Source: Synergistes jonesii
GTDB lineage: Bacteria; Synergistota; Synergistia; Synergistales; Synergistaceae
Assembly (NCBI RefSeq): GCF_000712295.1
Contig: NZ_JMKI01000036.1
Location: 62,001-126,000, forward strand
DNA length: 64,000 bases
Direction of reading: 5' to 3'
Both the position numbers and the translations under genes were made by a program. This document shows, piece after piece, positions 1 to 64,000 of this stretch. Every line of letters begins with the position of its first letter. Position 1 is the first letter of the stretch. The notes under the pieces were generated by a model. That model did no database searches. It worked only from the letters and a program-made list of their open reading frames with translations, and was not told where the DNA came from.

Positions 1-32
1 CTGTACGCGCCGAAGATTCCGCTCATATCGCG

Positions 33-746
33 CTATTCCGAGATCCTCTTCCAGATTTCCTCGTATGCTCCGAGTACGTCGCCCAAGTCTTTGCGGAAGC
101 GGTCCTTGTCGAGATGGTCTCCCGTCGAGCTGTCCCAGAAGCGGCAGGTGTCGGGGGAGATCTCATCGGCGAGCATCAGATTGCCGTCGGCGTCCTTGCC
201 GAATTCGAGCTTGAAGTCGACGAGCACCACGCTCTTCTTTGCGAAATAATCCCTGAGTATCTCGTTCACGCGGAAGGAAATTTCCTTGATCTTGTCGAGC
301 TCTTCCTTCGTCGCCCAGCCGAAGAGCAGCGCGTGGTCCTCGATGATGAAGGGGTCGCCGAGCGCGTCGTCCTTGTAGCTCAGCTCGAAGAGCGGGCGCG
401 GAAGCTTGATTCCTTCGGCGACGCCGAGGCGCTTGCAGAGCGAGCCCGTCGTGATGTTGCGGATGATCACTTCGAGCGGGACTATCTTGACGCGCTTGAC
501 GAGCTGGTGGGTGTCGTCGAGCTGTTTGACGAAGTGCGACTCTACGCCGCCGTCGGCGAGGATTTTGAAAAGCTTCGACGATATGTTGTTGTTGAGCACG
601 CCCTTGCCGCTCATCGTCGCCTTTTTCTGTCCGTTGAAGGCTGTGAAGCTGTCCTTGTACTCGACGATCACATATTTTGGGTCTTCAGTTGTGTAAAGCC
701 TTTTCGCTTTGCCTTCATAAATAAAATCCTTCTTTGTGAGCTCCAT
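33..746 (-). CDS. purC: Phosphoribosylaminoimidazole-succinocarboxamide (SAICAR) synthase
   Basis: Cytoplasmic purine enzyme that joins CAIR and aspartate using ATP to give SAICAR. The 237-residue length is normal for bacterial PurC. Visible family motifs are the N-terminal YEGKAKRLY ATP-binding strand (about residue 10), the LEVIIRNITTGSL signature (about 92-104), LVDFKLEFG (about 175) and the LADEISPDTCRFW segment (about 193-205). The ATG has a GGAGG site 8 bases upstream. It is the last gene seen in the minus-strand run purS-Q-L-F-C, 54 bases after purF, so it is presumably co-transcribed from the purS promoter. The operon may continue past the left edge. Identity is secure. Confidence 0.97.
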   Translation of the reverse strand: MELTKKDFIYEGKAKRLYTTEDPKYVIVEYKDSFTAFNGQKKATMSGKGVLNNNISSKLFKILADGGVESHFVKQLDDTHQLVKRVKIVPLEVIIRNITTGSLCKRLGVAEGIKLPRPLFELSYKDDALGDPFIIEDHALLFGWATKEELDKIKEISFRVNEILRDYFAKKSVVLVDFKLEFGKDADGNLMLADEISPDTCRFWDSSTGDHLDKDRFRKDLGDVLGAYEEIWKRISE

Positions 747-800
747 TGCAATTCCTCCGTTATGTATTTGAAAATAATTTCCGTTTCTCTTTTGCGTCCG

Positions 801-2174
801 TCAGACTTCCAGCCGTCCGCCGCTTTCTTCTTCGTCGAGGTAGCCGCCGTCGAAGCAGGCGGTGCAGAGTTCCTCGCGCGGAAGTCCTATCGATTCGCAG
901 AGCTCTTCGCAGCTGATGTAGCGCAATGTGTCCGCGCCTATCTTTACGCGCAGCTCCTCGATGTCGCTTTGAGCCGCGATCAGCTCCTCGGAGCTGGGCG
1001 TGTCTATGCCGTAGTAGCATGGATAGCGCACAGGCGGGGAGGCGATGCGCATGTGCACCTTTTTCGCGCCGGCGCCGCGTATCGTCGAGACCGTGCGCCC
1101 GGCCGTGGTGCCGCGGACGATGGAATCGTCCACGATGACGGCTTCCTTGCCGTCGAATATGCCGGGCTGCGGGTTCAGCTTGATCTTCACGCCGGCTTCG
1201 CGCACGCGCTGCGTCGGCTGTATGAAGGTCCTTCCGACGTAGCGGTTGCGGACGACGCCGGCCTCGAAGGGCACCCCCGCCTCCTGGGCGAGGCCGAGCG
1301 CCGCTAAGGTCCCGCTGTCCGGCATGCCCGCGACTATCGAATTTTGTGGGCACTTCCCGCCGCGCGCGAGACAGGCGCCGAGGTTCTTTCTCGCCGCGTA
1401 TACCGAACGCCCGTCTATCACGCTGTCCGGACGCGCGAAATAAACGTATTCGAAGGAGCAGTGGCGGAGGCGCTGCGCCGTTATCGGGAGCCTGCGCGAA
1501 ATGACGCCGCGCCTGTCGATCACGAGTATCTCTCCCGCTTCGACGTCGCGGAGGAATTCCGCGCCGATTATCTCGAAGGCGCAGGACTCCGAGGCGACGA
1601 AATAATCGTCGCCGCGCCTGCCGAGCGCAAGGGGCCTGAACCCCCACGGGTCGCGCGCCGCGATCAGACAGTCCTCAAAAAGGACCGCTATGCTGTACGC
1701 GCCTGTGATCTTCGTCAGCGCGTTTTCAAGCGCTTCGAGCTGCACGGTCGAGGGCTGGTGCGCCATCAGCTGTATTATCGTCTCCGTGTCGCAGGTCGTC
1801 TGGAATATCGCGCCCCGGTTCGCGAGATAGCTTGAAAGCGCAGTCGCGTTAGTAAGGTTGCCGTTGTGGGCTATCGCTACGGGGCCTTGCGCGTAATTGG
1901 CGCCGAGCGGCTGGCTGTTTTCCCTCTCCGTGCCGCCGGCCGTCGCGTAGCGCACATGACCTATCGCCGCGTGCGCCTCTATCTCGGCGAGCTCGTTCTG
2001 TTGCAGGGCTTCGTGGACGAGGCCGAGCCCCTTCTTTATATGGACCGAACCTCCCTGAGTCCACGCCACGCCCGCGGAAAGCTGCCCTCTATGCTGAAGC
2101 GCAGAGAGCCCCAGATATACGTCTTCAAGCACAGGCGCGCCGCTTGCGCTGTACGCCCCGAAAACTCCGCACAT
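801..2174 (-). CDS. purF: Amidophosphoribosyltransferase
   Basis: Catalyses the first committed purine step: PRPP plus glutamine gives phosphoribosylamine. An N-terminal Ntn glutaminase domain begins directly MCGVFGAY, so Cys2 becomes the nucleophile after Met removal. No propeptide is encoded, unlike the Bacillus enzyme. The phosphoribosyltransferase half carries the PRPP loop VIVDDSIVRGTT. Cysteines in HCSFEYVYF (about residue 240), YPCYYGID and C-terminal CTAC lie where Bacillus-type PurF binds its [4Fe-4S] cluster, so a cluster is likely. The start lies 3 bases after the purL stop, and its ribosome site is inside the end of purL, suggesting translational coupling. 457 residues is typical. 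Confidence 0.97.
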   Translation of the reverse strand: MCGVFGAYSASGAPVLEDVYLGLSALQHRGQLSAGVAWTQGGSVHIKKGLGLVHEALQQNELAEIEAHAAIGHVRYATAGGTERENSQPLGANYAQGPVAIAHNGNLTNATALSSYLANRGAIFQTTCDTETIIQLMAHQPSTVQLEALENALTKITGAYSIAVLFEDCLIAARDPWGFRPLALGRRGDDYFVASESCAFEIIGAEFLRDVEAGEILVIDRRGVISRRLPITAQRLRHCSFEYVYFARPDSVIDGRSVYAARKNLGACLARGGKCPQNSIVAGMPDSGTLAALGLAQEAGVPFEAGVVRNRYVGRTFIQPTQRVREAGVKIKLNPQPGIFDGKEAVIVDDSIVRGTTAGRTVSTIRGAGAKKVHMRIASPPVRYPCYYGIDTPSSEELIAAQSDIEELRVKIGADTLRYISCEELCESIGLPREELCTACFDGGYLDEEESGGRLEV

Positions 2175-2177
2175 TTA

Positions 2178-4328
2178 TTACTCTTCCCCCGAAAAGGCTT
2201 TTTCAAGCTCCGAAAGCGGTACGTTCAAAATATCTTTCCAGGCGAAGCCCCTTCCGCCGGCCCTTCCCGCCTTCGTAAGCGGGAAGCCTTGCCAAATCCT
2301 CTCGAACTCCGCGGCCTTTTCCGGCGCGACGGCGTAGATGGCGCGCGCTCCGCCCTCGGAAAAGAGGAGCGATTCGACGGATTTTTCCGGCGCGAGGGTT
2401 ATCTCCATGCCGACGCCGGAGGCTATCGCTTCGTTCGCAAGCGCCGTCGCGAGTCCGCCGCCGGCAATGACGCGCCCCGAATCGGCGGCCTGCGCCCGAG
2501 CCGTTTTTATTGCGCGCTCGCGGAAGTTCTTCTCCGCTTCGAAGTCCGGCTCGACCGTTTTGCCGAGAGGCTTTCCGCTTTTGCGGCTCTGGTATCGCGA
2601 AGACGAGAGGGAACCTTCGATCTTTCCCACCGTATAGATATAGTCGCCATCTTTTGTCCTTCCGGAGCGCGTTATCTTCTCTCTGTCGATTACGAGGCCG
2701 GCCGCGACGACGAGCGGCGTCGGATATATCCTTCCCGACGCCGTTTCGTTGTAGAGGCTGACGTTGCCCGAGACGACGGGGCAGTCGAGCGCGCGGCAGC
2801 TGTCCGCAAGTCCGCGGACGCACTCCTTGAGCTCGTAGAATTTGTCGGGCTGCTCGGGCGACGCGAAGTTGAGGCAGTTCGTCATGCCGAGCGTATCGGC
2901 TCCCGTCAGCCACAGCCCGCGCAGCGCGAGCGCCATCGTCTCGGCCGCTCCGCAGTACGGGTCCGTCCAACACTTGTAAGGCTCGGCCTCCATCGTCAGC
3001 ACGCAGGCGCGGCGCGTCTTTGGAACTTCGACTACGGCGGCCGGCTCGCCGGGCCCCGCTATCGTGTGAAGCTGCACCATAGAGTCATACTGCTCCCAGA
3101 TCGCGTCCTTCCTGCGCCCGTTCGGGCATGAGAGCATTGTTGTGAGCTCCTTTGCCGGATCCTCCGACGCGAGCGTCGAAAGGTCTATCGCACGGCGTTC
3201 CGGCATGTCCTTCGGCTCTTCGGCGGGCCAGGAGAGCTCCGGCGCGCTGCCGAGTATCGACGTCGGCAGGTCGGCTTCGAGCGCGCCGTTCCTGTAGACG
3301 CGGTAGCGCTTGCCCTCCGTCATTTCGCCGACCGCCGCGCAGTCGAGACCGTAATGTTTCGCCGTAGCGAAAACCGGCGCGAGCTTTTCTTTTTCTACTA
3401 TCAGAAGCATCCTTTCCTGCGATTCGGAGAGGAATATTTCCCATGAAAGCATGTCGGCTTCGCGCAGAGGAATCTTTTCTACGAATATGTCGATGCCGCA
3501 GCCGCTCTTGTGCGCTATCTCGCTCGACGAGGAGAGTATCCCAGCGGCGCCCATGTCCTGCATCGAAGCGATCATATTTTTGTCGAGCAGCTCTAAGCAG
3601 CACTCTATGAGGAGCTTTTCTTCGAAGGGGTCGCCTATCTGTATTTGCGGCTTGCTCGCCCTTGCATCCTCGTCGAGCTCGCGCGACGCGAAGGAGGCGC
3701 CGGCTATCCCGTCGCGCCCGGTCTTGGAGCCGAGCAGCACCGCGCAGTCTCCTGGCTTCGCGGTCTGAGAGCTCGCCATCTTGTCGAGACGCACGAAGCC
3801 GGCGCTGAAGGCGTTCACCAGCGGATTGTCATTATAGGCCGGCGAATAAAACGTTTTGCCGCCGACTACGGGGACGCCTACCGCGTTGCCGTAGGCGCCG
3901 ATGCCCTCGACTATGCCCTTGGCGAGATTCCGCGTCTTGCAGAGGTTCGCGTCGCCGAAGAAAAGGCCGTCCATCGAGACCGAGGGGCGTGCGCCCATCG
4001 CGATGATGTCGCGGATTATGCCGCCGACTCCCGTGGCCGCGCCCTGGAACGGGGCGACGGCCGAAGGATGGTTGTGGCTTTCGACCTTGAAGGCGAAGCC
4101 CCAGCCCTCGCCCATATCTACGACGCCGGCGTTCTCGCCCTGCCCCTGAAGCACGTATCTGCCCTTCGACGGGTAAGTGCGCAGCAGCGGACGCGTCGAT
4201 TTATAGCTGCAATGCTCCGACCACATTACGCCGACGAGCTCCAGTTCAAGGGCGTTCGGCTCGCGTCCGAGCAGTTCTGTTATCCTTTTATATTCTGATT
4301 CTGAAAGTCCGACTTCGCGAAAGCCCAT
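2178..4328 (-). CDS. purL: Phosphoribosylformylglycinamidine synthase, large subunit
   Basis: ATP-dependent FGAM synthase core of the three-protein (PurS-PurQ-PurL) type. The 716 residues match the small Bacillus-like PurL (about 740), not the 1,300-residue fused enzyme. Motifs visible include the N-terminal GLSESEYKRI, the VMWSEHCSYKSTR active-site segment with its conserved His, the VESHNHPSAVAPF catalytic loop and two AIR-synthase-like ATP-binding halves. It lies between purQ (2-base gap) and purF (3-base gap) in one operon. It needs ammonia channelled from PurQ and the PurS bridge, both encoded immediately upstream. Nothing unusual is seen. Confidence 0.97.
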   Translation of the reverse strand: MGFREVGLSESEYKRITELLGREPNALELELVGVMWSEHCSYKSTRPLLRTYPSKGRYVLQGQGENAGVVDMGEGWGFAFKVESHNHPSAVAPFQGAATGVGGIIRDIIAMGARPSVSMDGLFFGDANLCKTRNLAKGIVEGIGAYGNAVGVPVVGGKTFYSPAYNDNPLVNAFSAGFVRLDKMASSQTAKPGDCAVLLGSKTGRDGIAGASFASRELDEDARASKPQIQIGDPFEEKLLIECCLELLDKNMIASMQDMGAAGILSSSSEIAHKSGCGIDIFVEKIPLREADMLSWEIFLSESQERMLLIVEKEKLAPVFATAKHYGLDCAAVGEMTEGKRYRVYRNGALEADLPTSILGSAPELSWPAEEPKDMPERRAIDLSTLASEDPAKELTTMLSCPNGRRKDAIWEQYDSMVQLHTIAGPGEPAAVVEVPKTRRACVLTMEAEPYKCWTDPYCGAAETMALALRGLWLTGADTLGMTNCLNFASPEQPDKFYELKECVRGLADSCRALDCPVVSGNVSLYNETASGRIYPTPLVVAAGLVIDREKITRSGRTKDGDYIYTVGKIEGSLSSSRYQSRKSGKPLGKTVEPDFEAEKNFRERAIKTARAQAADSGRVIAGGGLATALANEAIASGVGMEITLAPEKSVESLLFSEGGARAIYAVAPEKAAEFERIWQGFPLTKAGRAGGRGFAWKDILNVPLSELEKAFSGEE

Positions 4329-4330
4329 TT

Positions 4331-5041
4331 CTAAGCACCTCTTTCTGCAAAATCACGCGCTATCGAAAGCCAGAAAGCGCCGCCGTCGGAGCCGCCGTTT
4401 AAGTGAGCCACAGTCGAGCGCTCTGGGTGCGGCATAAGTCCTAAAACGTTCCCCTCTTCGTTGCAGATGCCGGCGATGCCGTTCAGCGCCCCGTTCGGCG
4501 CGAACCTTTCGCCGGCCTCTCCGCTCACGGGGTCGGCGTAGCGGAAGACCACACGCCCGTCATCTTCCAGCTGCCGGAGTTCCTTTGGCGGCAGGAAGTA
4601 AAGTCCCTCGTGGTGGGCGATGGGGTACTGCACTATCCCGCCCTTTTTGAGTCCGGAGGTGAAGCGGTTCTCCGTCTGCTCGACGCGCAGCCAGCATTTT
4701 CTGCAGATGAAGGTCGTGCTCGTATTCGCAAGCAGCGCTCCCGGCAGCAGCCCGCTCTCCGTCAGCACCTGAAAGCCGTTGCAGATGCCGAGCAGGCGCC
4801 TGCCGGCGGCGGCGTGGCGGCGGACGGCGCCGATGATCGGCGAATGCGCCGCCATCGCGCCGGAGCGCAGATAGTCGCCGTATGAGAAGCCGCCGGGCAA
4901 AATAACGAGGTCCGGCTCGGAGGCGAATTCTCGTTCCTCATGCCAGACCATATCGACGGGCGTTTTAAGCGTTTCGCTGACCGCGCGCCGCACGTCGCGG
5001 TCGCAGTTGCTTCCGGGAAAGACAACGACAGCCGTTCTCAT
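4331..5041 (-). CDS. purQ: Phosphoribosylformylglycinamidine synthase, glutaminase subunit
   Basis: Class I glutamine amidotransferase that supplies ammonia to PurL. The protein begins MRTAVVVFPGSNCDRD, a classic PurQ N-terminus. A longer reading frame extends 22 codons upstream but overlaps purS and is not PurQ-like, so the ATG at 5041 is chosen. The nucleophile elbow LLGICNGFQVL contains the catalytic Cys. The His-x-Glu end of the triad is in MPHPERS near the C-terminus. About 236 residues is the normal size. It begins 2 bases after the purS stop, so coupled translation with the structural partner is likely. Confidence 0.96.
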   Translation of the reverse strand: MRTAVVVFPGSNCDRDVRRAVSETLKTPVDMVWHEEREFASEPDLVILPGGFSYGDYLRSGAMAAHSPIIGAVRRHAAAGRRLLGICNGFQVLTESGLLPGALLANTSTTFICRKCWLRVEQTENRFTSGLKKGGIVQYPIAHHEGLYFLPPKELRQLEDDGRVVFRYADPVSGEAGERFAPNGALNGIAGICNEEGNVLGLMPHPERSTVAHLNGGSDGGAFWLSIARDFAERGA

Positions 5042-5043
5042 CG

Positions 5044-5292
5044 CTATGCTTCCCGCAGCGAGATGCTGTAAGTTTCTATCAGGTCGTTCGCCAAGAGGTC
5101 GCAGCACATCTCCTTCACGCGCTCCGCGGCTGCCTCTCCGTTGTCGGCCTCCAGCTTCATCGTAACGATTCTTCCCACGCGGACGTCGCTTACATCGTAG
5201 CCGAGTTGGCCGAGCGTCTTTTCCACGGCCTTGCCCTGTGTGTCAAGAACTCCCATGCGCGGGGTGATCACGGCCTCTGCATGAAAAATCAT
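5044..5292 (-). CDS. purS: Phosphoribosylformylglycinamidine synthase subunit PurS
   Basis: Small dimeric protein (82 residues) that bridges PurQ and PurL in the FGAM synthase complex. It shows the PurS features GVLDTQGKAVEKTLGQLGY (about 14-32), the VRVGR strand and the DLLANDLIETY C-terminal segment. It is the first gene of the purine operon. The ATG at 5292 has AGGAGG 9 bases upstream. A second in-frame ATG at 5282 would remove three residues and cannot be excluded. The leader from the predicted promoter is only about 65 bases, so transcription is probably controlled at the promoter and not by a riboswitch. Confidence 0.95.
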   Translation of the reverse strand: MIFHAEAVITPRMGVLDTQGKAVEKTLGQLGYDVSDVRVGRIVTMKLEADNGEAAAERVKEMCCDLLANDLIETYSISLREA

Positions 5293-5364
5293 GAAAAACT
5301 TCCTCCTTGAGATTTCTTTTTACTTTTAACTCATCGCAGCAAAATTATCTATAACTTGGTTGAT

Positions 5365-5393
5365 AATATAGTTTAAATCCCTTTAAATGTCAA
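5365..5393 (-). promoter_or_regulatory. Sigma-70 promoter of the purine operon
   Basis: On the minus strand TTGACA (5393-5388) is followed after exactly 17 bases by TATATT (5370-5365). This is a near-consensus vegetative promoter about 75 bases before the purS start codon. The spacer has a short symmetrical TTTAAAGGGATTTAAA stretch that could be an operator, but no regulator is identified. Confidence 0.8.
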
Positions 5394-5630
5394 TATATTT
5401 AACGCGTCGGCGCGGTTGTCGCAGATATTTTTTAATTGACCGGCCGATTTGTACCTTCAATAGACGCGATGTGATCATTATAAACAGGAATGCGTCGATC
5501 TGTTTGCGTTAATCTGTTAAAGCGTCCTATCGGCTCGGCAAATCGGCGTTGATAAACGTTTTCGCAAAATAAGCAAAATAAATAATTAATATATGAGTTT
5601 TTAATAATTTAAAGACTAAAGGTTTGAAAA
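5394..5630. other. Non-coding divergent region between pur and liv operons
   Basis: About 240 bases between the two divergent promoters with no credible gene. The right half (about 5570-5630) is very AT-rich, suggesting UP-element or curved DNA upstream of the livK promoter. I saw no riboswitch core or strong hairpin. Confidence 0.6.
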
Positions 5631-5658
5631 TTGACTGAACGTAAAATACCATTATAAT
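5631..5658 (+). promoter_or_regulatory. Sigma-70 promoter of livK
   Basis: TTGACT (5631-5636), 16-base spacer, perfect TATAAT (5653-5658), preceded by an AT-rich tract. The predicted transcript starts about 45 bases before the livK ATG, which has a GGGAGGT ribosome site at 5694-5700. Confidence 0.82.
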
Positions 5659-5711
5659 AAAGCTTGAGCGAAGATTCAGCCGCTCAAATAAAAGGGAGGT
5701 AGATATACACC

Positions 5712-6977
5712 ATGAAACTGAGTAAGCGCACCGCAATAGTCGTTATGTTAGTCTTGTGCACCGCGCTCTTCGCGTCGGCCGCGGCGTTTGCGGCCGAAGA
5801 AATCAAGGTAGGAGCGCTCTTCCCGCTGACGGGGCCGGCCGCGGTCTCCGGACAGAACTGCGTCAATTCCGTGCTGGCCGCCGCCGACGTCATCAATACT
5901 AAGAATCCCGACATCAAAGCCCCGCTCGCGGCCGGCGAAGGGCTTGTGGGCGGCAAGTACGTCATCAAAATAGTGCCGGCGGACCACCAGGGCAAGCCCG
6001 ACGTCGCAAAGTCCGAAGCGGAACGCCTCTACAATCAAGAGAAGGTCTTCGCGGTGATCGGATGCTACAACAGCTCCGCGACGAAGCCCGCGAGCGCGGT
6101 CGCCGAACGCGCGAAAAAAATATTCCTCTGCGGCTGCTCGAGCTCGGCCGCTCTGACGGAGCGCGGTTATAAATATTTCTTCCGCCATGCTCCGACCGAC
6201 GCTATCGAATCCGTCGAGTTCGTGGACTATATCGCCTATCTCAACAAAGAGAAGAACGCCGGCATAAAGACGCTCGGCGTGATCTATGAGAACACCGAAT
6301 TCGGAAAGCACGCCGCCGACGAGGCGAGAAAGGCCGCCAAAAGGGCGGATCTTGAGATCGTGGCCGACGTCCCATTCAACAACGGCGCTACGAACCTCAA
6401 CAGCGAGGTCCAGAAGCTGAAGTCGGCCAACCCCGACGCTGTCTTCGGCGCGGCGCTGGGCGGCGACTACTCGCTGTGGGTCCGCACGATGAAGCAGGTC
6501 AACTGGCTCCCGAAGATCGCGATCAACTACTGCACGGGCTATCAGAACCCGGCGGTGCAGAAGGAGCTCGGCTCCGACGGCAACTTCTTCATGGGCGGCA
6601 TGGGCTATTCGCCGGAGCTCGCCAAGAAGTTCATGCCAGAAGCCATAAAGATTCAGGATAAGTACTACACGCCGAGAAGCAAGCAGCCGTTCGATAGCGA
6701 CTCCATACAGGAGGCCGTCATGCTGATGGTCCTCGCGCAGGCCATCGAAAAGGCCGGAGGCCCCGACACCGAGAAAGTCGCAAAGATAATCCAGACGGAT
6801 GAATTCCCCTCGGTCATGTCGCTCTCCGGCAGGGTGAAGTTCTCGTCCGACGGACAGAACGCCGAAGCCCTTTCCGTCATCACACAGCTCCACGAGCAGA
6901 AATACCAGACTGTCTTCCCGCTCAAGTACAAAGATTCGGAGCCCACGCTTCCCATGACTCCTTGGGATAAGAGATAG
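5712..6977 (+). CDS. livK: Branched-chain amino-acid ABC transporter, substrate-binding protein
   Basis: Periplasmic ligand-binding component (LivJ/LivK, Peripla_BP_6 family) that delivers amino acids to the LivHM channel. It has a clear signal peptide (positive KLSKR, hydrophobic core, cleavage about AFA-A at residue 27). The mature part opens EEIKVGALFPLTGPAA, diagnostic of the family. 421 residues is slightly longer than E. coli LivK (about 370). Leu/Ile/Val is the family default, but in Synergistota such proteins could bind other amino acids. It is first in the operon with its own strong promoter, and a terminator-like hairpin follows it, so it should be made in excess over the permease. 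Confidence 0.93.
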   Translation: MKLSKRTAIVVMLVLCTALFASAAAFAAEEIKVGALFPLTGPAAVSGQNCVNSVLAAADVINTKNPDIKAPLAAGEGLVGGKYVIKIVPADHQGKPDVAKSEAERLYNQEKVFAVIGCYNSSATKPASAVAERAKKIFLCGCSSSAALTERGYKYFFRHAPTDAIESVEFVDYIAYLNKEKNAGIKTLGVIYENTEFGKHAADEARKAAKRADLEIVADVPFNNGATNLNSEVQKLKSANPDAVFGAALGGDYSLWVRTMKQVNWLPKIAINYCTGYQNPAVQKELGSDGNFFMGGMGYSPELAKKFMPEAIKIQDKYYTPRSKQPFDSDSIQEAVMLMVLAQAIEKAGGPDTEKVAKIIQTDEFPSVMSLSGRVKFSSDGQNAEALSVITQLHEQKYQTVFPLKYKDSEPTLPMTPWDKR

Positions 6978-6998
6978 TTACATAATCGAGCGTTTTCC

Positions 6999-7031
6999 GG
7001 CGGGGCATAAAGCTATGCCTCGCCTTTTTTT
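6999..7031 (+). terminator. Intrinsic terminator/attenuator between livK and livH
   Basis: An 11-bp stem (6999-7009 with 7014-7024, one G-U pair), AAGC loop and seven T residues form a textbook rho-independent terminator. It lies inside an obvious operon, so it is probably partial, reducing livHMGF expression relative to livK. Confidence 0.85.
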
Positions 7032-7049
7032 CAGCAAGGAGGTCGTTGC

Positions 7050-7910
7050 ATGAGCAATTTTCTGCAAGTCCTGATCGACGGCATACTGAGCGGGCTGCTC
7101 TACGCGCTCGTCGCCGCGGGCCTCAGCATGATCTGGGGCGTTATGGACGTTATCAATTTTGCCCACGGAGAGTTTCTGATGGTGGCTATGTACATATGCT
7201 ACTGGCTGGGCTTTATATTCAAGGTCGATCCGCTCTTCACGTGGGTCGCGGCGGGCATATTCCTCTTCATCTTAGGCGCCGTCACTTACAAATGGATCAT
7301 AAGAAGGAGCCTCGGTAAGGCCGCTATGGCGCCGCTGCTTGCGACCTTCGGCCTTTCCATGTTCCTCAAAAATTTATGTATGAACCGCTTTTCGCCAAAC
7401 TTCCGCCTTCTGTCGGGCACTCTGCTCGACGGGAAGACCTTTGAGATCGGGGGTGCCATTGTATCGGTGCCCCAGTTCGTAACGGGAATCTTCTCGCTCG
7501 TAGTCGTCGTCGCGCTCTACTGGCTCGTGAAGAGGACGCGTCTCGGCTGGGCCATACAGGCGACCGCTATGGACAAGGAAGCGGCTGAACTGATGGGCAT
7601 CGATACCGAGAAAATATTCCTGCTTGTCTTCGGTCTTGGCGGGGCATGCGTCGGAGTGGCTGGCGGGCTTATGACCACATACCTTGCCGTGCATCCCGAA
7701 GTCGGAGGGCTCTTCAGCCTTATAGCCTTCGTCGTTGTGGCTCTCGGAGGCTTCGGCAGTATTCCCGGCGCTTTCGCGGCCGCGATTCTCATCGGGCTCG
7801 TAGAGTCCTTCACCGGCTTCTACGTCGCGGCGGTCCTTAAATATGTCGCGGTCTTCGCAATATATCTGGTAGTTATCCTCGTACGCCCCAAAGGGCTCTT
7901 CGGATGGTGA
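7050..7910 (+). CDS. livH: Branched-chain amino-acid ABC transporter permease LivH
   Basis: Inner-membrane permease with about eight hydrophobic segments. The opening LQVLIDGILSGLLYALVAAGLSMIWGVMDVINFAHGEFLM is the hallmark of LivH (quoted here as adjoining motifs, from residue 4). The EAA-like cytoplasmic loop is near RTRLGWAIQATAMDKEAAELMGI. It ends VRPKGLFG, also typical. 286 residues is close to E. coli LivH (308). An AAGGAGGT site precedes the ATG. It overlaps livM by 7 bases. It pairs with LivM to make the channel powered by LivG/LivF. Confidence 0.95.
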   Translation: MSNFLQVLIDGILSGLLYALVAAGLSMIWGVMDVINFAHGEFLMVAMYICYWLGFIFKVDPLFTWVAAGIFLFILGAVTYKWIIRRSLGKAAMAPLLATFGLSMFLKNLCMNRFSPNFRLLSGTLLDGKTFEIGGAIVSVPQFVTGIFSLVVVVALYWLVKRTRLGWAIQATAMDKEAAELMGIDTEKIFLLVFGLGGACVGVAGGLMTTYLAVHPEVGGLFSLIAFVVVALGGFGSIPGAFAAAILIGLVESFTGFYVAAVLKYVAVFAIYLVVILVRPKGLFGW

Positions 7911-8905
7911 CGGCGATGACTCTGACGAAAAAAGACAAACTCTGGTACGGATTTATCATAGTCGCGGCCATCCTGCCCTGTATACCCGGCGTCATCGGCG
8001 GCGGCTCCTTCTTCGGTCACGTCGCGACGATGGTGCTGCTGTACGCCGCTATGGCGCAGTCCTGGAACATCATAAGCGGCTACTGCGGGCAGGTCTCATT
8101 CGGGCACTCGGTCTTTTTCGGGATCGGCGCCTACGCCGCCGGGCTCGCCGTCGTCACCTTCGAAACTCTTCCGTGGTACGGCGTGCCGCTGGGGATGCTC
8201 GCCGCGGCTCTCGTCTCTATATTGATAAGCTATCCCTGCTTCAGGCTCAAGGGGCACTACTTCGCGATAGCGACCTTTGCGATAGTCGAGATATTCAACC
8301 GCCTCTTCATGATATGGGACGCGGTGGGCGGGGCTCTCGGCCTCGACTACCCGATCCTGCCGGACGGCTGGGAAAATTTTTCCTGGTCCGACACTAAGAC
8401 GGGCTACTACATCGGCGCCTTGGCGATATTCATAGTCGTCTTCGGCGTCGTCCGCTGGATAGAGAGGCACCGCATGGGCTACTATCTGCTCGCCGTGCGC
8501 GAGGGGCAGGAGACGGCCGAGTCGCTCGGCGTCAACAGTACGATCGTGAAGCTCGGCGCCATGGCGCTCTCGGCCGCGCTCGCGGCTTTGTGCGGCGCCT
8601 TCTTCGCGCAGTACAACTACCGCGTCGACCCTCCGATGGTCATGTCGCTCGATATGTCGATGAAGTTCGTCCTCATCACGATACTCGGCGGAGTGGGCAC
8701 CTTCTGGGGGCCCTTCCTCGGCGCGCTCGTGCTCATCCCGCTGCAGGAATACACAAGGGCATATCTGACCCATTTCGGCGCGGGTATCGACCTGATAATA
8801 TTCGGCATAATAATCATCGTCGTGATGATAAAGGAGCCGCGCGGGATCATGGGGCTTATATCTTACTTTAAAAAAGATAAAGCTGAAGAGGGGGCGAAAA
8901 GTTGA
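7904..8905 (+). CDS. livM: Branched-chain amino-acid ABC transporter permease LivM
   Basis: Second membrane subunit of the Liv transporter, 333 residues with roughly nine to ten membrane segments. Family motifs include WNIISGYCGQVSFGHSVFFGIGAY (about 50-73), the loop REGQETAESLGVN and the C-terminal ILGGVGTFWGPFLGA. The start overlaps livH by 7 bases. An internal ATG at 7916, four codons on, is an equally good start. The stop shares its last base with the livG start. Role and partners follow from the operon: LivH channel partner, ATPases LivG/LivF, binding protein LivK. Confidence 0.94.
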   Translation: MVTAMTLTKKDKLWYGFIIVAAILPCIPGVIGGGSFFGHVATMVLLYAAMAQSWNIISGYCGQVSFGHSVFFGIGAYAAGLAVVTFETLPWYGVPLGMLAAALVSILISYPCFRLKGHYFAIATFAIVEIFNRLFMIWDAVGGALGLDYPILPDGWENFSWSDTKTGYYIGALAIFIVVFGVVRWIERHRMGYYLLAVREGQETAESLGVNSTIVKLGAMALSAALAALCGAFFAQYNYRVDPPMVMSLDMSMKFVLITILGGVGTFWGPFLGALVLIPLQEYTRAYLTHFGAGIDLIIFGIIIIVVMIKEPRGIMGLISYFKKDKAEEGAKS

Positions 8906-9654
8906 TGGCGCTGCTTGAAGTCAGGGACCTTACGATGAAATTCGGCTCGTTGCTTGCGAACAGCGATGTTTCCTTCGAAGTCGAAAAGGGTACGATCGTC
9001 GGATTGATCGGGCCTAACGGGGCGGGGAAGACTACGCTCTTCAACTGCGTCGCGGGGCTTTACAAGCCGACGTCGGGCAGGGTCGTTTTCAAAGGCGTCG
9101 ACGTTACTAACCTTCCGGCTTACAAGATGGCGCGGCTCGGCGTCGCGCGCACCTTCCAGGTCGTCCGCCCCCTGAAGGAAATGACGGTATTTGAAAATAT
9201 CATGGTCGGCGCCTATATGCGCACGAGCGACAGCTCGAAGGCCGCCGCAGCCGCCGAGCGCTGCATGGAACTCTGCTTCCTCGGCGACGACAGGGACCGT
9301 CCGGCGGGAGGGCTGACGATAGGAAACAAAAAGCGCCTGGAGGTGGCGCGCGCCCTCGCGACGGGGCCGGAGCTGCTGCTTTTAGACGAGGCCGTCGCGG
9401 GGCTCACTTCGACCGAGATCAAAGAAATGGTCGAGGTCATCGTCCGCCTGCGCAGGGAGGGTATAACGATACTGATGGTCGAACATATAATGGAGGCGAT
9501 AATGCCGATAGCCGATAAAATAGTGGTGCTCGCGTCCGGCAAAAAAATCGCCGAAGGCGCTCCGGCGGATATAGTCAAAGACCCCGTCGTCACCACGGCG
9601 TATTTCGGCGAAAAATTCAGCAAGAGGCTCAAAGAACGGAAGGAGGGTGCGTGA
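8905..9654 (+). CDS. livG: Branched-chain amino-acid ABC transporter ATP-binding protein LivG
   Basis: Cytoplasmic ATPase of the Liv system. Walker A is GPNGAGKTT (about residue 37), the signature helix is the Liv-type LTIGNKKRLEVARAL in place of LSGGQ, Walker B is LLLLDEAVAGL, and the switch His is in MVEHIM. A TTG one codon upstream is a possible alternative start, but the ATG at 8905 has the better-spaced GAGGGGG site. 249 residues is normal (E. coli 255). It overlaps livM by 1 base and livF by 1 base, so the genes are translationally coupled. Confidence 0.94.
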   Translation: MALLEVRDLTMKFGSLLANSDVSFEVEKGTIVGLIGPNGAGKTTLFNCVAGLYKPTSGRVVFKGVDVTNLPAYKMARLGVARTFQVVRPLKEMTVFENIMVGAYMRTSDSSKAAAAAERCMELCFLGDDRDRPAGGLTIGNKKRLEVARALATGPELLLLDEAVAGLTSTEIKEMVEVIVRLRREGITILMVEHIMEAIMPIADKIVVLASGKKIAEGAPADIVKDPVVTTAYFGEKFSKRLKERKEGA

Positions 9655-10367
9655 TGGCTGCGATGCTTGAAGTCAAAGACATTCACTGCTCCTACGACCA
9701 CGTCCCGGTGATACAGGGCGTCTCTCTTGAAGTCAACGAAGGAGAGATAGTCGCGATACTCGGCGCTAACGGCGCCGGAAAATCCACGACGATGCGCACG
9801 ATCGCCGGGCTGATGCATCCGACTTCCGGTTCGATAACATTCAACGGCATTGATATAACGAAGATGCCGGCTTCGTCGAGCATAAAGCGTGGGCTCAGCT
9901 ACGTCCCGGAGGGGCGCAGGCTCTTTGCGAAGCTGACCGTGCGCGAGAACCTCGAGCTCGGCGCCTTTACGAGCGCTGACAGGACGGGCGTCGCCGAACG
10001 CCTCGAAGAGATGTTCGAACTCTTCCCGATACTGAAAAGCCGCGCCGCGCAGACGGCGGAGACGATGAGCGGCGGAGAGCAGCAGATGTGCGCTATAGCG
10101 CGCGGGCTTATGTCGCGCCCTAAGCTCATCATGCTCGACGAACTTTCGCTCGGCCTTCAGCCGAGTCTCGTCGAGAAGGTATTCGAAACGGTGAGGGAGA
10201 TAAGAAAGCGCGGCGTGACGATCCTTCTGGTCGAACAGATGGTGCAGGAGGCCCTTGAAATATCCGACCGCGGCTACGTGCTTCAGACCGGCCGCATCGT
10301 CCATCAGGGCACGGCGAAGGAGCTCCTGAACTCCGACGAGGTGCGCAGGGCCTACATGGGCATGTGA
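9654..10367 (+). CDS. livF: Branched-chain amino-acid ABC transporter ATP-binding protein LivF
   Basis: Second ATPase of the Liv transporter. Walker A is GANGAGKST, the signature is MSGGEQQMCAIARGLM, Walker B is LIMLDELSLGL and the switch His position is replaced by Gln in LLVEQMV, as is usual for LivF. The ATG at 9654 overlaps the livG stop. A GTG one codon earlier is also possible. AAGGAGGG lies at 9640-9647. About 237 residues matches the family. It is the last gene of the operon, followed by a strong terminator. Confidence 0.95.
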   Translation: MAAMLEVKDIHCSYDHVPVIQGVSLEVNEGEIVAILGANGAGKSTTMRTIAGLMHPTSGSITFNGIDITKMPASSSIKRGLSYVPEGRRLFAKLTVRENLELGAFTSADRTGVAERLEEMFELFPILKSRAAQTAETMSGGEQQMCAIARGLMSRPKLIMLDELSLGLQPSLVEKVFETVREIRKRGVTILLVEQMVQEALEISDRGYVLQTGRIVHQGTAKELLNSDEVRRAYMGM

Positions 10368-10394
10368 CCCCCGCCTACAATCGTAAATGAAATA

Positions 10395-10413
10395 CCCCCG
10401 GCTCCGCCGGGGG
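10395..10413. terminator. Terminator between livF and the convergent fmdE-like gene
   Basis: An 8-bp all-GC stem (CCCCCGGC / GCCGGGGG) with a TCC loop, followed by GCGTTATTATT. It lies between two converging genes and may serve both strands, although the T tract is modest. Confidence 0.7.
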
Positions 10414-10427
10414 GCGTTATTATTGCG

Positions 10428-10943
10428 CTATGCCCTTTCGAAGCAGTCGGCGCAGAGGAATTCTCCGTCCTTCACCCTCAGCCACGGCTCGGCCGTGAGC
10501 TCGCCGCAGCGCGCGCACTTTTGCGAGCGGTATATCTCCGCTGGCGGAGGCGTCTCTATCTTCGCCCTCTGGACGTCGAAAATTTCTTCGCTCTCCGCCT
10601 CGCGCATGAATTTTCTTTTTTCTTCCTTAGAGGCGAAGGCACGCTCTTTCAAGATTATCCTGAAGGACTTTCCGCTCTTCCTGTCGAAAAAGGTGAAGGC
10701 CTGCTTGCCGCGCAGCCTGAAAATCAGATTCCCCTTGCCGGCCGTGCAGCTGAGCAGCGCCTGAATTGCGTCCACTCCGCAGGCGTCGTTTTCCGTGACG
10801 CAGACGATTTCCTCGTCCTCCGACGGAGCTTCTATCCCGAACTGTTCCATAGCGCAGAGCGCGGCGCGAAAGCCGAGCAGCAGCCCGCCGCATTCGTGCC
10901 CGTGGAATTCTATGCACTTTCTGTATAAAAGCTCTCGCTCCAT
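10428..10943 (-). CDS. FmdE-family protein with C-terminal zinc ribbon
   Basis: Resembles formylmethanofuran dehydrogenase subunit E (FmdE) family proteins, found in many non-methanogenic anaerobes with no settled function. Near the N-terminus is HGHECGGLLLG (about residue 14), then ENDACGVDAIQ (about 52), supplying His/Cys metal ligands. The middle segment GKGNLIFRLRGKQAFTFF is family-typical. The C-terminus has CARCGE ... LCADC, a treble-clef zinc ribbon (about 142-167). 171 residues. It stands alone, converging on livF and divergent from malic enzyme. A metal-binding or molybdenum-enzyme accessory role is possible but not shown by context here. Confidence 0.85.
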   Translation of the reverse strand: MERELLYRKCIEFHGHECGGLLLGFRAALCAMEQFGIEAPSEDEEIVCVTENDACGVDAIQALLSCTAGKGNLIFRLRGKQAFTFFDRKSGKSFRIILKERAFASKEEKRKFMREAESEEIFDVQRAKIETPPPAEIYRSQKCARCGELTAEPWLRVKDGEFLCADCFERA

Positions 10944-11069
10944 TTTTCTTCCCCCTTACGAAAGCAATTATACAGAAAACGGGCGAAGGATGACAATTTG
11001 CAAAGTTCTGATATTGGATGTAAACTCATTAAGCTTAATAAAATCTGTATGTGAAGTGGAGTCTGAATC

Positions 11070-12251
11070 ATGAAGGAAGACATTTTTTCCAAATCGCTCG
11101 ATATGCACAGGAAGCTTCGCGGCAAGCTCGACATACGCTGCCGCAAAGATATAGAGAATGTGCGGGATCTGGCGCTCGTCTACACGCCCGGCGTCGCCGA
11201 GCCGTGCCGCGCGATAGCGCGCGATGAAAACGAGCTGTGGAACGTCACGATAAAAAACAATCTCGTCGCGGTCGTCACGGACGGCACGGCGGTGCTCGGG
11301 CTCGGAGACATCGGCCCCGCCGCGTCGATGCCGGTGATGGAGGGCAAGAGCTGCCTATTCAAGCGTTTCGCCGGAATAGATTCGATTCCGCTCGCGATAT
11401 CTACGAAGGACGTCAACGAATTTGTGAACGTCGTTTCAAAGATCGCCGTCTCCTTCGGCGGAATAAATCTTGAGGACATCTCCGCGCCGCGCTGCTTCGA
11501 AATAGAAAGCCGTCTTCAGCAGGAGCTCGACATACCGGTCTTCCACGACGATCAGCACGGCACCGCGGTGATAGCTCTCGCGGCTTATAAAAACGCGCTG
11601 CGCCTGACGGGGCGTTCACTTGCCGGCTCAAGGCTTGTGATAAACGGCGCCGGCGCGGCCGGAAGCTCGATAGCGCGCTACTTCCTCGCGGCCGGCGTTG
11701 AAGACATCATAATGTGCGACGTGAACGGCGCGCTCTGCGAAGGATACCCGCAAGGGCTTAACCCGGCGCAGGTAGAGCTTTCGAAGGTCACCAACCCCGA
11801 GAAGAAGCGCGGAGGCCTCGCCGACGTGATAAAGGGGGCCGACGCTTTCCTCGGCGTCTCGCGCCCCGGCCTCCTGACGGGCGACATGGTGCGCTCTATG
11901 GCGAAGGAGCCGGTCGTTTTCGCGATGGCGAACCCGACGCCTGAAATATTCCCCGACGAAGCCTTCGCGGCCGGAGCCGCGGTCGTCGCGACCGGCAGGA
12001 GCGACTTCCCGAACCAGGTCAACAACTGCCTCGGATTTCCTGGAATATTCCGCGGCGCCCTCGACGTGCGCGCACGCCGCATAAACGAAGAGATGAAACT
12101 CGCCGCTTCCGAGGCCCTGGCTTCGCTCGTAACGGACGCTGAACTGTCTAAGGACTATATAATCCCCTCCGCGCTTGACGAACGCGTCGTTCCGGCCGTC
12201 GCGCGCGCCGTAGCGGAGGCCGCGCGGCGCACCGGAGCCGCGAGGCTGTAG
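11070..12251 (+). CDS. Malic enzyme (NAD(P)-dependent, decarboxylating)
   Basis: Oxidatively decarboxylates malate to pyruvate and CO2, linking C4 acids to pyruvate metabolism. The 393-residue length fits the short bacterial type without a phosphotransacetylase domain. Motifs: VYTPGVAEPC (about 37-46), VVTDGTAVLGLGDIGP (about 70), the metal-binding VFHDDQHGTAVI (about 157) and the Rossmann loop NGAGAAGSSIARY (about 192). The ATG at 11070 follows a poorly defined leader. The gene is followed 2 bases later by lysA-like decarboxylase, so they probably form one transcript. Cofactor preference (NAD or NADP) cannot be told by eye. Confidence 0.93.
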   Translation: MKEDIFSKSLDMHRKLRGKLDIRCRKDIENVRDLALVYTPGVAEPCRAIARDENELWNVTIKNNLVAVVTDGTAVLGLGDIGPAASMPVMEGKSCLFKRFAGIDSIPLAISTKDVNEFVNVVSKIAVSFGGINLEDISAPRCFEIESRLQQELDIPVFHDDQHGTAVIALAAYKNALRLTGRSLAGSRLVINGAGAAGSSIARYFLAAGVEDIIMCDVNGALCEGYPQGLNPAQVELSKVTNPEKKRGGLADVIKGADAFLGVSRPGLLTGDMVRSMAKEPVVFAMANPTPEIFPDEAFAAGAAVVATGRSDFPNQVNNCLGFPGIFRGALDVRARRINEEMKLAASEALASLVTDAELSKDYIIPSALDERVVPAVARAVAEAARRTGAARL

Positions 12252-12253
12252 CG

Positions 12254-13474
12254 GTGCGCGAAATGTTTCTTCAGAAGGACGAAGCTTTTCAGCTGCTGGC
12301 CGACTTCGGCTCGCCGCTTTACGTCTACAGCGAGGGCATCCTTCGCGAACGCTGCGGAGAACTTCTGGAAGCGTTCGAAGGCCGCATAAAGCCGAGCTTT
12401 TCGGCAAAGGCTAATTCCAACCTCCACCTTCTGCGCATCATACGCGAAGAGGGCATAGGCGCCGACGCCGTCAGCCCCGGCGAAATATTTATCCTTGAGC
12501 GCGCCGGCTTTGAGAGCGGCGAAATATTTTACATCTGCAACAACGCGTCGGAGGAGGAGCTCCGCTTCGCGATCGACCGCGACATACTCGTCAGCGTCGA
12601 TTCCCTGTCGCAGCTTGAGACCTTCGGACGCATAAACAGGGGCGGCAGCGTCGCCCTGCGCATAAACCCGGGCGTCGGCGCGGGGCACTGCGACAAGGTC
12701 GTCACGGCCGGGTGCGGCACAAAATTCGGCATAGACCCCGCTTGCTGCGGCGAAGCGAAAAAAATCATTGCGAAATATGAGCTGAAGCTCATCGGGATCA
12801 ACCAGCACATCGGCTCTCTTTTCCTTGACGCGGGGCCCTACGTTAAGGCGGCCGGTATATTGCTTTCCATCGTTCTCAAACACTTCCCCGGGCTCGACTT
12901 TGTAGATTTCGGCGGCGGCTTCGGCGTGCCTTACAAAGAAGGCGAACGGAGGCTCGACTTCGGCGCCCTGCGCGACGGCCTCTTCCCGCTGATGGATTCC
13001 TTCGTCGAGCGCTACGACAATAAATACGTGCATTTCAAATGCGAGCCGGGGCGCTATATAGCCGCTGAGTGCGGCCTTCTGCTCGGCACCGTGAACGCTG
13101 TGAAGGAAAGCTTCGGGAAACGCTACGTCGGCACCGACCTCGGCTTCAACGTGCTGATGCGCCGCGTGCTCTACAACTCCTATCACGAGGCGCGCCTGCT
13201 CAGGAGGGGTGCGGCGGTGCAGCGCTCCGCGGTTCTCGCCGACGTCGTCGGCGACATCTGCGAGAGCGGCGACGTTATCGCCGAATCACGCCCCGTCGGC
13301 GACGCGCGCAAGGGCGACGTTATCGCGGTAGAAAACGCCGGCGCCTACGGCTATTCGATGGCGTCGAACTACAACAGCCGCATGCGCCCCGCCGAAGTCC
13401 TCATGACGCAGCGCGGCGAGTTCAAGCTGATACGAGCCGCCGATACCCTTGAAAGCCTGCTGGCGAATTTCTGA
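12254..13474 (+). CDS. lysA: Diaminopimelate decarboxylase
   Basis: PLP enzyme of the alanine-racemase-fold decarboxylase family that makes lysine from meso-diaminopimelate. The PLP lysine is in FSAKANSNLHLLR (about residue 52). RINPGVGAGHCDK, the glycine loop FGGGFGVPY, EPGRYIAAECG, and the substrate-site motif CESGDVIAES with ENAGAYGYSM support LysA over ornithine-type enzymes. The frame begins at GTG 12254. An ATG three codons on (12263) is a possible start. 406 residues is normal. It lies 2 bases after malic enzyme, an unusual pairing that suggests shared transcription more than shared pathway. A strong terminator follows. Confidence 0.9.
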   Translation: MREMFLQKDEAFQLLADFGSPLYVYSEGILRERCGELLEAFEGRIKPSFSAKANSNLHLLRIIREEGIGADAVSPGEIFILERAGFESGEIFYICNNASEEELRFAIDRDILVSVDSLSQLETFGRINRGGSVALRINPGVGAGHCDKVVTAGCGTKFGIDPACCGEAKKIIAKYELKLIGINQHIGSLFLDAGPYVKAAGILLSIVLKHFPGLDFVDFGGGFGVPYKEGERRLDFGALRDGLFPLMDSFVERYDNKYVHFKCEPGRYIAAECGLLLGTVNAVKESFGKRYVGTDLGFNVLMRRVLYNSYHEARLLRRGAAVQRSAVLADVVGDICESGDVIAESRPVGDARKGDVIAVENAGAYGYSMASNYNSRMRPAEVLMTQRGEFKLIRAADTLESLLANF

Positions 13475-13502
13475 CGCGCAGCGCTTTAGAAAAAAATTTA
13501 TA

Positions 13503-13537
13503 AAAATCCGCCGTTTCCTATGGGAACGGCGGATTTT
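13503..13537. terminator. Bidirectional terminator between lysA and the PQQ-propeller gene
   Basis: A 13-bp perfect stem (13503-13515 with 13525-13537) whose arms start with AAAA and end in TTTT, so it can terminate both converging transcripts. TCC/GGG inside the loop can extend the stem. Confidence 0.9.
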
Positions 13538-13558
13538 ACGCACTTTGGAAAGCTGCGT

Positions 13559-14668
13559 TTATCTGATCGAACAGACGCTCCCTCCCGACGTCACCGCGAT
13601 GATGCGCTCCGCCGTGACAGCCGGCGCGGCTACGACGTCGCCGTCGAGCGGAACGCTCCAGCTGACGCTGCCGCTGCCCGCGTCGAGCTCGTAAAGGCTG
13701 TCACTGTTGGAGCCTATATAAATTTTGTCTCCGAGCGCCGCCGCCGACGAGAAAACGGAAGCGCCGGTGTCGACCTTCCAAAGCTCCGCGCCGCTGTTCG
13801 CGTCGACCGCGGTGACCTTGCCGGAGATGTCGCCGAATATGACCCTGCCGTTATGTACGAGAGGCGAGGACTCTATCTGAGCCTTCGCGTCGTAGCGCCA
13901 GATGACCGCCTGGTGTTTCAACCGCGCGCAATAAAGCTTTCCGTCTTGGCTCGTGAAGTAGAGCATGCCGTTGGCGACCGCCGGAGCCGACATGATCGGG
14001 CCGCCGACTATGGCGCGCCACTTTAGCTTTCCCGTCGCGGCGTCGATCGCGAACATCTTGCAATTCTTGTTGCCGACGTAGACCACGCCGTCGGCGACGA
14101 CCGGCGAGCCGGTGACCGCGGCGTCCGTTTTGAAACTCCATCTCTGCCAGCCGGTCTTTATCGAGACCGCGTAGACGAAGCCGTCGTTCGAGCCGAAGTA
14201 GACGGTATCGCCGTCGGTGGCGGGGGAGCTCTGTACGCCGCTGTGCGTCGTGAATCTCCATATCAGCCCGCCGGTCTCCGCGTCGAGGCAGTAGAGTCTG
14301 CTGTCGTAGCTTCCGAAATAAACTCTGCCGTTCAAGACGGCCGGCGACGTCGTGATCCAGTTCTCCGCTTTGAAACGCCACAAGTCATTTCCGGCCGCGT
14401 CTACGGCGCAGAAGTCGCCGTCGTTCGTGCCGAAGTAAAACTTCCCCTTGTAGGCCGCCGGAGATGAGGCTATGGCCTGCGACGCTTTGACCGCCGTCCA
14501 TTCGCGCCGTCCGGAGAAGCGCTGTACGGGATAATTCCCCTCTTGATTCGCGCCCGTGCGCAGGGCGTTGTTCTTGAAGGTCGGCCAGTCCTGCGCGCAG
14601 GCGGCCGAAGCTGCGGCTATGATGACGGCGGCCGCTGCCGCCGCTTTGAAGAGATGTTTCGCTGTCAT
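13559..14668 (-). CDS. Exported PQQ-like beta-propeller repeat protein
   Basis: Secreted or periplasmic protein built from about seven to eight repeats of roughly 38-40 residues. The recurring pattern is GxVYFGS...LYALDAxTGxxxWRF...SSPAV, the quinoprotein/BamB-like blade motif. An N-terminal signal peptide (KHLFKAAAAAAVIIAAASAACA, cleavage about residue 26) directs export. The mature protein opens QDWPTFKNNALRTG. No PQQ-dependent dehydrogenase catalytic set is evident, so a binding or outer-membrane scaffold role is more likely than enzymatic. GAAAGGAAG precedes the ATG. It lies 60 bases downstream of hydE on the same strand, which may be chance. Confidence 0.85.
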   Translation of the reverse strand: MTAKHLFKAAAAAAVIIAAASAACAQDWPTFKNNALRTGANQEGNYPVQRFSGRREWTAVKASQAIASSPAAYKGKFYFGTNDGDFCAVDAAGNDLWRFKAENWITTSPAVLNGRVYFGSYDSRLYCLDAETGGLIWRFTTHSGVQSSPATDGDTVYFGSNDGFVYAVSIKTGWQRWSFKTDAAVTGSPVVADGVVYVGNKNCKMFAIDAATGKLKWRAIVGGPIMSAPAVANGMLYFTSQDGKLYCARLKHQAVIWRYDAKAQIESSPLVHNGRVIFGDISGKVTAVDANSGAELWKVDTGASVFSSAAALGDKIYIGSNSDSLYELDAGSGSVSWSVPLDGDVVAAPAVTAERIIAVTSGGSVCSIR

Positions 14669-14728
14669 GTCGCTATACTTCCTTTCGTATTAGTTTTCGT
14701 CTGTTTCGGCCGCGCGGCGCAAAGCGGC

Positions 14729-15772
14729 TCAGCCTGCATAGTCCCCGCGGTCGGACACGACCTCGTAGCCTATCGCGTCCATACTTTTCTTTACCGATTC
14801 ATACGCCGCTTCGGTCTCCGCGTCCGCGTTGAGCTTGTTGTCGTAGAGCATATATTTCCTGCGCACAGACATAGGGGAGATATTCGGCATGACCACGTTG
14901 CATCCCGCGAGCACCCCCATTTCGCGCCCGTTGTTTTCGACCGTGCCGAGGGCGGTGGTGGCGGGCAGCAGGACCTTGGGATTCATCAGCCTCACTATCG
15001 CGAGCAGGAAGAGCGTGAGCTCCGCGGAGCCCGGCTTTTCGTGTGCGAATGGCGTCTCGTGGTGCGGGATGAAGGGCCCCATGCCCACCATCTGCGGCGC
15101 GAATTCTTTTATGAAAAGCAGGTCTTCGACGATATTGCCGACGGTCTGGTAGGGGGAGCCGACCATCGAGCCCGCACCGACCTGGTAGCCGATCTCCTTA
15201 AGATTGCGCAGGCATTCCATCCTGTTCGCGAGGGAAAGCTCGGCCGGGTGCAGCCTGCGGTAATGTTCGGGGTCCGCGCTCTCATGACGCAGCAGGTAGC
15301 GGTTCGCGCCGGCGTCGAAGAAGCGCTGATAGCTTTCGCGCGGCTTTTCACCGAGCGAGAGCGTTATCGCGCAGTCGGGATATTCGGCGCGGATCGACGC
15401 GACTATATCCGTCATTATATCGTCGGTGTAATACATGTCTTCGCCGCCCTGAAGGACGAAGGTGCGGAAGCCGAGCGAATGCCCCTCGCGGCAGCACTCC
15501 ATTATGTCTTCTTTTGTAAGACGGTAGCGCTGCACCTTTTTGTTGCTCCTGCGGATGCCGCAGTAGAGGCAGTCGTTACGGCAGTAGTTCGTCATCTCTA
15601 TCAGCCCGCGCACGAAGATCTTCTTTCCGTAGTATTCACAGGCCCTTTCTCGCGCCAGTCCGTATAACATGCGCGCGCTCTCCCCGCTTCTGTTTTCGAT
15701 GATGAAGCGCAGCTCGTCGCGTGTGGCATCCGCGGTTTTGTAAATAGATTCGATAATGTCGGCTGACTTCAC
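14729..15772 (-). CDS. hydE: [FeFe]-hydrogenase H-cluster maturase HydE (radical SAM)
   Basis: Radical SAM enzyme needed to build the dithiolate-bridged diiron subcluster of [FeFe]-hydrogenase. The CxxxCxxC motif is MTNYCRNDCLYCGIR (about residue 50). HydE-specific segments follow: LQGGEDMYYT, LRHESADPEHYRRLHP, GSMVGSPYQTVGNIVEDL, MVGMGPFIPHHETP and PATTALGT. The GTG at 15772 is chosen because it has CGGGAG 8 bases upstream and gives the usual size of about 347. A TTG 13 codons earlier lies within a ribosome-site-like stretch. hydF, hydG and the hydrogenase are not in this window, so hydE is detached from its partners here. A PylB/HydE-like paralogue is a less likely alternative. Confidence 0.9.
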   Translation of the reverse strand: MKSADIIESIYKTADATRDELRFIIENRSGESARMLYGLARERACEYYGKKIFVRGLIEMTNYCRNDCLYCGIRRSNKKVQRYRLTKEDIMECCREGHSLGFRTFVLQGGEDMYYTDDIMTDIVASIRAEYPDCAITLSLGEKPRESYQRFFDAGANRYLLRHESADPEHYRRLHPAELSLANRMECLRNLKEIGYQVGAGSMVGSPYQTVGNIVEDLLFIKEFAPQMVGMGPFIPHHETPFAHEKPGSAELTLFLLAIVRLMNPKVLLPATTALGTVENNGREMGVLAGCNVVMPNISPMSVRRKYMLYDNKLNADAETEAAYESVKKSMDAIGYEVVSDRGDYAG

Positions 15773-15844
15773 GTTTCCAACTCCCGCACGAAAATCTCCC
15801 TCCGGAGGCAATTATATCTCATTTCGATATGAAAATCTTCCGCA

Positions 15845-15873
15845 AGAAAAAACGGGCCCCCGAAGGGGCCGCG
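15845..15873 (-). terminator. Terminator downstream of htpG
   Basis: On the minus strand a GC stem with core GGCCCC/GGGGCC around a TTCG tetraloop (15855-15870) is followed by TTTTTTCTT. This is a good rho-independent terminator for htpG. Confidence 0.85.
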
Positions 15874-15884
15874 TTTATGACGAA

Positions 15885-17762
15885 CTATCTTTCGAGCAGC
15901 TTTCCGACGAGAGCGGTGAATTTCTTTCCGTCGGCGACCGGCTCTCCGTCGGCTATAGAGGCGAGCCCGTAAAGAAGGTTGGACCAGTCTACGGCGTCGA
16001 AGCCCTCCTTTTCGGATTCCAGAGCTATCTTTTTGATCAGCGCGTTGTCGGCGTTGATCTCCATTACGCGCTTTTCTTCCGGCACTTCCTGTCCCATGGA
16101 CTTGAAGAAGTTCCTCATCTGCGGCGATATCTCCTCGCCCTTCTGCACGAAGCAGACGGGGGAATCTACGAGGCGGTCGGAAATTTTCACGTCCTCGACG
16201 AGGGCGCCGAGGGCGTCCTTTATCTTCTTGACGAGCCCGCTCTTTTCGATCTCCACGTTATTCTTTTCCTCTTTCTTCTCTCCCTCAGGCAGGCTGAGAT
16301 TCTCCGCCGCGGCCGATACGAAATCATATTTATCGTATTTGCGCGCGTGATTTACCCATATCTCGTCCACCGGGTCGCTGAGCAGCAGCACGTTCACGCC
16401 CTTCTTCTTGAAAGCCTCGAGTTTCGGCGAGTTTTGCAGATTCTTCAGCGAGGAGCCCGTCAAATAATATATTTTGTCCTGCCCCGCCGGCATGTTGACG
16501 ATATAGTCCTCGACGGAAGTCTTTTTGCCCTCGGAGCTCTCAAATACGCAGAGCTTTATCAGCTCGTCGCGGTGGCGCAGGTCTGAGATGATGCCCTCCT
16601 TGAGGACGATTCCGAAGGTCTGCCAAAATTTTGCGAATTCCTCGCCCTTTTCCTTCTTCATCTTCGCGAGCGTGTCGAGTATCTTTCTGACGAGGCTGCT
16701 CTTTATCTGAGACGCCATCCTGTCCTGCTGCAACATCTCGCGCGAGACGTTGAGCGACAGGTCTTCGGAATCTACCACGCCCTTTACGAAGCGCAGGTAC
16801 TGCGGTATGAGCTCCTTGCAGTCGTTCATTATGAAGACGCGGCGGATGTAGAGCTGGACGCCGTGCCTGCCGTCCTGGTAGAAGAGATCCATCGGCTGGC
16901 GCGACGGGATGAAGAGCAGCGCCGTGAACTCACATGTCCCCTCGGCCCTGTAGTAGATGCGTTCCATCGGATCCTCCCAGTCGTGGGAGATGTGGCGGTA
17001 GAACTCGTTGAATTCTTCGTCTTTGATATCCTTCTGAGGGCGCGTCCAGAGGGCCTTCATGGAGTTCACCGGCTCTTCTTTTTCGTCCTCCTTCTTCTCC
17101 CTGCCCTTTTCCGTCAGATATATCGGGTAGCTGACAAAGTCGGAGTATTCCCTGATTATGCCGCGGATCGTCCATTCCGATAGATAATCCTTGAGTTCTC
17201 CTTCCTCCTCGTCTTTCTTTTCATCTTTTTTGATATGAAGAGTTATCGTGCTGCCGTTCGACGCGCGGCTGCCGTCGTCGATAGTGAAGGTGCCGTCGCC
17301 GGTCGATTCCCACTTCCACGCCTTATCCTCGCCGGCCTTCATCGTGTCGACCGTCACGTTGTCGGCCGCGATGAAAGCGGAGTAGAAGCCGACGCCGAAC
17401 TGCCCGATGAGATTGCCGGCGCTGCCGCTCTTCGCTTCCTGCATCGCGCGGATGAATTCGTTAGTGCCGCTCTTCGCTATAGTGCCGAGGAAGGAGACGA
17501 GCTCCTCTTTGTTCATGCCTATGCCGTTGTCTGAGAAGGTCAACGTTCCGCTCTCTTTATCTATCGTGACGTCAATGCGCCCGTTCTTTGCGTATCCGGC
17601 GAGCTCAGGCTTGCTCAGGCTTTCGATGCGCAGCTTGTCTATGGCGTCGGATGCGTTGGATATGAGCTCGCGCACGAATATGTCGGGGTTCGAGTAGACT
17701 GAGTTTATCATCAGCTCCAGGACCTGTTTTGCCTCGCTTTGAAATTCCCTTTTTTCAGCCAT
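15885..17762 (-). CDS. htpG: Molecular chaperone HtpG (Hsp90)
   Basis: ATP-dependent Hsp90 homologue that refolds stress-damaged proteins. The GHKL ATPase domain is at the N-terminus: ELISNASDAIDKLR (about 30-43), DNGIGMNKEEL (about 75), GQFGVGFYSAFIAA (about 117). The middle domain includes SRQPMDLFY and the Arg-finger segment LNVSREMLQQDR. The charged GEKKEEKNNVEIE linker is also seen. The C-terminal dimerisation domain is complete. 625 residues matches E. coli HtpG (624). It stands between its own terminator and clpB, both on the minus strand, forming a two-gene stress cluster. No CIRCE element is seen upstream. Confidence 0.97.
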   Translation of the reverse strand: MAEKREFQSEAKQVLELMINSVYSNPDIFVRELISNASDAIDKLRIESLSKPELAGYAKNGRIDVTIDKESGTLTFSDNGIGMNKEELVSFLGTIAKSGTNEFIRAMQEAKSGSAGNLIGQFGVGFYSAFIAADNVTVDTMKAGEDKAWKWESTGDGTFTIDDGSRASNGSTITLHIKKDEKKDEEEGELKDYLSEWTIRGIIREYSDFVSYPIYLTEKGREKKEDEKEEPVNSMKALWTRPQKDIKDEEFNEFYRHISHDWEDPMERIYYRAEGTCEFTALLFIPSRQPMDLFYQDGRHGVQLYIRRVFIMNDCKELIPQYLRFVKGVVDSEDLSLNVSREMLQQDRMASQIKSSLVRKILDTLAKMKKEKGEEFAKFWQTFGIVLKEGIISDLRHRDELIKLCVFESSEGKKTSVEDYIVNMPAGQDKIYYLTGSSLKNLQNSPKLEAFKKKGVNVLLLSDPVDEIWVNHARKYDKYDFVSAAAENLSLPEGEKKEEKNNVEIEKSGLVKKIKDALGALVEDVKISDRLVDSPVCFVQKGEEISPQMRNFFKSMGQEVPEEKRVMEINADNALIKKIALESEKEGFDAVDWSNLLYGLASIADGEPVADGKKFTALVGKLLER

Positions 17763-17860
17763 TGAAAATCCTCCTAAGTGCTTATAAAAATTCTTTGCTA
17801 TTATAAAATAAAACAGGACGTTTTATTTACTCCGTTCCGCCGCGGGTTGGAACAAACGGA

Positions 17861-17886
17861 GGCCGCCGCGCCGGGACGCGGCGGCC
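17861..17886 (-). terminator. GC-rich hairpin downstream of clpB
   Basis: A perfect 10-bp stem GGCCGCCGCG/CGCGGCGGCC with a 6-base loop lies 13 bases after the clpB stop. The following minus-strand sequence is TCCGTTTGTTCC, so the T tract is weak. It is probably a terminator or a 3' stabilising structure. Confidence 0.6.
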
Positions 17887-17898
17887 TGCCTGTGTGTT

Positions 17899-20520
17899 CT
17901 ATTCTTTTTCGGCGTTCCCGAACTGGAAGTCGAAGGTCCCGCTTTTTTCCGCTATGCGTATCTTTCCGCCGTCGTTCACCGCGCCGCCTATTATCGCGCG
18001 GGCGATGGGCGTTTCGAATGTCTTTTGTATATAGCGCTTCAGCGGGCGCGCGCCGTAGACGGGGTCGTAGCCGTTCCTGGCGCAGAGGTCGAGCGCCCCG
18101 TCCGTCAATTCGAGCGCGATATTGCGCTCGTGCAGGCGCGCTTCGAGCTGTCGCAGCATCAGGCGGACGATATTGCGGATGTTGTCGAGCGTCAGAGGCT
18201 TGAAGCAGATTATCTCGTCTATGCGGTTCAGGAACTCCGGGCGGAACTTTCCGCGCAGCATCGACATGACTTCCTCGACGGCGCCCTGATTCAGGCTGCC
18301 CTTGTCGTCCATGCCGTCGATCAGCGACTGAGCGCCGATGTTGCTCGTCATGATGATGACGCAGTTTTTGAAATTCACCGTGCGTCCGTGGCTGTCCGTT
18401 ACGCGTCCGTCGTCCAGTATCTGAAGCAGGATGTTGAAGACGTCCGGATGGGCCTTTTCTATCTCGTCGAAGAGCACGACGGAATAGGGATGGCGGCGCA
18501 CGGCTTCCGTAAGCTGGCCCCCCTCTTCGTATCCGACATATCCCGGAGGCGCTCCTACGAGGCGGGAGACGGAATATTTCTCCATGTATTCGGACATGTC
18601 TATGCGGACGATGTTCTCCTCCGAGTCAAAGAGCGCCTCCGCAAGGGCCCTCGCAAGCTCCGTTTTACCTACGCCGGTCGGGCCGAGGAAGATGAAGGAG
18701 CCTATTGGGCGCTTCGGGTCCTTGATGCCGGAACGTGCGCGCAGCACCGCGTCGGCGACGAGGCTCACCGCTTCGTCCTGCCCGACGACGCGCTCGTGAA
18801 GCACCGCGTCTAAGTGCAGCAGCTTTTCACGCTCGCCTTCGACCAAGCGCGTGACCGGTATGCCGGTCCACTTCGCTACAATCTCGGCGATCTCGTCCTC
18901 GGTGACCTCTTCGCGCAGGAGCTTCTGCCCGCCGGCGGCAGCGCCCATAGCTTCCTCCTCTTTCTTGAGTTCGCCTTCAAGCTTGTTAAGAGTGCCGTAA
19001 CGCAGCTGCGCGGCCGTGTTGAGATCGTAGCTGCGCTCCGCCTCTTCGATCTGATGGCGCACCTTCTCTATCTCTTCGCGCGTGCTGCGAATCTTTACGA
19101 TGTCGCGCTTTTCCGTCTCGTACTGCGCGCGCAGGGTGTTCGCCTTCTCTCTTTCGTCGGCGAGCTCCTTTTGCAGCGCTTCGAGGCGTTCCATACTCGC
19201 CTTGTCCTTTTCGAGCTTCAGCGCCGCTTCTTCGATCTCCAGCTGCATCACGCGGCGATTCACCGTATCGAGCTCCGTAGGCAGTGAATCGATGTCGGTG
19301 CGTATCATCGCGCAAGCTTCGTCTATCAGATCGATGGCCTTGTCGGGCAGGAAACGGTCGGTGATATAGCGATTCGAGAGCGTCGCTGCCGCCACGAGCG
19401 CGCTGTCCTGGATCCTCACGCCGTGATGGACCTGGAAACGCTCTTTGAGGCCGCGCAGTATCGATATAGTGTCCTCGACGCTCGGCGGCTCCACCATGAC
19501 GGGCTGGAAACGCCTTTCGAGCGCCGCGTCCTTTTCGATATACTGGCGGTATTCTTCAAGCGTGGTCGCCCCTATGCAGTGCAGTTCGCCGCGCGCAAGC
19601 AGCGGCTTCAGCATGTTGCCCGCGTCGAGGGCGCCCTCCGACTTCCCGGCCCCGACTATCGTATGCAGCTCGTCTATGAAGAGGATGATGCGTCCGTCGC
19701 TCTTCTTGACCTCGTCGAGCACCGCTTTGAGACGTTCTTCGAACTCTCCGCGGAACTTCGCGCCCGCGATGAGCGAGCCCATGTCCAGCGCAAAGATGAT
19801 GCGGTCTTTAAGGTTCTCCGGGACGTCGCCGCGCATGATGCGCTGCGCCAGCCCCTCGGCGATGGCAGTCTTGCCTACGCCCGCTTCGCCTATCAGGACG
19901 GGGTTGTTCTTAGTTTTGCGGCTCAGGATGCGTATCGCCCTGCGTATCTCCTCGTCGCGCCCTATTACTGGGTCTAGTTTGTTGTCTCGCGCGGCCTTAA
20001 CGAGGTCGCGCCCGTACTTTTCCAGAGCGTCGTACTTATCCTCGGGGGTGTCGCTGGTGACTCGCTGGTTGCCGCGCACCTCGGAAAGCGTCTTCAAAAA
20101 ACTTTCAGGCGTTACGCCGAAAGTCTCGAAGACCTTTCCCAACGGGGAACCTTTCGTCTCGCTGAGAATCGCCAGGAAGAGGTGCTCTACCGAGACATAT
20201 TCGTCCTTCATATTGTTAGCTTCGCTTTCGGCCTTCACGAGGATTTTCGAGAGCGTCTGTGAAATGTATATCCTGCCGCTCTCCTGCCCTGCGCCGGAGA
20301 CCCGCGGCTTCCTTGAAAGCTCCTTCTCGACCGCCGCGGCGATGTTGTCGGCCGCGATGTTCATCTTGCTGAAGAGGCGTGGGATAAGCCCGTTCTCCTG
20401 CTTCAGCAGCGCCAAAGCAAGATGCTCGACGTCCACCTCCTGGTGCCCGAAGCGGATCGCCGTGTTTTGCGCCTCGTAGAAAGCTTCCTGAGATTTCTGT
20501 GTCAGTTTATTCATATCCAT
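17899..20520 (-). CDS. clpB: ATP-dependent chaperone ClpB
   Basis: AAA+ disaggregase that works with DnaK to rescue aggregated proteins. Order seen: N-terminal Clp_N repeats (residues 1-150), AAA-1 with Walker [10 protein letters not shown] (about 205) and Walker [10 protein letters not shown], a long coiled-coil middle domain (about 400-525, rich in E/K/R heptads) that distinguishes ClpB from ClpC/ClpA, AAA-2 with GPTGVGKTE (about 605) and [11 protein letters not shown], and the C-terminal D2 small domain. 873 residues is normal. ATG 20520 has GGGAGGG 6 bases upstream. It is a separate transcription unit from htpG. Confidence 0.97.
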
Positions 20521-20570
20521 AACTATCCCTCCCGGGATGCAAATTTAACCAACCCTGACGTTGTAGGCAT

Positions 20571-20599
20571 ATTATAGTACATCAATGAATATCAAACAA
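20571..20599 (-). promoter_or_regulatory. Candidate promoter of clpB
   Basis: On the minus strand, TTGTTT (20599-20594), 17-base spacer, perfect TATAAT (20576-20571). The -35 is weak, which would suit a gene needing an activator or a heat-shock sigma factor. No CIRCE inverted repeat is present. Confidence 0.55.
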
Positions 20600-20723
20600 T
20601 AGGGTAAAATAATTTTTTTGAAAAAATTTTTCTTTGACGTTCCACGCAGTTCGGCGAAGACGGAAAACGCTCATGGCTTTGGCGGCATAAAATGTTGCCG
20701 CAGGCGTCTGGTAATTGGCGGGC

Positions 20724-20753
20724 GTTTATGTCATACTAACAGTCTGACGTAAA
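20724..20753 (+). promoter_or_regulatory. Inverted repeat upstream of guaA
   Basis: A 10-base arm (20724-20733) pairs with 20745-20753 as TTTATGTCA / TGACGTAAA with one G-U pair and an 11-base loop, 24 bases before the guaA start. It has no T tract. It could be an operator or a translation-control hairpin. It does not match a purine riboswitch. Confidence 0.4.
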
Positions 20754-20777
20754 AACTACAGCCGGAGGTGTAGGGGC

Positions 20778-22328
20778 GTGTCCCTGATATGGATGGAAAG
20801 AGAGAACAGGATACTTATCATTGACTGCGGTTCACAATATACACAGCTCATAGCGCGCCGCGTGCGCGAGCTCGGCGTTTACAGCGAGATAATCTTTTGG
20901 GATTCGCCGAAGGAAAAAATCGCCGCGATCAACCCGAAGGGAATAATAATTTCCGGCGGGCCGCGGAGCGTCCTTGACGTCGGCTCGCCTGTGCTCTCGA
21001 AAAATCTGATAGCGGACGTGCCGGTCCTCGGCATATGCTACGGCATGCAGCTCCTCGCGCAGCTCTTCGGCGGCGTCGTCGAACGCGGAGAAGCGGCGGA
21101 GTACGGACACGCCGTCGTGGAGATCGAAGACAGCCGTCTTTTCTCGCGCTGCGGCGAAGATAAAAAGCTCGACGTCTGGATGAGCCATTGGGACGAGGTG
21201 AAAAAAGCGCCGGAGGGCTTCAGGGTCACGGCGAGGAGCGAAAGCGGGGCGCTTGCGGGCTTCGAATCCGCCGACGGCCGCGTCGCGGCGCTGCAATTCC
21301 ATCCCGAAGTCGCGCACACGCCGAAGGGTAGGGAAATATTGTCCGCCTTCGTCTTCGACATCTGCGGCTGCAAAGCGGACTGGACTCTCGGCGCCGAGTG
21401 GGTCAGCCGCGAGATAGAAAAAATCCGCGAAAAGGTCAAGGGCGGCACGGTGATCTGCGGGCTCTCGGGCGGCGTAGATTCTACGGTCTCCGCGGCCATA
21501 ACGCAGCGCGCCGTAGGCGACAGGCTTTACTGCGTATTCGTCGACCACGGGATGCTGCGCAAGGACGAGGGACAGCGGGTGATGGAGACATACCGCTCGC
21601 TCGATCTCAACGTCCGCTACGTAGACGCGGGCGAAAGATTTTTGAAAGCCCTCGAAGGCGTGACCGAACCGGAGCGCAAGCGCAAAATAATCGGCGAGCT
21701 CTTCATCCGCGTATTCGAAGAAGAGGCGCGCCGTATCGGCGGCTCCGACTGGCTGCTTCAGGGGACGATATACCCAGACGTCGTAGAGAGCGGACACGGA
21801 GGAGGCGGCGTGATAAAAAGTCATCACAACGTCGGCGGGCTGCCGAAGGATATGAAGATGGGGCTGCTCGAACCGCTGCGCGACCTATTCAAAGACGAAG
21901 TCCGCCGCGTCGGCAGAACGCTCGGCATAGCACCGCACTTTCTTGGCCGCCATCCCTTCCCGGGGCCGGGGCTCGCGGTGCGCTGCCTTGGCGAGCTGAG
22001 AAAAGAACGCCTGGACATACTGCGCGACGCCGACGCGATATTCATCGAGGAAATTCGCAATTTCGGTCTCTACGACGACATCTGGCAAGCCTTCTGCGTG
22101 CTCCTTCCCGTGCGCAGCGTCGGGGTGGTCGGCGACGTCCGCAGCTACGGCGAGACTATAGTGCTTCGTGCCGTCTCGTCCCTCGACGCGATGACGGCCG
22201 AGTGGGTGCGCCTGCCCTACGAACTGCTCGATACGGTGAGCCGCCGCATATGCAACGAAGTGCCGCAGGTGAACCGCGTGACGCTCGACGTGACAAGCAA
22301 GCCGCCGGCAACTATTGAGTGGGAGTGA
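20778..22328 (+). CDS. guaA: GMP synthase (glutamine-hydrolysing)
   Basis: Converts XMP to GMP with glutamine and ATP. The N-terminal class I amidotransferase domain has the nucleophile elbow GICYGMQLLAQLFGG and the HPEVAHT end of the triad. The ATP-pyrophosphatase P-loop GLSGGVDSTV follows (about residue 228). The C-terminal dimerisation domain ends EVPQVNRVTLDVTSKPPATIEWE (two motifs, the last 23 residues), the canonical GuaA tail. The GTG at 20778 has GGAGGT at 20763-20768. An ATG five codons on is the alternative start. 516 residues is normal (E. coli 525). It stands alone, not in the purine operon. Confidence 0.97.
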   Translation: MSLIWMERENRILIIDCGSQYTQLIARRVRELGVYSEIIFWDSPKEKIAAINPKGIIISGGPRSVLDVGSPVLSKNLIADVPVLGICYGMQLLAQLFGGVVERGEAAEYGHAVVEIEDSRLFSRCGEDKKLDVWMSHWDEVKKAPEGFRVTARSESGALAGFESADGRVAALQFHPEVAHTPKGREILSAFVFDICGCKADWTLGAEWVSREIEKIREKVKGGTVICGLSGGVDSTVSAAITQRAVGDRLYCVFVDHGMLRKDEGQRVMETYRSLDLNVRYVDAGERFLKALEGVTEPERKRKIIGELFIRVFEEEARRIGGSDWLLQGTIYPDVVESGHGGGGVIKSHHNVGGLPKDMKMGLLEPLRDLFKDEVRRVGRTLGIAPHFLGRHPFPGPGLAVRCLGELRKERLDILRDADAIFIEEIRNFGLYDDIWQAFCVLLPVRSVGVVGDVRSYGETIVLRAVSSLDAMTAEWVRLPYELLDTVSRRICNEVPQVNRVTLDVTSKPPATIEWE

Positions 22329-22410
22329 TAGTAAGAAATATGATTCTGTTGTAAAACGATTGAAAATATAGCATTTCGGAGGTTTTGCAGTGTAAAAAAC
22401 TCTTGAGTGA

Positions 22411-22509
22411 TACTGTTTTGATACTAAAAATGTAAAAAAGCAGCGTCAAAAGGGAGTTATTGAATTAAGCGAGTTTTACGAGCAATACTTATTGACCGAA
22501 GGGCAGTAA
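22411..22509 (+). pseudogene. Short C-terminal remnant of an unknown gene
   Basis: A 33-codon stretch without a start codon, reading ...KKQRQKGVIELSEFYEQYLL... to a stop at 22507-22509, followed by a strong terminator hairpin. The amino-acid pattern looks like real protein, and the AT-rich style matches the AraC-type gene downstream, not guaA. Probably the tail of a gene lost when foreign DNA inserted. No family is assigned. The rest of 22329-22698 holds only the hairpin and AT-rich non-coding sequence. Confidence 0.35.
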
Positions 22510-22527
22510 GGTAGGTAAATTGTTTAG

Positions 22528-22560
22528 AAAGCCTTCCATCATTTTGTGGTGGGAGGCTTT
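22528..22560 (+). terminator. Rho-independent terminator
   Basis: A 14-bp stem (22528-22541 with 22547-22560, including G-U pairs), 5-base loop TTTTG, ending GGCTTTT. It is AT-rich in style and lies just after the gene remnant, so it probably came with that DNA, though it would also stop guaA transcripts. Confidence 0.75.
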
Positions 22561-22698
22561 TGTGGATGTGATTAGAATTGTAAAATTTTGATTTGTAAGT
22601 ACGTTTATAATCTAAGGATACCGTCAAAATTTGTACGGATATTGTAGGGTAGAATGTGCTAAAAACCTCTAAACTATAATTGAGAGGAGGAAGTCGTG

Positions 22699-23541
22699 AT
22701 GAATATTATAATGGCATTTAATAAAACAATAGACTATATTGAAACGGTCTTAGATGGTGAAATAGACGAAGAGAAAATAACTTATTTATCAGGGTACTCA
22801 TATCCGATGTTCAGTCGATTGTTTTCTATGTTGACTGAAATGACATTGTCAGAATATATAAGAAACAGAAGATTGACGGAAGCGGCTGTTTTATTAAGAG
22901 ATACAAATGAAAAAATAATTGATATAGCTATTAAGTCTGGCTACGAATCATCAGATTCATTTGGAACTGCTTTTAAAAGTTTTCATGGATTTACTCCTTC
23001 CGAGGTAAGGAATGGGAAACCGTTCAAATTAGTTTCTCGCATTCAACTAGCACTGAGTGTAAAAGGAGGTAGAAGTATGAATATTACAATTCAAAAGAAA
23101 AAAGCGTTTGGAGTTGCAGGAATCAATGAACAAGGTATTGACTCATCGCTGTGTTCGGATGTATGGAAAAATCTTTATTCTAAATATAGTCATGAAGAAT
23201 TAGCGGCACTTGGAGAAGGACAAAGTATCGGAGTTTGTCATGATGTAGAAAATCCTAATATTATAAATTATATGGCAGGTTATATTGTTGCAGATATAAA
23301 TAAAGCTAAAGAAATGGGATTTGATGTTTTAGAAATTGAAGAAAACGAGTATGCTGTTGTTGAACTGAATGGAAGTGTACCGGAATGTATTCACGAAGGG
23401 TGGAAATATGCCATGGAAGTATTCTTTCCGGAACATGGATATGTTCATTCAGGAGATCCGGATTTTGAATATTATTATGAAGGAGATATGCACAACCAAG
23501 ATTACAAAATGGAATTATGGATTCCGATAGTCAAGGCGTAA
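22699..23541 (+). CDS. AraC-type regulator with GyrI-like effector-binding domain
   Basis: Two-domain transcription factor of 280 residues. The N-terminal part carries two helix-turn-helix motifs of the AraC/XylS type: ITYLSGYSYPMFSRLF (about 25-40) and IIDIAIKSGYESSDSFGTAF with the typical FHGFTPSEVR tail (about 75-107). The C-terminal half from MNITIQKKKAFGVAG is a GyrI-like small-molecule-binding domain, as in Rob/BmrR-like regulators, suggesting multidrug or stress sensing. ATG 22699 follows GAGAGGAGG by 8 bases. A GTG one codon earlier is possible. Base and codon use are strikingly AT-rich compared with guaA and rqcH, like low-GC Firmicutes, so recent transfer is likely. Confidence 0.88.
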   Translation: MNIIMAFNKTIDYIETVLDGEIDEEKITYLSGYSYPMFSRLFSMLTEMTLSEYIRNRRLTEAAVLLRDTNEKIIDIAIKSGYESSDSFGTAFKSFHGFTPSEVRNGKPFKLVSRIQLALSVKGGRSMNITIQKKKAFGVAGINEQGIDSSLCSDVWKNLYSKYSHEELAALGEGQSIGVCHDVENPNIINYMAGYIVADINKAKEMGFDVLEIEENEYAVVELNGSVPECIHEGWKYAMEVFFPEHGYVHSGDPDFEYYYEGDMHNQDYKMELWIPIVKA

Positions 23542-23553
23542 AATTTATAATGC

Positions 23554-23596
23554 GGGATGGGATGGGATGGGATGGGATGGGATGGGATGGGATGGG
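23554..23596 (+). repeat. (GGGAT)8 tandem repeat, potential G-quadruplex
   Basis: Eight exact copies of the pentamer GGGAT followed by a ninth GGG, beginning 12 bases after the stop of the AraC-type gene. Nine G3 tracts separated by two-base AT loops are enough for two stacked intramolecular G-quadruplexes on the plus strand. The copy number is likely to vary by slippage. It lies in the seam between the foreign gene and a transposase remnant. Confidence 0.95.
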
Positions 23597-23623
23597 TGTT
23601 CGGAAAGACTCTTCAAGAGCTAA

Positions 23624-23789
23624 AAAAAAGACAAATCGCAGCTCAACATGAACGTACTGCGCAAGAGTGCGCTTGCGTTGTTAAATCAGGCTAAATACGG
23701 TCGTTTAAGCAAGAGGAAGGAAGATGATGTTCAAAGCAGCCCTTAACCCACAGCTCTTGCTTGATATCTTGTTTGCTCATAAAAAGTAA
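23624..23789 (+). pseudogene. Degenerate C-terminus of an ISAs1-type transposase
   Basis: A frame from 23624 reads ...LNMNVLRKSALALLNQAKYG... then SKRKED before running to a stop at 23744. The +1 frame takes over at 23724 with MMFKAALNPQLLLDILF and ends at 23787-23789. Joined, these give the usual end of an ISAs1/H-repeat family transposase (ALNLL..., KRK..., KAALDPDFLLDVLF-like). The frameshift and loss of the front show a dead insertion sequence. No inverted terminal repeat was recognised. The remaining 23790-23820 is non-coding. Confidence 0.65.
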
Positions 23790-23822
23790 ATGCTGTGGCC
23801 TTGGGAGCTTCCCGCCTTTTTC

Positions 23823-23851
23823 TTGACACATACAGGGCTCGATGGTATTAT
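23823..23851 (+). promoter_or_regulatory. Promoter of the tRNA-Gly/tRNA-Ala unit
   Basis: Perfect TTGACA (23823-23828), 17-base spacer, TATTAT (23846-23851), 14 bases before the mature tRNA-Gly. Strong consensus as expected for stable RNA. Confidence 0.88.
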
Positions 23852-23865
23852 ATCTGCCGTTGCGG

Positions 23866-23941
23866 GCGGAAATAGCTCAGCTGGTAGAGCGATGGCCTTC
23901 CAAGCCGTAGGTCGCGGGTTCGAGTCCCGTTTTCCGCTCCA
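23866..23941 (+). tRNA. tRNA-Gly (anticodon TCC)
   Basis: 76 bases with encoded CCA. Acceptor GCGGAAA pairs with TTTCCGC, the D arm has AGCTCAGCTGGTAGAGC, the anticodon stem ATGGC/GCCGT holds loop CTTCCAA (anticodon TCC, 23899-23901), and the T arm is GCGGG-TTCGAGT-CCCGT. Full cloverleaf. Confidence 0.97.
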
Positions 23942-23961
23942 GGTTTACCCGCGTTTTTGAT

Positions 23962-24036
23962 GGGGCTGTAGCTCAGCGGGAGAGCACTTCCCTCGCACGG
24001 AAGGGGTCGGGCGTTCAAATCGCCTCAGCTCCACCA
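23962..24036 (+). tRNA. tRNA-Ala (anticodon CGC)
   Basis: 75 bases with encoded CCA. Acceptor GGGGCTG pairs with CAGCTCC, including the G3-U70 pair that identifies alanine tRNAs. Anticodon stem CTTCC/GGAAG with loop CTCGCAC (anticodon CGC, 23994-23996), T arm with GTTCAAAT. It reads GCG, the favoured Ala codon of the host genes. Confidence 0.96.
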
Positions 24037-24052
24037 TCTTAATGAGGGTTAC

Positions 24053-24085
24053 GGCCTGCGGCTCATTCGCAGGCCATTTTTTTAT
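24053..24085 (+). terminator. Terminator of the tRNA unit
   Basis: Perfect 8-bp stem GGCCTGCG/CGCAGGCC with a 7-base loop, followed by ATTTTTTTAT. It separates the tRNAs from rqcH. Confidence 0.9.
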
Positions 24086-24122
24086 CCTTATGAGCCGTGC
24101 GCTCATCTCGGCGGTGATTGAA

Positions 24123-25784
24123 ATGTCTTTCGGTCCTGAGCTCGTATGGTTTTGGAGAAGAGAGATCGAAGCGTCCTTCTGTGGCAAGCGCGTACAAAGG
24201 GTTGACGGCGGCAATAATTCGGCGATTATCTCCTTCGGTCAGGCTGAACTGCTGCTCTCATGGGACTCGGCCCACTGCGGCGCGGCTGTAGTATCGCAGA
24301 AGGAACGGAAAAATTTTCTATCGTCAGCAACGCATATGCCGCAGATCACTAACGCTTTGAGGAGCCACCTCGTCGGCGCTGAATTTTTTTCGGCGGATCA
24401 GCTGCGGCGCGACAGGATTTTAAAACTGTCGTTCCGTAAGACGGTAGGCGCCGGTTTTTCAGTCGTCCGCTACGTTTTCTTCGAGTTGATGGAGCGTTTC
24501 AGCAATCTGCTTATCACCGACGAAAAAGGTACGATCATCGAAACGGCTAAGCATATACATCCGTCCGACAACGCCTTCCGCAGTATTCTTCCGGGTCTCA
24601 GCTACAGCATGCCGCCGCTTTTTGAAGGAATTTCGCTCGAAGAGTGGCTCGCATCTCCTAGGGCTTCCGAGATTAATAGAATAGCCGGCTTCGGTAAAAA
24701 GCTGCTTAGGGCTCTTTCAGAGCAGCCGCTTGATGTATCGGAGCGCTTCCTTAGAGCTTTTTACAGCAGTAACGAAGCCGATATAGAATTTATCCCGCAA
24801 GCGCTTGGCAATTATATTACAGTTCTTCCTGGGCTTCTGCCCGGCGCGGCGCGTCTGTCGAAGGGTGGAAGCGGCACGGCCGCGGTCCTCGCGCCGCTGC
24901 GCTACGCCGCTTTCGATGCGCGCAGGAAGAGGGTCCTCTCTCTGCTGGAAAAGGAAATACTTCGCAGAGAGCGGCAACGCGCTGATATAAACGCGTTGAT
25001 CGCGGGGCGCGGCGCTGAGCGCTTCAAACAGTACGGCGAGCTGATAACCGCGAACCTATGGCAGATAAAGCCGGGCGCGCGCGAAGCTGAGTTGAGCGGC
25101 TACAGCAAAGACGGCGGCGTTTATTCTCTTAGCGTTCCCCTTATTGCCGGCGTATCGCCGCAGAAGTGCGCGGAGATATATTTCTCGAAATATAAGAAGA
25201 TACGAAGCGCCGCCGAACGCGCGGCCGCCCTGCTGCCGCGCATCGAAGAGGAGCTTGCAGGCTACGCCGAGACGCTTGAAGCGGCGCGCGCGGTGACAGA
25301 TGCCGGCAGCCTTGTGATGATAGAAGAGGAGATCGGCGCTATAAAACCCGCTGCGGGCAGAAAAAATGCGAGAGCGAAGAAAAAGGAGCAGCTGCCGCCG
25401 CATTTGCGCTTCGAGTTCGACGGGGCGATCGTTTTCGCGGGGCTTTCAGCAAAGGGTAACAGATACGTCACCTTTAAACTTGCAAACTCCGACGACATAT
25501 GGTTTCACGCTGAGGGCGTGCCGGGCTCCCATGTGATACTGCGTCATTCCGCCGCACTGTCTGCAAAGGAACGCGGCGACCTGTTGGATTTCTGCGCGTC
25601 GCTCGCGGTTTTTTACAGCAAAGCTAAAGAGACCTCTAGATGGCGCGTCGATTACACTGAGCGGAAGTACGTCAGCCCGATACGCGGCGGCGTGGCGAAC
25701 GTCACCTATAAAGAATTTTCGTCGATTGCCGGCAGCGGCGCTTATTGGCGTGAGTATCTCGAAGAGCGGAAAAAAGATTCATGA
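24123..25784 (+). CDS. rqcH: NFACT-family ribosome quality-control protein RqcH
   Basis: Homologue of Rqc2/NEMF (older name: fibronectin-binding protein). Binds stalled 50S-peptidyl-tRNA and recruits tRNA-Ala to add alanine tails that mark the peptide for degradation. NFACT-N domain: GPELVWFWRREIEASFCGKRV (residues 4-24, two motifs) and LLLSWDSAHCGAAVV. A helix-hairpin-helix and charged coiled-coil region follow (about 280-420). The C-terminal NFACT-R domain has DDIWFHAEGVPGSHVILR (about 460). About 553 residues. The ATG at 24123 is chosen because the family pattern begins there. ATG 24093 is possible, and earlier starts lie in the tRNA terminator. The N-terminal DxR catalytic-type motif is not obvious to me. 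Confidence 0.9.
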   Translation: MSFGPELVWFWRREIEASFCGKRVQRVDGGNNSAIISFGQAELLLSWDSAHCGAAVVSQKERKNFLSSATHMPQITNALRSHLVGAEFFSADQLRRDRILKLSFRKTVGAGFSVVRYVFFELMERFSNLLITDEKGTIIETAKHIHPSDNAFRSILPGLSYSMPPLFEGISLEEWLASPRASEINRIAGFGKKLLRALSEQPLDVSERFLRAFYSSNEADIEFIPQALGNYITVLPGLLPGAARLSKGGSGTAAVLAPLRYAAFDARRKRVLSLLEKEILRRERQRADINALIAGRGAERFKQYGELITANLWQIKPGAREAELSGYSKDGGVYSLSVPLIAGVSPQKCAEIYFSKYKKIRSAAERAAALLPRIEEELAGYAETLEAARAVTDAGSLVMIEEEIGAIKPAAGRKNARAKKKEQLPPHLRFEFDGAIVFAGLSAKGNRYVTFKLANSDDIWFHAEGVPGSHVILRHSAALSAKERGDLLDFCASLAVFYSKAKETSRWRVDYTERKYVSPIRGGVANVTYKEFSSIAGSGAYWREYLEERKKDS

Positions 25785-25903
25785 CGGCGCGTGCTGCTCT
25801 GACTGCTCCGCATGAACGGCGGCGAATGTCCCCGCATATGAAAGTTTTACGCGTGCTTTGAGGGCTGTTTCGCTTTGTTCGGGGAGAATAAAAAAAAGAA
25901 GCA

Positions 25904-26092
25904 ATGAAAATCAATCTATATGACGCAGTAGAATTAGACGGTGGACGGATTGTAGCAGTAGTTGCAGATGACGTTGCCGGTTTTTTATTATGCGAAGATG
26001 AATCAAAGGTGGAAGAGGAGTCTGCTTCTGGTAAAGACTGTGGCTGGATCGTCAGTGTGCCAATCTTCAAAGTAAAAAGAGTGATAAGCTGA
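25904..26092 (+). CDS. Small hypothetical protein
   Basis: 62 residues: KINLYDAVELDGGRIVAVVADDVAG, then an acidic stretch, then WIVSVPIFKVKRVI. Alternating hydrophobic residues suggest a small beta-barrel-like fold, as in SH3-type or DUF4926-like small proteins, but no family is assigned. AAAGAAG precedes the ATG. Codon use is more AT-rich than the neighbours. Just after it, 26148-26210 encodes a 20-residue fragment (MESEEAIKRLKNNAVDYCAS) that continues upstream without a stop for about 15 codons, so this patch may be the wreck of a small foreign two-gene module. Low certainty that it is expressed. Confidence 0.45.
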   Translation: MKINLYDAVELDGGRIVAVVADDVAGFLLCEDESKVEEESASGKDCGWIVSVPIFKVKRVIS

Positions 26093-26277
26093 CGATAAAC
26101 ATAAAGTCAAAAGCGGCGCCTATGTTATTGCGAAAAACCGGATAAAAATGGAGAGTGAGGAAGCCATTAAACGATTAAAAAATAATGCGGTTGATTATTG
26201 CGCCTCTTGAAGATATAATGTTTCATTGGCTTGAGAACGGGCCGATAACATAAATTTGTCAGGGGGCGCTTCAACTA

Positions 26278-28239
26278 ATGAATCTTTTAGCGATAGTAGG
26301 AGTGACGGGAGTGATCGCGCTGCTCTTCGCGGCAGCAGCGTCGTGTAAGATCTCCGGTTTTCGTGTGGAGAACGAGCGGGTAAAAGAATTATCCGGCATT
26401 ATACAGGGAGGGGCCATGGCCTTCCTCTACAGGGAGTATAAGACCCTCGTCCCATTCGTCATCATAGTGGCGGCCATCCTTGCGTGGAAGATAAACGTTC
26501 CCAGCGCGGCGTGCTTTGTGGCAGGCGCTCTTTGCAGCGGTCTGACGGGCTTTATCGGTATGAAAGTGGCCACCAAGTCGAACGGCAAGACCTCATTCGC
26601 CGCCATGCACGGCATGAACGACGCCTTGAAGATCGCCTTCACCGGCGGCAGCGTCATGGGCATGACGGTAGTCGGAGTAGGTCTTTTAGGCGTCATCGCC
26701 ATGTACTATATCTTCCCGAGCCCCGAAGTCATCACGGCCTTCGGCTTCGGCGCGAGCTCCATAGCGCTCTTCGCGCGAGTGGGGGGAGGCATCTACACCA
26801 AAGCGGCCGACGTTGGTGCAGACCTCGTCGGCAAAGTCGAAGCCGGCATCCCGGAAGACGACCCGCGCAACCCGGCGGTCATAGCGGACAACGTCGGCGA
26901 CAACGTCGGCGACATAGCCGGTATGGGTGCCGACCTCTTTGAATCATACGTAAACTCGATAATCGCGGCCATGGCCATAGGTGCGATGGCGTTCGACCAG
27001 ACGGGAGTCTACTATCCGCTCCTACTTGCGGCGGTAGGCATAATCTCCTCGATACTCGGCACCTTCTTCGTTCGCGTAGGTGAAGGAGGCGACCCGGCGA
27101 AAGCCCTGCGCATGGGGCTCGGCATCACGGGCGTCTTCATGCTCGTCGGCACCTTCTTCATCACAAAATGGATATTCCACGGAGACATCACCCTCTTCTG
27201 GGCGGTCCTCTCGGGAGTCCTCTGCGGGCTGCTCATCGGTGCGGCGACTGAATACTACACCTCCGGCGACTACGGCAGCGTCAAAGAAATCGCCCAGGCC
27301 TCCGAGACTGGTGCGGCGACCAACATCTTGGCGGGACTCGGCGTAGGCATGAAATCGACGGCCATCCCCGTCATCCTGGTCTGCTGTGCGATAATGGCCG
27401 GAGTATTCTTCGGCGGGCTCTACGGCATATCCTGCGCGGCCGTAGGCATGCTCGCCATAACCGGCATGGCCCTTTCAGTAGACGCCTACGGTCCCATAGC
27501 CGACAACGCGGGAGGCATCGCCGAAATGGCCGAACTCCCCGAAGAAGTCCGCAACATCACCGACAAACTCGACGCCGTCGGCAACACCACGGCGGCCGTC
27601 GGCAAAGGCCTTGCGATCGGCTCCGCCGCGCTCACGGCCCTTGCACTCTTCGTGACCTTCGCGCAGGCCACGCGGCTCAAAGCGATAGACCTACAGAACC
27701 CCGCCGTGATGGCCGGACTCTTCATCGGCGGGCTGCTCCCCTTCATCTTCAGCGCCTTCTCCATCCAGGCCGTCAGCCGCGCCGCTGAGAAAATGATCGA
27801 AGAAGTCCGCCGTCAATTCCGCGAAATCCCCGGTATAATGGAAGGCACGGGACGTCCGGAATACGAGCGCTGCGTAGACATCTCGACGGCGGCAGCGCTG
27901 AAAGAAATGATAGTTCCAGGGCTCATGGCGGTCCTTGCTCCCGTAGCGGTAGGCTTCCTGCTTGGTCCGCAGGCGCTGGGCGGCATGCTCGGCGGCTCCA
28001 TAGTCACGGGAGTAATGATGGCCATCTTCATGTCCAACGCTGGAGGGGCGTGGGACAACGCTAAGAAATTCATCGAGTCCGGTGCGCACGGCGGCAAAGG
28101 CAGCGCGCCCCACGCCGCGGCGGTCGTCGGCGACACGGTGGGCGACCCGTTCAAAGACACGGCCGGCCCGAGCCTCAACATACTGATCAAGCTGATGTCC
28201 GTCGTCGCTACCGTACTCGCTCCGCTCTTCGTTATGTAG
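26278..28239 (+). CDS. hppA: Membrane-bound cation-translocating pyrophosphatase
   Basis: Integral membrane PPase that couples pyrophosphate hydrolysis to Na+ or H+ export. 653 residues, about 15-16 membrane segments. The catalytic [19 protein letters not shown] (about 202-220) and C-terminal [19 protein letters not shown] are complete. [18 protein letters not shown] carries Ala and Gly at the two positions that in K+-independent enzymes are Lys and Thr, so this is the K+-dependent type, many of which pump Na+. That fits an anaerobe with sodium symporters. GGGGGCG precedes the ATG. Single-gene unit with a strong terminator. Confidence 0.95.
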
Positions 28240-28275
28240 TCACAGCGTAACGAAATTTGAAAAATTTGCGTAATA

Positions 28276-28316
28276 GCGGGCGGCGCCTTATAAAGGGCGC
28301 CGCCCGCCGCTTTTTT
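28276..28316 (+). terminator. Terminator of hppA
   Basis: Perfect 12-bp GC stem (28276-28287 with 28296-28307), 8-base loop, then GCCGCTTTTTT after 3 further bases. Confidence 0.92.
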
Positions 28317-28420
28317 CGCGAATCGCAATGAGGGCCGCCCGTAAGCGTTTTTGCCGCGGCCCAGGGCGTGCGGTATTTCGGAGGATCCGTATGCCCGGCC
28401 GCCACATTCCTCAAGCTCAT

Positions 28421-28449
28421 TTTATATACGGCTTTCTATGATGTATAAT
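28421..28449 (+). promoter_or_regulatory. Promoter of argH
   Basis: TTTATA (28421-28426), 17-base spacer, perfect TATAAT (28444-28449), about 43 bases before the argH ATG. Confidence 0.65.
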
Positions 28450-28491
28450 TCTCGCAACTTTAACGAAAGGGCGAAAGGGAGTGTGCCGAAT

Positions 28492-29907
28492 ATGTGGAAG
28501 GGACGTTTTGCGCAGGACACCGACGAGGCCGTGATAAATTTCACGCAGTCGCTCGACCTGGACTGGCGCATGGCTATGGCGGACATACGCGGGAGCGTCG
28601 CGCACGTAAGGATGCTCGCCCACACGGGGCTTCTTGCCGCCGACGAGGCCGCAGTGATAGAAAAAAACCTGCGCGAGATCGCGGATGAGATAAAAAAAGG
28701 CGAATTCACGCCGAAGCTTTCACTCGAAGACGTTCATATGAACATCGAGTCGCGCCTGATAGAAAAATGCGGCGCGACAGGCGCGCGGCTGCACATGGGG
28801 CGCAGCCGCAACGACCAGGTGAACACGACGGTGCGCCTCTATCTGCGCAAAGAGCTGCTTGATATCTGGGAGGGGCTGGAAGCGCTCATTGCGACGCTGC
28901 TGGAAAAGGCGGAGGAACACGCCGACGTCGTAGTGCCGGGCTACACGCACCTGCAGCAGGCTCAGCCGATATCGATGGGGCACTTCTGGATGGCCCACGC
29001 CCAGGCGTTCATGCGCGACGCGCGACGCCTATGCTCCGCTTACGACGCCGTCGACGAATCGCCGCTCGGCTGCGGCGCCCTCGCCGGCTCGACGCTGCCG
29101 CTCGACCGCGAATTCACGCGCGCCGACATGGGCTTCGCCCGCATCACGGAGAACAGCATGGACACGGTCGCGCACCGCGACCATTTCCTGGACGTCCTCT
29201 ACTTCGCGGCGGTCTTCGGCACCCACGTCAGCCGTCTCTCCGAAGACCTGATAATTTATTTCACGACGGAGTTCGGCTGGCTTAAGCTGCCCGATTCCTT
29301 CTGCACCGGATCGAGCATAATGCCGCAGAAAAAGAATCCCGACGTGCTGGAGCTGCTGCGCGGCAAGGCGGGGCAGCTGACGGGCGCGCTCGTCGACCTG
29401 CTGACGACGGTGAAGGGTCTTCCCCTCAGCTACGACCGCGACCTGCAGGACGATAAGCGCAGCCTCTTCCGCTCGCTCGACTGCCTGAAGGGAATATTCT
29501 CGGTGCTGCCGGCGCTGCTGAAAAACGTAGGGGTAGATGAGGAGCGCGCGAATAAAGGCTTTGCCGACGGGCTTATACTCGCTACGGACGTCGCCGAGTA
29601 TCTCGTGCTGCGCGGCGTGCCCTTCCGCATCGCGCACGAAAAAGTCGGCCGCGCCGTGCGCTGGTGTATTGAAAACAAGAGACCGCTCGACAAGCTGACG
29701 CTCGCCGAATGGCAGGCCCTTATCCCTGAGGCCGAGGAAAGCCTTCTGCCGCTGCTCACGCCGCGCCGCTCGGTGGAGCGCAGGAACACCTACGGAGGGA
29801 CGTCGCCGCAGCAGCTGCGGGCTCAGATAGGGCGCGCGAAGGAAAAGCTCGCCGCCTATGAAAAAGAGCAGGCGGCGCACCGGGAAAAACTCCCCGACAT
29901 GCTCTAA
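28492..29907 (+). CDS. argH: Argininosuccinate lyase
   Basis: Splits argininosuccinate into arginine and fumarate, the last step of arginine synthesis. The protein proper starts MWKGRFAQDTDE, matching the usual ArgH N-terminus, so ATG 28492 (GGGAGTG upstream) is chosen over longer in-frame starts. Family features: RSRNDQVNT (about 105), the catalytic His in GYTHLQQAQPISMGHFW (about 152-168), and the fumarase/lyase signature GSSIMPQKKNPD (about 275). 471 residues is normal (E. coli 457). It stands alone with its own promoter. No other arg genes are nearby. Confidence 0.96.
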   Translation: MWKGRFAQDTDEAVINFTQSLDLDWRMAMADIRGSVAHVRMLAHTGLLAADEAAVIEKNLREIADEIKKGEFTPKLSLEDVHMNIESRLIEKCGATGARLHMGRSRNDQVNTTVRLYLRKELLDIWEGLEALIATLLEKAEEHADVVVPGYTHLQQAQPISMGHFWMAHAQAFMRDARRLCSAYDAVDESPLGCGALAGSTLPLDREFTRADMGFARITENSMDTVAHRDHFLDVLYFAAVFGTHVSRLSEDLIIYFTTEFGWLKLPDSFCTGSSIMPQKKNPDVLELLRGKAGQLTGALVDLLTTVKGLPLSYDRDLQDDKRSLFRSLDCLKGIFSVLPALLKNVGVDEERANKGFADGLILATDVAEYLVLRGVPFRIAHEKVGRAVRWCIENKRPLDKLTLAEWQALIPEAEESLLPLLTPRRSVERRNTYGGTSPQQLRAQIGRAKEKLAAYEKEQAAHREKLPDML

Positions 29908-29949
29908 ATCAATAAACGGCGGCGATAACGGCATACCGGGCGGACGTGG

Positions 29950-29979
29950 AAAGGAGCCTCTGCAGGGGCCCCTTTTCTT
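29950..29979 (+). terminator. Probable terminator of argH
   Basis: Imperfect GC-rich hairpin AAAGGAGCC...GGGGCCCCTTTT followed by CTTC, 43 bases after the stop. The stem has a bulge, so confidence is moderate. Confidence 0.5.
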
Positions 29980-30110
29980 CATGGACGAAAATCCGAAAAT
30001 CCAGCAAGCTTAATAAAGTGCGGCTTCTGCGGGCGTACAAGGCCCTATTCTTAATTCGTTGCCGAGTTTGAATATAGCAAACGGAAATTCATTATTCTTT
30101 AGCGCTTGTA

Positions 30111-30139
30111 TTGACATCGAAGGGGGCAGATGTTATAAC
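30111..30139 (+). promoter_or_regulatory. Promoter of the DUF4198-like gene
   Basis: Perfect TTGACA (30111-30116), 17-base spacer, TATAAC (30134-30139). The transcription start would fall at about 30146, at the edge of the palindrome that follows. Confidence 0.85.
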
Positions 30140-30146
30140 TTAGAAA

Positions 30147-30164
30147 AGTTAGCAAATGCTAACT
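30147..30164 (+). promoter_or_regulatory. Palindromic operator over the transcription start
   Basis: Perfect palindrome AGTTAGC-AAAT-GCTAACT, 8 bases after the -10 box. Position and the TTAG(N6)CTAA form resemble operators of metal-responsive repressors of the DtxR/MntR kind. The regulator is not encoded in the window. Confidence 0.6.
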
Positions 30165-30189
30165 AAATAATTTCCAGGAGGTATTGTAT

Positions 30190-31116
30190 ATGAAAAGGCT
30201 GTTCCAGATGACTGCAAAATATAGGCTTGGCAGGGGAGCTCTCGCCCTTATCTGCACCGTGCTTCTCTGCCCGCCGCTGGCAGAGGCTCATTATTTCAGC
30301 GTCATCCCTAAGGTCTCGCACACCGATGTGGGAAAGGAGCACTCCGTCATCGTCTCTTTCACACACATAAGCAAGCAGGCGCAGTACGATTACAGCTTCA
30401 TGAAACTGGTCCCCGACAGGGAGATGCTGAACGGCAGGCTGATATATAAAGACGGCACAGAAAGCGATCTGACAAACCTGTTTGCCGCCTACGACGACCC
30501 TGACGGAGATGAAGTCACGGGGATCGATTCGCGCCGCGCTGTGGCGCGGATAACCAAAGAAGGGACCGTGACGGCCGCCTGCCGCACTTATCTGAACATT
30601 CCGGGCGCCATGGTCTATACCGGCTTCAGTAAACACATATTCAACATCGCAGCCGACCGCCATTCGATGGCCTCCGTCGGAGGCGGCGAGGTGGCGGAGA
30701 TCATCCCCCTCTCCGATCTTGCCGGGGCCAGCGTCGGTATGCCTATCAAGTTCAAGCTGCTTTATAAAGGAAATCCCTACGCGGGCGCGGTGATAGAATA
30801 CGGGAACGAAACCACCCCCATCATACAGGGAGAAGAAGGGCCTGAAAATCTTAAAAAACTTGAAACGCCCAGCGACGAAGAGGGCGTATTCACATATACC
30901 CCAGATTCTGCGGGAAGGAATACGGTCGCGGCAATGCTGGATGTGGGCGGCGGAACTTATTACTCGGCGACGCTCTCCTTCGAAGCCAAAGAAAGCTCCG
31001 GAGGCAGCAGCGGCGGCTGCAACGCCTCGTCGGCGGCCATGCCGGCCCTGCTGCTTCTTCTCGGCTCCCTTCTGCCTGTGATAAAGAGCGGAATCAAGAA
31101 AAACGCCAAAAGGTAA
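30190..31116 (+). CDS. Exported DUF4198-like protein with Synergistota-type C-terminal sorting tail
   Basis: 308-residue surface or periplasmic protein. The signal peptide ends CPPLAEA, leaving His as residue 1 of the mature chain (HYFSVIP), typical of DUF4198/NikM-like metal-handling proteins, where the terminal amine and His bind metal. A beta-rich body follows (KFKLLYKGNPYAGAVIEYG, EEGVFTYTPDSAGRN). The C-terminus is SSGGSSGGCN, a hydrophobic segment (MPALLLLLGSLLPVI) and KSGIKKNAKR. This matches the Cys-containing Synerg-CTERM style of sorting signal. ATG 30190 follows AGGAGGT by 7 bases. The palindromic operator suggests metal-regulated expression. The substrate metal (Ni, Co, Fe or other) is not known. 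Confidence 0.75.
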   Translation: MKRLFQMTAKYRLGRGALALICTVLLCPPLAEAHYFSVIPKVSHTDVGKEHSVIVSFTHISKQAQYDYSFMKLVPDREMLNGRLIYKDGTESDLTNLFAAYDDPDGDEVTGIDSRRAVARITKEGTVTAACRTYLNIPGAMVYTGFSKHIFNIAADRHSMASVGGGEVAEIIPLSDLAGASVGMPIKFKLLYKGNPYAGAVIEYGNETTPIIQGEEGPENLKKLETPSDEEGVFTYTPDSAGRNTVAAMLDVGGGTYYSATLSFEAKESSGGSSGGCNASSAAMPALLLLLGSLLPVIKSGIKKNAKR

Positions 31117-31140
31117 AAAACGAAATATCTATCTGCGACG

Positions 31141-31166
31141 CGGCGCCTCTGTGCACAGAGGCGCCG
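31141..31166 (+). terminator. Terminator-like perfect palindrome
   Basis: 26-base perfect palindrome (CGGCGCCTCTG-TGCA-CAGAGGCGCCG) then TCTCTGTACTTT, 24 bases after the stop. The T tract is weak, but the position is right. Confidence 0.65.
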
Positions 31167-31218
31167 TCTCTGTACTTTAGGTTATCCCGCGAAAGTGGCA
31201 GGAGGCCGCGTGCTAAAA

Positions 31219-31767
31219 TCACATCCCGGGGTAGCGGAAGTACTGCACCGGTATTCTGTCGTAGCGAGCTTCGATCTCGGCGATTTCTTTCAGCAGTTCT
31301 GCGGCGTTTTCCTGCTTTGCCGCCTCTTTTTTCAGGTAGTATTTGCGGAAGAAGCTGTTTTCGTCGCTCGCTCCCTCCGAAGCGAAGAGCTCTTGATACA
31401 TCATCAGGTCGACGGGCATGCCGAACTTCCTTTTGACGTCGTCATAGCCGAAGAGGACCCATATCTCATGGAAGCCCGCCCAGGAAATGGCCGAGATGCA
31501 CATGGGGCAGGGGTCGTGGCTCGCTACGAAGAGGCACGACGCGGGGTCAGGATGATTCCGGTCGGCGAAGAAGCGCTGGATGGTGTCGATTTCGCCGTGG
31601 TAGATGGGGTTTTCCTGACGGTTGTTGCTGCCGGCCGTTATTACCCGGCAGCTCTGCCTGTCGAGCACGATGCCGCCGAAGAGATGATTGCCCTCCGCCG
31701 CCTTTTTTTCCGTCAGCGGCAGGAGCTTCTCTTTGATAGCCTTAATTATGAGCTGCGGCTTGTTCAT
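31219..31767 (-). CDS. Cytidine/deoxycytidylate deaminase-family protein
   Basis: 182-residue zinc-dependent deaminase fold. HGEIDTI (about residue 57) supplies the zinc His and catalytic Glu in the HxE motif. SHDPCPMCISAISWAG (about 84) gives the PCxxC zinc cysteines. This arrangement is shared by guanine deaminase, tRNA adenosine deaminase and related nucleoside deaminases. The extended C-terminal tail (KKEAAKQENAAELLKEI...) is not TadA-like, so a free-nucleoside or small-molecule substrate is more probable. It is alone on the minus strand, converging on the DUF4198-like gene, with gspG upstream. Confidence 0.8.
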   Translation of the reverse strand: MNKPQLIIKAIKEKLLPLTEKKAAEGNHLFGGIVLDRQSCRVITAGSNNRQENPIYHGEIDTIQRFFADRNHPDPASCLFVASHDPCPMCISAISWAGFHEIWVLFGYDDVKRKFGMPVDLMMYQELFASEGASDENSFFRKYYLKKEAAKQENAAELLKEIAEIEARYDRIPVQYFRYPGM

Positions 31768-31846
31768 CTTGTCACATCCTTTCCGCAGCCCGCCGTGCGC
31801 GTATCCGACGGGATTTATCGATTTTTTATCAGACTGCGCCCGCCCT

Positions 31847-32287
31847 CTATTCCCAGTTCGTTATTTCGGCGTTCGCACCGCTTCCGCCTTCCTGCCCGTC
31901 CGCGCCGTAGGACATTATGTCAAAGTCGCCGTGTTCGCCGGGCGAGGCGTAGAGGAAGTCGCGCCCCCACGCGTCCTTGGGGACCTTCTTCATGTAGCCG
32001 CCCTTCTTGTAGTTGAGAGGCTCCGGCGGAGTCGTCGGCTCCTTTACGAGAGCTTCGAGCCCCTGCGCCGTCGTGGGATAGGCTCCATTGTCGAGGTAGT
32101 AGAGCCCGAGCACCTGTTCGAGCTGGGCGATCTGCGTCTGCGTCGTCTTGCGCTTCGCCTCGTCGCTCTGCCCTATGAGCCTCGGGCCGACGAGCGCCGA
32201 GAGCAGCCCGATTATCACGACGACGACCATGATCTCTATCAGCGTGAAGCCTTTTCTCTTTTTCAGCTTTATTCTTGCGCTTTTCAC
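31847..32287 (-). CDS. gspG: Type II secretion major pseudopilin GspG-like protein
   Basis: 146 residues. The prepilin signal is a charged leader ending KKRKG, then FTLIEIMVVVVIIGLLSAL, with cleavage between Gly and Phe and Glu at +5. The C-terminal part has the GspG pattern: YYLDNGAYPTTAQGLEALV and KDAWGRDFLYASPGEHG with DIMSYGADGQEGG, the calcium-binding end. The GTG start has AGGAGG 8 bases upstream. No other secretion or pilus genes are near, so it is an orphan here. Its partners (gspD/E/F and the prepilin peptidase) would have to be elsewhere. Confidence 0.9.
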   Translation of the reverse strand: MKSARIKLKKRKGFTLIEIMVVVVIIGLLSALVGPRLIGQSDEAKRKTTQTQIAQLEQVLGLYYLDNGAYPTTAQGLEALVKEPTTPPEPLNYKKGGYMKKVPKDAWGRDFLYASPGEHGDFDIMSYGADGQEGGSGANAEITNWE

Positions 32288-32510
32288 TCAGTATACCTCC
32301 TCTTCATCTAATGCAACAGATAAATATTACCTTGCGCGCATATATTTTTCAAGCGCAGCGTCCCGTCTGCCGGCGAGCGTCGTTATACGAGAAATTTCTT
32401 TTTTGAATGAACCTGAATGAATTGTCGGTTAAAAATGTAGCGATAACACGCTTGAAAAGAGTATAATTGAAAAGTTGTGACTTATTACGCAGGAGTTGGA
32501 GGAGTTTCAG

Positions 32511-34499
32511 ATGTACTTGTTGATCACCGCCGTTTTGTTTCTCTTCACCGCCTTCTCGCAGAGCGGCGCTTTTGCGTCGTCGGACGCTCTGTATTACGAT
32601 GTAGCGGTAATCGGAGCCGGCACCGGCGGCACGGCGGCCGCGATACAGGCCGCGCGCATGGGGATGGACGTAGCTCTCATCGAGGAATCCGACTGGGTCG
32701 GCGGACAGATGACGGGCGCCGCCGTTTCCACGATGGACGACGTCCGCCGCACGAGGACGGGCATTTACAACGAATTCATAACGCGCGTACGCGAGCATTA
32801 TGAGATGCGCGAGACGGCGGTCAACACATGCTACTGGGGCTCGGACACGATAGCGTTCGAGCCGTGGGTCGGGCAGAAAGCGCTGACCGATATGATAAAC
32901 GAAGCAAATAGAGTGATGCTCTTCCTAAAAGCGCGAGTGCTCGAGGCGCAGGTAGACAATGGCGGGGTCACGGCGGCCATCATCGAGGACGAAGAGGGGA
33001 AAAAGACGATACGCGCGAAGGTCTTCATCGATGCGACCGAGGCCGGCGATTTCATCCCTCTCACCGGAGCGCGCTATAGATCAGGTAACGGCATCTCTCC
33101 GCATATAGACAACGACAGCGTTATACAGGACATAACCTACGTCGCCGTGGTGAAGAAGTATCCCGAAGGCCTGCCCGAAGAGCTGCGTATAATGACGCCG
33201 CCGCCGCATTACTACGAATATCTCCCCCACTTCCGCGAAATAATCGCCAAAGACGGTAGCTGGTGGCCCGGAGATTATCCCTTCAACGTGGCAGTACACA
33301 ACGCCTACCGCGGGATGCCGGACGTCACCAACCCCAACCGTTCGAAAATCGACGGCGGAGTGCCCTCCACATGGCAGTTCATATCCCGCACGGCGCTGAA
33401 CTGGGCGAACGACTACCCGGGGCGCAAGTTCGGCTCGGCAGGCATGCCGGCGCGCTTCCTCGAGGACAAAAAGTTCCGCCGCGACGCGGAGCGCAAGGCG
33501 ATGGAGGAGACTCTCGCGTTCCTGTACTATATGCAGACCGAGCTCGGCATGGAGGACTGGTCGGTGGACACGCGCCAGGGCTACGGCGGCAGCTTCACGA
33601 ACGACTGGCAGAGCTGGAAGGAGATGCCGGAAGAGTTCGCGCCGATTCTCAGGCACTTCCCCCCCTTCCCCTATATCCGCGAGAGCCGCCGCATAATCGG
33701 CGTCGCGACGATGACCGTCAAAGACGTCATCCGCGACGCGTCGCTCAAGCGCATTCTAAACATGGTGCCGGAGAGCGTGGCGCTCGGAGAATACCCTACC
33801 GACATACACGGGCTGCGCGAGCCCAAATATCTTGACCGCGACCTCGGCGAGCGTCCCGAGGACATACCGGACGACAAAGAGTGGGAGGGAGGGCTCTTCC
33901 AGATACCGCTCGGCGTCTTTATCCCGGAAAAGATAGACGGCCTTCTCGCGGCGGAGAAAAATATCTCCGTTTCGCGCGTGGTCAACGGTTCGACGCGCCT
34001 GCAGCCCGTCACGATGCTCACTGGGCAGGCGGTCGGCGCCTTAGCCGCGGTCGCGGTCAGAGAAAAGATCGAGCCGCGCGACGTGCGCCCGATACAGGTC
34101 CAGTGGGAGCTGCTCGGGTCGAAGGACAAGCTCTCCTACTACAGCTTCGACGATGTCCCACCCGATTCCCTCTGGTGGCGCGGCGTCGAGCTCGCGATGC
34201 TTTACGGCTACATGGACAACCCCGGCGAGACGATCTTCGGCGTCGACCACGAGATGCACTGGCTCGAGGTAAGGGACGCCTTCCGCCGCATCTTCGGCCG
34301 CACGGAATTCCCACGGCGCGAATACGAGGCCCTCGTGACGCAGAACGACTTCAATGCGTGGCTCAGAGAGCTGTGGAAGGACGACGCGGAAAAGTACAAA
34401 AGTGTGCTCGAACGCTTCTCCGGAGAGGGGGTCATGACTAAAGGGCAGCTCGCCGCTGCGATGGGCGAGATAAAATACATCTATGAAATGCAAAAGTAA
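32511..34499 (+). CDS. Exported FAD-dependent oxidoreductase
   Basis: 662-residue flavoprotein of the FAD_oxidored (PF12831) type. ATG 32511 with GGAGGA upstream is chosen. It gives a signal peptide (YLLITAVLFLFTAFSQSGAFA, cleavage about residue 23). Then comes the dinucleotide fold YDVAVIGAGTGGTAAAIQAA (about 30-49) with ESDWVGGQMTG. The middle region has RQGYGGSFTNDWQSW and VSRVVNGSTRLQPVTMLTGQAVG, the usual second FAD contact. The last 120 residues look helical and could be a degenerate surface-anchoring region. Likely acts outside the cytoplasmic membrane. The substrate is unknown. A TATAAT at 32462-32467 is a possible -10 box. Confidence 0.8.
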   Translation: MYLLITAVLFLFTAFSQSGAFASSDALYYDVAVIGAGTGGTAAAIQAARMGMDVALIEESDWVGGQMTGAAVSTMDDVRRTRTGIYNEFITRVREHYEMRETAVNTCYWGSDTIAFEPWVGQKALTDMINEANRVMLFLKARVLEAQVDNGGVTAAIIEDEEGKKTIRAKVFIDATEAGDFIPLTGARYRSGNGISPHIDNDSVIQDITYVAVVKKYPEGLPEELRIMTPPPHYYEYLPHFREIIAKDGSWWPGDYPFNVAVHNAYRGMPDVTNPNRSKIDGGVPSTWQFISRTALNWANDYPGRKFGSAGMPARFLEDKKFRRDAERKAMEETLAFLYYMQTELGMEDWSVDTRQGYGGSFTNDWQSWKEMPEEFAPILRHFPPFPYIRESRRIIGVATMTVKDVIRDASLKRILNMVPESVALGEYPTDIHGLREPKYLDRDLGERPEDIPDDKEWEGGLFQIPLGVFIPEKIDGLLAAEKNISVSRVVNGSTRLQPVTMLTGQAVGALAAVAVREKIEPRDVRPIQVQWELLGSKDKLSYYSFDDVPPDSLWWRGVELAMLYGYMDNPGETIFGVDHEMHWLEVRDAFRRIFGRTEFPRREYEALVTQNDFNAWLRELWKDDAEKYKSVLERFSGEGVMTKGQLAAAMGEIKYIYEMQK

Positions 34500-34535
34500 A
34501 CCTCTGATAGAACGCTTGAGAAAATGCGCTCGTAG

Positions 34536-34634
34536 TGCTATTTTAATCTGGACTTAACGGTTATCGAGAACCTGCTTCCCCTTGCCGGAACGCCGGCCGA
34601 AGCCCTGGGGGAAAACGCATACGAATTTCAATGA
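34536..34634 (+). pseudogene. Remnant of an amidohydrolase C-terminus
   Basis: An open stretch without a start codon ends VIENLLPLAGTPAEALGENA then YEFQ at the stop 34632-34634. The ...ALGENA.. ending is characteristic of metal-dependent amidohydrolases. The stop overlaps the ribosome-binding region of the next gene, as in an operon whose first gene was deleted. Confidence 0.45.
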
Positions 34635-34648
34635 AGGAGGGGAGCGGG

Positions 34649-35197
34649 ATGCCGCGGAACATCGACTTTATGATCGTCGTAGATATGCAGAACGACTTTG
34701 TGAGCGGCGCGCTCGGAAGCGAAATGGCGCGCGCGATCGTCCCCGAAGCGGTGGAAAAAGTGCGATCCTTCGTCGCCGAAGGCGGAACCGAAAGACTGAT
34801 ATTCACTAAAGACACCCACGGCGAAAATTACGCCGAAACAAATGAAGGACGGCATCTGCCGGTGCCGCACTGCGTCAAGGGCACATGGGGCTTTGAGATA
34901 ATCGACGAGCTCGCCGGCTTCGCGAAGGACGCGAAGATAATTGAAAAGCCGGCCTTCGGCTCGACGCTCCTTCCGTCGGCGGTCCGTGAAATGACGGACG
35001 CTCCGGATGAAGAAATAAGCTTTTACCTCCTGGGCCTCTGCACCGACATATGCGTCGTATCGAACGCGACGATATTAAAGGCGCACTTTCCGGAGAGTTG
35101 CGTGAACGTTTATTCAAAGTGCTGCGCCGGCGTGACGCGCGAAAGCCACGACGCCGCCCTTCTGACGATGAAGATGTGCCAGATAGAGCTGCTCTGA
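34649..35197 (+). CDS. Nicotinamidase/isochorismatase-family hydrolase
   Basis: 182-residue cysteine hydrolase. The catalytic triad is visible: Asp in IVVDMQNDFVSGALG (about residue 11), Lys in IIEKPAFGST, Cys in LLGLCTDICVVSNA (about 136). The metal-binding pattern FTKDTHGENY ... LPVPHC (Asp, His, His) is the nicotinamidase/pyrazinamidase arrangement, favouring nicotinamide deamidation for NAD salvage over isochorismatase. ATG 34649 is preceded by AAGGAGGGGAG. An earlier ATG at 34631 overlaps that site and is not used. It sits right behind an amidohydrolase remnant, so an amide-degrading operon may once have existed here. Confidence 0.87.
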   Translation: MPRNIDFMIVVDMQNDFVSGALGSEMARAIVPEAVEKVRSFVAEGGTERLIFTKDTHGENYAETNEGRHLPVPHCVKGTWGFEIIDELAGFAKDAKIIEKPAFGSTLLPSAVREMTDAPDEEISFYLLGLCTDICVVSNATILKAHFPESCVNVYSKCCAGVTRESHDAALLTMKMCQIELL

Positions 35198-35259
35198 CGC
35201 GAAAAAGAAAAAGCGCTTCAGCGTCGACTTTTGGGCGCGCTCCGCGCTTGCGCCGAAGT

Positions 35260-35287
35260 TTGACAACGTTGAAAAATAATGTATAAT
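35260..35287 (+). promoter_or_regulatory. Promoter of tRNA-Thr
   Basis: Perfect TTGACA (35260-35265), 16-base spacer, perfect TATAAT (35282-35287), 25 bases before the tRNA. Confidence 0.9.
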
Positions 35288-35312
35288 ACTTTCGTTCCGC
35301 AAAAGGATACTT

Positions 35313-35388
35313 GCCGGTGTAGCTCAGCTGGTAGAGCAGCTGACTTGTAATCAGCAGGTCGGAGGTTCGAATCCCCTCGCCGGCTCCA
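35313..35388 (+). tRNA. tRNA-Thr (anticodon TGT)
   Basis: 76 bases with encoded CCA. Acceptor GCCGGTG pairs with CGCCGGC apart from the usual end details, D arm AGCTCAGCTGGTAGAGC, anticodon stem CTGA/TCAG with loop CTTGTAA (TGT at 35346-35348), T arm GGAGG-TTCGAAT-CCCCT. Confidence 0.97.
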
Positions 35389-35395
35389 GAGAATC

Positions 35396-35430
35396 AAGCG
35401 CCCACGGCAGAGCCGTAGGCGCTTTCTTTT
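35396..35430. terminator. Terminator between tRNA-Thr and the convergent lysR gene
   Basis: Stem AAGCGCC/GGCGCTT with inner stem ACGGC/GCCGT, then TCTTTT on the plus strand. It probably ends both the tRNA and the LysR transcripts. Confidence 0.8.
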
Positions 35431-35439
35431 CATCCGTCG

Positions 35440-36333
35440 TCAGGCTTCCGTCGGCGCGGCCGACTGTATCAATTCCGTGAAGGAGCGCATCGGCGGCGTA
35501 ACGTACTTGTTTTTGTGACAGACGATCTGGCTCCACAGGCTTATCGCGTTGCAGCGGACGTCCAGGACCGACAGCTCCCCCTTTTTCACGCTTTCTTCTA
35601 TTACGTAATCCGGCAGGAAGGATACCCCCATGCCCCTTTTCAGCAGGCGCAGGATGACTTCGATGTTGTCGACCTCAAGTATAGGCACGAGCTCGACGCC
35701 GTTCACGGCGGCCTCGCGGTCGAGCTCCCGCCTGTAGATGGCGTCGCGCTCGGCGAGTATAAGCGGCTGCCGTGCGATTTCCTCAAGAGAAATATTTTTC
35801 TCGGCGCAGAGCGGGCTCTCCGGCGCGGCTACGAATTTCAGGCTCACCGGCGACGCGCAGGCGCGGACACAGTCTTTGTGATAGATGAGGTTGTCCAGCA
35901 GATAGATTACGTCGACTTCGTTCTGGCGCAGCATCCTGTAAAGGGCGGCTCCCGTCGCCGAGGTTATCTCGATTTTTACCTCCGGATATCTGCTGTGGAA
36001 ACGCGGCAGCAGGTCGGCCGTCTTCCAGACGAAAAGAGATTCGAGGACGCCGATGCGCAGCGTGCCCGCGACAGAGTCCGGAGCGTCGCTCAGGGAGCTC
36101 AGCTTGTCCTCGAGACGGACGAACTCATTAGCGTAGAGGATAAATTCTTCGCCCTTCTGCGTGAGCGAAATGGTCTTGCCGATGCGATCGAATAGCGGAA
36201 AGCCGAGCTCCCTCTCGAGCTGTTTTATCTGAATCGTAACGGTGGACTGAGAGTATCCGAGCTCGTTCGCCGCTTTCGTAAAACCGCCGAGCCCGGCCAC
36301 GCGAAGAAACGTGTTGATATTTTTAAGCTCCAT
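35440..36333 (-). CDS. LysR-family transcriptional regulator
   Basis: 297 residues. N-terminal winged helix-turn-helix: MELKNINTFLRVAGLGGFTK (1-20), then AANELGYSQSTVTIQIKQLE with RELGFPLFDR, the standard LysR DNA-binding pattern. The C-terminal periplasmic-binding-like effector domain spans about 90-290 (GTLRIGVLESL, PLILAERDAIYRREL, KRGMGVSFLPDYVI). ATG 36333 with GGAGG upstream is chosen over an earlier in-frame start 38 codons upstream, since the HTH begins there. LysR genes often regulate a divergent target. The nearest divergent gene is the 59-residue membrane protein at 36790. Effector unknown. Confidence 0.92.
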   Translation of the reverse strand: MELKNINTFLRVAGLGGFTKAANELGYSQSTVTIQIKQLERELGFPLFDRIGKTISLTQKGEEFILYANEFVRLEDKLSSLSDAPDSVAGTLRIGVLESLFVWKTADLLPRFHSRYPEVKIEITSATGAALYRMLRQNEVDVIYLLDNLIYHKDCVRACASPVSLKFVAAPESPLCAEKNISLEEIARQPLILAERDAIYRRELDREAAVNGVELVPILEVDNIEVILRLLKRGMGVSFLPDYVIEESVKKGELSVLDVRCNAISLWSQIVCHKNKYVTPPMRSFTELIQSAAPTEA

Positions 36334-36720
36334 CCTTTGCCTCCGACGCAGGTTAAACGATATGCGCAAAGCCATTTTAGCATATAACGGCGCGTAAAAT
36401 TTTGGGGAAAACGCCGCCGATAAAGGGAAAAGAATGAAACCTCGCAACGCCCGTATGTACCTCGGCTTTATGGTTGCGGGCGGGGACGCTTCCGCGCCCG
36501 TCAGGCGGCTCCGCCCGCGCCGTAACAGCGCGGAGAAATTTTTCTCTGCGCCGCGGCGAAGCGAAGACGCCTAAAGAAAAATTTCCGCGCAAATTAAGGC
36601 GCGAGAGCCGACAGTTGAAAGGGAAAACGTGAAACGCCGGTGAATAGCGCCCGATAAAAATAAAATCGTTTAATTTTGAACATAAGAAATCTTTTATCGG
36701 TCATAACTCAGAAAATGTAC
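36334..36720. other. Structured non-coding region
   Basis: Nearly 390 bases with no gene. It contains an 11-bp hairpin at 36528-36551 (GCGCGGAGAAA / TTTCTCTGCGC) and a repeated AAAGGGAAAA...TGAAAC block at about 36424 and 36618. GC-rich and AT-rich stretches alternate. It could hold a small RNA or the remains of a gene. A TATAAT box at 36721-36726 ends it. Confidence 0.45.
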
Positions 36721-36742
36721 TATAATATGTTTAATGAGACAT

Positions 36743-36763
36743 TGTTAAATGTTTCACTTAACA
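36743..36763 (+). promoter_or_regulatory. 21-bp near-palindrome, candidate operator
   Basis: TGTTAA at 36743-36748 mirrors TTAACA at 36758-36763, with TG/CA also symmetrical inside. It starts 16 bases after a TATAAT box (36721-36726), so a bound protein would block transcription of the small membrane-protein gene. Nearby candidates to bind it are the LysR and RpiR regulators on either side. Confidence 0.5.
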
Positions 36764-36789
36764 TAAAACTTTTACGGGAGGCGCTGGCT

Positions 36790-36969
36790 GTGAGCAGCAA
36801 GGCAATGACAATAGGAAACAATGTTAAATGCGAGGGCAGAAAGTCTTACGTAGATGCTAAGACCGTAGTATACGGCGCCGTTTTTGTGGCGGCGTTCATC
36901 CTTCTTGCGTACTTCCTCGGACATGCTGAAGTCGTGTCGAACCCCTACGTTCCCGCCCGCATTTTCTAA
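36790..36969 (+). CDS. Small single-span membrane protein
   Basis: 59 residues from a GTG with GGGAG 9 bases upstream. An ATG five codons on (36805) is also possible. A basic, polar N-terminus (NNVKCEGRKSYVDAK) is followed by one hydrophobic segment VVYGAVFVAAFILLAYFLG (about 27-45) and a short outside tail EVVSNPYVPARIF. No family recognised. It has its own likely promoter, operator-like palindrome and terminator, so it is probably expressed. It might be a regulatory or anchoring subunit of the neighbouring symporter system, but nothing shows this directly. Confidence 0.6.
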   Translation: MSSKAMTIGNNVKCEGRKSYVDAKTVVYGAVFVAAFILLAYFLGHAEVVSNPYVPARIF

Positions 36970-37005
36970 AATACCCGTTCGGACGGTACGCAGTGAACAG
37001 CAAAA

Positions 37006-37042
37006 GGCCGCGGAATTGAAAGCCGCGGCCTCTTTAATTTTT
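37006..37042. terminator. Bidirectional terminator
   Basis: Stem GGCCGCGG/CCGCGGCC with a 9-base loop, then TCTTTAATTTTT on the plus strand and TTTTG on the minus strand. It lies between the small membrane-protein gene and the convergent rpiR-type gene. Confidence 0.88.
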
Positions 37043-37971
37043 CAAGAATTCTGCGTGGGCTCCTTTATGATAAGAGACGTATCTACGAGGTCGGTCTCTC
37101 CGTTCACATAATAATTCGTGCTACGCACGAAATCGTTATATTCGGCTATCATTTTTTTTGCCTTGGCTTCGTCTTTCTGGCAGATTTCAAACGAAAGCGC
37201 GTGTATCAGAGCCATATACGACGCGTTGGAATCGATATATGTCACGTACTTTTCGGGCACCTGTATGAAAATCTCGCAGTACGAGAATATAGGCGAAAGC
37301 ACAGAATTTGAGAAGCCTATCACCGGGATTTCGCGTTTCTGGATGATTTTTAAAATTTTCTGCGTTTCAAGCGGATAGCGCGGAGTGGAAAAGACGATGC
37401 ATACGCTGTTTTTCCCCGCCGACCGTATCAGCGCGTCCTCGGGGAGTCCAAGCTTTTCTATCATATGAACGTTCGGCTTCATTACCTGCAACGCGAAGAG
37501 CAGCGCCTGCGCGCAGCATACGTTGGCGCCGCAGGCGACGATAAGGACCGTCTTCGCCTTTGCGACCATCTCCGCAGCCCTTTCAAACTCATCTTCGTTT
37601 ATCCCCGCCAGCGTTTCCGCCATCACCTGCATTTCCATCGCGAAGATGGCGCGGCAGGTGTCTCTCGGGAATTCATATTCGCCGCTTTTTATTGCGAACG
37701 CGCTCATTATTGGGCGTTTGCTGTTTGCCGTGAGCTCCTCGCGCAGAGCCGCCATAAACTCAGGGAAGCCCTTGTATCCGAGATTATAGACGAAGCGCAC
37801 GACGGTAGTTTCGCTGACGTTTGCGAGAGAGGCCAGCTCCGTCATCGTCACATAAGCTAAAGAGGTGTAGTTTTTTTCAATGTACTGTGCCAGCTTTAAA
37901 TGTTTGGGCGAAAGATTGCCGCTCTTTGCCGCAATTCTGCGAAGCATGGAAAAGTTTTCTTTTTCTGTCAT
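37042..37971 (-). CDS. RpiR/MurR-family transcriptional regulator
   Basis: 309 residues. N-terminal HTH_6 domain: LKLAQYIEKNYTSLAYVTMT with ELASLANVSETTVVRFVYNLGYKGFPEF (about 22-72), then a SIS domain (about 115-260: KAKTVLIVACGANVCCAQAL, VCIVFSTPRYPLETQKILKI) that usually senses phosphosugars or other metabolites. ATG 37971 is chosen: it has AGGAG 7 bases upstream and lies just after a good promoter, whereas longer starts would lie inside or before that promoter. It is divergent from the sodium:solute symporter, so it probably controls that gene and perhaps the dehydrogenase cluster beyond. Confidence 0.93.
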   Translation of the reverse strand: MTEKENFSMLRRIAAKSGNLSPKHLKLAQYIEKNYTSLAYVTMTELASLANVSETTVVRFVYNLGYKGFPEFMAALREELTANSKRPIMSAFAIKSGEYEFPRDTCRAIFAMEMQVMAETLAGINEDEFERAAEMVAKAKTVLIVACGANVCCAQALLFALQVMKPNVHMIEKLGLPEDALIRSAGKNSVCIVFSTPRYPLETQKILKIIQKREIPVIGFSNSVLSPIFSYCEIFIQVPEKYVTYIDSNASYMALIHALSFEICQKDEAKAKKMIAEYNDFVRSTNYYVNGETDLVDTSLIIKEPTQNS

Positions 37972-37997
37972 CTGCGGACTCCTCTCCATTATCGCCG

Positions 37998-38027
37998 ATA
38001 GTAACTCATATTCCGCTTTTTTGTCAA
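37998..38027 (-). promoter_or_regulatory. Promoter of the rpiR-type gene
   Basis: On the minus strand perfect TTGACA (38027-38022), 18-base spacer, TACTAT (38003-37998). Transcription would start about 20 bases before the chosen ATG. Confidence 0.7.
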
Positions 38028-38125
38028 GGTGAACGCGGGCACAAATGATGCGGTAAGAAATATTTAATTGTCGGCTGATTATACGCGACATTCTAAAAAA
38101 TTTTCTTCTTTTTTATAAAAATATA

Positions 38126-38154
38126 TTGACAAATTTTCTTCAAAAATATAATAT
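38126..38154 (+). promoter_or_regulatory. Promoter of the sodium:solute symporter
   Basis: Perfect TTGACA (38126-38131) with TAATAT at 17 bases, or TATAAT at 15 bases (38147-38152). The surrounding DNA is very AT-rich. Confidence 0.75.
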
Positions 38155-38176
38155 TTACTTGACCGGTTTTACAAGC

Positions 38177-38188
38177 TTCACATGTGAA
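38177..38188 (+). promoter_or_regulatory. 12-bp perfect palindrome TTCACATGTGAA
   Basis: Lies 23 bases after the symporter -10 box, in the leader. It is a good candidate operator for the divergently encoded RpiR-type regulator, but only one copy is seen. Confidence 0.5.
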
Positions 38189-38246
38189 TAAAAAGGGTTT
38201 CAGCACCACGCTCAAATGTTCCAAAACTAAGAGGGGGAGAAACACA

Positions 38247-39728
38247 ATGGAGAACACAACGCTTAATCTGGTTGTCCTTCTGCTTTACATGGGCGGCCTC
38301 ATGTTATTCGGCCTCTATCAGGGGATGAAAGTCAAAAACACCACGGACTTGAATATGGGCGGGCGTTCGGTCCCCGGCTGGGCCTGCGCCTTGTCCGAGA
38401 GAGCGACTGCGGAGTCGGCATGGTGCCTTGTCGGCTTCCCCGGTTATGCGTACGGCAGCGGGCTCGTCTCGATCTGGGTCGCGATAGGCCTAGCGCTCGG
38501 CAACATATTCGCGTGGACGCTGCTTGCCAACAGAATGAGGAAGGAAGCGGCCAAATTCGACGCTCAGACTTATGTCGACTGGGTCGTCAAACGTCACTCG
38601 AAGAGCAAGGCCGTAACGGCCATCAGGCTTATGGGCAGCTTTATCGTAATTTTCCTTTTTGCGTTTTACGTCGAAGCTCAGGTCATAGGCGGGGGCAAAA
38701 CGCTGCACACGCTCTTCGGGCTTCCGGTAACGTGGGGGATCATCCTCACTATGGTCGTGATCATACCCTACACAGTTTGGGGCGGCTTCCAAAGCGTCGT
38801 CTACACGGACTGCGTGCAGAGCGTTTTGATGATCTTTACGCTGATAGTCGCACCGCTCTACGGGCTGTATTACATATCCGTCACGCCGGGGCTGTACGCC
38901 TCGTCGATCGTCGAAGCGCTGAGGCTGGCCGGCCCGAACTACCTTGATCTCACGGCCGGAGCTAAGGGTATTTTCGCGGGCTTCATGATCGCCAGCAACT
39001 TCGCGTGGATCATCGCCTATCTCGGCGGCTGCCCGCACCTTACAGTGCGCTTCATGGCTATGAAGGACGACGCGGCGTGGAAAATGGGAAGGAACATCGC
39101 CTGCGTCTGGACGGTGCTCGGCTACAGCGGCGCCATCCTTATCGGGCTCGTTGGACTTGCGATATTCGGCCCCGCGAACATAGCGGATGCGGAAATGATC
39201 ATGCCGAAGGTCGTGCTGAAAATATTCAACCCCGTGCTGGGAGCTATATGCGTGACCGGCGCAGTCGCGGCGATGCTCTCGACCGCCGACTCGATGCTCA
39301 TCGTCACCTCCTCCGAGTTCTCAGAAAATATTTTGAAGCCGGTCATTCTGAAAGGCCAAAAGCTCGACCCTAAGAAGGAACTCTTCATTTCGCGCTGCGT
39401 TACCGTCATAGTCGGGCTTTCCGCCCTCGCCTTAGCCTTCCTGCTGCCCGCGAACATGGTCTACAGCATAGTCTCCTTCGCCTGGGCGGCAATGGGCAAC
39501 CCCTTCGCCGTCGTCACCTGCATGACGCTGCTCTGGAAGAAATATACCGGCGCGGCGGCCTTCTGGACTATGGCGTTCGGCTTCTTCTGCACCGTTTTCT
39601 GGCAGATGTCCCCCTACAACGCGATAATCGACGCGCGCCTCGTCGGCGTCGTCCCGGCGCTAATCGCCGGCTATGTGGTGACTAAAATGTCCAATGGCGG
39701 TGAGGAATATCTTGGAGAGGCGGAATAA
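38247..39728 (+). CDS. Sodium:solute symporter (SSS/PutP family)
   Basis: 493-residue membrane protein with about 13 membrane segments. It couples Na+ entry to uptake of an organic solute. The TM1 to TM2 pattern with TTDLNMGGRSVPGWACALSE and ATAESAWCLVGFPGYAYGSG is the SSS start, and the SSS signature region lies near AAMLSTADSMLIVTSSEFSEN (Na+-binding Ser/Thr). The PutP-like features suggest an amino acid such as proline, but substrate cannot be read reliably. ATG 38247 has GAGGGGGAG upstream. Divergent from an RpiR regulator and upstream of the amino-acid dehydrogenase cluster, whose substrate it may import. Confidence 0.92.
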   Translation: MENTTLNLVVLLLYMGGLMLFGLYQGMKVKNTTDLNMGGRSVPGWACALSERATAESAWCLVGFPGYAYGSGLVSIWVAIGLALGNIFAWTLLANRMRKEAAKFDAQTYVDWVVKRHSKSKAVTAIRLMGSFIVIFLFAFYVEAQVIGGGKTLHTLFGLPVTWGIILTMVVIIPYTVWGGFQSVVYTDCVQSVLMIFTLIVAPLYGLYYISVTPGLYASSIVEALRLAGPNYLDLTAGAKGIFAGFMIASNFAWIIAYLGGCPHLTVRFMAMKDDAAWKMGRNIACVWTVLGYSGAILIGLVGLAIFGPANIADAEMIMPKVVLKIFNPVLGAICVTGAVAAMLSTADSMLIVTSSEFSENILKPVILKGQKLDPKKELFISRCVTVIVGLSALALAFLLPANMVYSIVSFAWAAMGNPFAVVTCMTLLWKKYTGAAAFWTMAFGFFCTVFWQMSPYNAIIDARLVGVVPALIAGYVVTKMSNGGEEYLGEAE

Positions 39729-39743
39729 GCTTTAACTGGAGAC

Positions 39744-39781
39744 AAAGCGGGCCGCGCCGCATAAAAAAGGCGGTCCGCTTT
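39744..39781 (+). terminator. Terminator-like hairpin after the symporter gene
   Basis: Stem AAAGCGG(G)CCGC with GCGG(T)CCGCTTT, about 12 pairs, loop of 14 bases. No T tract follows on the plus strand, so it may stabilise the mRNA end instead of terminating. Confidence 0.45.
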
Positions 39782-39844
39782 GCCCGTGCGCTCAAATATG
39801 CGGGCGTCTTTTGAAGAAAAATCTTTTTTTATTTTATAAAAAGG

Positions 39845-39873
39845 TTGACAAACTTCATGAAATGAATTATATT
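39845..39873 (+). promoter_or_regulatory. Promoter of the dehydrogenase operon
   Basis: Perfect TTGACA (39845-39850), 17-base spacer, TATATT (39868-39873). The spacer holds TTCATGAA, a small palindrome. It implies an unusually long leader of about 220 bases. Confidence 0.85.
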
Positions 39874-39956
39874 CCAATTGTTGAATTTACAGTATTTTTA
39901 TGAGGATATATTTTATATGATATTGTGTTTGTCTTTAAAAATGAATTAAAGTTAAG

Positions 39957-40038
39957 CATGGCTTGAAAGCGGCATAAAGGCGGGATTCATGGCTTCAAAC
40001 GCGCGCTGCGCAAAGGGCGCGAAAGTCACATAAAGGCG
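39957..40038 (+). repeat. Imperfect direct repeats in the long leader
   Basis: CATGGCTTGAAAGCG at 39957 recurs as CATGGCTTCAAACGCG at 39989, and CATAAAGGCG occurs at about 39973 and 40029. A third CATGGCGG lies at about 40059. The repeats lie inside the 5' leader and could be protein-binding sites or parts of an RNA structure. The rest of the 39729-40101 gap holds the hairpin, promoter and AT-rich leader only. Confidence 0.55.
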
Positions 40039-40101
40039 CAAGCAAGAGGGTAATGTGCATGGCGGTTTTTTCCGTCAGTCATTAAAAGGAGAGTGAGGCA
40101 A

Positions 40102-40422
40102 TTGCAGCTGATCAACCAGCACCCCGTTCTGGCTTACAGCCACGGGGCAAAAGTCAAATTCACGTTTGACGGCAGCGAACTGGAAGGTTTCGAAGGAGAA
40201 CCTATCGCTATGGCGCTTCACGCGAACGGCGTCCACGTCTACAGGGTGACTCCGGAAATGAAGAGGCCGCGCGGGTTTTTCTGCGCGATAGGGAAGTGCA
40301 GCTCGTGCTTTATGGTGGTGGACGGGGTGCCCAACGTAAGGACCTGTATCACCCCCCTTAAAGCCGGAATGAAGATCGAGACGCAGCACGGCAAGGGCGC
40401 TGTTCCTATGGAGGTGGCGTAG
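40102..40422 (+). CDS. [2Fe-2S] subunit of a flavin amino-acid dehydrogenase (gamma/HcnA type)
   Basis: 106-residue ferredoxin-like subunit (Fer2_4 family). Cysteines in FFCAIGKCSSCFMVVDGVPN (CxxxxCxxC) and later RTCITPL bind one [2Fe-2S] cluster. The front part GAKVKFTFDGSELEGFEGEPIA and MALHANGVHVYR is the family pattern. Such subunits belong to sarcosine oxidase-, hydrogen cyanide synthase- and D-hydroxyproline dehydrogenase-like complexes. TTG 40102 is chosen, 10 bases after AGGAGAG. A GTG at 40093 is too close to that site. First gene of a five-gene operon, 3 bases before the next. Confidence 0.88.
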   Translation: MQLINQHPVLAYSHGAKVKFTFDGSELEGFEGEPIAMALHANGVHVYRVTPEMKRPRGFFCAIGKCSSCFMVVDGVPNVRTCITPLKAGMKIETQHGKGAVPMEVA

Positions 40423-40425
40423 ACG

Positions 40426-41514
40426 ATGTCTGAGATCAGAAAGACCGACATCCTGGTCGTGGGCGGCGGAGCGGCCGGGCTCAGCGCGGCCGCCGAAGCC
40501 GCCTCCCTGGGCGCGAAAGTCACGGTGCTTGAAAGCGACCTTCATCTCGGCGGGCAGCTTGTAAAGCAGACGCATAAGTTCTTCGGCAGCAAAGACGAAC
40601 ACGCCGGCACCAGAGGCTATAAAATAGCCGATATCATCCTTGACGAAATAAGGGCCTGCGGTGATAAAGTCGAAGCCTTCACAAACACTTCGGTGATAGG
40701 CTATTACAAAAACGACGGGATCGTCACGGTGATGCGCGGCGAAGAGGAGTACTACAAGCTTCTGCCGAAGAAGATCGTAATGGCGACCGGCGCGCAGGAG
40801 CGCATCATCCCCTTCCCGAACAACGACATCCCCGGCGTTTACGGCGCCGGCGCGGTGCAGACGCTGATGAACGTCTACGGAGTGGTCCCCGGCAAGAGAG
40901 TCCTTATGATCGGCGCCGGCAACATCGGCCTCATTGTAAGCTATCAGCTGATGCAGGCCGGCGTTGAGATCGCCGCTGTACTTGAAGCGCTACCGAAAAT
41001 CGGCGGCTACTGGGTCCACGCGGCGAAGATCCGCAGGCTCGGAGTCCCCATCCTTTTGAGACACACAATCAAGGCGGCGCTCGGCGCCGATATGGTCGAC
41101 GGCGCGGTCGTCCAGGATATAGAGACGGGCGAGCTGTCGCACGTCGAATGCGACGTCATCTGCCTCGCGGTCGGACTCACGCCGACGAACGAAATGCTCT
41201 GGCAGGCCGGATGCGAAATGAGATATATCCCACAGCTCTGCGGACACGTCCCCCTTCGCGACCCCAAGCTGCGCACGAGCCACCCCGATATCTGGATCGC
41301 CGGCGACGCGGCCGGAATCGAAGAGGCGAGCTCGGCGATGGTCGAAGGGCGCATCGCCGGGCTTGCGGCGGCGCAGTCCCTCGGCTTTAAGGCCGACGAA
41401 GGCAAATTTGACGAATATCACGAGCGCCTGGCCGCGCTGCGCAGAGGCGAAGCCGGCGAAAAAATCCGCAGCGGCCTCGCTCTGGCGCAGGTCGACGACT
41501 GGAGGGATGAGTAA
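40426..41514 (+). CDS. FAD/NAD(P)-binding subunit of the amino-acid dehydrogenase (alpha/HcnB type)
   Basis: 362-residue pyridine-nucleotide-disulphide-oxidoreductase-like subunit. FAD motif DILVVGGGAAGLSAAAEAASLG (residues 8-29 in two parts), second nucleotide fold VLMIGAGNIGLIVSYQLM (about 160), and TNEMLW...DIWIAGDAAGIEEASSAMVEGRIAG near the end. The Cys pair of true disulphide reductases is absent, as expected for HcnB-type electron-transfer subunits. It would pass electrons from the substrate-oxidising beta subunit through the [2Fe-2S] and ferredoxin subunits. The stop overlaps the next start (TAATG). Confidence 0.9.
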   Translation: MSEIRKTDILVVGGGAAGLSAAAEAASLGAKVTVLESDLHLGGQLVKQTHKFFGSKDEHAGTRGYKIADIILDEIRACGDKVEAFTNTSVIGYYKNDGIVTVMRGEEEYYKLLPKKIVMATGAQERIIPFPNNDIPGVYGAGAVQTLMNVYGVVPGKRVLMIGAGNIGLIVSYQLMQAGVEIAAVLEALPKIGGYWVHAAKIRRLGVPILLRHTIKAALGADMVDGAVVQDIETGELSHVECDVICLAVGLTPTNEMLWQAGCEMRYIPQLCGHVPLRDPKLRTSHPDIWIAGDAAGIEEASSAMVEGRIAGLAAAQSLGFKADEGKFDEYHERLAALRRGEAGEKIRSGLALAQVDDWRDE

Positions 41515-42020
41515 TGGATAACGAGGAGAGACTCTTCAACAGCGGCGTCCTTACGGGCGAACGCAAGGGCGCGGTGCTTCCTCCGAAGGATCTCTGGGAG
41601 AACAAAAAGGGCGGGCTCGTCTTGATCGAATGCCCGCAGCGCATCCCGTGCAACCCCTGCGCTACGAGCTGCCCCAGCGGCGCGGTGAAGCCCTTTGCCG
41701 ACATAAACGACAATCCGGAGATCGATTACGCGAAATGCACCGGCTGCGGCCTCTGCGTCGCGAAATGCCCGGGGCTCGCCTGCTTCGTGATCGACCTGAC
41801 GTTCGCTCCCGGCAGGGCCCTCATAAAGATGCCTTACGAGCTGCTGCCGCTGCCCTCTAAGGGCGACAAGGTGGCGTGCCTCAACAGAATCGGTGAAGCG
41901 GTGACCGAAGGCGTCGTTGAAAATGTGGCGGAACCGCTTAAAGATTCAACAAAAGTTTTGCATGTCTCCTTCGACAGGAAATTCGTCGACCAGGTGCGTG
42001 CGGTAAGGGTGGTGAAGTAG
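41514..42020 (+). CDS. 4Fe-4S ferredoxin-type subunit
   Basis: 168 residues with a ferredoxin fold: IPCNPCATSCPSGAVKPF (about 42-59) and YAKCTGCGLCVAKCPGLAC (about 74-92) give two CxxCxxC-type cluster sites. The C-terminal part is a small beta-rich domain (KMPYELLPLPSKGDKVACLN). In this operon it probably collects electrons from the flavin subunits for transfer to a soluble acceptor, an anaerobic addition not present in the aerobic oxidase versions. Starts within the previous stop codon and is followed directly by the BFD-like gene. Confidence 0.9.
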   Translation: MDNEERLFNSGVLTGERKGAVLPPKDLWENKKGGLVLIECPQRIPCNPCATSCPSGAVKPFADINDNPEIDYAKCTGCGLCVAKCPGLACFVIDLTFAPGRALIKMPYELLPLPSKGDKVACLNRIGEAVTEGVVENVAEPLKDSTKVLHVSFDRKFVDQVRAVRVVK

Positions 42021-42347
42021 ATGTCCTGCTGTGATCACGATCACACTAAAGTCGATTTCAAAAAGATGGAAGATGACATCGTCGTCTGCCGCTGCGAGGA
42101 AATCACCCTCAAGGAGATCCGCGAATGGATAGCGCGCGGTTACGACACCTTTGACGAACTGAAGCGCCTGCTGCGCGTCGGCATGGGCCCCTGCCAGGGA
42201 CGCGGATGCAGGGACATAATCCTTCGCGAGATTTCAAAGCAGACCGGCGTTCCCGTGGCGGACATACCTTCCGGCACGATACGCCCGCCCGTGAAGCCGA
42301 TAAAGTGCGGGCTCGTCGGCGACATTAAAGGAGGGGACTTCGAATGA
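42021..42347 (+). CDS. BFD-like [2Fe-2S]-binding subunit
   Basis: 108 residues with the bacterioferritin-associated ferredoxin-like (Fer2_BFD) motif: VVCRCEEITLKEIREWI (about 23) and GMGPCQGRGCRDIILREISKQ (about 57), giving Cys-x-Cys plus CxxxxC ligands. In many HcnB-type dehydrogenases this module is fused to the flavin subunit. Here it is a free protein, so the usual large subunit is split. The His/Asp-rich start SCCDHDHTK could bind another metal. ATG abuts the previous stop. The stop overlaps the next start by 4 bases. Confidence 0.88.
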   Translation: MSCCDHDHTKVDFKKMEDDIVVCRCEEITLKEIREWIARGYDTFDELKRLLRVGMGPCQGRGCRDIILREISKQTGVPVADIPSGTIRPPVKPIKCGLVGDIKGGDFE

Positions 42348-43510
42348 GCTGGAAGAGAACGGCTGACGCCGTCGTCATAGGCGGCGGCATGATGGGAATG
42401 GCTACGGCCTACTATCTCAAAAAGCTGGGGATGAAAAGCGTAGTCCTGCTGGAAAAGAAGACGGCCGCCTCCGGAGCCACCGGAAGGTGCGCGGCGGCTT
42501 TCAGGGCGACCTGGGGCGGCGAGCTGAATATAATCCTCGGCAAGGCCTGCATCGAAAAATACGAACATCTGTCGGAAGAGCTGGGCATGGACATCGGCCT
42601 TTATCAGAACGGCTACCTCTTCATGGCCTACTCCGACGCGCAGGTCGAAAACTTCAAGAAGTGCATCGAACTGCAGAACTCCCTCGGCGTTCCGTCGAGG
42701 ATGCTCACGCACGACGAAGCGCGCGCTCTCTGCCCGGGGCTCTATACCGACGACATAAAGGGCTTCTACTGGTACAAGCGTGACGGGCACGCCGACCCGA
42801 TGCTCACGAACTTCGCGCACCAGGAGGCTGCAAAGCGCGAAGGCGTCGTCATCGAGAAGTTCACGGAGGTCACGGGCTTCAAAAAGACCAACGACGCGAT
42901 AAAGGGCGTGCGCACGAGCAAAGGCTATATAGACACGGACATCGTCATCAACGCGGCCGGCGCCTGGTCAGGAAAGGTCGCCGCGATGGCCGGGCTCGCC
43001 ATTCCGGTTCACGGAGAGCGCCACGAGATATTCGCGACCGAGCCGGTCGACTTCAACGTCTGCCCGACGTTCCTCATGAGCTACGACCCGGACTTCTACA
43101 TGCAGCAGCGCCCGCACGGCTCGATAATCGCCGGCTGCGGCCCGCACCGTTACCGCCCGGGTGCGGCGCCCTTCGACGACTACGAAATGGGCGACTGCTG
43201 GGACTTCCTCGAACATATGACGGGCATACTGACGCACGTGCTGCCGCGCACGAAGGGCATCCGCGTCGTCAGGCAGTGGTCCGGCATGTACGACATCACG
43301 CCGGACATGCAGCCGGTCATAGGCGAAGCGGACGAGCTGAAGGGCTTCTGGATGAACGTTTCCGGTTCGCGCGGCTTCATGTTCGGCCCCGTCGCCGGCG
43401 AGATGGTGGCCGAGCAGATACTCTTCGGCAAGACTAAGCTTCCAATAGAGAAGTTCCACTGGAACCGCTACGCAAGGGGCGAATATCTGCTTGATACGGC
43501 CATAGCGTAA
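42344..43510 (+). CDS. FAD-dependent amino-acid dehydrogenase, catalytic (beta/DAO) subunit
   Basis: 388-residue DAO-family flavoprotein: ADAVVIGGGMMGMATAYYLKKLG (residues 6-28 in two parts), ASGATGRCAAAFRATWGG for flavin binding, and the C-terminal GFWMNVSGSRGFMFGPVAGE closing the site. It resembles sarcosine oxidase beta, HcnC and D-hydroxyproline/proline dehydrogenase beta subunits, which oxidise secondary or D-amino acids to imines. As the last gene of the five-gene unit it is the probable substrate-oxidising part. Exact substrate is unknown. D-proline, hydroxyproline, sarcosine or glycine-type amines are candidates. Confidence 0.9.
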   Translation: MSWKRTADAVVIGGGMMGMATAYYLKKLGMKSVVLLEKKTAASGATGRCAAAFRATWGGELNIILGKACIEKYEHLSEELGMDIGLYQNGYLFMAYSDAQVENFKKCIELQNSLGVPSRMLTHDEARALCPGLYTDDIKGFYWYKRDGHADPMLTNFAHQEAAKREGVVIEKFTEVTGFKKTNDAIKGVRTSKGYIDTDIVINAAGAWSGKVAAMAGLAIPVHGERHEIFATEPVDFNVCPTFLMSYDPDFYMQQRPHGSIIAGCGPHRYRPGAAPFDDYEMGDCWDFLEHMTGILTHVLPRTKGIRVVRQWSGMYDITPDMQPVIGEADELKGFWMNVSGSRGFMFGPVAGEMVAEQILFGKTKLPIEKFHWNRYARGEYLLDTAIA

Positions 43511-43590
43511 AGGTTTTAAAGGGCGCGCGCTGAAGATGAGAGAGGGCGCATCGATTAGAAAAAGTAATCTATCTAATCAAAACAATCAAT

Positions 43591-43620
43591 TTTACAAATC
43601 TTCAGCGGCGCCCGTATAAT
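43591..43620 (+). promoter_or_regulatory. Promoter upstream of the ornithine cyclodeaminase-family gene
   Basis: TTTACA (43591-43596), 18-base spacer, perfect TATAAT (43615-43620). An inverted repeat GATTAG (43553-43558) / CTAATC (43573-43578) lies just upstream. Confidence 0.65.
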
Positions 43621-43704
43621 ATCCGTAAAGCCCGAGGGGAGAAAACGGCATAGAGGATTTTCCGTCTTGGGCGGCGGTTTTCGGCAACAGGGGAAATATA
43701 TTTT

Positions 43705-43733
43705 TTGACACAAAACAGGAGGTAATTTATAAT
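43705..43733 (+). promoter_or_regulatory. Full-consensus -35/-10 pair overlapping the start codon
   Basis: TTGACA (43705-43710), exactly 17 bases, TATAAT (43728-43733). The -10 box shares bases with the ATG at 43732-43734, and the spacer contains the ribosome site AGGAGGT. If active it would make a transcript beginning inside the gene. It may be a coincidence of AT-rich leader sequence. Confidence 0.4.
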
Positions 43734-44859
43734 GGCTGGTGGTAAGGAAGTAAAAACGCTGCTCCTTTCGCAGGACGACCTTCTCAAGGTCGGCGTTACA
43801 AATATGGCCGATTGCATCGACGTCATCGAAGGCGTCTTCAGCCTTATCGGCAAGGGCGACTATCTGATGGGCGGCCCGCTGCAGAACGAGCACGGGCAGA
43901 TGATTTATTTCCCGGACGAAGAGCGCTTCCCCGGGATGCCGGTGAGCGGGCCGGACCGCCGCTTTATGTCGATGATCGGCTATCTCGGCGGCAAATATAA
44001 GATCTGCGGCGAAAAGTGGTACGGCTCCAACCCCGCTAACACCTCGCGCGGGCTGCCGCGTTCGATATTGACGACGATCCTCAACGACGCCGACACGGGC
44101 GCGCCCTTCGCGATCATGAGCGGCAACCAGATCTCCGCGATGCGCACCGGCGCCGTTCCCGGAGTCATCGCGCGCCATCTTGCGCGCAAGGGCTCGAAGG
44201 TGGTCGGAGTGATCGGCGGCGGCGTAGTCAACCGCGGAGGGCTGCTTGCTATAAAGACGGCGGTGCCGACGATCGAAGAGGCCGTCCTCTACGACATCAA
44301 CCTCGAAAAGGGCAGGAAGTGGGCGGAGGAAGAGAGCAAGGCGCTCAACATCAAAGTCTCCGTCACGACGAATATCGAAGAGGCGATACGTCCCGCCGAC
44401 GTCGTCGCGATAGCTACCGGCGGCAACGTAGTGCCGCGCATCGAGAAGGAGTGGCTCAAGAAGGGCGCGCTGGTGATCTTCACGGGCGACGCCGACTTCG
44501 ATCCCGAGGCCTACTCGGAGAACACCGTCTTCGCGGACAACTGGAAGATGCATCAGGCCTTCATCGCCGACGGTAAAGAGCACCCGAAGGGACTGGAGGC
44601 GGTCTCCGTAGTCGCCCCTTCGTACCATCTGCTACTCGCCATTCAGGCGGGCAAGTTCGATGAAAAGAAAGTCCGTAACCTGGGCGACGTCGTGAACGGC
44701 ATCGACAAGGGGCGCAGCAGCGACGACGAGATCATCATGTTCGTGACGGGCGGCATGCCGCTGCACGACATAGCGTGGGGCAAGACGCTCTACGACCGCG
44801 CGGTCAAAGAGGGGCTCGGCCAGGAGTTCTGCTTCTTCAAGGAAGCTTACTGGAGATAA
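43732..44859 (+). CDS. Ornithine cyclodeaminase / mu-crystallin family protein
   Basis: 375-residue NAD(P)-binding enzyme of the OCD/mu-crystallin fold: N-terminal dimer half with LLLSQDDLLKVGVTNMADCI, AIMSGNQISAMRTGAVPGVI (about 127-146) and Rossmann loop VVGVIGGGVVNRGG (about 156). Relatives include ornithine cyclodeaminase, ketimine and delta1-pyrroline-2-carboxylate reductases; some genomes label close homologues tyramine oxidase subunit B. Following an imine-forming dehydrogenase, an imine reductase such as pyrroline-2-carboxylate reductase is attractive but unproven. AGGAGGT precedes the ATG. A strong terminator follows, so it is a unit of its own. Confidence 0.85.
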   Translation: MAGGKEVKTLLLSQDDLLKVGVTNMADCIDVIEGVFSLIGKGDYLMGGPLQNEHGQMIYFPDEERFPGMPVSGPDRRFMSMIGYLGGKYKICGEKWYGSNPANTSRGLPRSILTTILNDADTGAPFAIMSGNQISAMRTGAVPGVIARHLARKGSKVVGVIGGGVVNRGGLLAIKTAVPTIEEAVLYDINLEKGRKWAEEESKALNIKVSVTTNIEEAIRPADVVAIATGGNVVPRIEKEWLKKGALVIFTGDADFDPEAYSENTVFADNWKMHQAFIADGKEHPKGLEAVSVVAPSYHLLLAIQAGKFDEKKVRNLGDVVNGIDKGRSSDDEIIMFVTGGMPLHDIAWGKTLYDRAVKEGLGQEFCFFKEAYWR

Positions 44860-44892
44860 AAAAGATTTAAGTTTCTGAGTTACGGCCATACG

Positions 44893-44939
44893 GCGTCTGT
44901 CCTGCACAAAATATATTCTGCGAGACAGACGCTGTTTTT
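44893..44939 (+). terminator. Terminator of the OCD-family gene
   Basis: Perfect 9-bp stem GCGTCTGTC/GACAGACGC with a 22-base loop, then TGTTTTT. Confidence 0.88.
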
Positions 44940-44948
44940 AAAATGAGA

Positions 44949-45126
44949 GGCTTTGCGGCGGCGCAAAGCGTCGGCCCGTCTTCTCAGGCGCTGAGGGCGG
45001 CGCTGAAAGGGCGGAAGGAGTATCCGTAATTTTTTAATCGTTCATTGTCGGGCCCGCGGTATGAAGCTTGGCATATCGCAACTTAAAGGGCGGTAAGCAG
45101 CAAAAAACACGGGGAGGCTGAAGGAA
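44949..45126 (+). promoter_or_regulatory. Structured leader region of the mop operon
   Basis: Non-coding. Contains a perfect 8-bp hairpin GCTTTGCG-GCGG-CGCAAAGC (44950-44969), then CTCAG-GCG-CTGAG (about 44983-44995). GGGGAGG is the mop ribosome site. I see no clear promoter and cannot match the hairpins to the molybdenum-cofactor riboswitch consensus by eye, though a molybdenum-responsive RNA is conceivable. Confidence 0.45.
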
Positions 45127-48048
45127 ATGGCATTGAGAAAGATGTGGCTCAAGATAAACGGGGCGAACAGAATGTTCGCCTGCGATCCCGCAAAAGACTC
45201 TTTGGCGGATGTGCTGAGACGCCTGGGGCTCACCAGCGTAAAGGTCGGATGCGGCATAGGCGTCTGCGGCTCCTGCACGGTTCTTCTGAACGGGGAGCTC
45301 GTCAGATCCTGCGCGCGCAAGATGGCGCGCATAGACGAATACAGCGAAGTGACTACGGTCGAAGGGATAGGCACGCCGACTAATCTGCACCCTGTGCAGG
45401 TGGCGTTTATGAACAACGGCGCGGTCCAGTGCGGTTTCTGCACGCCTGGATTTATAGTATCTTCGTACGCGCTGCTGCAGAAAAACGATAATCCGACGCG
45501 CGAAGAGGTGCGCGACTGGTTCCATAAACATAGGAACGTATGCCGCTGCACCGGCTACAAACAGATAGTGGACGCGGTCATGGATGCCGCCAAGGTGGTG
45601 CGCGGAGAGGCCACGATCGACGATATAAAGGTCAAACTTCCCGAAGACAAGGAATATTACGGCAAGCCGCTCGTGCGCCCGACCTCTCTCGCCAAGGTGT
45701 GCGGGCTCGCCGACTACGGCGACGACCAGGAGCTGAAGATGCCCGCCGACACGCTTAAGGTAGCGGTGGTCCAGCCCCGTCTCGCTCATCACGCGAAGAT
45801 TCTTAAGATAGACGCCTCTGAAGCCGAGAAGATGCCCGGTGTGAAGAAAATCATCATGGCCGCGGACCTCAAGGCGGCAGGCGGCTCGAACGTGATGGCC
45901 GAAGCCAACTTCCACGAGCGCAGCACGGTAAGGATTCCCAGCCGCAACGTCCTCGCCGAGGACAAGATCTACCGCTACGGCGATGTAGTAGCGCTCGCGG
46001 TCGCCGACACCAAGGAGCACGCGCGCGCCGCGGCCGCCAAGGTGAAGGTCGAGATAGAAAAGCTTCCGGAGTATCTGAGCTTCCTTGAGGCGGCGATGCC
46101 GGACGCCCAGCGCATCCACGAGGACACGCCCAACATCTTCTGCAAGCAGCCGGTACTCAAGGGCGCCGGCCTCGAAGAGCCGGAAAAGGTGGCGGAGATC
46201 ATCGATAACTCAGCTTACAGCGTCGAAGGCAGCTTCTATTCGTCGCGCGAGCCGCACCTTTCGATCGAAGGCGACTCCGTGCAGTGCTACTTCGACGAGG
46301 ACGGTTTCCTCACGTTCCAGTGCAAATCTCAGGGCGTCTACTCCTCGATCAGCCGCATAGGCACCTGCCTCGGCGTACCGACGTCGAAGCTGCGCGTAAT
46401 GATGAACCCGACGGGGGCGAGCTTCGGCTGGTCGACGAACGCCGGCGACCTCTGCCTGGCGGGGGCCGCGGCCGTCGTTATGAAGGAGCCGGTGGCGCTT
46501 TCGATGAGCTACGAGGAACACCAGCACTTCTCGGGAAAGCGCTGCCCATCCTATTCGAACGGGCGCCTCGCCTGCGACGAGGAGGGAAAGCTGACCGCGG
46601 CGGAATTTGATTTCGGCCTCGACCACGGCGCATACTCGTGGGGCGGCGACGACTGCTTCACAAAGCAGGCGCGCTTCGCCTTCTTCCCCTACTCGATCCC
46701 GAACGTTGCAGGGCTCTGCCGCGTCGCGAACACCAACCACAACTTCGGCACGGCCTACCGCAGCTACGGCTCGCCGCAGGCCTATACACTCAGCGAAGCA
46801 CTCGTCGATATGCTCGCCGAAAAGGCTGGGATCGACCCCTTCGACTTCCGCTACCGCAACATAGGGCGCCCCGGCGATACGAATATCAACAGCTATCCCT
46901 TCCGTCAGTACCCGATGGAAGAGATGATGAACATATTGAAGCCCCTCTACGACAAGGCGGTGGCGGAGGCTAAGGCCGCCGACACGCCGGAAAAGCGCCG
47001 CGGCGTGGGGCTCGCGTGGGGCGGGTTTAACGTAACGGAGGGAGGCACCGACAAATCGGCTGCCGCCATCGAGCTCAACCCCGACGGGACCTTCACGAAG
47101 TACGACACATATCAGGAGCTCGGCCAGGGCGGCGACATCGGCTCGCTGATGCTTACGCTTGAGGCGCTCAAGCCGCTCGGCGTGACGCCGGATATGATCA
47201 AGCTCGTGCAGAACGATACAAAGCTGTGCCCGGACAGCGGCATGTCCGGCGCGAGCCGCACGCACTACATGAGCGGCAAGGCGACGATGAACGCGGCCGA
47301 GCAGCTGATAAACGCGATGAGAAAGCCGGACGGCACGTTCCGCACTTACGAGGAGATGAAGGCCGAGGGCATCCCGACGAAGTACACGGGAAAATGGACG
47401 TGCGCCAGCGTCGAAGGGCTCTGCCGCCTCGACCCCAACACCGGCATAGGAGACCCGAGCCCCTCATACACCTACTGCCTCAACATGGCCGAAGTCGAAG
47501 TCGACACCAAGAGCGGCAAGACGACGGTGCTTCGCTTCAGCTGTGTCGACGACGTCGGCAAGGTGGGCAATCTGGCCGCGGTAAACGGCCAGGCGTACGG
47601 CGGCATTTCGCACAGCATAGGCTTCGCGCTCAGCGAAATATACGAGGATGTGAAGAAACACACCAACATCGCGGCGTGCGGCGTCCCCTACATCAAGGAC
47701 ATCCCCGACGAAATCAACGTCATACACTACCAGCGCCCAGATGAAATCGGCCCCTTCGGCTCCTCCGGCGCTTCCGAAGCCTTCCAGTCGTCCGGACACG
47801 TGGCTGTGCTGAACGCCATCAACAACGCCTGCGGCGTGCGCATCCACGAGATACCGGCGACGCCGGCTAAGGTGAAGGCCGGGCTCGACGCGATAGCGGC
47901 CGGCGGCAGGCCCGAAGAGCCGGCGAAATACTTCCTCGGCTCCGACCTCTACGAAGAGCTCGACGACATAAAGGCCAATCCGGTGAAGTACGAAGGAGAG
48001 CCAGATTTCTTCCGCGCTCTCGGCGACACCACGGAAAAATTCTTCTAA
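45127..48048 (+). CDS. mop: Molybdenum-containing aldehyde oxidoreductase (Mop, xanthine oxidase family)
   Basis: 973-residue single-chain molybdenum hydroxylase like the Desulfovibrio gigas enzyme. The N-terminal plant-type [2Fe-2S] domain has Cys42, 47, 50 and 62. The second helical [2Fe-2S] domain has Cys102, 105, 139 and 141, at the spacing known for D. gigas Mop. There is no FAD domain. The molybdopterin-binding part runs from about 190 to the end (LKVAVVQPRLAHHAKI, TGASFGWSTNAGDL, FGTAYRSYGSPQA). The catalytic Glu is Glu884 in GSSGASEAF. Oxidises an aldehyde or N-heterocycle with water as oxygen donor. First of a seven-gene cluster of maturation- or partner-like genes. A stable hairpin follows it. 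Confidence 0.93.
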   Translation: MALRKMWLKINGANRMFACDPAKDSLADVLRRLGLTSVKVGCGIGVCGSCTVLLNGELVRSCARKMARIDEYSEVTTVEGIGTPTNLHPVQVAFMNNGAVQCGFCTPGFIVSSYALLQKNDNPTREEVRDWFHKHRNVCRCTGYKQIVDAVMDAAKVVRGEATIDDIKVKLPEDKEYYGKPLVRPTSLAKVCGLADYGDDQELKMPADTLKVAVVQPRLAHHAKILKIDASEAEKMPGVKKIIMAADLKAAGGSNVMAEANFHERSTVRIPSRNVLAEDKIYRYGDVVALAVADTKEHARAAAAKVKVEIEKLPEYLSFLEAAMPDAQRIHEDTPNIFCKQPVLKGAGLEEPEKVAEIIDNSAYSVEGSFYSSREPHLSIEGDSVQCYFDEDGFLTFQCKSQGVYSSISRIGTCLGVPTSKLRVMMNPTGASFGWSTNAGDLCLAGAAAVVMKEPVALSMSYEEHQHFSGKRCPSYSNGRLACDEEGKLTAAEFDFGLDHGAYSWGGDDCFTKQARFAFFPYSIPNVAGLCRVANTNHNFGTAYRSYGSPQAYTLSEALVDMLAEKAGIDPFDFRYRNIGRPGDTNINSYPFRQYPMEEMMNILKPLYDKAVAEAKAADTPEKRRGVGLAWGGFNVTEGGTDKSAAAIELNPDGTFTKYDTYQELGQGGDIGSLMLTLEALKPLGVTPDMIKLVQNDTKLCPDSGMSGASRTHYMSGKATMNAAEQLINAMRKPDGTFRTYEEMKAEGIPTKYTGKWTCASVEGLCRLDPNTGIGDPSPSYTYCLNMAEVEVDTKSGKTTVLRFSCVDDVGKVGNLAAVNGQAYGGISHSIGFALSEIYEDVKKHTNIAACGVPYIKDIPDEINVIHYQRPDEIGPFGSSGASEAFQSSGHVAVLNAINNACGVRIHEIPATPAKVKAGLDAIAAGGRPEEPAKYFLGSDLYEELDDIKANPVKYEGEPDFFRALGDTTEKFF

Positions 48049-48072
48049 GAATCGGATAACGACTTGAAGCTG

Positions 48073-48108
48073 TACTTCGGGCCGCATTTTTACACGCGGC
48101 CCGAAGTA
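48073..48108 (+). promoter_or_regulatory. Strong intercistronic hairpin after mop
   Basis: Perfect 13-bp stem (48073-48085 with 48096-48108) and a 10-base loop, in the gap before the accessory genes. No T tract follows, so it more likely protects the mop mRNA 3' end or marks a processing site than acts as a full terminator. Confidence 0.8.
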
Positions 48109-48153
48109 TGCTATAAAAATGTAGGACGACAAACGGCTGCGGGGTGTCTTGAT

Positions 48154-48561
48154 ATGGATGATGAACTGAAGCGGATGTATCAGCTGAAGGTCGAAGGGCT
48201 CTGCTGCTCTTCGATACTTATAGAGATGGGGCTCGAGCTTCGCGGCGAAAGCAACGAGCAGTTCGTCAAGGCGGCGAGGGCCCTCTGCGACGGAATACAC
48301 AGCGGGCTTATCTGCGGCGCTCTGACCGGCGCCGTCTGTATGCTCGCGCTCTTCGACGAGAAAAATATCGAGATGACGAAGGAAATGGCCGACTGGTTCA
48401 CGAACGAGCTCTGCGCAAAGTACGGCTCGGCCGACTGCCGCGCGATAACGCACCTCGCCCCTTACGAAAAAGCGGTCAAATGCCCCGAGATATTGAAGGC
48501 GACATATCTGCGCGCGAAGGAGCTGCTTGAGGAATTCGGTTATATAGAGCCGGGCGGGTAA
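48154..48561 (+). CDS. C-GCAxxG-C-C family redox protein (DVU_1555-like)
   Basis: 135-residue Cys-rich helical protein. The family motif is seen as GLICGALTGAVC (about 54-65), with further cysteines in GLCCSS (about 16), ALC, NELCAKYGSADCRAI and VKCPEI. Such proteins are thought to bind an Fe-S cluster or carry redox-active thiols. ATG 48154 is chosen. An upstream in-frame extension would run through the hairpin that follows mop and is not convincing. It is the first accessory gene after mop and lies 2 bases before the large electron-transfer protein. Function unknown. The linkage to mop is the main clue. Confidence 0.82.
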   Translation: MDDELKRMYQLKVEGLCCSSILIEMGLELRGESNEQFVKAARALCDGIHSGLICGALTGAVCMLALFDEKNIEMTKEMADWFTNELCAKYGSADCRAITHLAPYEKAVKCPEILKATYLRAKELLEEFGYIEPGG

Positions 48562-48563
48562 CC

Positions 48564-50831
48564 ATGGACGAGACTGTAAAAAATCAGATCAGAAACTGCT
48601 GCCTGGAAAAGGAGGCCGCTCCCTGCGTATCGGCCTGCCCCTTCCATTTCGACGTGCGCGGATTTATTCCAAAGGCCGGCCGCGGAGCGTTCAACTTAGC
48701 CTACAGGGCCTACGCGAACGCCGTAGCCTTTCCGCGAATAGTTTCCCAGATATGCGGCGAACCCTGCCGCGCCGGCTGCCCGCTTAAAGACAGGGGCGGC
48801 GCGGTAAACCTCAAGCTTATCGAGCAGGCCGTCGTAAAATCAGCGACGCGCACGGCGCCGAACAGCTACAATCTGCCCGCGAAGGGGAAAAGAATCGCGG
48901 TGATAGGCGGCGGCGCTGGCGGCCTGGCGTGCGCGCTGCACCTGTGCAACAAAAAGTATGACGTCACGGTTTACGAAAAGACGGAGAGGCTCGGCGGGCG
49001 GCTGTGGGAGACGCTCTCCCCCGACATCTTTTTAAAGGATATAGCGGAGCAGTTTTCCAAAGAAAAATACGAGCTCCTCCTCGGCCGCGAGATAGGGGAG
49101 ATCGGCGAAATAAGAGAGAAGTTCGACGCTGTGTACGTCGCCACCGGCAGAGGCGGCGAAAGCTTCGGGCTCTTGAGGGCTTGCGAAATGCGCGAAGCCT
49201 CGGCCTCTTCTCTCGACGGGGTATTTCTCGGCGGCGCGCTGCTCGGCGCCTCCCCCGTCGAGGCGATAGCGCAGGGCGCGGCGGCGGCAGGGCTCATCGA
49301 AGGCTACCTTAAAACCGGAATTGCGAAAAGCGCTGAGCCGCACCCACCCACGAGGATAAAATTGAACCTCGACGGCGTTGAGACAAAGCCGGAGCTCCTC
49401 CCCGCCTCTTCCGACGGCTACAGCGGGGAGGAAGCCGCGGCGGAGGCGCTGCGCTGCATCAGATGCCGCTGCGATTCTTGCGTCCGCGCCTGCGACATGA
49501 TGGCGTATTTCCAGAAATTCCCCAAGCTGATCGAGGAAGAGGTACACATCACGATATACCCCGGCACGCTCGACGGCAACGGCACGGTGGCGACGCGCCT
49601 CATCTCCACATGTAATCAGTGCGGGCTCTGCGGCAAAGTCTGCCCGGAAAAGATCGACGTGGGGCTTTTCATGAGGGAAAGCCATATAGCGATGCGCGAA
49701 AAGAAGGCCATGCCGTGGGCCTTCCATGAATTCTGGCTCAACGACATGGATTTCTCGCGCTCGGAGCGCGCGCAGTTCTTTTACACGCCCGCAGGCAAAT
49801 GCGCCTATTTGTTCTTCCCCGGCTGCCAGATGGGCGCGTCGAACCCGGATTATGTCACTAAGACATACGCGCTTTTGCGGGAGCTCGCCGGCCCCTGCGC
49901 CGTTTACGTCACTTGCTGCGGCGCGCCGGCGCTGTGGGCAGGCGACAAAGGCGTTTATGAAGGCATCTGCGGCGAACTGAAGGATAAATGGCGCAGCTGT
50001 GGCGAGCCGGAGATCATCTTCGGCTGTCCTACGTGCAGGGAGATGATGAACCGCCACCTGCCGGAGATGAAGGGCAGGATGCTCTCCGACCTGCTCTGGG
50101 AGCTGGGGGCGAAGATCCCCGACGCGCACGGCGCGGAGGTGTCGCTTTTCGACCCCTGCTCGGCGCGCGACTTTCCCGAGACGCAGAGGAACGTGCGCGC
50201 TCTGCTCTCCTCCGCGGGATACGTCTTGAGCCCGCTGGAATATGAAAAAGAGCGCGCGAAATGCTGTTCGTGGGGCGGACAGATCTCGATAGCGAATCCC
50301 CCCTACGCGAGGTGGCTCGTGGAAAAACGGCTCTCGGAGGGAGAGGCGCCGTACGTCGTCTACTGCACGAACTGCCGCGACGTCTTTGCCGACGCGGGCA
50401 AGCCGGTGCGGCACATCCTCGACCTGCTCTTCGGGCTGGAGAGGGAGGGGCGCACGCCGACGTACAGCAAAAGGCGCGACAACCGAGAAGAGGTGAAGAG
50501 GCTTTTGACAAAGGAACTGCTCGGCATGGAACTGCCCGAAAAAGAGAAAATCCCGCTTTTTATTTCGCCGGAGCTCGAAGCTAAGATGAACAGGGACAGG
50601 ATACTCGAAGAAGACGTCGCCGCCGTGATCGCTTTCTGCGAAAAGACGGGAAGAAAGCTGGTCGACGAGCGGGGGCATTTCATCGGATACAGCGAGATCG
50701 GACATATCACCTGCTGGGCCGAATATTCGCCGGAAAAAGACGGCTACAGGGTGCATAACGCGTATCCGCACCGTATGAAGATAGAGCTTGAAGAGGTGTG
50801 GCATGGAAGAAAAACCAAAGCTGACTTGTAG
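48564..50831 (+). CDS. Large flavin/iron-sulphur/CCG-domain electron-transfer protein (DVU_1558-like)
   Basis: 755 residues with several modules. An N-terminal GltD-like Fe-S region (CLEKEAAPCVSACPFHFDVRG, two motifs, and ICGEPCRAGCPLKDRGG, about 13-75). An FAD fold (RIAVIGGGAGGLACALHL, about 108). A dicluster ferredoxin (CIRCRCDSCVRACDM about 294; CNQCGLCGKVCPEK about 350). Two HdrB-like CCG domains (TCCGAPALW about 453; KCCSWGGQ about 570). The C-terminal part is soluble (LFISPELEAKMNRDR). It looks like a hub passing electrons between a nicotinamide or flavin donor and Fe-S partners, probably the electron acceptor for Mop. Overlaps the next gene by 29 bases. Confidence 0.85.
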   Translation: MDETVKNQIRNCCLEKEAAPCVSACPFHFDVRGFIPKAGRGAFNLAYRAYANAVAFPRIVSQICGEPCRAGCPLKDRGGAVNLKLIEQAVVKSATRTAPNSYNLPAKGKRIAVIGGGAGGLACALHLCNKKYDVTVYEKTERLGGRLWETLSPDIFLKDIAEQFSKEKYELLLGREIGEIGEIREKFDAVYVATGRGGESFGLLRACEMREASASSLDGVFLGGALLGASPVEAIAQGAAAAGLIEGYLKTGIAKSAEPHPPTRIKLNLDGVETKPELLPASSDGYSGEEAAAEALRCIRCRCDSCVRACDMMAYFQKFPKLIEEEVHITIYPGTLDGNGTVATRLISTCNQCGLCGKVCPEKIDVGLFMRESHIAMREKKAMPWAFHEFWLNDMDFSRSERAQFFYTPAGKCAYLFFPGCQMGASNPDYVTKTYALLRELAGPCAVYVTCCGAPALWAGDKGVYEGICGELKDKWRSCGEPEIIFGCPTCREMMNRHLPEMKGRMLSDLLWELGAKIPDAHGAEVSLFDPCSARDFPETQRNVRALLSSAGYVLSPLEYEKERAKCCSWGGQISIANPPYARWLVEKRLSEGEAPYVVYCTNCRDVFADAGKPVRHILDLLFGLEREGRTPTYSKRRDNREEVKRLLTKELLGMELPEKEKIPLFISPELEAKMNRDRILEEDVAAVIAFCEKTGRKLVDERGHFIGYSEIGHITCWAEYSPEKDGYRVHNAYPHRMKIELEEVWHGRKTKADL

Positions 50832-50997
50832 CAGATGCGGCGTCGAACTTGAGATGCACAAGGCGTTCTTCAGCTACCTGGAGCATTCCTTCAGCACAGA
50901 AGTGCTGCGCTGCCCCGTCTGCGGGCAGGTCTTCATCCCCGAAAGCCTCGCTAGGGGCAAGATGGCGCAGGTGGAGGTATCTATAGAGGATAAGTAA
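50803..50997 (+). CDS. Small zinc-ribbon/rubredoxin-like protein (DVU_1557-like)
   Basis: 64 residues with two CxxC knuckles: LTCSRCGVELE (Cys9, Cys12) and LRCPVCGQVFIPE (Cys37, Cys40), so one Zn or Fe site. It ends ARGKMAQVEVSIEDK. ATG 50803 (AGAGGTG upstream) lies inside the end of the previous gene, 29 bases before its stop, which strongly couples their translation. A TTG five codons earlier is an alternative. Matches the small redox protein that accompanies Mop-type clusters. Probably a partner of the large electron-transfer protein or of the radical SAM enzyme. Confidence 0.85.
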   Translation: MEEKPKLTCSRCGVELEMHKAFFSYLEHSFSTEVLRCPVCGQVFIPESLARGKMAQVEVSIEDK

Positions 50998-52323
50998 ATG
51001 AGGCAAAATATGGAAAAGGTCATAAGAAAGACGCGCAGCATCTGCCCGCGCTGCGGGCGCGCGGTAGACGCCTCTGTCGTCGTGCGCAGCGGGGCGACTT
51101 ATCTTGATAAAAGCTGCCCCGAGCACGGCCCCTTCTCCGCAACCATATGGAGGAATAAAAAAAGCATATTCGACTGGTACGGAGACGTCGAGCTACTCGA
51201 CGCGGCCGCGGCGCCGAACTGTCCCTCCGAATGCAGGGAAAACGGGCTCTGCGCGGCCCACAAGAGCGCGACCTGCTGCATCGTGCTCGAAGTGACGGGG
51301 CGCTGCAATCTGCGCTGCCGCTACTGCTTCGCCGCCCCGGACGGCGCGCGCGACAGGCCGGCCGAAGAGATAGTAAAAGAAATAGCCGGCTTTGCAGTCC
51401 CAGGGAAGACGCTCGTCCAGCTGAGCGGCGGCGAGCCGACGCTGCGCGACGACCTGCCCGAAATCACGGCGGCCGCCAAAAAGCTCGGATGCAAATACGT
51501 TCAGCTCAACAGCAACGGAATACGCCTGGCCGAGGACGAGGCCTACGTCAAAGAGCTGGCCGACGCGGGGCTTTCCTTCGTCTTCATGCAGTTCGACGGG
51601 ACGGACGACGAAATCTACGAAAAACTGCGCGGAGCACCGCTCTTCGCTGTAAAGGAGAAAGCCATAGATAATTGCGCCAAATACAACGTCGGCGTCACCC
51701 TCGTGCCGACGATAGTGCGCGGCGTGAACGACGGCGCTATCGGTGGCATACTGCGCTGGGCCGTCTCCAAGTCGCCGAAGGTGCGCGGCGTACACTTTCA
51801 GCCCGCGGCCTACCTGGGGCGCATCCCTAACATACCGGACGACGGCGCGCGCTTTACGCTCGACGAGCTCGTCTGCGCTATAGAAGAGCAGTCCAGCGGG
51901 CTGGTCGAAAGCGGCAGCCTACAGCCCTCGCGCTGCGACCATCCGCTCTGCGGCTTTCACGGCGACTTCGTCGTGCTGGAGGATGGGGGGCTCCACGCGC
52001 TGACGAAAAAGCGCGACGACGCGCCGTGCTGCTGCTGCGGCGTGGAAAACCCTGCCGATAAAAACCGCGAGTTCGTCGGCCGCAGATGGCAGAGGCCGAA
52101 AGAAGAGAACGCCTCCTGCTGCTCCTCCTCTAACGACATGGAAGATATGGATTACTTCCTTTCGCGCATCGCGACGCACGGCTTCACCGTCACCTCGATG
52201 GCCTTTCAGGACGCCGGGAACGTAGACCTCGAACGCCTGCGGATGTGCAGCCTTCACGCGGCCAAAAACGGAAGGCTCGTCCCCTTCTGCGTGAATTACA
52301 TGACGCTCTGGGATCGCGTCTGA
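50998..52323 (+). CDS. Radical SAM protein of the TrsS type
   Basis: 441 residues. An N-terminal knuckle domain (SICPRCGRAVDA, Cys16/Cys19; KSCPEHG, Cys40) precedes the radical SAM core with TGRCNLRCRYCFAAP (Cys103, 107, 110) and LVQLSGGEPTLRDD, the SAM-binding GGE motif. The C-terminal part is very Cys-rich: DAPCCCCGVE has four Cys in a row (344-347) and ENASCCSSSN follows about 25 residues later. Homologues are known in which selenocysteine occurs (the family is called a radical SAM (seleno)protein). No in-frame TGA interrupts this one. The Cys strings may bind extra Fe-S clusters or receive sulphur. Reaction unknown. The start abuts the previous stop, and TGATG links it to the next gene. 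Confidence 0.83.
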   Translation: MRQNMEKVIRKTRSICPRCGRAVDASVVVRSGATYLDKSCPEHGPFSATIWRNKKSIFDWYGDVELLDAAAAPNCPSECRENGLCAAHKSATCCIVLEVTGRCNLRCRYCFAAPDGARDRPAEEIVKEIAGFAVPGKTLVQLSGGEPTLRDDLPEITAAAKKLGCKYVQLNSNGIRLAEDEAYVKELADAGLSFVFMQFDGTDDEIYEKLRGAPLFAVKEKAIDNCAKYNVGVTLVPTIVRGVNDGAIGGILRWAVSKSPKVRGVHFQPAAYLGRIPNIPDDGARFTLDELVCAIEEQSSGLVESGSLQPSRCDHPLCGFHGDFVVLEDGGLHALTKKRDDAPCCCCGVENPADKNREFVGRRWQRPKEENASCCSSSNDMEDMDYFLSRIATHGFTVTSMAFQDAGNVDLERLRMCSLHAAKNGRLVPFCVNYMTLWDRV

Positions 52324-52961
52324 TGAGCTGCCGCGACCTGCCGTCGCCCGGAGGAACGGCCCTTATCGAGCGCGCGCTGGCCATATGCTCCTTTCCTCCC
52401 GGCGCCGCGCTTGCGGACGTAGGCTGCGGCGGCGGAGAGTGCGTCCGCTACCTGAACGAGCGTACGGATTACATGGTATGCGGAATCGACAGCGACCCGG
52501 CCGCGATAGAAAAAGCCTCGGCCCCCGGCCTCGACCTTCGCTGCTGCGGCGCCGAAGAGCCGCCATTCGGCGAGGCGTCGCTCGACGGCATGATTTTCCA
52601 ATGCAGCCTTTCGCTATTTGAAAGGCCGCGGGAGGCGCTCAAAAGCGCCGCGCGCGCGCTGAAAGAGGGGGGAAAGATAATCGTCGCCGACTTTTATTCG
52701 CGCGGGACGGAAGCAAAATTTTCCAGGACGCTCGGCCGCGTCGAAAGAAAAGAGAAAATAATCCTGCGGCTCGAGGAGGCCGGCTTTAAACTCCTCGCCT
52801 TCGAAGACTTCACGCGCGAAATGCGCGAGCTCTGGGGACAGCTGATACTTGACGGCGGCGCGCCCGAAGATCTATTCGGGGAAGGCGCCGCCGAAAAAAT
52901 AAAAGCGGCGAAGTGCGGTTACGGGCTCTTCGTCGCGGAGAAAGGCGGGCGCGGGAAATGA
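52323..52961 (+). CDS. SAM-dependent methyltransferase (DVU_1556-like)
   Basis: 212-residue class I methyltransferase. ATG 52323 overlaps the radical SAM stop (TGATG). SAM-binding motif I is ALADVGCGGGECVRYL (about 33-48), followed by the acidic VCGIDSDPAAIEKA (motif II) and a motif near DGMIFQCSLSLFERPRE. Then comes KEGGKIIVADFYSRG, as in UbiE-like enzymes. It begins with SCRDLPSPGG, which could be a substrate recognition loop. A partner of the radical SAM protein in modifying a cofactor or peptide is plausible. Stop overlaps the next start (ATGA). Substrate not known. Confidence 0.83.
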   Translation: MSCRDLPSPGGTALIERALAICSFPPGAALADVGCGGGECVRYLNERTDYMVCGIDSDPAAIEKASAPGLDLRCCGAEEPPFGEASLDGMIFQCSLSLFERPREALKSAARALKEGGKIIVADFYSRGTEAKFSRTLGRVERKEKIILRLEEAGFKLLAFEDFTREMRELWGQLILDGGAPEDLFGEGAAEKIKAAKCGYGLFVAEKGGRGK

Positions 52962-54226
52962 TTTCCGCTCTTGAGTCTGTAACTTCGGAGATAACGGGCT
53001 TTGAAACGCCGATCGGAGAGAAAGAAATGTCCGAGTGGCAGCTCTCTCAGATACGCGCCGCGATGGAGCGCGCAGCCTCGCACAGCGAAGCTTACGCGAG
53101 GCGCTTTGCCGGCATAGATATAGCGTCGATAGACTCGCCGGCGGCGCTTGAGCGGATTCCCTTCACATATCCGCAGGAGATAATCGACGGCGCCGACGCT
53201 CTTATATGCGTTCCGAGGCGCGACATTTCCCGCGTGACGTCGCTGCCGACCTCCGGCAGCACGGGCGCGCCGAAAAGAATATACTTCACCGAAAAAGACC
53301 TGGCCCGCACGGAGCGTCTCTTCGAGCTCGGCATGGCCCCGATCATAGGAAGGCGCGGCCGGCGCTGCGTCGTCATGATGTCGGACGCAGCTCCCGGCAG
53401 CATGGCGAGCCTTCTTAAAAGCGGCGTCGAAAAAAGCGGCGTGCCGGCAGCCATATACGGCGGGATCCGCGATTTCGACGACGCGGCGCGCTTCCTGCGC
53501 GACGGCGACGTTATAGTCGGCCTCCCGTCGCAGATGATACACCTCTGCCGCAAACATCCGACGCTGCGGCCGGAAAGCGTGCTGCTGAGCGCCGACTACG
53601 TTCCGGCGCCCGTCCCGGGAGCGCTGCGCAAAACGTGGAAATGCCGCGTCTACACGCATTACGGCATGACCGAGAGCTGCTTCGGCTGCGCCGTGCAGTG
53701 CTCGGAAGAGAGTGCGCAGCACATACGCCACGACTCCCTTCTGATCGAGATAATCGACCCCGAGACGGGACGGGCCCTTCCTCCCGGAAAGGAGGGGGAG
53801 ATCGTAGTAACAACGTTCGCCAACGAGGCAATGCCGCTCTTCCGCTATCGCACAGGCGACGTCTCTTCCCTCGTGAGCGGGAAATGCGAATGCGGCAGCG
53901 CACTGCCGCGCCTCGGAGCGGTGCGCGGCAGGCTGAAAAATCTGATAAAGGCAGCCGGAGGCAGCTTTTCAATAGAGTCCATCGACGACGTTTTATACAG
54001 AAATAATGAGCTGTGGCGCTACGACGCTTCGCTAAGAGAAGACGCCCGCGGGAAAATACTGTCGATAACGGCATATGGAGGCAACCGGCTGAAAATCGAC
54101 GATATTTATAACGCGCTGTCGACGATTCTGCCGCGCGAGATAGCCGCGGAGGTCGCGATAACGGACAAGCCATGCCGCGGCGGAGGAAAGCGTCGCATAA
54201 TAGACCGCATCGAAGAGGCAGGATAA
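52958..54226 (+). CDS. AMP-forming acyl/aryl-CoA-ligase-like enzyme (DVU_1553-like)
   Basis: 422 residues, related to PaaK-type phenylacetate-CoA ligases. The P-loop-like ATP motif is TSLPTSGSTGAPKRIYF (about 96-112), then YTHYGMTESCFGCAVQC (about 230-246) with the conserved TE, and FRYRTGDVSSLVSGKCECGS (about 300-319), the CxCGS zinc-type knuckle common in PaaK-like enzymes. It would adenylate a carboxylate and perhaps form a thioester. The ATG at 52958 overlaps the methyltransferase stop by four bases. Last gene of the mop cluster. Together with the methyltransferase and radical SAM protein it suggests stepwise synthesis of a small compound or cofactor. Confidence 0.83.
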   Translation: MISALESVTSEITGFETPIGEKEMSEWQLSQIRAAMERAASHSEAYARRFAGIDIASIDSPAALERIPFTYPQEIIDGADALICVPRRDISRVTSLPTSGSTGAPKRIYFTEKDLARTERLFELGMAPIIGRRGRRCVVMMSDAAPGSMASLLKSGVEKSGVPAAIYGGIRDFDDAARFLRDGDVIVGLPSQMIHLCRKHPTLRPESVLLSADYVPAPVPGALRKTWKCRVYTHYGMTESCFGCAVQCSEESAQHIRHDSLLIEIIDPETGRALPPGKEGEIVVTTFANEAMPLFRYRTGDVSSLVSGKCECGSALPRLGAVRGRLKNLIKAAGGSFSIESIDDVLYRNNELWRYDASLREDARGKILSITAYGGNRLKIDDIYNALSTILPREIAAEVAITDKPCRGGGKRRIIDRIEEAG

Positions 54227-54228
54227 AA

Positions 54229-54246
54229 GGCCGTCGCTCGACGGCC
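54229..54246 (+). terminator. Hairpin at the end of the mop cluster
   Basis: GGCCGTCG/CGACGGCC immediately after the ligase stop. No T tract. It is probably a weak terminator or 3' stabiliser. Confidence 0.5.
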
Positions 54247-54280
54247 GTAACGGCATGAGTCCCATGAGTCCTAAGATGGG

Positions 54281-54353
54281 ATAAAAAGAGCCTTCCTTGT
54301 AATGCGGCCTATGTTCAGACGGCCGACTGGTTTTCGCATTACACGGAAGGCTC
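54281..54353 (-). terminator. Long-stem terminator of the TRAP operon
   Basis: 19-base arms (54288-54306 and 54335-54353) pair with a single mismatch around a 28-base loop. On the minus strand the stem is followed by TTTTTATCCC (54287-54278). This is a terminator for dctM, unusually long in stem and loop. Confidence 0.8.
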
Positions 54354-54385
54354 GGGGGAGAGACAGCTATTCCGTTCCTTATATC

Positions 54386-54404
54386 GCGGCCGTTATACGG
54401 CCGC
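54386..54404 (-). other. Short palindromic hairpin after dctM
   Basis: Perfect GCGGCCGT-TAT-ACGGCCGC, 2 bases beyond the dctM stop and before the main terminator. It is probably a 3' end stabilising hairpin. Confidence 0.6.
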
Positions 54405-54406
54405 AG

Positions 54407-55714
54407 TTAGAAGCCCTTTCCTAATACCAGCCGCGGCAGCCACAGCGACAGCGCCGGGATATAGGTAGTCAAAAGAAGCGTGGGTACCCAGGCGAAGGCG
54501 ATAAACATCAATGTCGGCTTCATCATCTCCGCGACCGGTACTTTTGAAACGCGGGAGCCGAAGTAAAGCATCATAGCGCAGGGCGGGGTGATGAGCCCGA
54601 GCCCCAGGTTCATGCCCATGATCGCACCAAGCTGTATGGGATCTATACCAAAACTTCTTGCGATTGGCATTAAGATGGGGACAGCCAGAAGCATAGAACT
54701 CGTATCATCCATGATCATCCCCAATATTATCAGAACGATATTGATGAACATCAGAATGACATATTTGCTGTTGGATATCGAATGCAGAAAATCTGTGATG
54801 ACGGAGGGAAGGTCCTGCATCACCATAATGCGGGAAAGGACCATGACGCAAAAGATCATCACCATGATGACGCCGGTCGTTGTCGCGGAGTCCGCCAACG
54901 TCTCATAAAGGGCTTTCCACGTCAGCTTTTTATAAATCAGCATGCCGACCGGCACTGCGTAGAATATTGCGATAGCTGCGGATTCCGTGGGCGTGAAGAC
55001 TCCGGAATAGGTGCCCCCAAGGATTATGACGGGCATCAGAATTGCCGGAACGCTCCACTTGACCCTGCTGAATACCTCCCTCACTATCTCCGACGAGGGG
55101 ATTTTTTCTTCGCTCTTCAGATTTTTGACGTTCCTGAGCATCACGACGTTCGTTGCGGAAAGCAGCGTGGCAAGGATGATGCCCGGTATGACCGTCGCCA
55201 GGAAACAGGCTAAGATAGACTGGCGGGCGGACCAGGCGAAGATGATCATTAGTGCGCTCGGCGGAATGAAATATCCCAGCGGGCAGGCGTTTGTTATCAA
55301 TGCAGCGGCGTGCCCGCGGGGATAGCCGTCTTCGATCATCTTCGGGATGACGATCGGCCCTATGCAGGTCAGCGTAGCGGTAGTGCTGCCGGAAATAGCT
55401 CCGAATATAGCGGAGGCGAAAACGCCGGCGATCCCCAATCCCCCTCTGATGCGCCCCACAAACAAGTCGACAAAGTTGATCAGCGCGGAGCCTATATTGC
55501 TTTTTGCCATGATGGTGCCGACGCATACATACAGAGGGACGCACAAAAGCACGACCGCGTTCGTGCTGTCGTATCCATAGGATATTATAAAGCTTGGATC
55601 CAAGTCTAAAAGTACTACCAAACCAAGCGCAGCGGCCATGAAAGCGTACATGATGGGCACTCCGGCTATTATTAAAATGATTACCAGCAGCATCGCAATT
55701 CCGATCGATGTCAT
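54407..55714 (-). CDS. dctM: TRAP transporter large permease DctM
   Basis: 435-residue membrane protein with about 12 membrane segments, the transport subunit of a sodium-driven TRAP carrier. DctM landmarks: AGVPIMYAFMAAALG near the start, GLGIAGVFASAIFGAISGSTTAT (about 96-118), LTKKLIP-like segment replaced by ACPLGYFIPPSALMIIFAW, TESAAIAIFYAVPVG and MDDTSSMLLAVPILMPIA with MNLGLGLITPPCAMML. ATG 55714 with GGAGAG upstream is chosen. A TTG five codons earlier is less likely. Last gene of the isomerase-dctP-dctQ-dctM unit. Confidence 0.95.
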   Translation of the reverse strand: MTSIGIAMLLVIILIIAGVPIMYAFMAAALGLVVLLDLDPSFIISYGYDSTNAVVLLCVPLYVCVGTIMAKSNIGSALINFVDLFVGRIRGGLGIAGVFASAIFGAISGSTTATLTCIGPIVIPKMIEDGYPRGHAAALITNACPLGYFIPPSALMIIFAWSARQSILACFLATVIPGIILATLLSATNVVMLRNVKNLKSEEKIPSSEIVREVFSRVKWSVPAILMPVIILGGTYSGVFTPTESAAIAIFYAVPVGMLIYKKLTWKALYETLADSATTTGVIMVMIFCVMVLSRIMVMQDLPSVITDFLHSISNSKYVILMFINIVLIILGMIMDDTSSMLLAVPILMPIARSFGIDPIQLGAIMGMNLGLGLITPPCAMMLYFGSRVSKVPVAEMMKPTLMFIAFAWVPTLLLTTYIPALSLWLPRLVLGKGF

Positions 55715-55762
55715 TGTTTTTCTCTCCAATCTCTAACAAGTCATGGACATACAGCGTACAAG

Positions 55763-56272
55763 CTAATCTTTGAAGTCTTTCACGCGATGATAATCTCTGA
55801 GCAGGTAAACGCAGTTATAAAATAGCATCAGAATGAATCCCACAAATATGCCCATGTGCGGAATGAGATATGGGATCCCCCAGTCTATGGTCCTCGGATC
55901 GATCAACACGTCCCAGCGCACAAGGTCGAATGACAGAACGACCATCGGTATCCCTACCGCCACCTGCACGGCTTTTGAGAATAAAGAGAGCTTCCGTCTG
56001 GCCCTTTCTGATACAAATATAGCAAGAACGTCCGCTGAAACGTGGGATTCTTCCCAAGTCGCGTAAGAACTGCCGATGAAATACATCCAATATGCGCCTA
56101 TCAGTATGATTTCATCGTATCCCAAAACGTTTATTTCAAAAATGTAACGGCAGACGACTACGATGCCCAATTCAAAAACGACGATTATCGTCGATATGGC
56201 CGCCAGCAAACGCTGAAGCTTCAGCAGCGCGTCCCAGCCCCATGTCTTTTGTATTCTTTCTTCCAAATACAT
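55763..56272 (-). CDS. dctQ: TRAP transporter small permease DctQ
   Basis: 169 residues with four membrane segments, the small subunit that stabilises DctM. Visible pattern: LAAISTIIVVFELGIVVVCRYIFEINVLGYDEIILIG (about 23-59, typical N-terminal pair of helices and RYxF...W/DE motif), WEESHVSADVLAIF, and the last helix GIFVGFILMLFYNCVYLL. It follows dctP after about 108 bases containing a strong hairpin, and precedes dctM by 48 bases. Good ribosome site GGGAGAGAGGAG lies before the ATG. Confidence 0.92.
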   Translation of the reverse strand: MYLEERIQKTWGWDALLKLQRLLAAISTIIVVFELGIVVVCRYIFEINVLGYDEIILIGAYWMYFIGSSYATWEESHVSADVLAIFVSERARRKLSLFSKAVQVAVGIPMVVLSFDLVRWDVLIDPRTIDWGIPYLIPHMGIFVGFILMLFYNCVYLLRDYHRVKDFKD

Positions 56273-56302
56273 AGAATCACTCCTCTCTCCCTATTAACGG
56301 CG

Positions 56303-56359
56303 CATGGAGCTCTGCGGCGCAAAGTATAGCCCGTTTTTGACCGATTGCAGAGCTCCATG
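56303..56359 (-). promoter_or_regulatory. Intercistronic hairpin between dctP and dctQ
   Basis: Perfect 13-bp arms CATGGAGCTCTGC / GCAGAGCTCCATG with a 31-base loop. No T tract follows on the minus strand, so it likely stabilises the dctP mRNA or partly stops transcription, keeping the binding protein more abundant than the permease. Confidence 0.75.
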
Positions 56360-56380
56360 TTAAAAAATTTCGGCCTGCGG

Positions 56381-57409
56381 CTATTTATTGCCCAGGAAAG
56401 TGTTGATTTCTTCAAAAATGCCTTTGCCCACGATCTTTTCCGCTTCAGGCCAGCAATATTTGACGGCTACCTCATGGTTGCTCTTGACCTGCGCCGCTGT
56501 GGGCGTATAAACTTTCATGCCCAGTTTTGTTTTCATTGTTTCCAGGTCGCGATAGTATGCGCCTACGGCGTCTTTCCATTCCCTTTCACGCTCGGCTTCG
56601 AAGGCGTCGATAATGATCTGCTTCGTCTTGTCGTCGAATTTGTTCCAGGTTTTTTTGCTGATGCAGAAGTCGTTCACGACGACTACGGAGGCGCCCAGAT
56701 ACTGTACGTGCGCGCCTAAGACCTCGCCCAGCGACGCGACCGCCTGTTCCGTGTTCATGCCCGTGTCGGCGTCGATGATGCCCGTCTGGATAGATGAGAA
56801 GATTTCCGCCCAGGGAATCGTGGCGACGGAATACCCCATATTCGTATAAAAGGCTCTCCACGCGGCGACGGGGACGACGCGTACGGTCAGCCCTTTCTTG
56901 TCTCCGACCGCAAAGGGGTCTCTGATGTTTCTTCCCTTGCCGATGTTGCAGTACATGATGGCGTCGAGATATGAGCCGATATAAACGACGCCGTTCTCAT
57001 CGTAGCATTTTTCAAGGAATTTGTGCATCGGCGAGTCCTTCGACAAGAGCTTCTTGGCCTGCTCGTCGCTGACGGTAAGCCCGGGGACGGAGACCAATTC
57101 AAACTTCTTATTGAATCTCGACGAAGGATAATTGCCTATCATATCGATGGTGCCGCGCATGACTTCCTGATAGCAGTTTTCATAATTGCCCAGCTGGTCT
57201 GACGGATAGATGACGATATCCACTTCGCCCTTCGTCTGCTCTCTGACTCTGTCCGCCACTCTCGTGAGGGCGCGGACTACGTAGTTGTCCGTCGCGTACA
57301 TAGAAGCCAGACGATATTTTGCCGCCTCCGCAGTACTCCCGAACGCGACAGTGCTTGCAACGATCGTCAATGCGATGATCAATGTCGAATATTTTTTCAT
57401 AGATATCAC
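56381..57409 (-). CDS. dctP: TRAP transporter substrate-binding protein DctP
   Basis: 342-residue periplasmic binding protein. Signal peptide KKYSTLIIALTIVASTVAFG with cleavage after STAEAA (about residue 28). Mature part KYRLASMYATDNYVVRAL then VDIVIYPSDQLGNYENCYQE is DctP-typical. The substrate-binding Arg segment is near KGLTVRVVPVAAW, and the helix ISKKTWNKFDDKTKQIIIDA is also typical. GTG 57409 with AGGAGG 5 bases upstream is preferred. An ATG three codons on has a poor spacing. Substrates of this class are usually sialic or uronic acids or C4-dicarboxylates. The linked TIM-barrel isomerase favours a sugar acid. Confidence 0.94.
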   Translation of the reverse strand: MISMKKYSTLIIALTIVASTVAFGSTAEAAKYRLASMYATDNYVVRALTRVADRVREQTKGEVDIVIYPSDQLGNYENCYQEVMRGTIDMIGNYPSSRFNKKFELVSVPGLTVSDEQAKKLLSKDSPMHKFLEKCYDENGVVYIGSYLDAIMYCNIGKGRNIRDPFAVGDKKGLTVRVVPVAAWRAFYTNMGYSVATIPWAEIFSSIQTGIIDADTGMNTEQAVASLGEVLGAHVQYLGASVVVVNDFCISKKTWNKFDDKTKQIIIDAFEAEREREWKDAVGAYYRDLETMKTKLGMKVYTPTAAQVKSNHEVAVKYCWPEAEKIVGKGIFEEINTFLGNK

Positions 57410-57543
57410 TCTGCCCTCCTAAATGATTCGTACTTTCTCCCATATGTAAAAGATCCAAGCCTCAATCAGGTAATTCTCTCTCTATGCTCACGCCGCCGTC
57501 TTCAGCTCTTTTGCAGAAAACCGCCACCTCCCAACTTATCCGG

Positions 57544-58467
57544 CTACTTATTGCAATAAAGGTCCACGAGCTCGTCTTCGCGTCCTACCTTCAGCACGTC
57601 GCGCAGGTACCTGATGCTGCGGATGCAGGCGTCCATCTGCTTCGCCTTCGCCTCTTCGAGCGTATCGTTTTCCATATCCCATTCGATCTCGAAGGTGATT
57701 TTATCTGTCGGCGATACCCTGCGTATGAGGTCAAGGACCTTCTGGACGTCGATGTCGCCGTCGCCGATCGCGACGCCGTGGAACCTTGCGCCGTACTGGT
57801 CTCTGGAAAGCTGGTGGTCGCAGAAGTGGTTGCAGATCGCGCGCGAAGCGAGTTTCTCAACGGCGGCCTGCGGCCCCTCGAGTACTCCAAATGAATTTAC
57901 CGTATCGACGCAGACCTGCACGAGCGGGTGATTCACTTTATCGACGAGCCACAGTATCTCGTCCGCATATGTTTCCGTATGGTTTTCGAGGGCGACCGGG
58001 ATGCCGAATTTTTCGATTGTGGGAATCGCCTTTTTGATCTGGTCGTAGATTCCGGCAAGCTGCCTCATGACCGTCGGCTGGAAGCAGCTTCCATAAAGCG
58101 GGCGCTCCCTGCGTATGTCGAGGCTGAACTTTACGAGCTCGGCGTTTAGTTTGGAGGCCACCGTCACCGCGCTTTCGAAGGTCTCGTTGAGGCGCGTGTC
58201 GAACTCTTCGTTCAGGGAACAGTTATACTCGAGGTAGAGGCCGCGCTCTTTCGCCGCTGCGGCTACCTCTGCAAGGCGCGCGTCGTCCTTAGTCTCCAAG
58301 TCCGTGCCCGTTATGTGAAGGCCGTCGAGCCCCCATTCGACCGCATAATCCATCAGCTTGAAAAGGTCGAAAGTTTTGGCGTACGGCTTGTCGTGAATGC
58401 CCCAGTTCTGCCCGAAGCCCCAAAGATGCAGAGTGTAGCTGTGCATCCCTAATCTCATTTTGCGCAT
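57544..58467 (-). CDS. Sugar phosphate isomerase/epimerase-family TIM-barrel protein
   Basis: 307 residues of the xylose-isomerase-like / AP endonuclease 2 fold. Metal-binding acidic and His residues lie at strand ends: LHITGTDLE (about 50), VALENHTETYADEILWLV (Glu, about 175), VCVDTVNSFG (Asp, about 200), NHFCDHQLSRD (His, about 225) and KITFEIEWDMEND (Glu, about 263). The N-terminal RLGMHSYTLHLWGFG is common in this family, which isomerises or epimerises sugars, keto-acids or inosose. First gene of the TRAP operon, so it probably acts on the imported solute. The ATG is preceded by AGGAGG. Confidence 0.85.
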   Translation of the reverse strand: MRKMRLGMHSYTLHLWGFGQNWGIHDKPYAKTFDLFKLMDYAVEWGLDGLHITGTDLETKDDARLAEVAAAAKERGLYLEYNCSLNEEFDTRLNETFESAVTVASKLNAELVKFSLDIRRERPLYGSCFQPTVMRQLAGIYDQIKKAIPTIEKFGIPVALENHTETYADEILWLVDKVNHPLVQVCVDTVNSFGVLEGPQAAVEKLASRAICNHFCDHQLSRDQYGARFHGVAIGDGDIDVQKVLDLIRRVSPTDKITFEIEWDMENDTLEEAKAKQMDACIRSIRYLRDVLKVGREDELVDLYCNK

Positions 58468-58506
58468 AGTAATATCCTCCTGTTTACTTTTTATATTATT
58501 TTTGCT

Positions 58507-58521
58507 ATTTATCTGATAAAT
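58507..58521 (-). promoter_or_regulatory. Palindromic operator ATTTATC-T-GATAAAT
   Basis: 15-base perfect palindrome 5-20 bases downstream of the predicted start of the isomerase-TRAP transcript. It is a likely repressor site. The nearby response regulator could also bind in this region. Confidence 0.6.
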
Positions 58522-58532
58522 CTTACAGTTAT

Positions 58533-58561
58533 ATTATGATGAAGTAAATTCTTTTTGTAAA
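58533..58561 (-). promoter_or_regulatory. Promoter of the isomerase-TRAP operon
   Basis: On the minus strand TTTACA (58561-58556), 17-base spacer, CATAAT (58538-58533). An inverted repeat AATTCTTTTT/AAAAAGAATT (58549-58577) overlaps the -35 region and could be a further regulatory site between the divergent operons. Confidence 0.65.
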
Positions 58562-58719
58562 TTCAAAAAAGAATTATTTATCGTGGTATAATCTTTATTG
58601 TTAATTAACGGATTCCATTAAGCTACTGCTGCGCGAGGGCACGGCGGCCCTGCGGCGGTGTCTTTATCTGCCGCAGCGGCTAAGGATAAAAGTTTTTATT
58701 GGTGAGAGGGATTGCAAAA

Positions 58720-59376
58720 ATGAAGAAGAAGATCGTTTTAGTTGACGATCATAAAATTTTTCTTGAAGGGATAAGCGGAATCCTTTCCGACAGCAAGACG
58801 GTGGAGGTCGCGGAAAGAGCCTACAGCGGCAGGGAGGCGCTTGAAGCGATAAGGGCCGTCAAGCCGGACCTGGTCATCCTCGACATAACGATGCCAGAGA
58901 TAAACGGGATAGAGGTGACGCGTGCCGTAAAACATGAAATGCCGGCGGTAAAAATCCTCATCCTTTCGATGCACCTCGACAGAAGGATGATAATCGAAGT
59001 CCTTAAAGCGGGGGCGGACGGCTACGCGCTTAAGGAGTCGGAGCCGGCGGAGCTCGTCGCGGCCATAGACGTAGTGCTTTCGGGTCTGATGTACTTAAGC
59101 CCGGGCGTCGTCACCCTTCTGATACGCGACTATATACAGAAGCTAGCGCTGCCTGGCGCGCAGGAGAAATTGGAGGTGCTGTCGGCGCGCGAAAAAGAGA
59201 TACTCTCCCTGATCTCCGACGGCAAAAGCGCCAAAGAAATAAGCGCGGAGCTGTGCATAAGCAGGAACACGGTGGACGTCCATCGGCGCAATCTGAAGCA
59301 GAAGCTCGGCTGCGAGAACCTGAACGAGCTGACGCGCTACGCTATGAGGGAGGGTTTGATGAACTTTGATAGGTAA
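58720..59376 (+). CDS. NarL/FixJ-type response regulator
   Basis: 218 residues. The receiver domain has IVLVDDHKIF (acidic pocket), phospho-acceptor Asp in DLVILDITMPEINGIE (about residue 55), LSMH and the Lys in GYALKESEP. The C-terminal LuxR-type HTH has LSAREKEILSLISDGKSAKE and ISAELCISRNTVDVHRRNLK (about 155-195). ATG 58720 with GAGAGGG upstream is chosen over a TTG seven codons earlier. Overlaps the histidine kinase gene by 11 bases, so they form one operon. Divergent from the isomerase-TRAP operon, which is the obvious candidate target. Confidence 0.95.
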   Translation: MKKKIVLVDDHKIFLEGISGILSDSKTVEVAERAYSGREALEAIRAVKPDLVILDITMPEINGIEVTRAVKHEMPAVKILILSMHLDRRMIIEVLKAGADGYALKESEPAELVAAIDVVLSGLMYLSPGVVTLLIRDYIQKLALPGAQEKLEVLSAREKEILSLISDGKSAKEISAELCISRNTVDVHRRNLKQKLGCENLNELTRYAMREGLMNFDR

Positions 59377-60457
59377 CGGCGAACGCCAGCTGATTCTCGA
59401 CGCGATTTTCCAGAACATAGCGGACCCCATGGCCATCTGCCGCGTCACGGAGAGGGAGGACGGACAGAAAGACCTCGTATACGTGAGGGTCAACGACGCT
59501 TATGAAAAATTAAACAATACGAAGCGCGAAAGCCTCATAGGAAAGCTTTACAGCTCGGTCTGGAAGGAGGATACGACGGACTGGGGCGGGGTGATGATAA
59601 GGGTGGCGGAAACGGGGAACACCGGCTATGGAGAAGAGTTCGGCGACGACGCGAAATCAGGTTTTTTTGAAGCGGAAAGCAGCGTCGCGCCAGGCTATTA
59701 CCAGCTCTTTATATTTTCCCCGATCCCCGACTGGGTCGTTATGATATTCCGAAACATGAATACGTGGCGCAAGGTCGCCGTGCAGCTGAAAAAAAAAGAA
59801 AAACTGCTGCGCAAGCTGACGGCGGGGCTCACTCTCGCGGAGGAAAAGACAAGAAGGACGATAGCCGCAAAGCTGCATGACAGCATAGGCTATTCGATGG
59901 TGGGCATGCTGCATTCGCTGCGCACTTTGTATGAGGAACAGCGCGATGCGGAACAGAAGATGAAAGTGGCGGCCGTCGTTGAGAAGATGGAGCGCCTGCT
60001 TCAGGAAACGCGCTCTTTTACGTTTGACATAAGCCCGCCTATCCTTTACGAAGTCGGGCTTTCCGCCGCCCTTGAGGCCAGGTGCGACAATTTGCAGATC
60101 ACGCACGGCATCAAATGCGCGTTTAAATGCGAGGGGAAAGAAACGAACCTTGACGAAGATACGAAAATACTGCTTTACCAGATGACGCACGAGCTGCTCG
60201 TCAACGTCGTGAAGCACGCCGAGGCCACGGGCGTGCTTGTGATCATCCGCTGGGGGGCGAAAAACGTTCAGATAATCGTCGAAGATGACGGGAAGGGCTT
60301 CACGCCGTCAAAAAACAACAGAAAATCAAACAGCGGCATGGGGCTCTTCAGCATCAGGGAAAGGCTGCGCTCCGTAAACGGAGAGATGAAAATCGTTTCC
60401 ACGCCGAAGAAGGGCACGACGGTCAGCCTCGTCGCACCGATACAGTCGCGCGAATGA
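59366..60457 (+). CDS. Sensor histidine kinase (NarX/DegS-like), cytoplasmic
   Basis: 363 residues without membrane segments. N-terminal PAS-like sensor domain (about 5-130: IFQNIADPMAICRV, VNDAYEKLNN, GKLYSSVW). HisKA_3 dimerisation domain with the phospho-His in IAAKLHDSIGYSMVGMLHSL. ATPase domain: MTHELLVNVVKHAEAT (N box), VEDDGKGFTP (G1), GMGLFSIRERL (G2). The TTG start overlaps the response regulator and has GAGGGAGGG 11 bases upstream. Being soluble, it must sense an intracellular signal or a PAS ligand. Pairs with the upstream response regulator. Confidence 0.92.
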   Translation: MIGNGERQLILDAIFQNIADPMAICRVTEREDGQKDLVYVRVNDAYEKLNNTKRESLIGKLYSSVWKEDTTDWGGVMIRVAETGNTGYGEEFGDDAKSGFFEAESSVAPGYYQLFIFSPIPDWVVMIFRNMNTWRKVAVQLKKKEKLLRKLTAGLTLAEEKTRRTIAAKLHDSIGYSMVGMLHSLRTLYEEQRDAEQKMKVAAVVEKMERLLQETRSFTFDISPPILYEVGLSAALEARCDNLQITHGIKCAFKCEGKETNLDEDTKILLYQMTHELLVNVVKHAEATGVLVIIRWGAKNVQIIVEDDGKGFTPSKNNRKSNSGMGLFSIRERLRSVNGEMKIVSTPKKGTTVSLVAPIQSRE

Positions 60458-60639
60458 AAACGTTTTGACAAAGCAGGAGGGCCTATCTCTAATTTCATCG
60501 ATACGCCCGCGGCGAAAAGCGCCGCTTACGGGCACAAACTCTTCGCCAGGCTTGTCTTCGCTCGCGCTCGTGGTTATAAACCACAAAAACGCCAGTGCAA
60601 AATAATAGTTGATGAATAATTCCCCTCATGCTATGTTAA
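60458..60639. other. Non-coding gap after the two-component operon
   Basis: Contains GC-rich hairpin potential (GCGGCG/CGCCGC near 60505-60525) and the small palindrome GTGGTT-ATA-AACCAC (about 60569-60583). No gene seen. It may include the terminator of the kinase gene. Confidence 0.45.
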
Positions 60640-60726
60640 CGCTCGGATCATGCGGACGCTTTTGAAGAAGCCTCCCTCGCGGACCCCGACGAGGTCAAAC
60701 GCAAGACCGCCGAGGCGCGGGCGTAG
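60640..60726 (+). pseudogene. C-terminal remnant of an unknown gene
   Basis: Twenty-eight codons without a start, reading RSDHADAFEEASLADPDEVK then RKTAEARA to a stop at 60724-60726, in host-like GC-rich style. Probably the cut end of a host gene destroyed when the restriction locus inserted. No family assigned. DNA from here to 61029 is otherwise non-coding. Confidence 0.35.
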
Positions 60727-60758
60727 ATTCCAAATATGCTAGCATACCAAGGGTATAA

Positions 60759-60835
60759 CCGAGCAGAGGAAATCCGACAACCAAATGCTCTGGGTGCAAT
60801 CCATGAACTCTGTCCGCAGCCGAGCAGAGGAAATC
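60759..60835 (+). repeat. Pair of 16-base direct repeats
   Basis: CCGAGCAGAGGAAATC occurs at 60759-60774 and 60820-60835, 61 bases apart, just where the DNA changes from host-like to the restriction-modification locus. It could be an attachment or recombination trace, or regulator sites. Confidence 0.6.
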
Positions 60836-60901
60836 ATCAAAGCAGAATTGATTTACTGTTGATTTGTCAAGTCCTGACCAAACAATTCCTTATTGCAACC
60901 G

Positions 60902-60942
60902 AAGCGACAGGTATTTCCTTGTGAATTTCCTGCCGCTTTTTT
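60902..60942 (+). terminator. Terminator upstream of the restriction locus
   Basis: Stem AAGCGACAGG/CCTGCCGCTT (one mismatch), 17-base loop, then TTTTTT. It insulates the foreign locus from transcripts coming from the left. Confidence 0.78.
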
Positions 60943-61029
60943 CAAAAATCACAAAGATTGCCTTGCCTCAGACTGCGAGGGAATGAGAGCTTAATGAAAA
61001 TTATACAATCCAATATTTCTGCATATATG

Positions 61030-61058
61030 TTGATTTTTTCACGTCTGAGTGACATAAT
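61030..61058 (+). promoter_or_regulatory. Promoter of the XRE-hsdM operon
   Basis: TTGATT (61030-61035), 17-base spacer, CATAAT (61053-61058), 35 bases before the regulator's ATG. Confidence 0.65.
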
Positions 61059-61092
61059 AAACCTACGTCGAACACGAAAAGGATGGCGAATC

Positions 61093-61308
61093 ATGGCAGT
61101 AAGCTATAAAAAGCTGTTTCATCTGATGATTGATAAAGGTATAACCAACGCCGAGCTGATGGAAAAAGGCGGCTTCAGCGCAAACATCATAACCAGATTA
61201 AAGCGTGACCGCTATGTGGCATTAGACAGCATCGAAAAAATTTGTTATGTCCTTGACTGTGGCGTGGATGATATTCTGGAGTTCATACCGGAGGAAAAGG
61301 GGCATTGA
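61093..61308 (+). CDS. Small XRE-family (Cro/C1-type) regulator
   Basis: 71 residues, almost all one helix-turn-helix: SYKKLFHLMIDKGITNAELM then EKGGFSANIITRLKRDRYVALDSIEKI and CYVLDCGVDDILEF. This compact form is common in Firmicutes, often ahead of Type I restriction genes, where it probably controls their expression after entry into a new host. AAGGATGG precedes the ATG. hsdM begins 4 bases after its stop, so it shares the transcript. Composition is lower in GC than the host genes. Confidence 0.88.
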   Translation: MAVSYKKLFHLMIDKGITNAELMEKGGFSANIITRLKRDRYVALDSIEKICYVLDCGVDDILEFIPEEKGH

Positions 61309-61312
61309 AACA

Positions 61313-62893
61313 ATGGCTGATATGAGAAAAGATCAGGAACGGGAAGAGCTGTTCCGTCGTATTTATAAAATTGCAACCGACCTTGTTCATGCAGGTCATG
61401 TCGCGGAATGGGATTTCAAGTCCTATGTTCTCGGCACGATGTTCTACCGCTATATTTCGGAGAACTTTGCCGCCTATATCAACGCAGGCGAGCGGGCGGC
61501 CGGAAACAAGGATTTTGATTATGCAAGAATGTCTGACGCAGACGCAGAACCTGCCCGAGAGGGATTGATTCAGGAAAAGGGGTTCTTTATCCTGCCGTCT
61601 GAATTGTTCTGCAACGTTCTCGCCCGTGCGGACAAGGACGAAAACCTGAATGAAACGCTGGAGCGTGTATTCAAACATATTGAAAGCAGTGCAGCAAGCG
61701 GAGACGCTGAAAACGACTTTGCCGGTCTGTTTGATGACTTTGATGTCAATAGCAAAGCAATCGGTGAAACTGTTGCAAAGCGTAATAAAGTGCTTGTCGA
61801 GCTTTTGAACGGTGTTGCGACAATGCCGCTGTTCTCTGCAAACGGCACTAACGCTGACTTGTTTGGCGACGCTTATGAATATTTGATGGGTATGTATGCC
61901 GCCAATGCGGGCAAAAAAGGCGGTCAGTATTTTACACCTTCCGATGTTTCGGAGCTGCTTGCTCGTCTCGGTACAATTGGGAAAAGCCGTATTAACAAGG
62001 TCTATGATCCCGCCTGCGGTTCCGGTTCGCTGCTGCTCAAAGTGGAAAAGGTGCTTGGCAAGGACAATATCGAACGTGGCTTTTTCGGACAGGAAATCGA
62101 CCTGACCACCTACAACCTTTGCCGCATCAATATGTTCCTGCACAATGTCGATTTTGACAAATTCAGCATTGTGCGTGAGGACACGCTGCTCAGTCCGCAG
62201 CACTGGGACGACCAGCCGTTTGAGCTGATCGTCTCGAATCCTCCATTTTCTGTCCCGTGGGAAGGCGACAAAAATCCGCTCTTGATCAACGACCCGCGCT
62301 TTTCGCCTGCCGGAGTGCTTGCCCCGGCTTCTAAAGGTGATATGGCGTTTATTATGCACAGCCTGTCGTGGCTGGCTTCCAACGGTGCGGCGGCTATCGT
62401 CTGCTTCCCCGGCATTATGTACCGCAGCGGGGCGGAGCAGAAAATTCGTAAATATCTGGTGGACAACAACTATGTGGACGCCATCATTCAGCTCCCGCCC
62501 AACCTGTTTCTCAATGTCACGATCTCTGTTGACATCATGCTTTTGAGGAAGAACAAGACGGATAACGCTGTGCTGTTTGTGGACGCTTCCGGCGAGTTTG
62601 TCAAGGTCACAAAGAACAACCGACTTTCCGAAGCGAACATTCAGCGCATCGTGTCCGCCGTTGCCGGGCGCAAGGACGAACAGTATTTCTCCCGTCTTGT
62701 ACCGAACGAAGAAGTCGGCGGCAAGCAGAACAACTACAACCTTTCCGTTTCCACCTACGTTGAAGCCGAGGACACCAGAGAGAAAATCGACATTGCGAAG
62801 CTCAATGCCGAAATTGAGGAAATCGTTGCCCGTGAGCAGGTTCTCCGTGACGAAATTGCGAAGATTATTGCAGAAATTGAGGCGGAAAGATGA
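61313..62893 (+). CDS. hsdM: Type I restriction-modification system, DNA methyltransferase subunit HsdM
   Basis: 526-residue N6-adenine methyltransferase. N-terminal HsdM_N helical domain (about 5-160: FRRIYKIATDLVHAGHVAEW, YRYISENFAAYIN). SAM-binding motif I is VYDPACGSGSLLLKVEK (about 220). Catalytic motif IV is VSNPPFSVPWEGD (about 305), the NPPF type for adenine methylation. Region X and target-interacting parts are in the C-terminal half (RKYLVDNNYVDAIIQLPPNLF). Works as M2S with HsdS. ATG 61313 fits the family start (MADMRKDQEREELFRRI). Codon use differs from the host, marking acquisition. Overlaps rhuM by 4 bases. Confidence 0.96.
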   Translation: MADMRKDQEREELFRRIYKIATDLVHAGHVAEWDFKSYVLGTMFYRYISENFAAYINAGERAAGNKDFDYARMSDADAEPAREGLIQEKGFFILPSELFCNVLARADKDENLNETLERVFKHIESSAASGDAENDFAGLFDDFDVNSKAIGETVAKRNKVLVELLNGVATMPLFSANGTNADLFGDAYEYLMGMYAANAGKKGGQYFTPSDVSELLARLGTIGKSRINKVYDPACGSGSLLLKVEKVLGKDNIERGFFGQEIDLTTYNLCRINMFLHNVDFDKFSIVREDTLLSPQHWDDQPFELIVSNPPFSVPWEGDKNPLLINDPRFSPAGVLAPASKGDMAFIMHSLSWLASNGAAAIVCFPGIMYRSGAEQKIRKYLVDNNYVDAIIQLPPNLFLNVTISVDIMLLRKNKTDNAVLFVDASGEFVKVTKNNRLSEANIQRIVSAVAGRKDEQYFSRLVPNEEVGGKQNNYNLSVSTYVEAEDTREKIDIAKLNAEIEEIVAREQVLRDEIAKIIAEIEAER

Positions 62894-63966
62894 AAAAAGA
62901 GAAGCGTGAAATCAGCATCGTCCGTTCCTCCGCTGCGGAATATCTTACTTTTATTACTGCTACCGGAGAAAGTGATGTAAATGCGGTGTACTTTGATGAA
63001 AATGTGTGGTTGACGCAAAAGATGATGGGGCTTTTGTATAATGTGGAAACTCACACGATCAACTATCACTTGAAAAAGATTTTTGCTGACGGAGAAATCG
63101 ACGAAAGCTCAGTTATTCGAAAATTTCGAATAACTGCTGCGGACGGCAAAAGCTACAACACCAATCATTATAATCTGAGCGCCATCATTGCCGTGGGCAA
63201 CAAAGTGGATTCCCCTCGTGCGGTGCAGTTCAGAAAATGGGCTAACCATATCATCGAAGAGTTTACTGTGAAAGGCTTTGCGATGGATGATGAACGCCTG
63301 AAAAACGGCGGCACTGTTCTGACGAAAGACTATTTCAGGGAACAGTTGGAACGCATCCGTGAAATTCGCCTTTCGGAACGTCGGTTTTATCAAAAGATTA
63401 CCGACATTTATGCCATCAGCATTGATTATGACGCCAAAGCGGAAACAACAAGGCTGTTTTTTGCGCGGGTGCAAAATCAACTCCATTGGGCAATCCACGG
63501 CGAAACGGCGGCGGAGACCATTTATCGCCGTGCCGACAGCAGCAAAGACCACATGGGGCTGACCGCTTGGAAGGATGCGCCCGACGGCAAAATCCAGAAA
63601 TTCGACGTGGTGATCGCAAAGAATTATCTGACACAGGAAGAGCTTTCCGCAATGGCGAGAATCGTCAACGCCTATTTAGATTTGGCAGAACTGAGAGCCG
63701 AAGAAGAAGTGCCTATGACAATGGAAGATTGGGCAGAACAGTTTGAGGGGGTTCTTAGACTGAGCAAAAAGGAAATCCTGACCAATGCCGGGAGCATTTC
63801 TGCTAAAATCGCCGAACAGCACGCTCTGAGCGAGTTTGAAAAATACCGCGTCCGACAGGATCGGCTTTATCAAAGCGACTTTGATCGAATGCTTCTTGGG
63901 GAAACAACGCCAAGTTTGCCTGCAACGACCGAAGCGGAAACCGAGAAGGATGGTGAGAACAAGTGA
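62890..63966 (+). CDS. RhuM-family protein
   Basis: 358 residues. The N-terminal half has the virulence-protein RhuM pattern: VYFDENVWLTQKMMGLLYNV (about 33-52), HTINYHLKKIFADGEIDESSVIRKF and HYNLSAIIAVGNKVDSPRAVQFRKWA, a winged-helix-like nucleic-acid-binding module also seen in KilA/BRO-type phage proteins. The C-terminal half resembles a Fic/DOC-like accessory segment in related proteins but I see no HPFxxGN motif. RhuM genes often lie inside Type I and other restriction loci with unknown function. Overlaps hsdM (4 bases) and hsdS (4 bases), so it is translated as part of the restriction operon. Confidence 0.88.
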   Translation: MKKEKREISIVRSSAAEYLTFITATGESDVNAVYFDENVWLTQKMMGLLYNVETHTINYHLKKIFADGEIDESSVIRKFRITAADGKSYNTNHYNLSAIIAVGNKVDSPRAVQFRKWANHIIEEFTVKGFAMDDERLKNGGTVLTKDYFREQLERIREIRLSERRFYQKITDIYAISIDYDAKAETTRLFFARVQNQLHWAIHGETAAETIYRRADSSKDHMGLTAWKDAPDGKIQKFDVVIAKNYLTQEELSAMARIVNAYLDLAELRAEEEVPMTMEDWAEQFEGVLRLSKKEILTNAGSISAKIAEQHALSEFEKYRVRQDRLYQSDFDRMLLGETTPSLPATTEAETEKDGENK

Positions 63967-64000
63967 GCAAACTGGATGAATTGATTCATGAGCTTTGCCC
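63963..64000 (+). CDS. hsdS: Type I restriction specificity subunit HsdS, start only
   Basis: The last 38 bases encode a GTG start and SKLDELIHELCP, the usual opening of HsdS subunits of this group (SKLDELIxELCPDGVE...). It overlaps the rhuM stop by 4 bases. The rest, including both target-recognition domains, and presumably hsdR, lie beyond the right edge. Confidence 0.75.
   Translation, partial: MSKLDELIHELC

Follow-up and report, generated by a model that had tools for sequence, protein, structure and literature searches.

The dicluster/CCG flavoprotein DIC of Synergistes jonesii is, judging from sequence comparisons, probably the redox partner of the Mop-type molybdenum hydroxylase (Mop) encoded beside it. 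That it is a dedicated partner of this Mop with an end of the heterodisulphide reductase (Hdr) type is a tentative proposal, for which the chances appear nearly even. Both genes lie in the window, by which we mean the whole stretch of 64,000 nt that was analysed (contig NZ_JMKI01000036.1; Table 1). According to this proposal, the two substrate electrons would leave Mop via its two 2Fe-2S clusters and enter DIC, which would supply the flavin that Mop lacks in comparison with xanthine oxidase. The electrons would cross the Fer4_20 clusters, the FAD and the dicluster ferredoxin and reach paired non-cubane clusters of the HdrB type, held by the CCG domains. There they would reduce a two-electron acceptor, in the simplest case a disulphide. 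The small CxxC protein of the DVU_1557 family would be part of the Mop-DIC unit, and TrsS, the methyltransferase, the ligase and the C_GCAxxG_C_C protein would jointly serve all copies by making or modifying something for them.

Table 1. Operon of DIC in the window and domains of the DIC protein (all coordinates refer to the window).
Feature	Coordinates	Strand	Match or residues
Mop-type molybdenum hydroxylase (two 2Fe-2S, Mo-pterin domains), predicted partner	45127..48048	+	NF045668, 1153 bits (cut-off 1100)
C_GCAxxG_C_C protein, DVU_1555 family	48064..48561	+	NF045669, 115.4 bits (cut-off 103)
DIC, 755-aa dicluster/CCG flavoprotein	48564..50831	+	NF045663 diclust_near_Sec, 773.9 bits (cut-off 530)
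DIC: Fer4_20 (DPD/GltD domain)	48597..48848	+	Pfam, residues 12-95, 60.6 bits
DIC: FAD-binding half of GltD/NfnL fold, NAD(P)H-binding insert absent	48885..49337	+	
DIC: dicluster ferredoxin (HdrC-like position)	49446..49658	+	Pfam 4Fe-4S dicluster, residues 295-365
DIC: CCG domain 1 (C421, C451, C452, C488, C491)	49806..50048	+	Pfam, residues 415-495, 33.7 bits (cut-off 20.6)
DIC: CCG domain 2 (C532, C567, C568, C601, C604)	50136..50393	+	
DIC: C-terminal domain, seen only in the DIC family	50541..50783	+	about residues 660-740; invariant W718, Y734, H736, R737
Small CxxC...CPxC protein, DVU_1557 family	50788..50997	+	NF045645, 84.7 bits (cut-off 60)
Radical SAM protein TrsS	50998..52323	+	NF045646, 490.5 bits (cut-off 490)
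DVU_1556 family methyltransferase	52245..52961	+	NF045667, 181.4 bits (cut-off 155)
DVU_1553 family AMP-dependent (PaaK-like) ligase	52913..54226	+	NF045666, 364.3 bits (cut-off 300)

DIC is a full-length member of the NCBIfam family NF045663 (pyridine nucleotide-disulfide oxidoreductase/dicluster-binding protein): residues 6-741 matched positions 5-758 of the 759 positions of the model, and no difference was seen. The family is named but uncharacterised, and the DIC protein of the window is a new member. In the open-licence literature searched we found neither a function for the family nor a paper on it, and no paper containing the family names; one proteomics paper contains the locus tag. 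YgfK of E. coli (TIGR03315) is likewise a GltD-like Fe-S flavoprotein and is associated with molybdenum hydroxylases. The identification of DIC as YgfK was rejected (83.7 bits, cut-off 835.3), as was its identification as LdhH (46.9 bits, cut-off 800) or TfrB (37.3 bits, cut-off 385).

From a scan of genome contigs we took the best 80 of 496 loci, which held 83 DIC genes and came from Synergistetes, Firmicutes, Bacteroidetes, Desulfobacterota, an Anaerolinea and a Holophagaceae MAG. Conservation was followed in an alignment of 75 rows, consisting of the window and 74 of these 83 genes; three genes without the N-terminus, two that failed the filter and four of odd length were left out. A second alignment contained 19 rows from the phylum of the window, the window included. 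From the N- to the C-terminus, DIC consists of Fer4_20, the FAD half of the GltD fold, the dicluster ferredoxin, CCG 1, CCG 2 and the C-terminal domain. A preliminary description of the sequence had assigned an FAD fold, Fe-S regions and two CCG domains to this one polypeptide, and the Pfam matches, the invariant cysteines and an AlphaFold model bore this out. All modules it named exist, but the C-terminal domain had been overlooked.

The Fer4_20 residues C13, C21, C25, C64, C68, C72 and E87 were present in 75/75 rows (best 80 of 496 loci). In the same rows the spacing between C13 and C21 was always seven residues, free of cysteine in 74 of them; the GltD protein of the same genome has a cysteine where DIC lacks the usual second cysteine of the first Fer4_20 cluster. 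Because the gap contains no cysteine, unlike in this GltD, the ligands of the first cluster are probably unusual. The FAD/NAD Rossmann fold was matched in Pfam only at its start (residues 110-150), and about 150 residues of the NAD(P)H-binding Rossmann domain are missing in comparison with the GltD of the genome and with a relative from locus L169. The counterpart of residues 108-258 was 132-186 aa long in the 75 rows and 143-155 aa long in the 19 phylum rows. Of the features of GltD and NfnL, DIC thus has Fer4_20 and the FAD-binding fold and lacks the NAD(P)H-binding Rossmann domain, so that the earlier label "GltD-like" holds for the first two only. Since the NAD(P)H domain was absent from all 75 aligned sequences (best 80 of 496 loci), the NADH-linked activity considered in the preliminary description is unlikely and found no support.

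The dicluster ferredoxin showed more variation. C298, C301, C303, C306 and C360 were invariant in the 75 rows (best 80 of 496 loci), and the four remaining positions varied: nine rows had Ser in place of C310, and a few rows had lost more. That a few relatives among these loci lack ligands of the second dicluster site was counted against both the partner role and the Hdr-type end. The C-terminal domain had no Pfam match over the cut-off and no NCBIfam match besides NF045663, its profile found no PDB chain better than E 0.19, and fold searches with the whole protein listed no matches over it. Folding this domain alone without an alignment resulted in a useless model (pLDDT 42.1). When its profile was run against 10 genomes, 23/23 hits fell into open frames of 742-816 aa, which were DIC genes. 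No relative was confirmed in viral contigs, a BFVD fold search gave nothing at E≤0.001, and there is no sign of a viral or mobile feature.

Structure prediction had been named as a check of the early domain assignment, and its outcome agreed with that assignment. The AlphaFold model made from the 75-row alignment (pLDDT 94.0, pTM 0.89) aligned over residues 13-321 with subunits of the NfnA/StnC type and over residues 413-632 with HdrB and LutA. Nfn-type subunits ranked first in Foldseek. By VIA-align, residues 13-319 superimposed on 9bov_A with Z 30.9 (290 residues, 2.6 Å), and 8oh5_C and 9n5u_A gave Z 30.6 and 30.1; NfnL (5jfc_L) reached Z 24.1 over 236 residues. The large subunits of NfnABC/StnABC (9bov_A, 8oh5_C, 9n5u_A) share with DIC the Fer4_20 domain, the FAD fold and then an RC..C.C motif, with Z near 30 for some 300 residues, but DIC lacks the NAD(P)H domain and HdrB-like modules replace the remainder. 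The segment of residues 413-632, which spans both CCG domains, matched HdrB (8rvy_B) with Z 17.6 (216 residues, 2.8 Å). As in HdrB/HdrC, a dicluster ferredoxin is followed by two full CCG motifs and the HdrB fold; in contrast, DIC is one chain and has a GltD-type FAD in place of HdrA. To our knowledge, bacteria of this kind are not expected to have the methanogen thiol cofactors.

In flavin-based bifurcation, one flavin splits an electron pair between a high- and a low-potential acceptor; DIC contains an NfnA-type FAD fold. We consider it improbable that DIC is a one-chain bifurcating machine of the Nfn/Hdr type fed by Mop. In such a machine the NfnL-type FAD, having lost NAD(P)H as donor, would split the Mop electrons; the low-potential branch would run over Fer4_20 to ferredoxin, and the high-potential one would use the HdrC-like dicluster to reach the disulphide site of the HdrB-like part, an arrangement of branches that appears equally improbable. 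If it were true, the crystallised Desulfovibrio aldehyde oxidoreductase would be half of an energy-conserving complex.

An 870-aa GltD-dicluster-CCG protein from an ArsS arsenosugar locus (L169:8957-11566) has the same module order as DIC. It differs in retaining the NAD(P)H domain and in having no C-terminal domain, and its 20-kb locus contains no Mop. Its gene lies near those for ArsS, a rhodanese and arsenosugar glycosyltransferases, and the NF045663 equivalog model includes it (544 bits, cut-off 530). In a simple history, Mop would have replaced NAD(P)H as the source of electrons for DIC.

The paired CCG arrangement of DIC also resembles that of EtfD (9ojn; Z 20.0, 332 residues), which has a dicluster as well, and of LutA (9a6l; Z 19.5, 206 residues). 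Both fit the DIC model at least as well as HdrB, and we counted this against the Hdr-type end. DIC might accordingly be the partner of Mop with CCG clusters that merely conduct as in EtfD/LutA, with no disulphide chemistry, a role we think rather unlikely; passage of single electrons to ferredoxin, flavodoxin or the CxxC protein, as this role implies, is to the same degree doubtful. No special acceptor would be needed, since aldehyde oxidation is strongly reducing. The ligands of the CCG domains argue against mere conduction. CCG 2 as a fragment scored 19.4 bits, just under the Pfam cut-off of 20.6, but it shows the full pattern C-x34-CC-x32-C-x2-C with five invariant cysteines; two such motifs arose in only 2 of 5000 shuffles of DIC. 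Loss of CCG cysteines in homologues, which the preliminary description had named as evidence that would count against it, was not seen: all ten were kept in 75/75 rows (best 80 of 496 loci) and in 19/19 phylum rows, with the window in each. The accessible text of a study on EtfD states that in EtfD one CCG cysteine has become Thr and the other cluster is completed by a His, which renders it non-catalytic, and that Hdr keeps the full set (PMC13083937). Both marks of such a conduit, the Thr for a CC cysteine and the His cap, were absent from 75/75 DIC rows (best 80 of 496 loci), with His at 489-490 or 602-603, between the CxxC cysteines, in 0/75. EtfD is, in the part of the source available, also described as membrane-bound and short of one CCG cysteine, whereas DIC shows no membrane segment (top 19-residue hydropathy mean 1.48). 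Because the ten cysteines are kept and the EtfD-type His is absent, the ligand set of DIC is Hdr-like. It fits catalytic, open non-cubane clusters, as far as sequences go, without proving them.

The link to Mop comes from the gene neighbourhood. Among the 51 DIC loci in which each flank was 3 kb or longer (best 80 of 496), 47 had Mop adjacent on the same strand; three of the other four had a Mop within 10 kb and one (L114) had none. Together with the DIC genes flanking 29/30 Mop of Desulfobacterota, this supports, at the level of gene order, the partnership with Mop assumed in the preliminary description. Because DIC usually adjoins a Mop of the Desulfovibrio type, it probably carries the electrons of Mop away. 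The DVU_1557-like gene came next after DIC in 64/75 cases (best 80 of 496 loci). Genes that we named by eye as XdhC-like (e.g., L074:18195-19070) or molybdopterin-binding-like (e.g., L066:20315-21340) occurred in 16/80 and 7/80 DIC neighbourhoods, respectively (best 80 of 496).

In the window, all six neighbours of DIC in the operon scored over the NCBIfam cut-offs, Mop and TrsS barely, and the gaps ranged from -79 to +15 bases by longest ORFs. For the C_GCAxxG_C_C gene and the DVU_1557-like gene, the ATG codons at 48154 and 50803, respectively, are likelier starts than those of the longest ORFs. The best PDB matches of the window Mop were 1dgj/1sij. In the DVU_1557-like protein C14, C17, C42, C45, E63, E67 and K69 were kept in 85/85 relatives, and the C-terminal tail is invariant; its PDB matches were weak (E 0.0086 and above), and a rubredoxin-like protein and a zinc ribbon were indistinguishable. 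A hairpin with a perfect 13-base inverted repeat (48073-48108; -40.5 kcal/mol for the folded RNA, z -4.5) is located after the stop codon of Mop and before the start that follows. A long hairpin of unrelated sequence was seen by eye just after Mop in 6/7 relatives; perhaps it stabilises the transcript and so allows an excess of Mop to be produced. TrsS of the window has no in-frame stop, and TrsS of seven relatives from the phylum (G041, G053, G039, G081, G104, G121, G050) has one in-frame TGA, presumed to be a selenocysteine codon.

Occurrence was also counted in a phylum sample of 149 genomes, of which 31 had DIC (28 over the cut-off), 55 Mop, 27 TrsS and 42 the C_GCAxxG_C_C family. TrsS and DIC occurred together in 25 genomes, TrsS alone in 2, DIC alone in 6 and neither in 116. 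Several observations were counted against the partner role: Mop often occurs without DIC (in 26 of the 55 genomes with Mop in this sample), DIC lacks a Mop at hand in a few cases (L114, G161:C50), and a second Mop-TrsS locus of genome G030 has no DIC. Only one of the 26 Mop genomes without DIC had TrsS. In a tree of 128 Mop rows (FastTree, long branches flagged), the DIC label required 5 changes compared to 39.4 in shuffles. One clade gathered 42 solo Mop, although some "solo" labels reflect contig ends, as for L155. Seven positions were group-specific between the 42 Mop of this clade and 79 DIC-linked Mop (1vlb 87, 222, 458, 479, 520, 711 and 768); they do not cluster near the Fe-S domains, and no docking surface on Mop was found among them.

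Copy numbers were determined in 20 genomes chosen by hand from the best 80 of 496 loci. Four partial rows of G167 were merged into two genes, and a 274-bit partial DIC of G160 was left out, as were six Mop and six TrsS rows below the cut-off. A Mop was located less than 1.6 kb away on the same strand for 39/42 DIC, and 41 of the 46 Mop over the cut-off had a DIC less than 3 kb away. Eleven genomes contained 2-5 DIC genes, and TrsS over the cut-off was found once in six of these, twice in four and not at all in one. The rule of one TrsS per genome, true for 27/27 TrsS genomes of the phylum sample (single match in each), thus does not hold everywhere. Candidatus Formimonas warabiya (G149) had five DIC, six Mop over the cut-off and one TrsS. 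Pairwise distances of Mop and DIC were strongly correlated (r 0.911 for 73 pairs, best 80 of 496 loci; largest value of 999 permutations 0.209). For the 38 pairs with TrsS, the coefficients were 0.923 (Mop-DIC), 0.590 (Mop-TrsS) and 0.613 (DIC-TrsS). Co-inheritance of an operon alone raises the Mop-DIC correlation, which we counted against the partner role.

These numbers also bear on a function in maturation or activation. DIC would then act on its own Mop by reducing or rebuilding a persulphide, a modified cofactor or the Mo site, which we regard as unlikely; it would act together with TrsS, the methyltransferase, the ligase and the C_GCAxxG_C_C protein and carry no turnover electrons, which is likewise unlikely. 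The radical SAM, methyltransferase and ligase families next to DIC, and the rarity of TrsS without DIC in the phylum sample, are in line with such a function. However, DIC multiplies with Mop (up to 5 copies) whereas TrsS stays at 0-2 over the cut-off in the 20 chosen genomes, Mop-DIC distances track far better than Mop-TrsS distances, and the Mop genomes without DIC imply that Mop as such matures without DIC. Judged by copy numbers and distance correlations, DIC looks like a component of the enzyme unit, and TrsS with its neighbours like a service set used in common.

The substrate of the window Mop may differ from that of the known aldehyde oxidoreductases. Q99, C137, C139, Y535 and E869 are kept, and the Fe-S cysteines were checked. 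Positions 425/494/497/626 are T/G/D/E compared to F425, F494, L497 and L626 in the D. gigas enzyme, of which we take F494, L497 and L626 to be pocket residues. Benzaldehyde is sandwiched by F425 and Y535 in that enzyme, according to the accessible text of the structural study (PMC4726530). The pocket string T-G-D-E-Y-E was present in 40/79 DIC-linked Mop rows and F-F-L-L-Y-E in 29/30 Mop rows of Desulfobacterota; because DIC occurs with either of the main pocket types of Mop, it is not bound to a single substrate. Upstream of Mop are SoxA-like, ferredoxin, SoxB-like and OCD/mu-crystallin genes and an SSF transporter, and a TRAP transporter is encoded downstream. In L036 and L172, the genes at 40426-44859 (SoxA-like FAD protein, ferredoxin, SoxB-like DAO, then ornithine cyclodeaminase/mu-crystallin) show synteny with the Mop cluster; they form a candidate amine-oxidising path feeding Mop. 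Based on the pocket residues, the SoxA/SoxB-like neighbours and the transporters, a simple aldehyde seems no likelier as the substrate than an amine-derived or cationic compound. The window Mop lacks the aromatic-aldehyde pocket and so may act on something other than a simple aldehyde, and the aldehyde oxidation assumed in the preliminary description is doubtful, as the aromatic-aldehyde enzyme has another substrate pocket.

These neighbours are also relevant to the direction of electron flow. It is very unlikely that DIC feeds low-potential electrons into Mop and makes it a reductase, perhaps acting on an activated acid made by the ligase. An AMP ligase is indeed part of the operon, and enzymes of the xanthine oxidase family are able to run reductively, as does 4-hydroxybenzoyl-CoA reductase. 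Yet the amine-oxidising genes and transporters nearby suggest catabolism, and the operon unit contains no gene for a low-potential donor.

The proposed partnership of DIC and Mop extends to the textbook enzymes of Desulfovibrio. In D. vulgaris Hildenborough, Mop is DVU_1559 and the DIC gene would be DVU_1558. Mop was found in 35/395 genomes of Desulfobacterota, and the 1.5-kb flank contained DIC in 29 of the 30 Mop loci fetched, the exception being L201. These Mop proteins have up to 93% identity to the crystallised 1dgj and up to 76% to 1vlb. The crystal sequences 1dgj and 1vlb fell into a clade with 27 other Mop rows, of which 26 carried the DIC label, which was given to all 30 Desulfobacterota rows including L201, where no DIC was seen, and one was a "solo" row at a contig end. 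The electron acceptor of the D. gigas enzyme was "proposed to be a flavodoxin", in the words of the accessible text (PMC3877041), and the available part of another paper reports a chain from Mop over flavodoxin and cytochrome c3 to hydrogenase (PMC6274584). As this part also describes that in vitro the electrons of D. gigas Mop reached flavodoxin without DIC (PMC6274584), we counted it against the partner role.

Many proteins that match the model of the Mop aldehyde oxidoreductase have a different, acidic pocket, which makes their action on simple aldehydes questionable. The D. gigas aldehyde oxidoreductase is a structural model for the xanthine oxidase family, and its acceptor has only been proposed. 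DIC provides one concrete candidate gene and protein for the electron exit of Mop, with the crystallised enzymes belonging to the DIC-bearing clade. If DIC is the partner of Mop, this would fill a long-standing gap in the electron exit of the Desulfovibrio-type enzyme.
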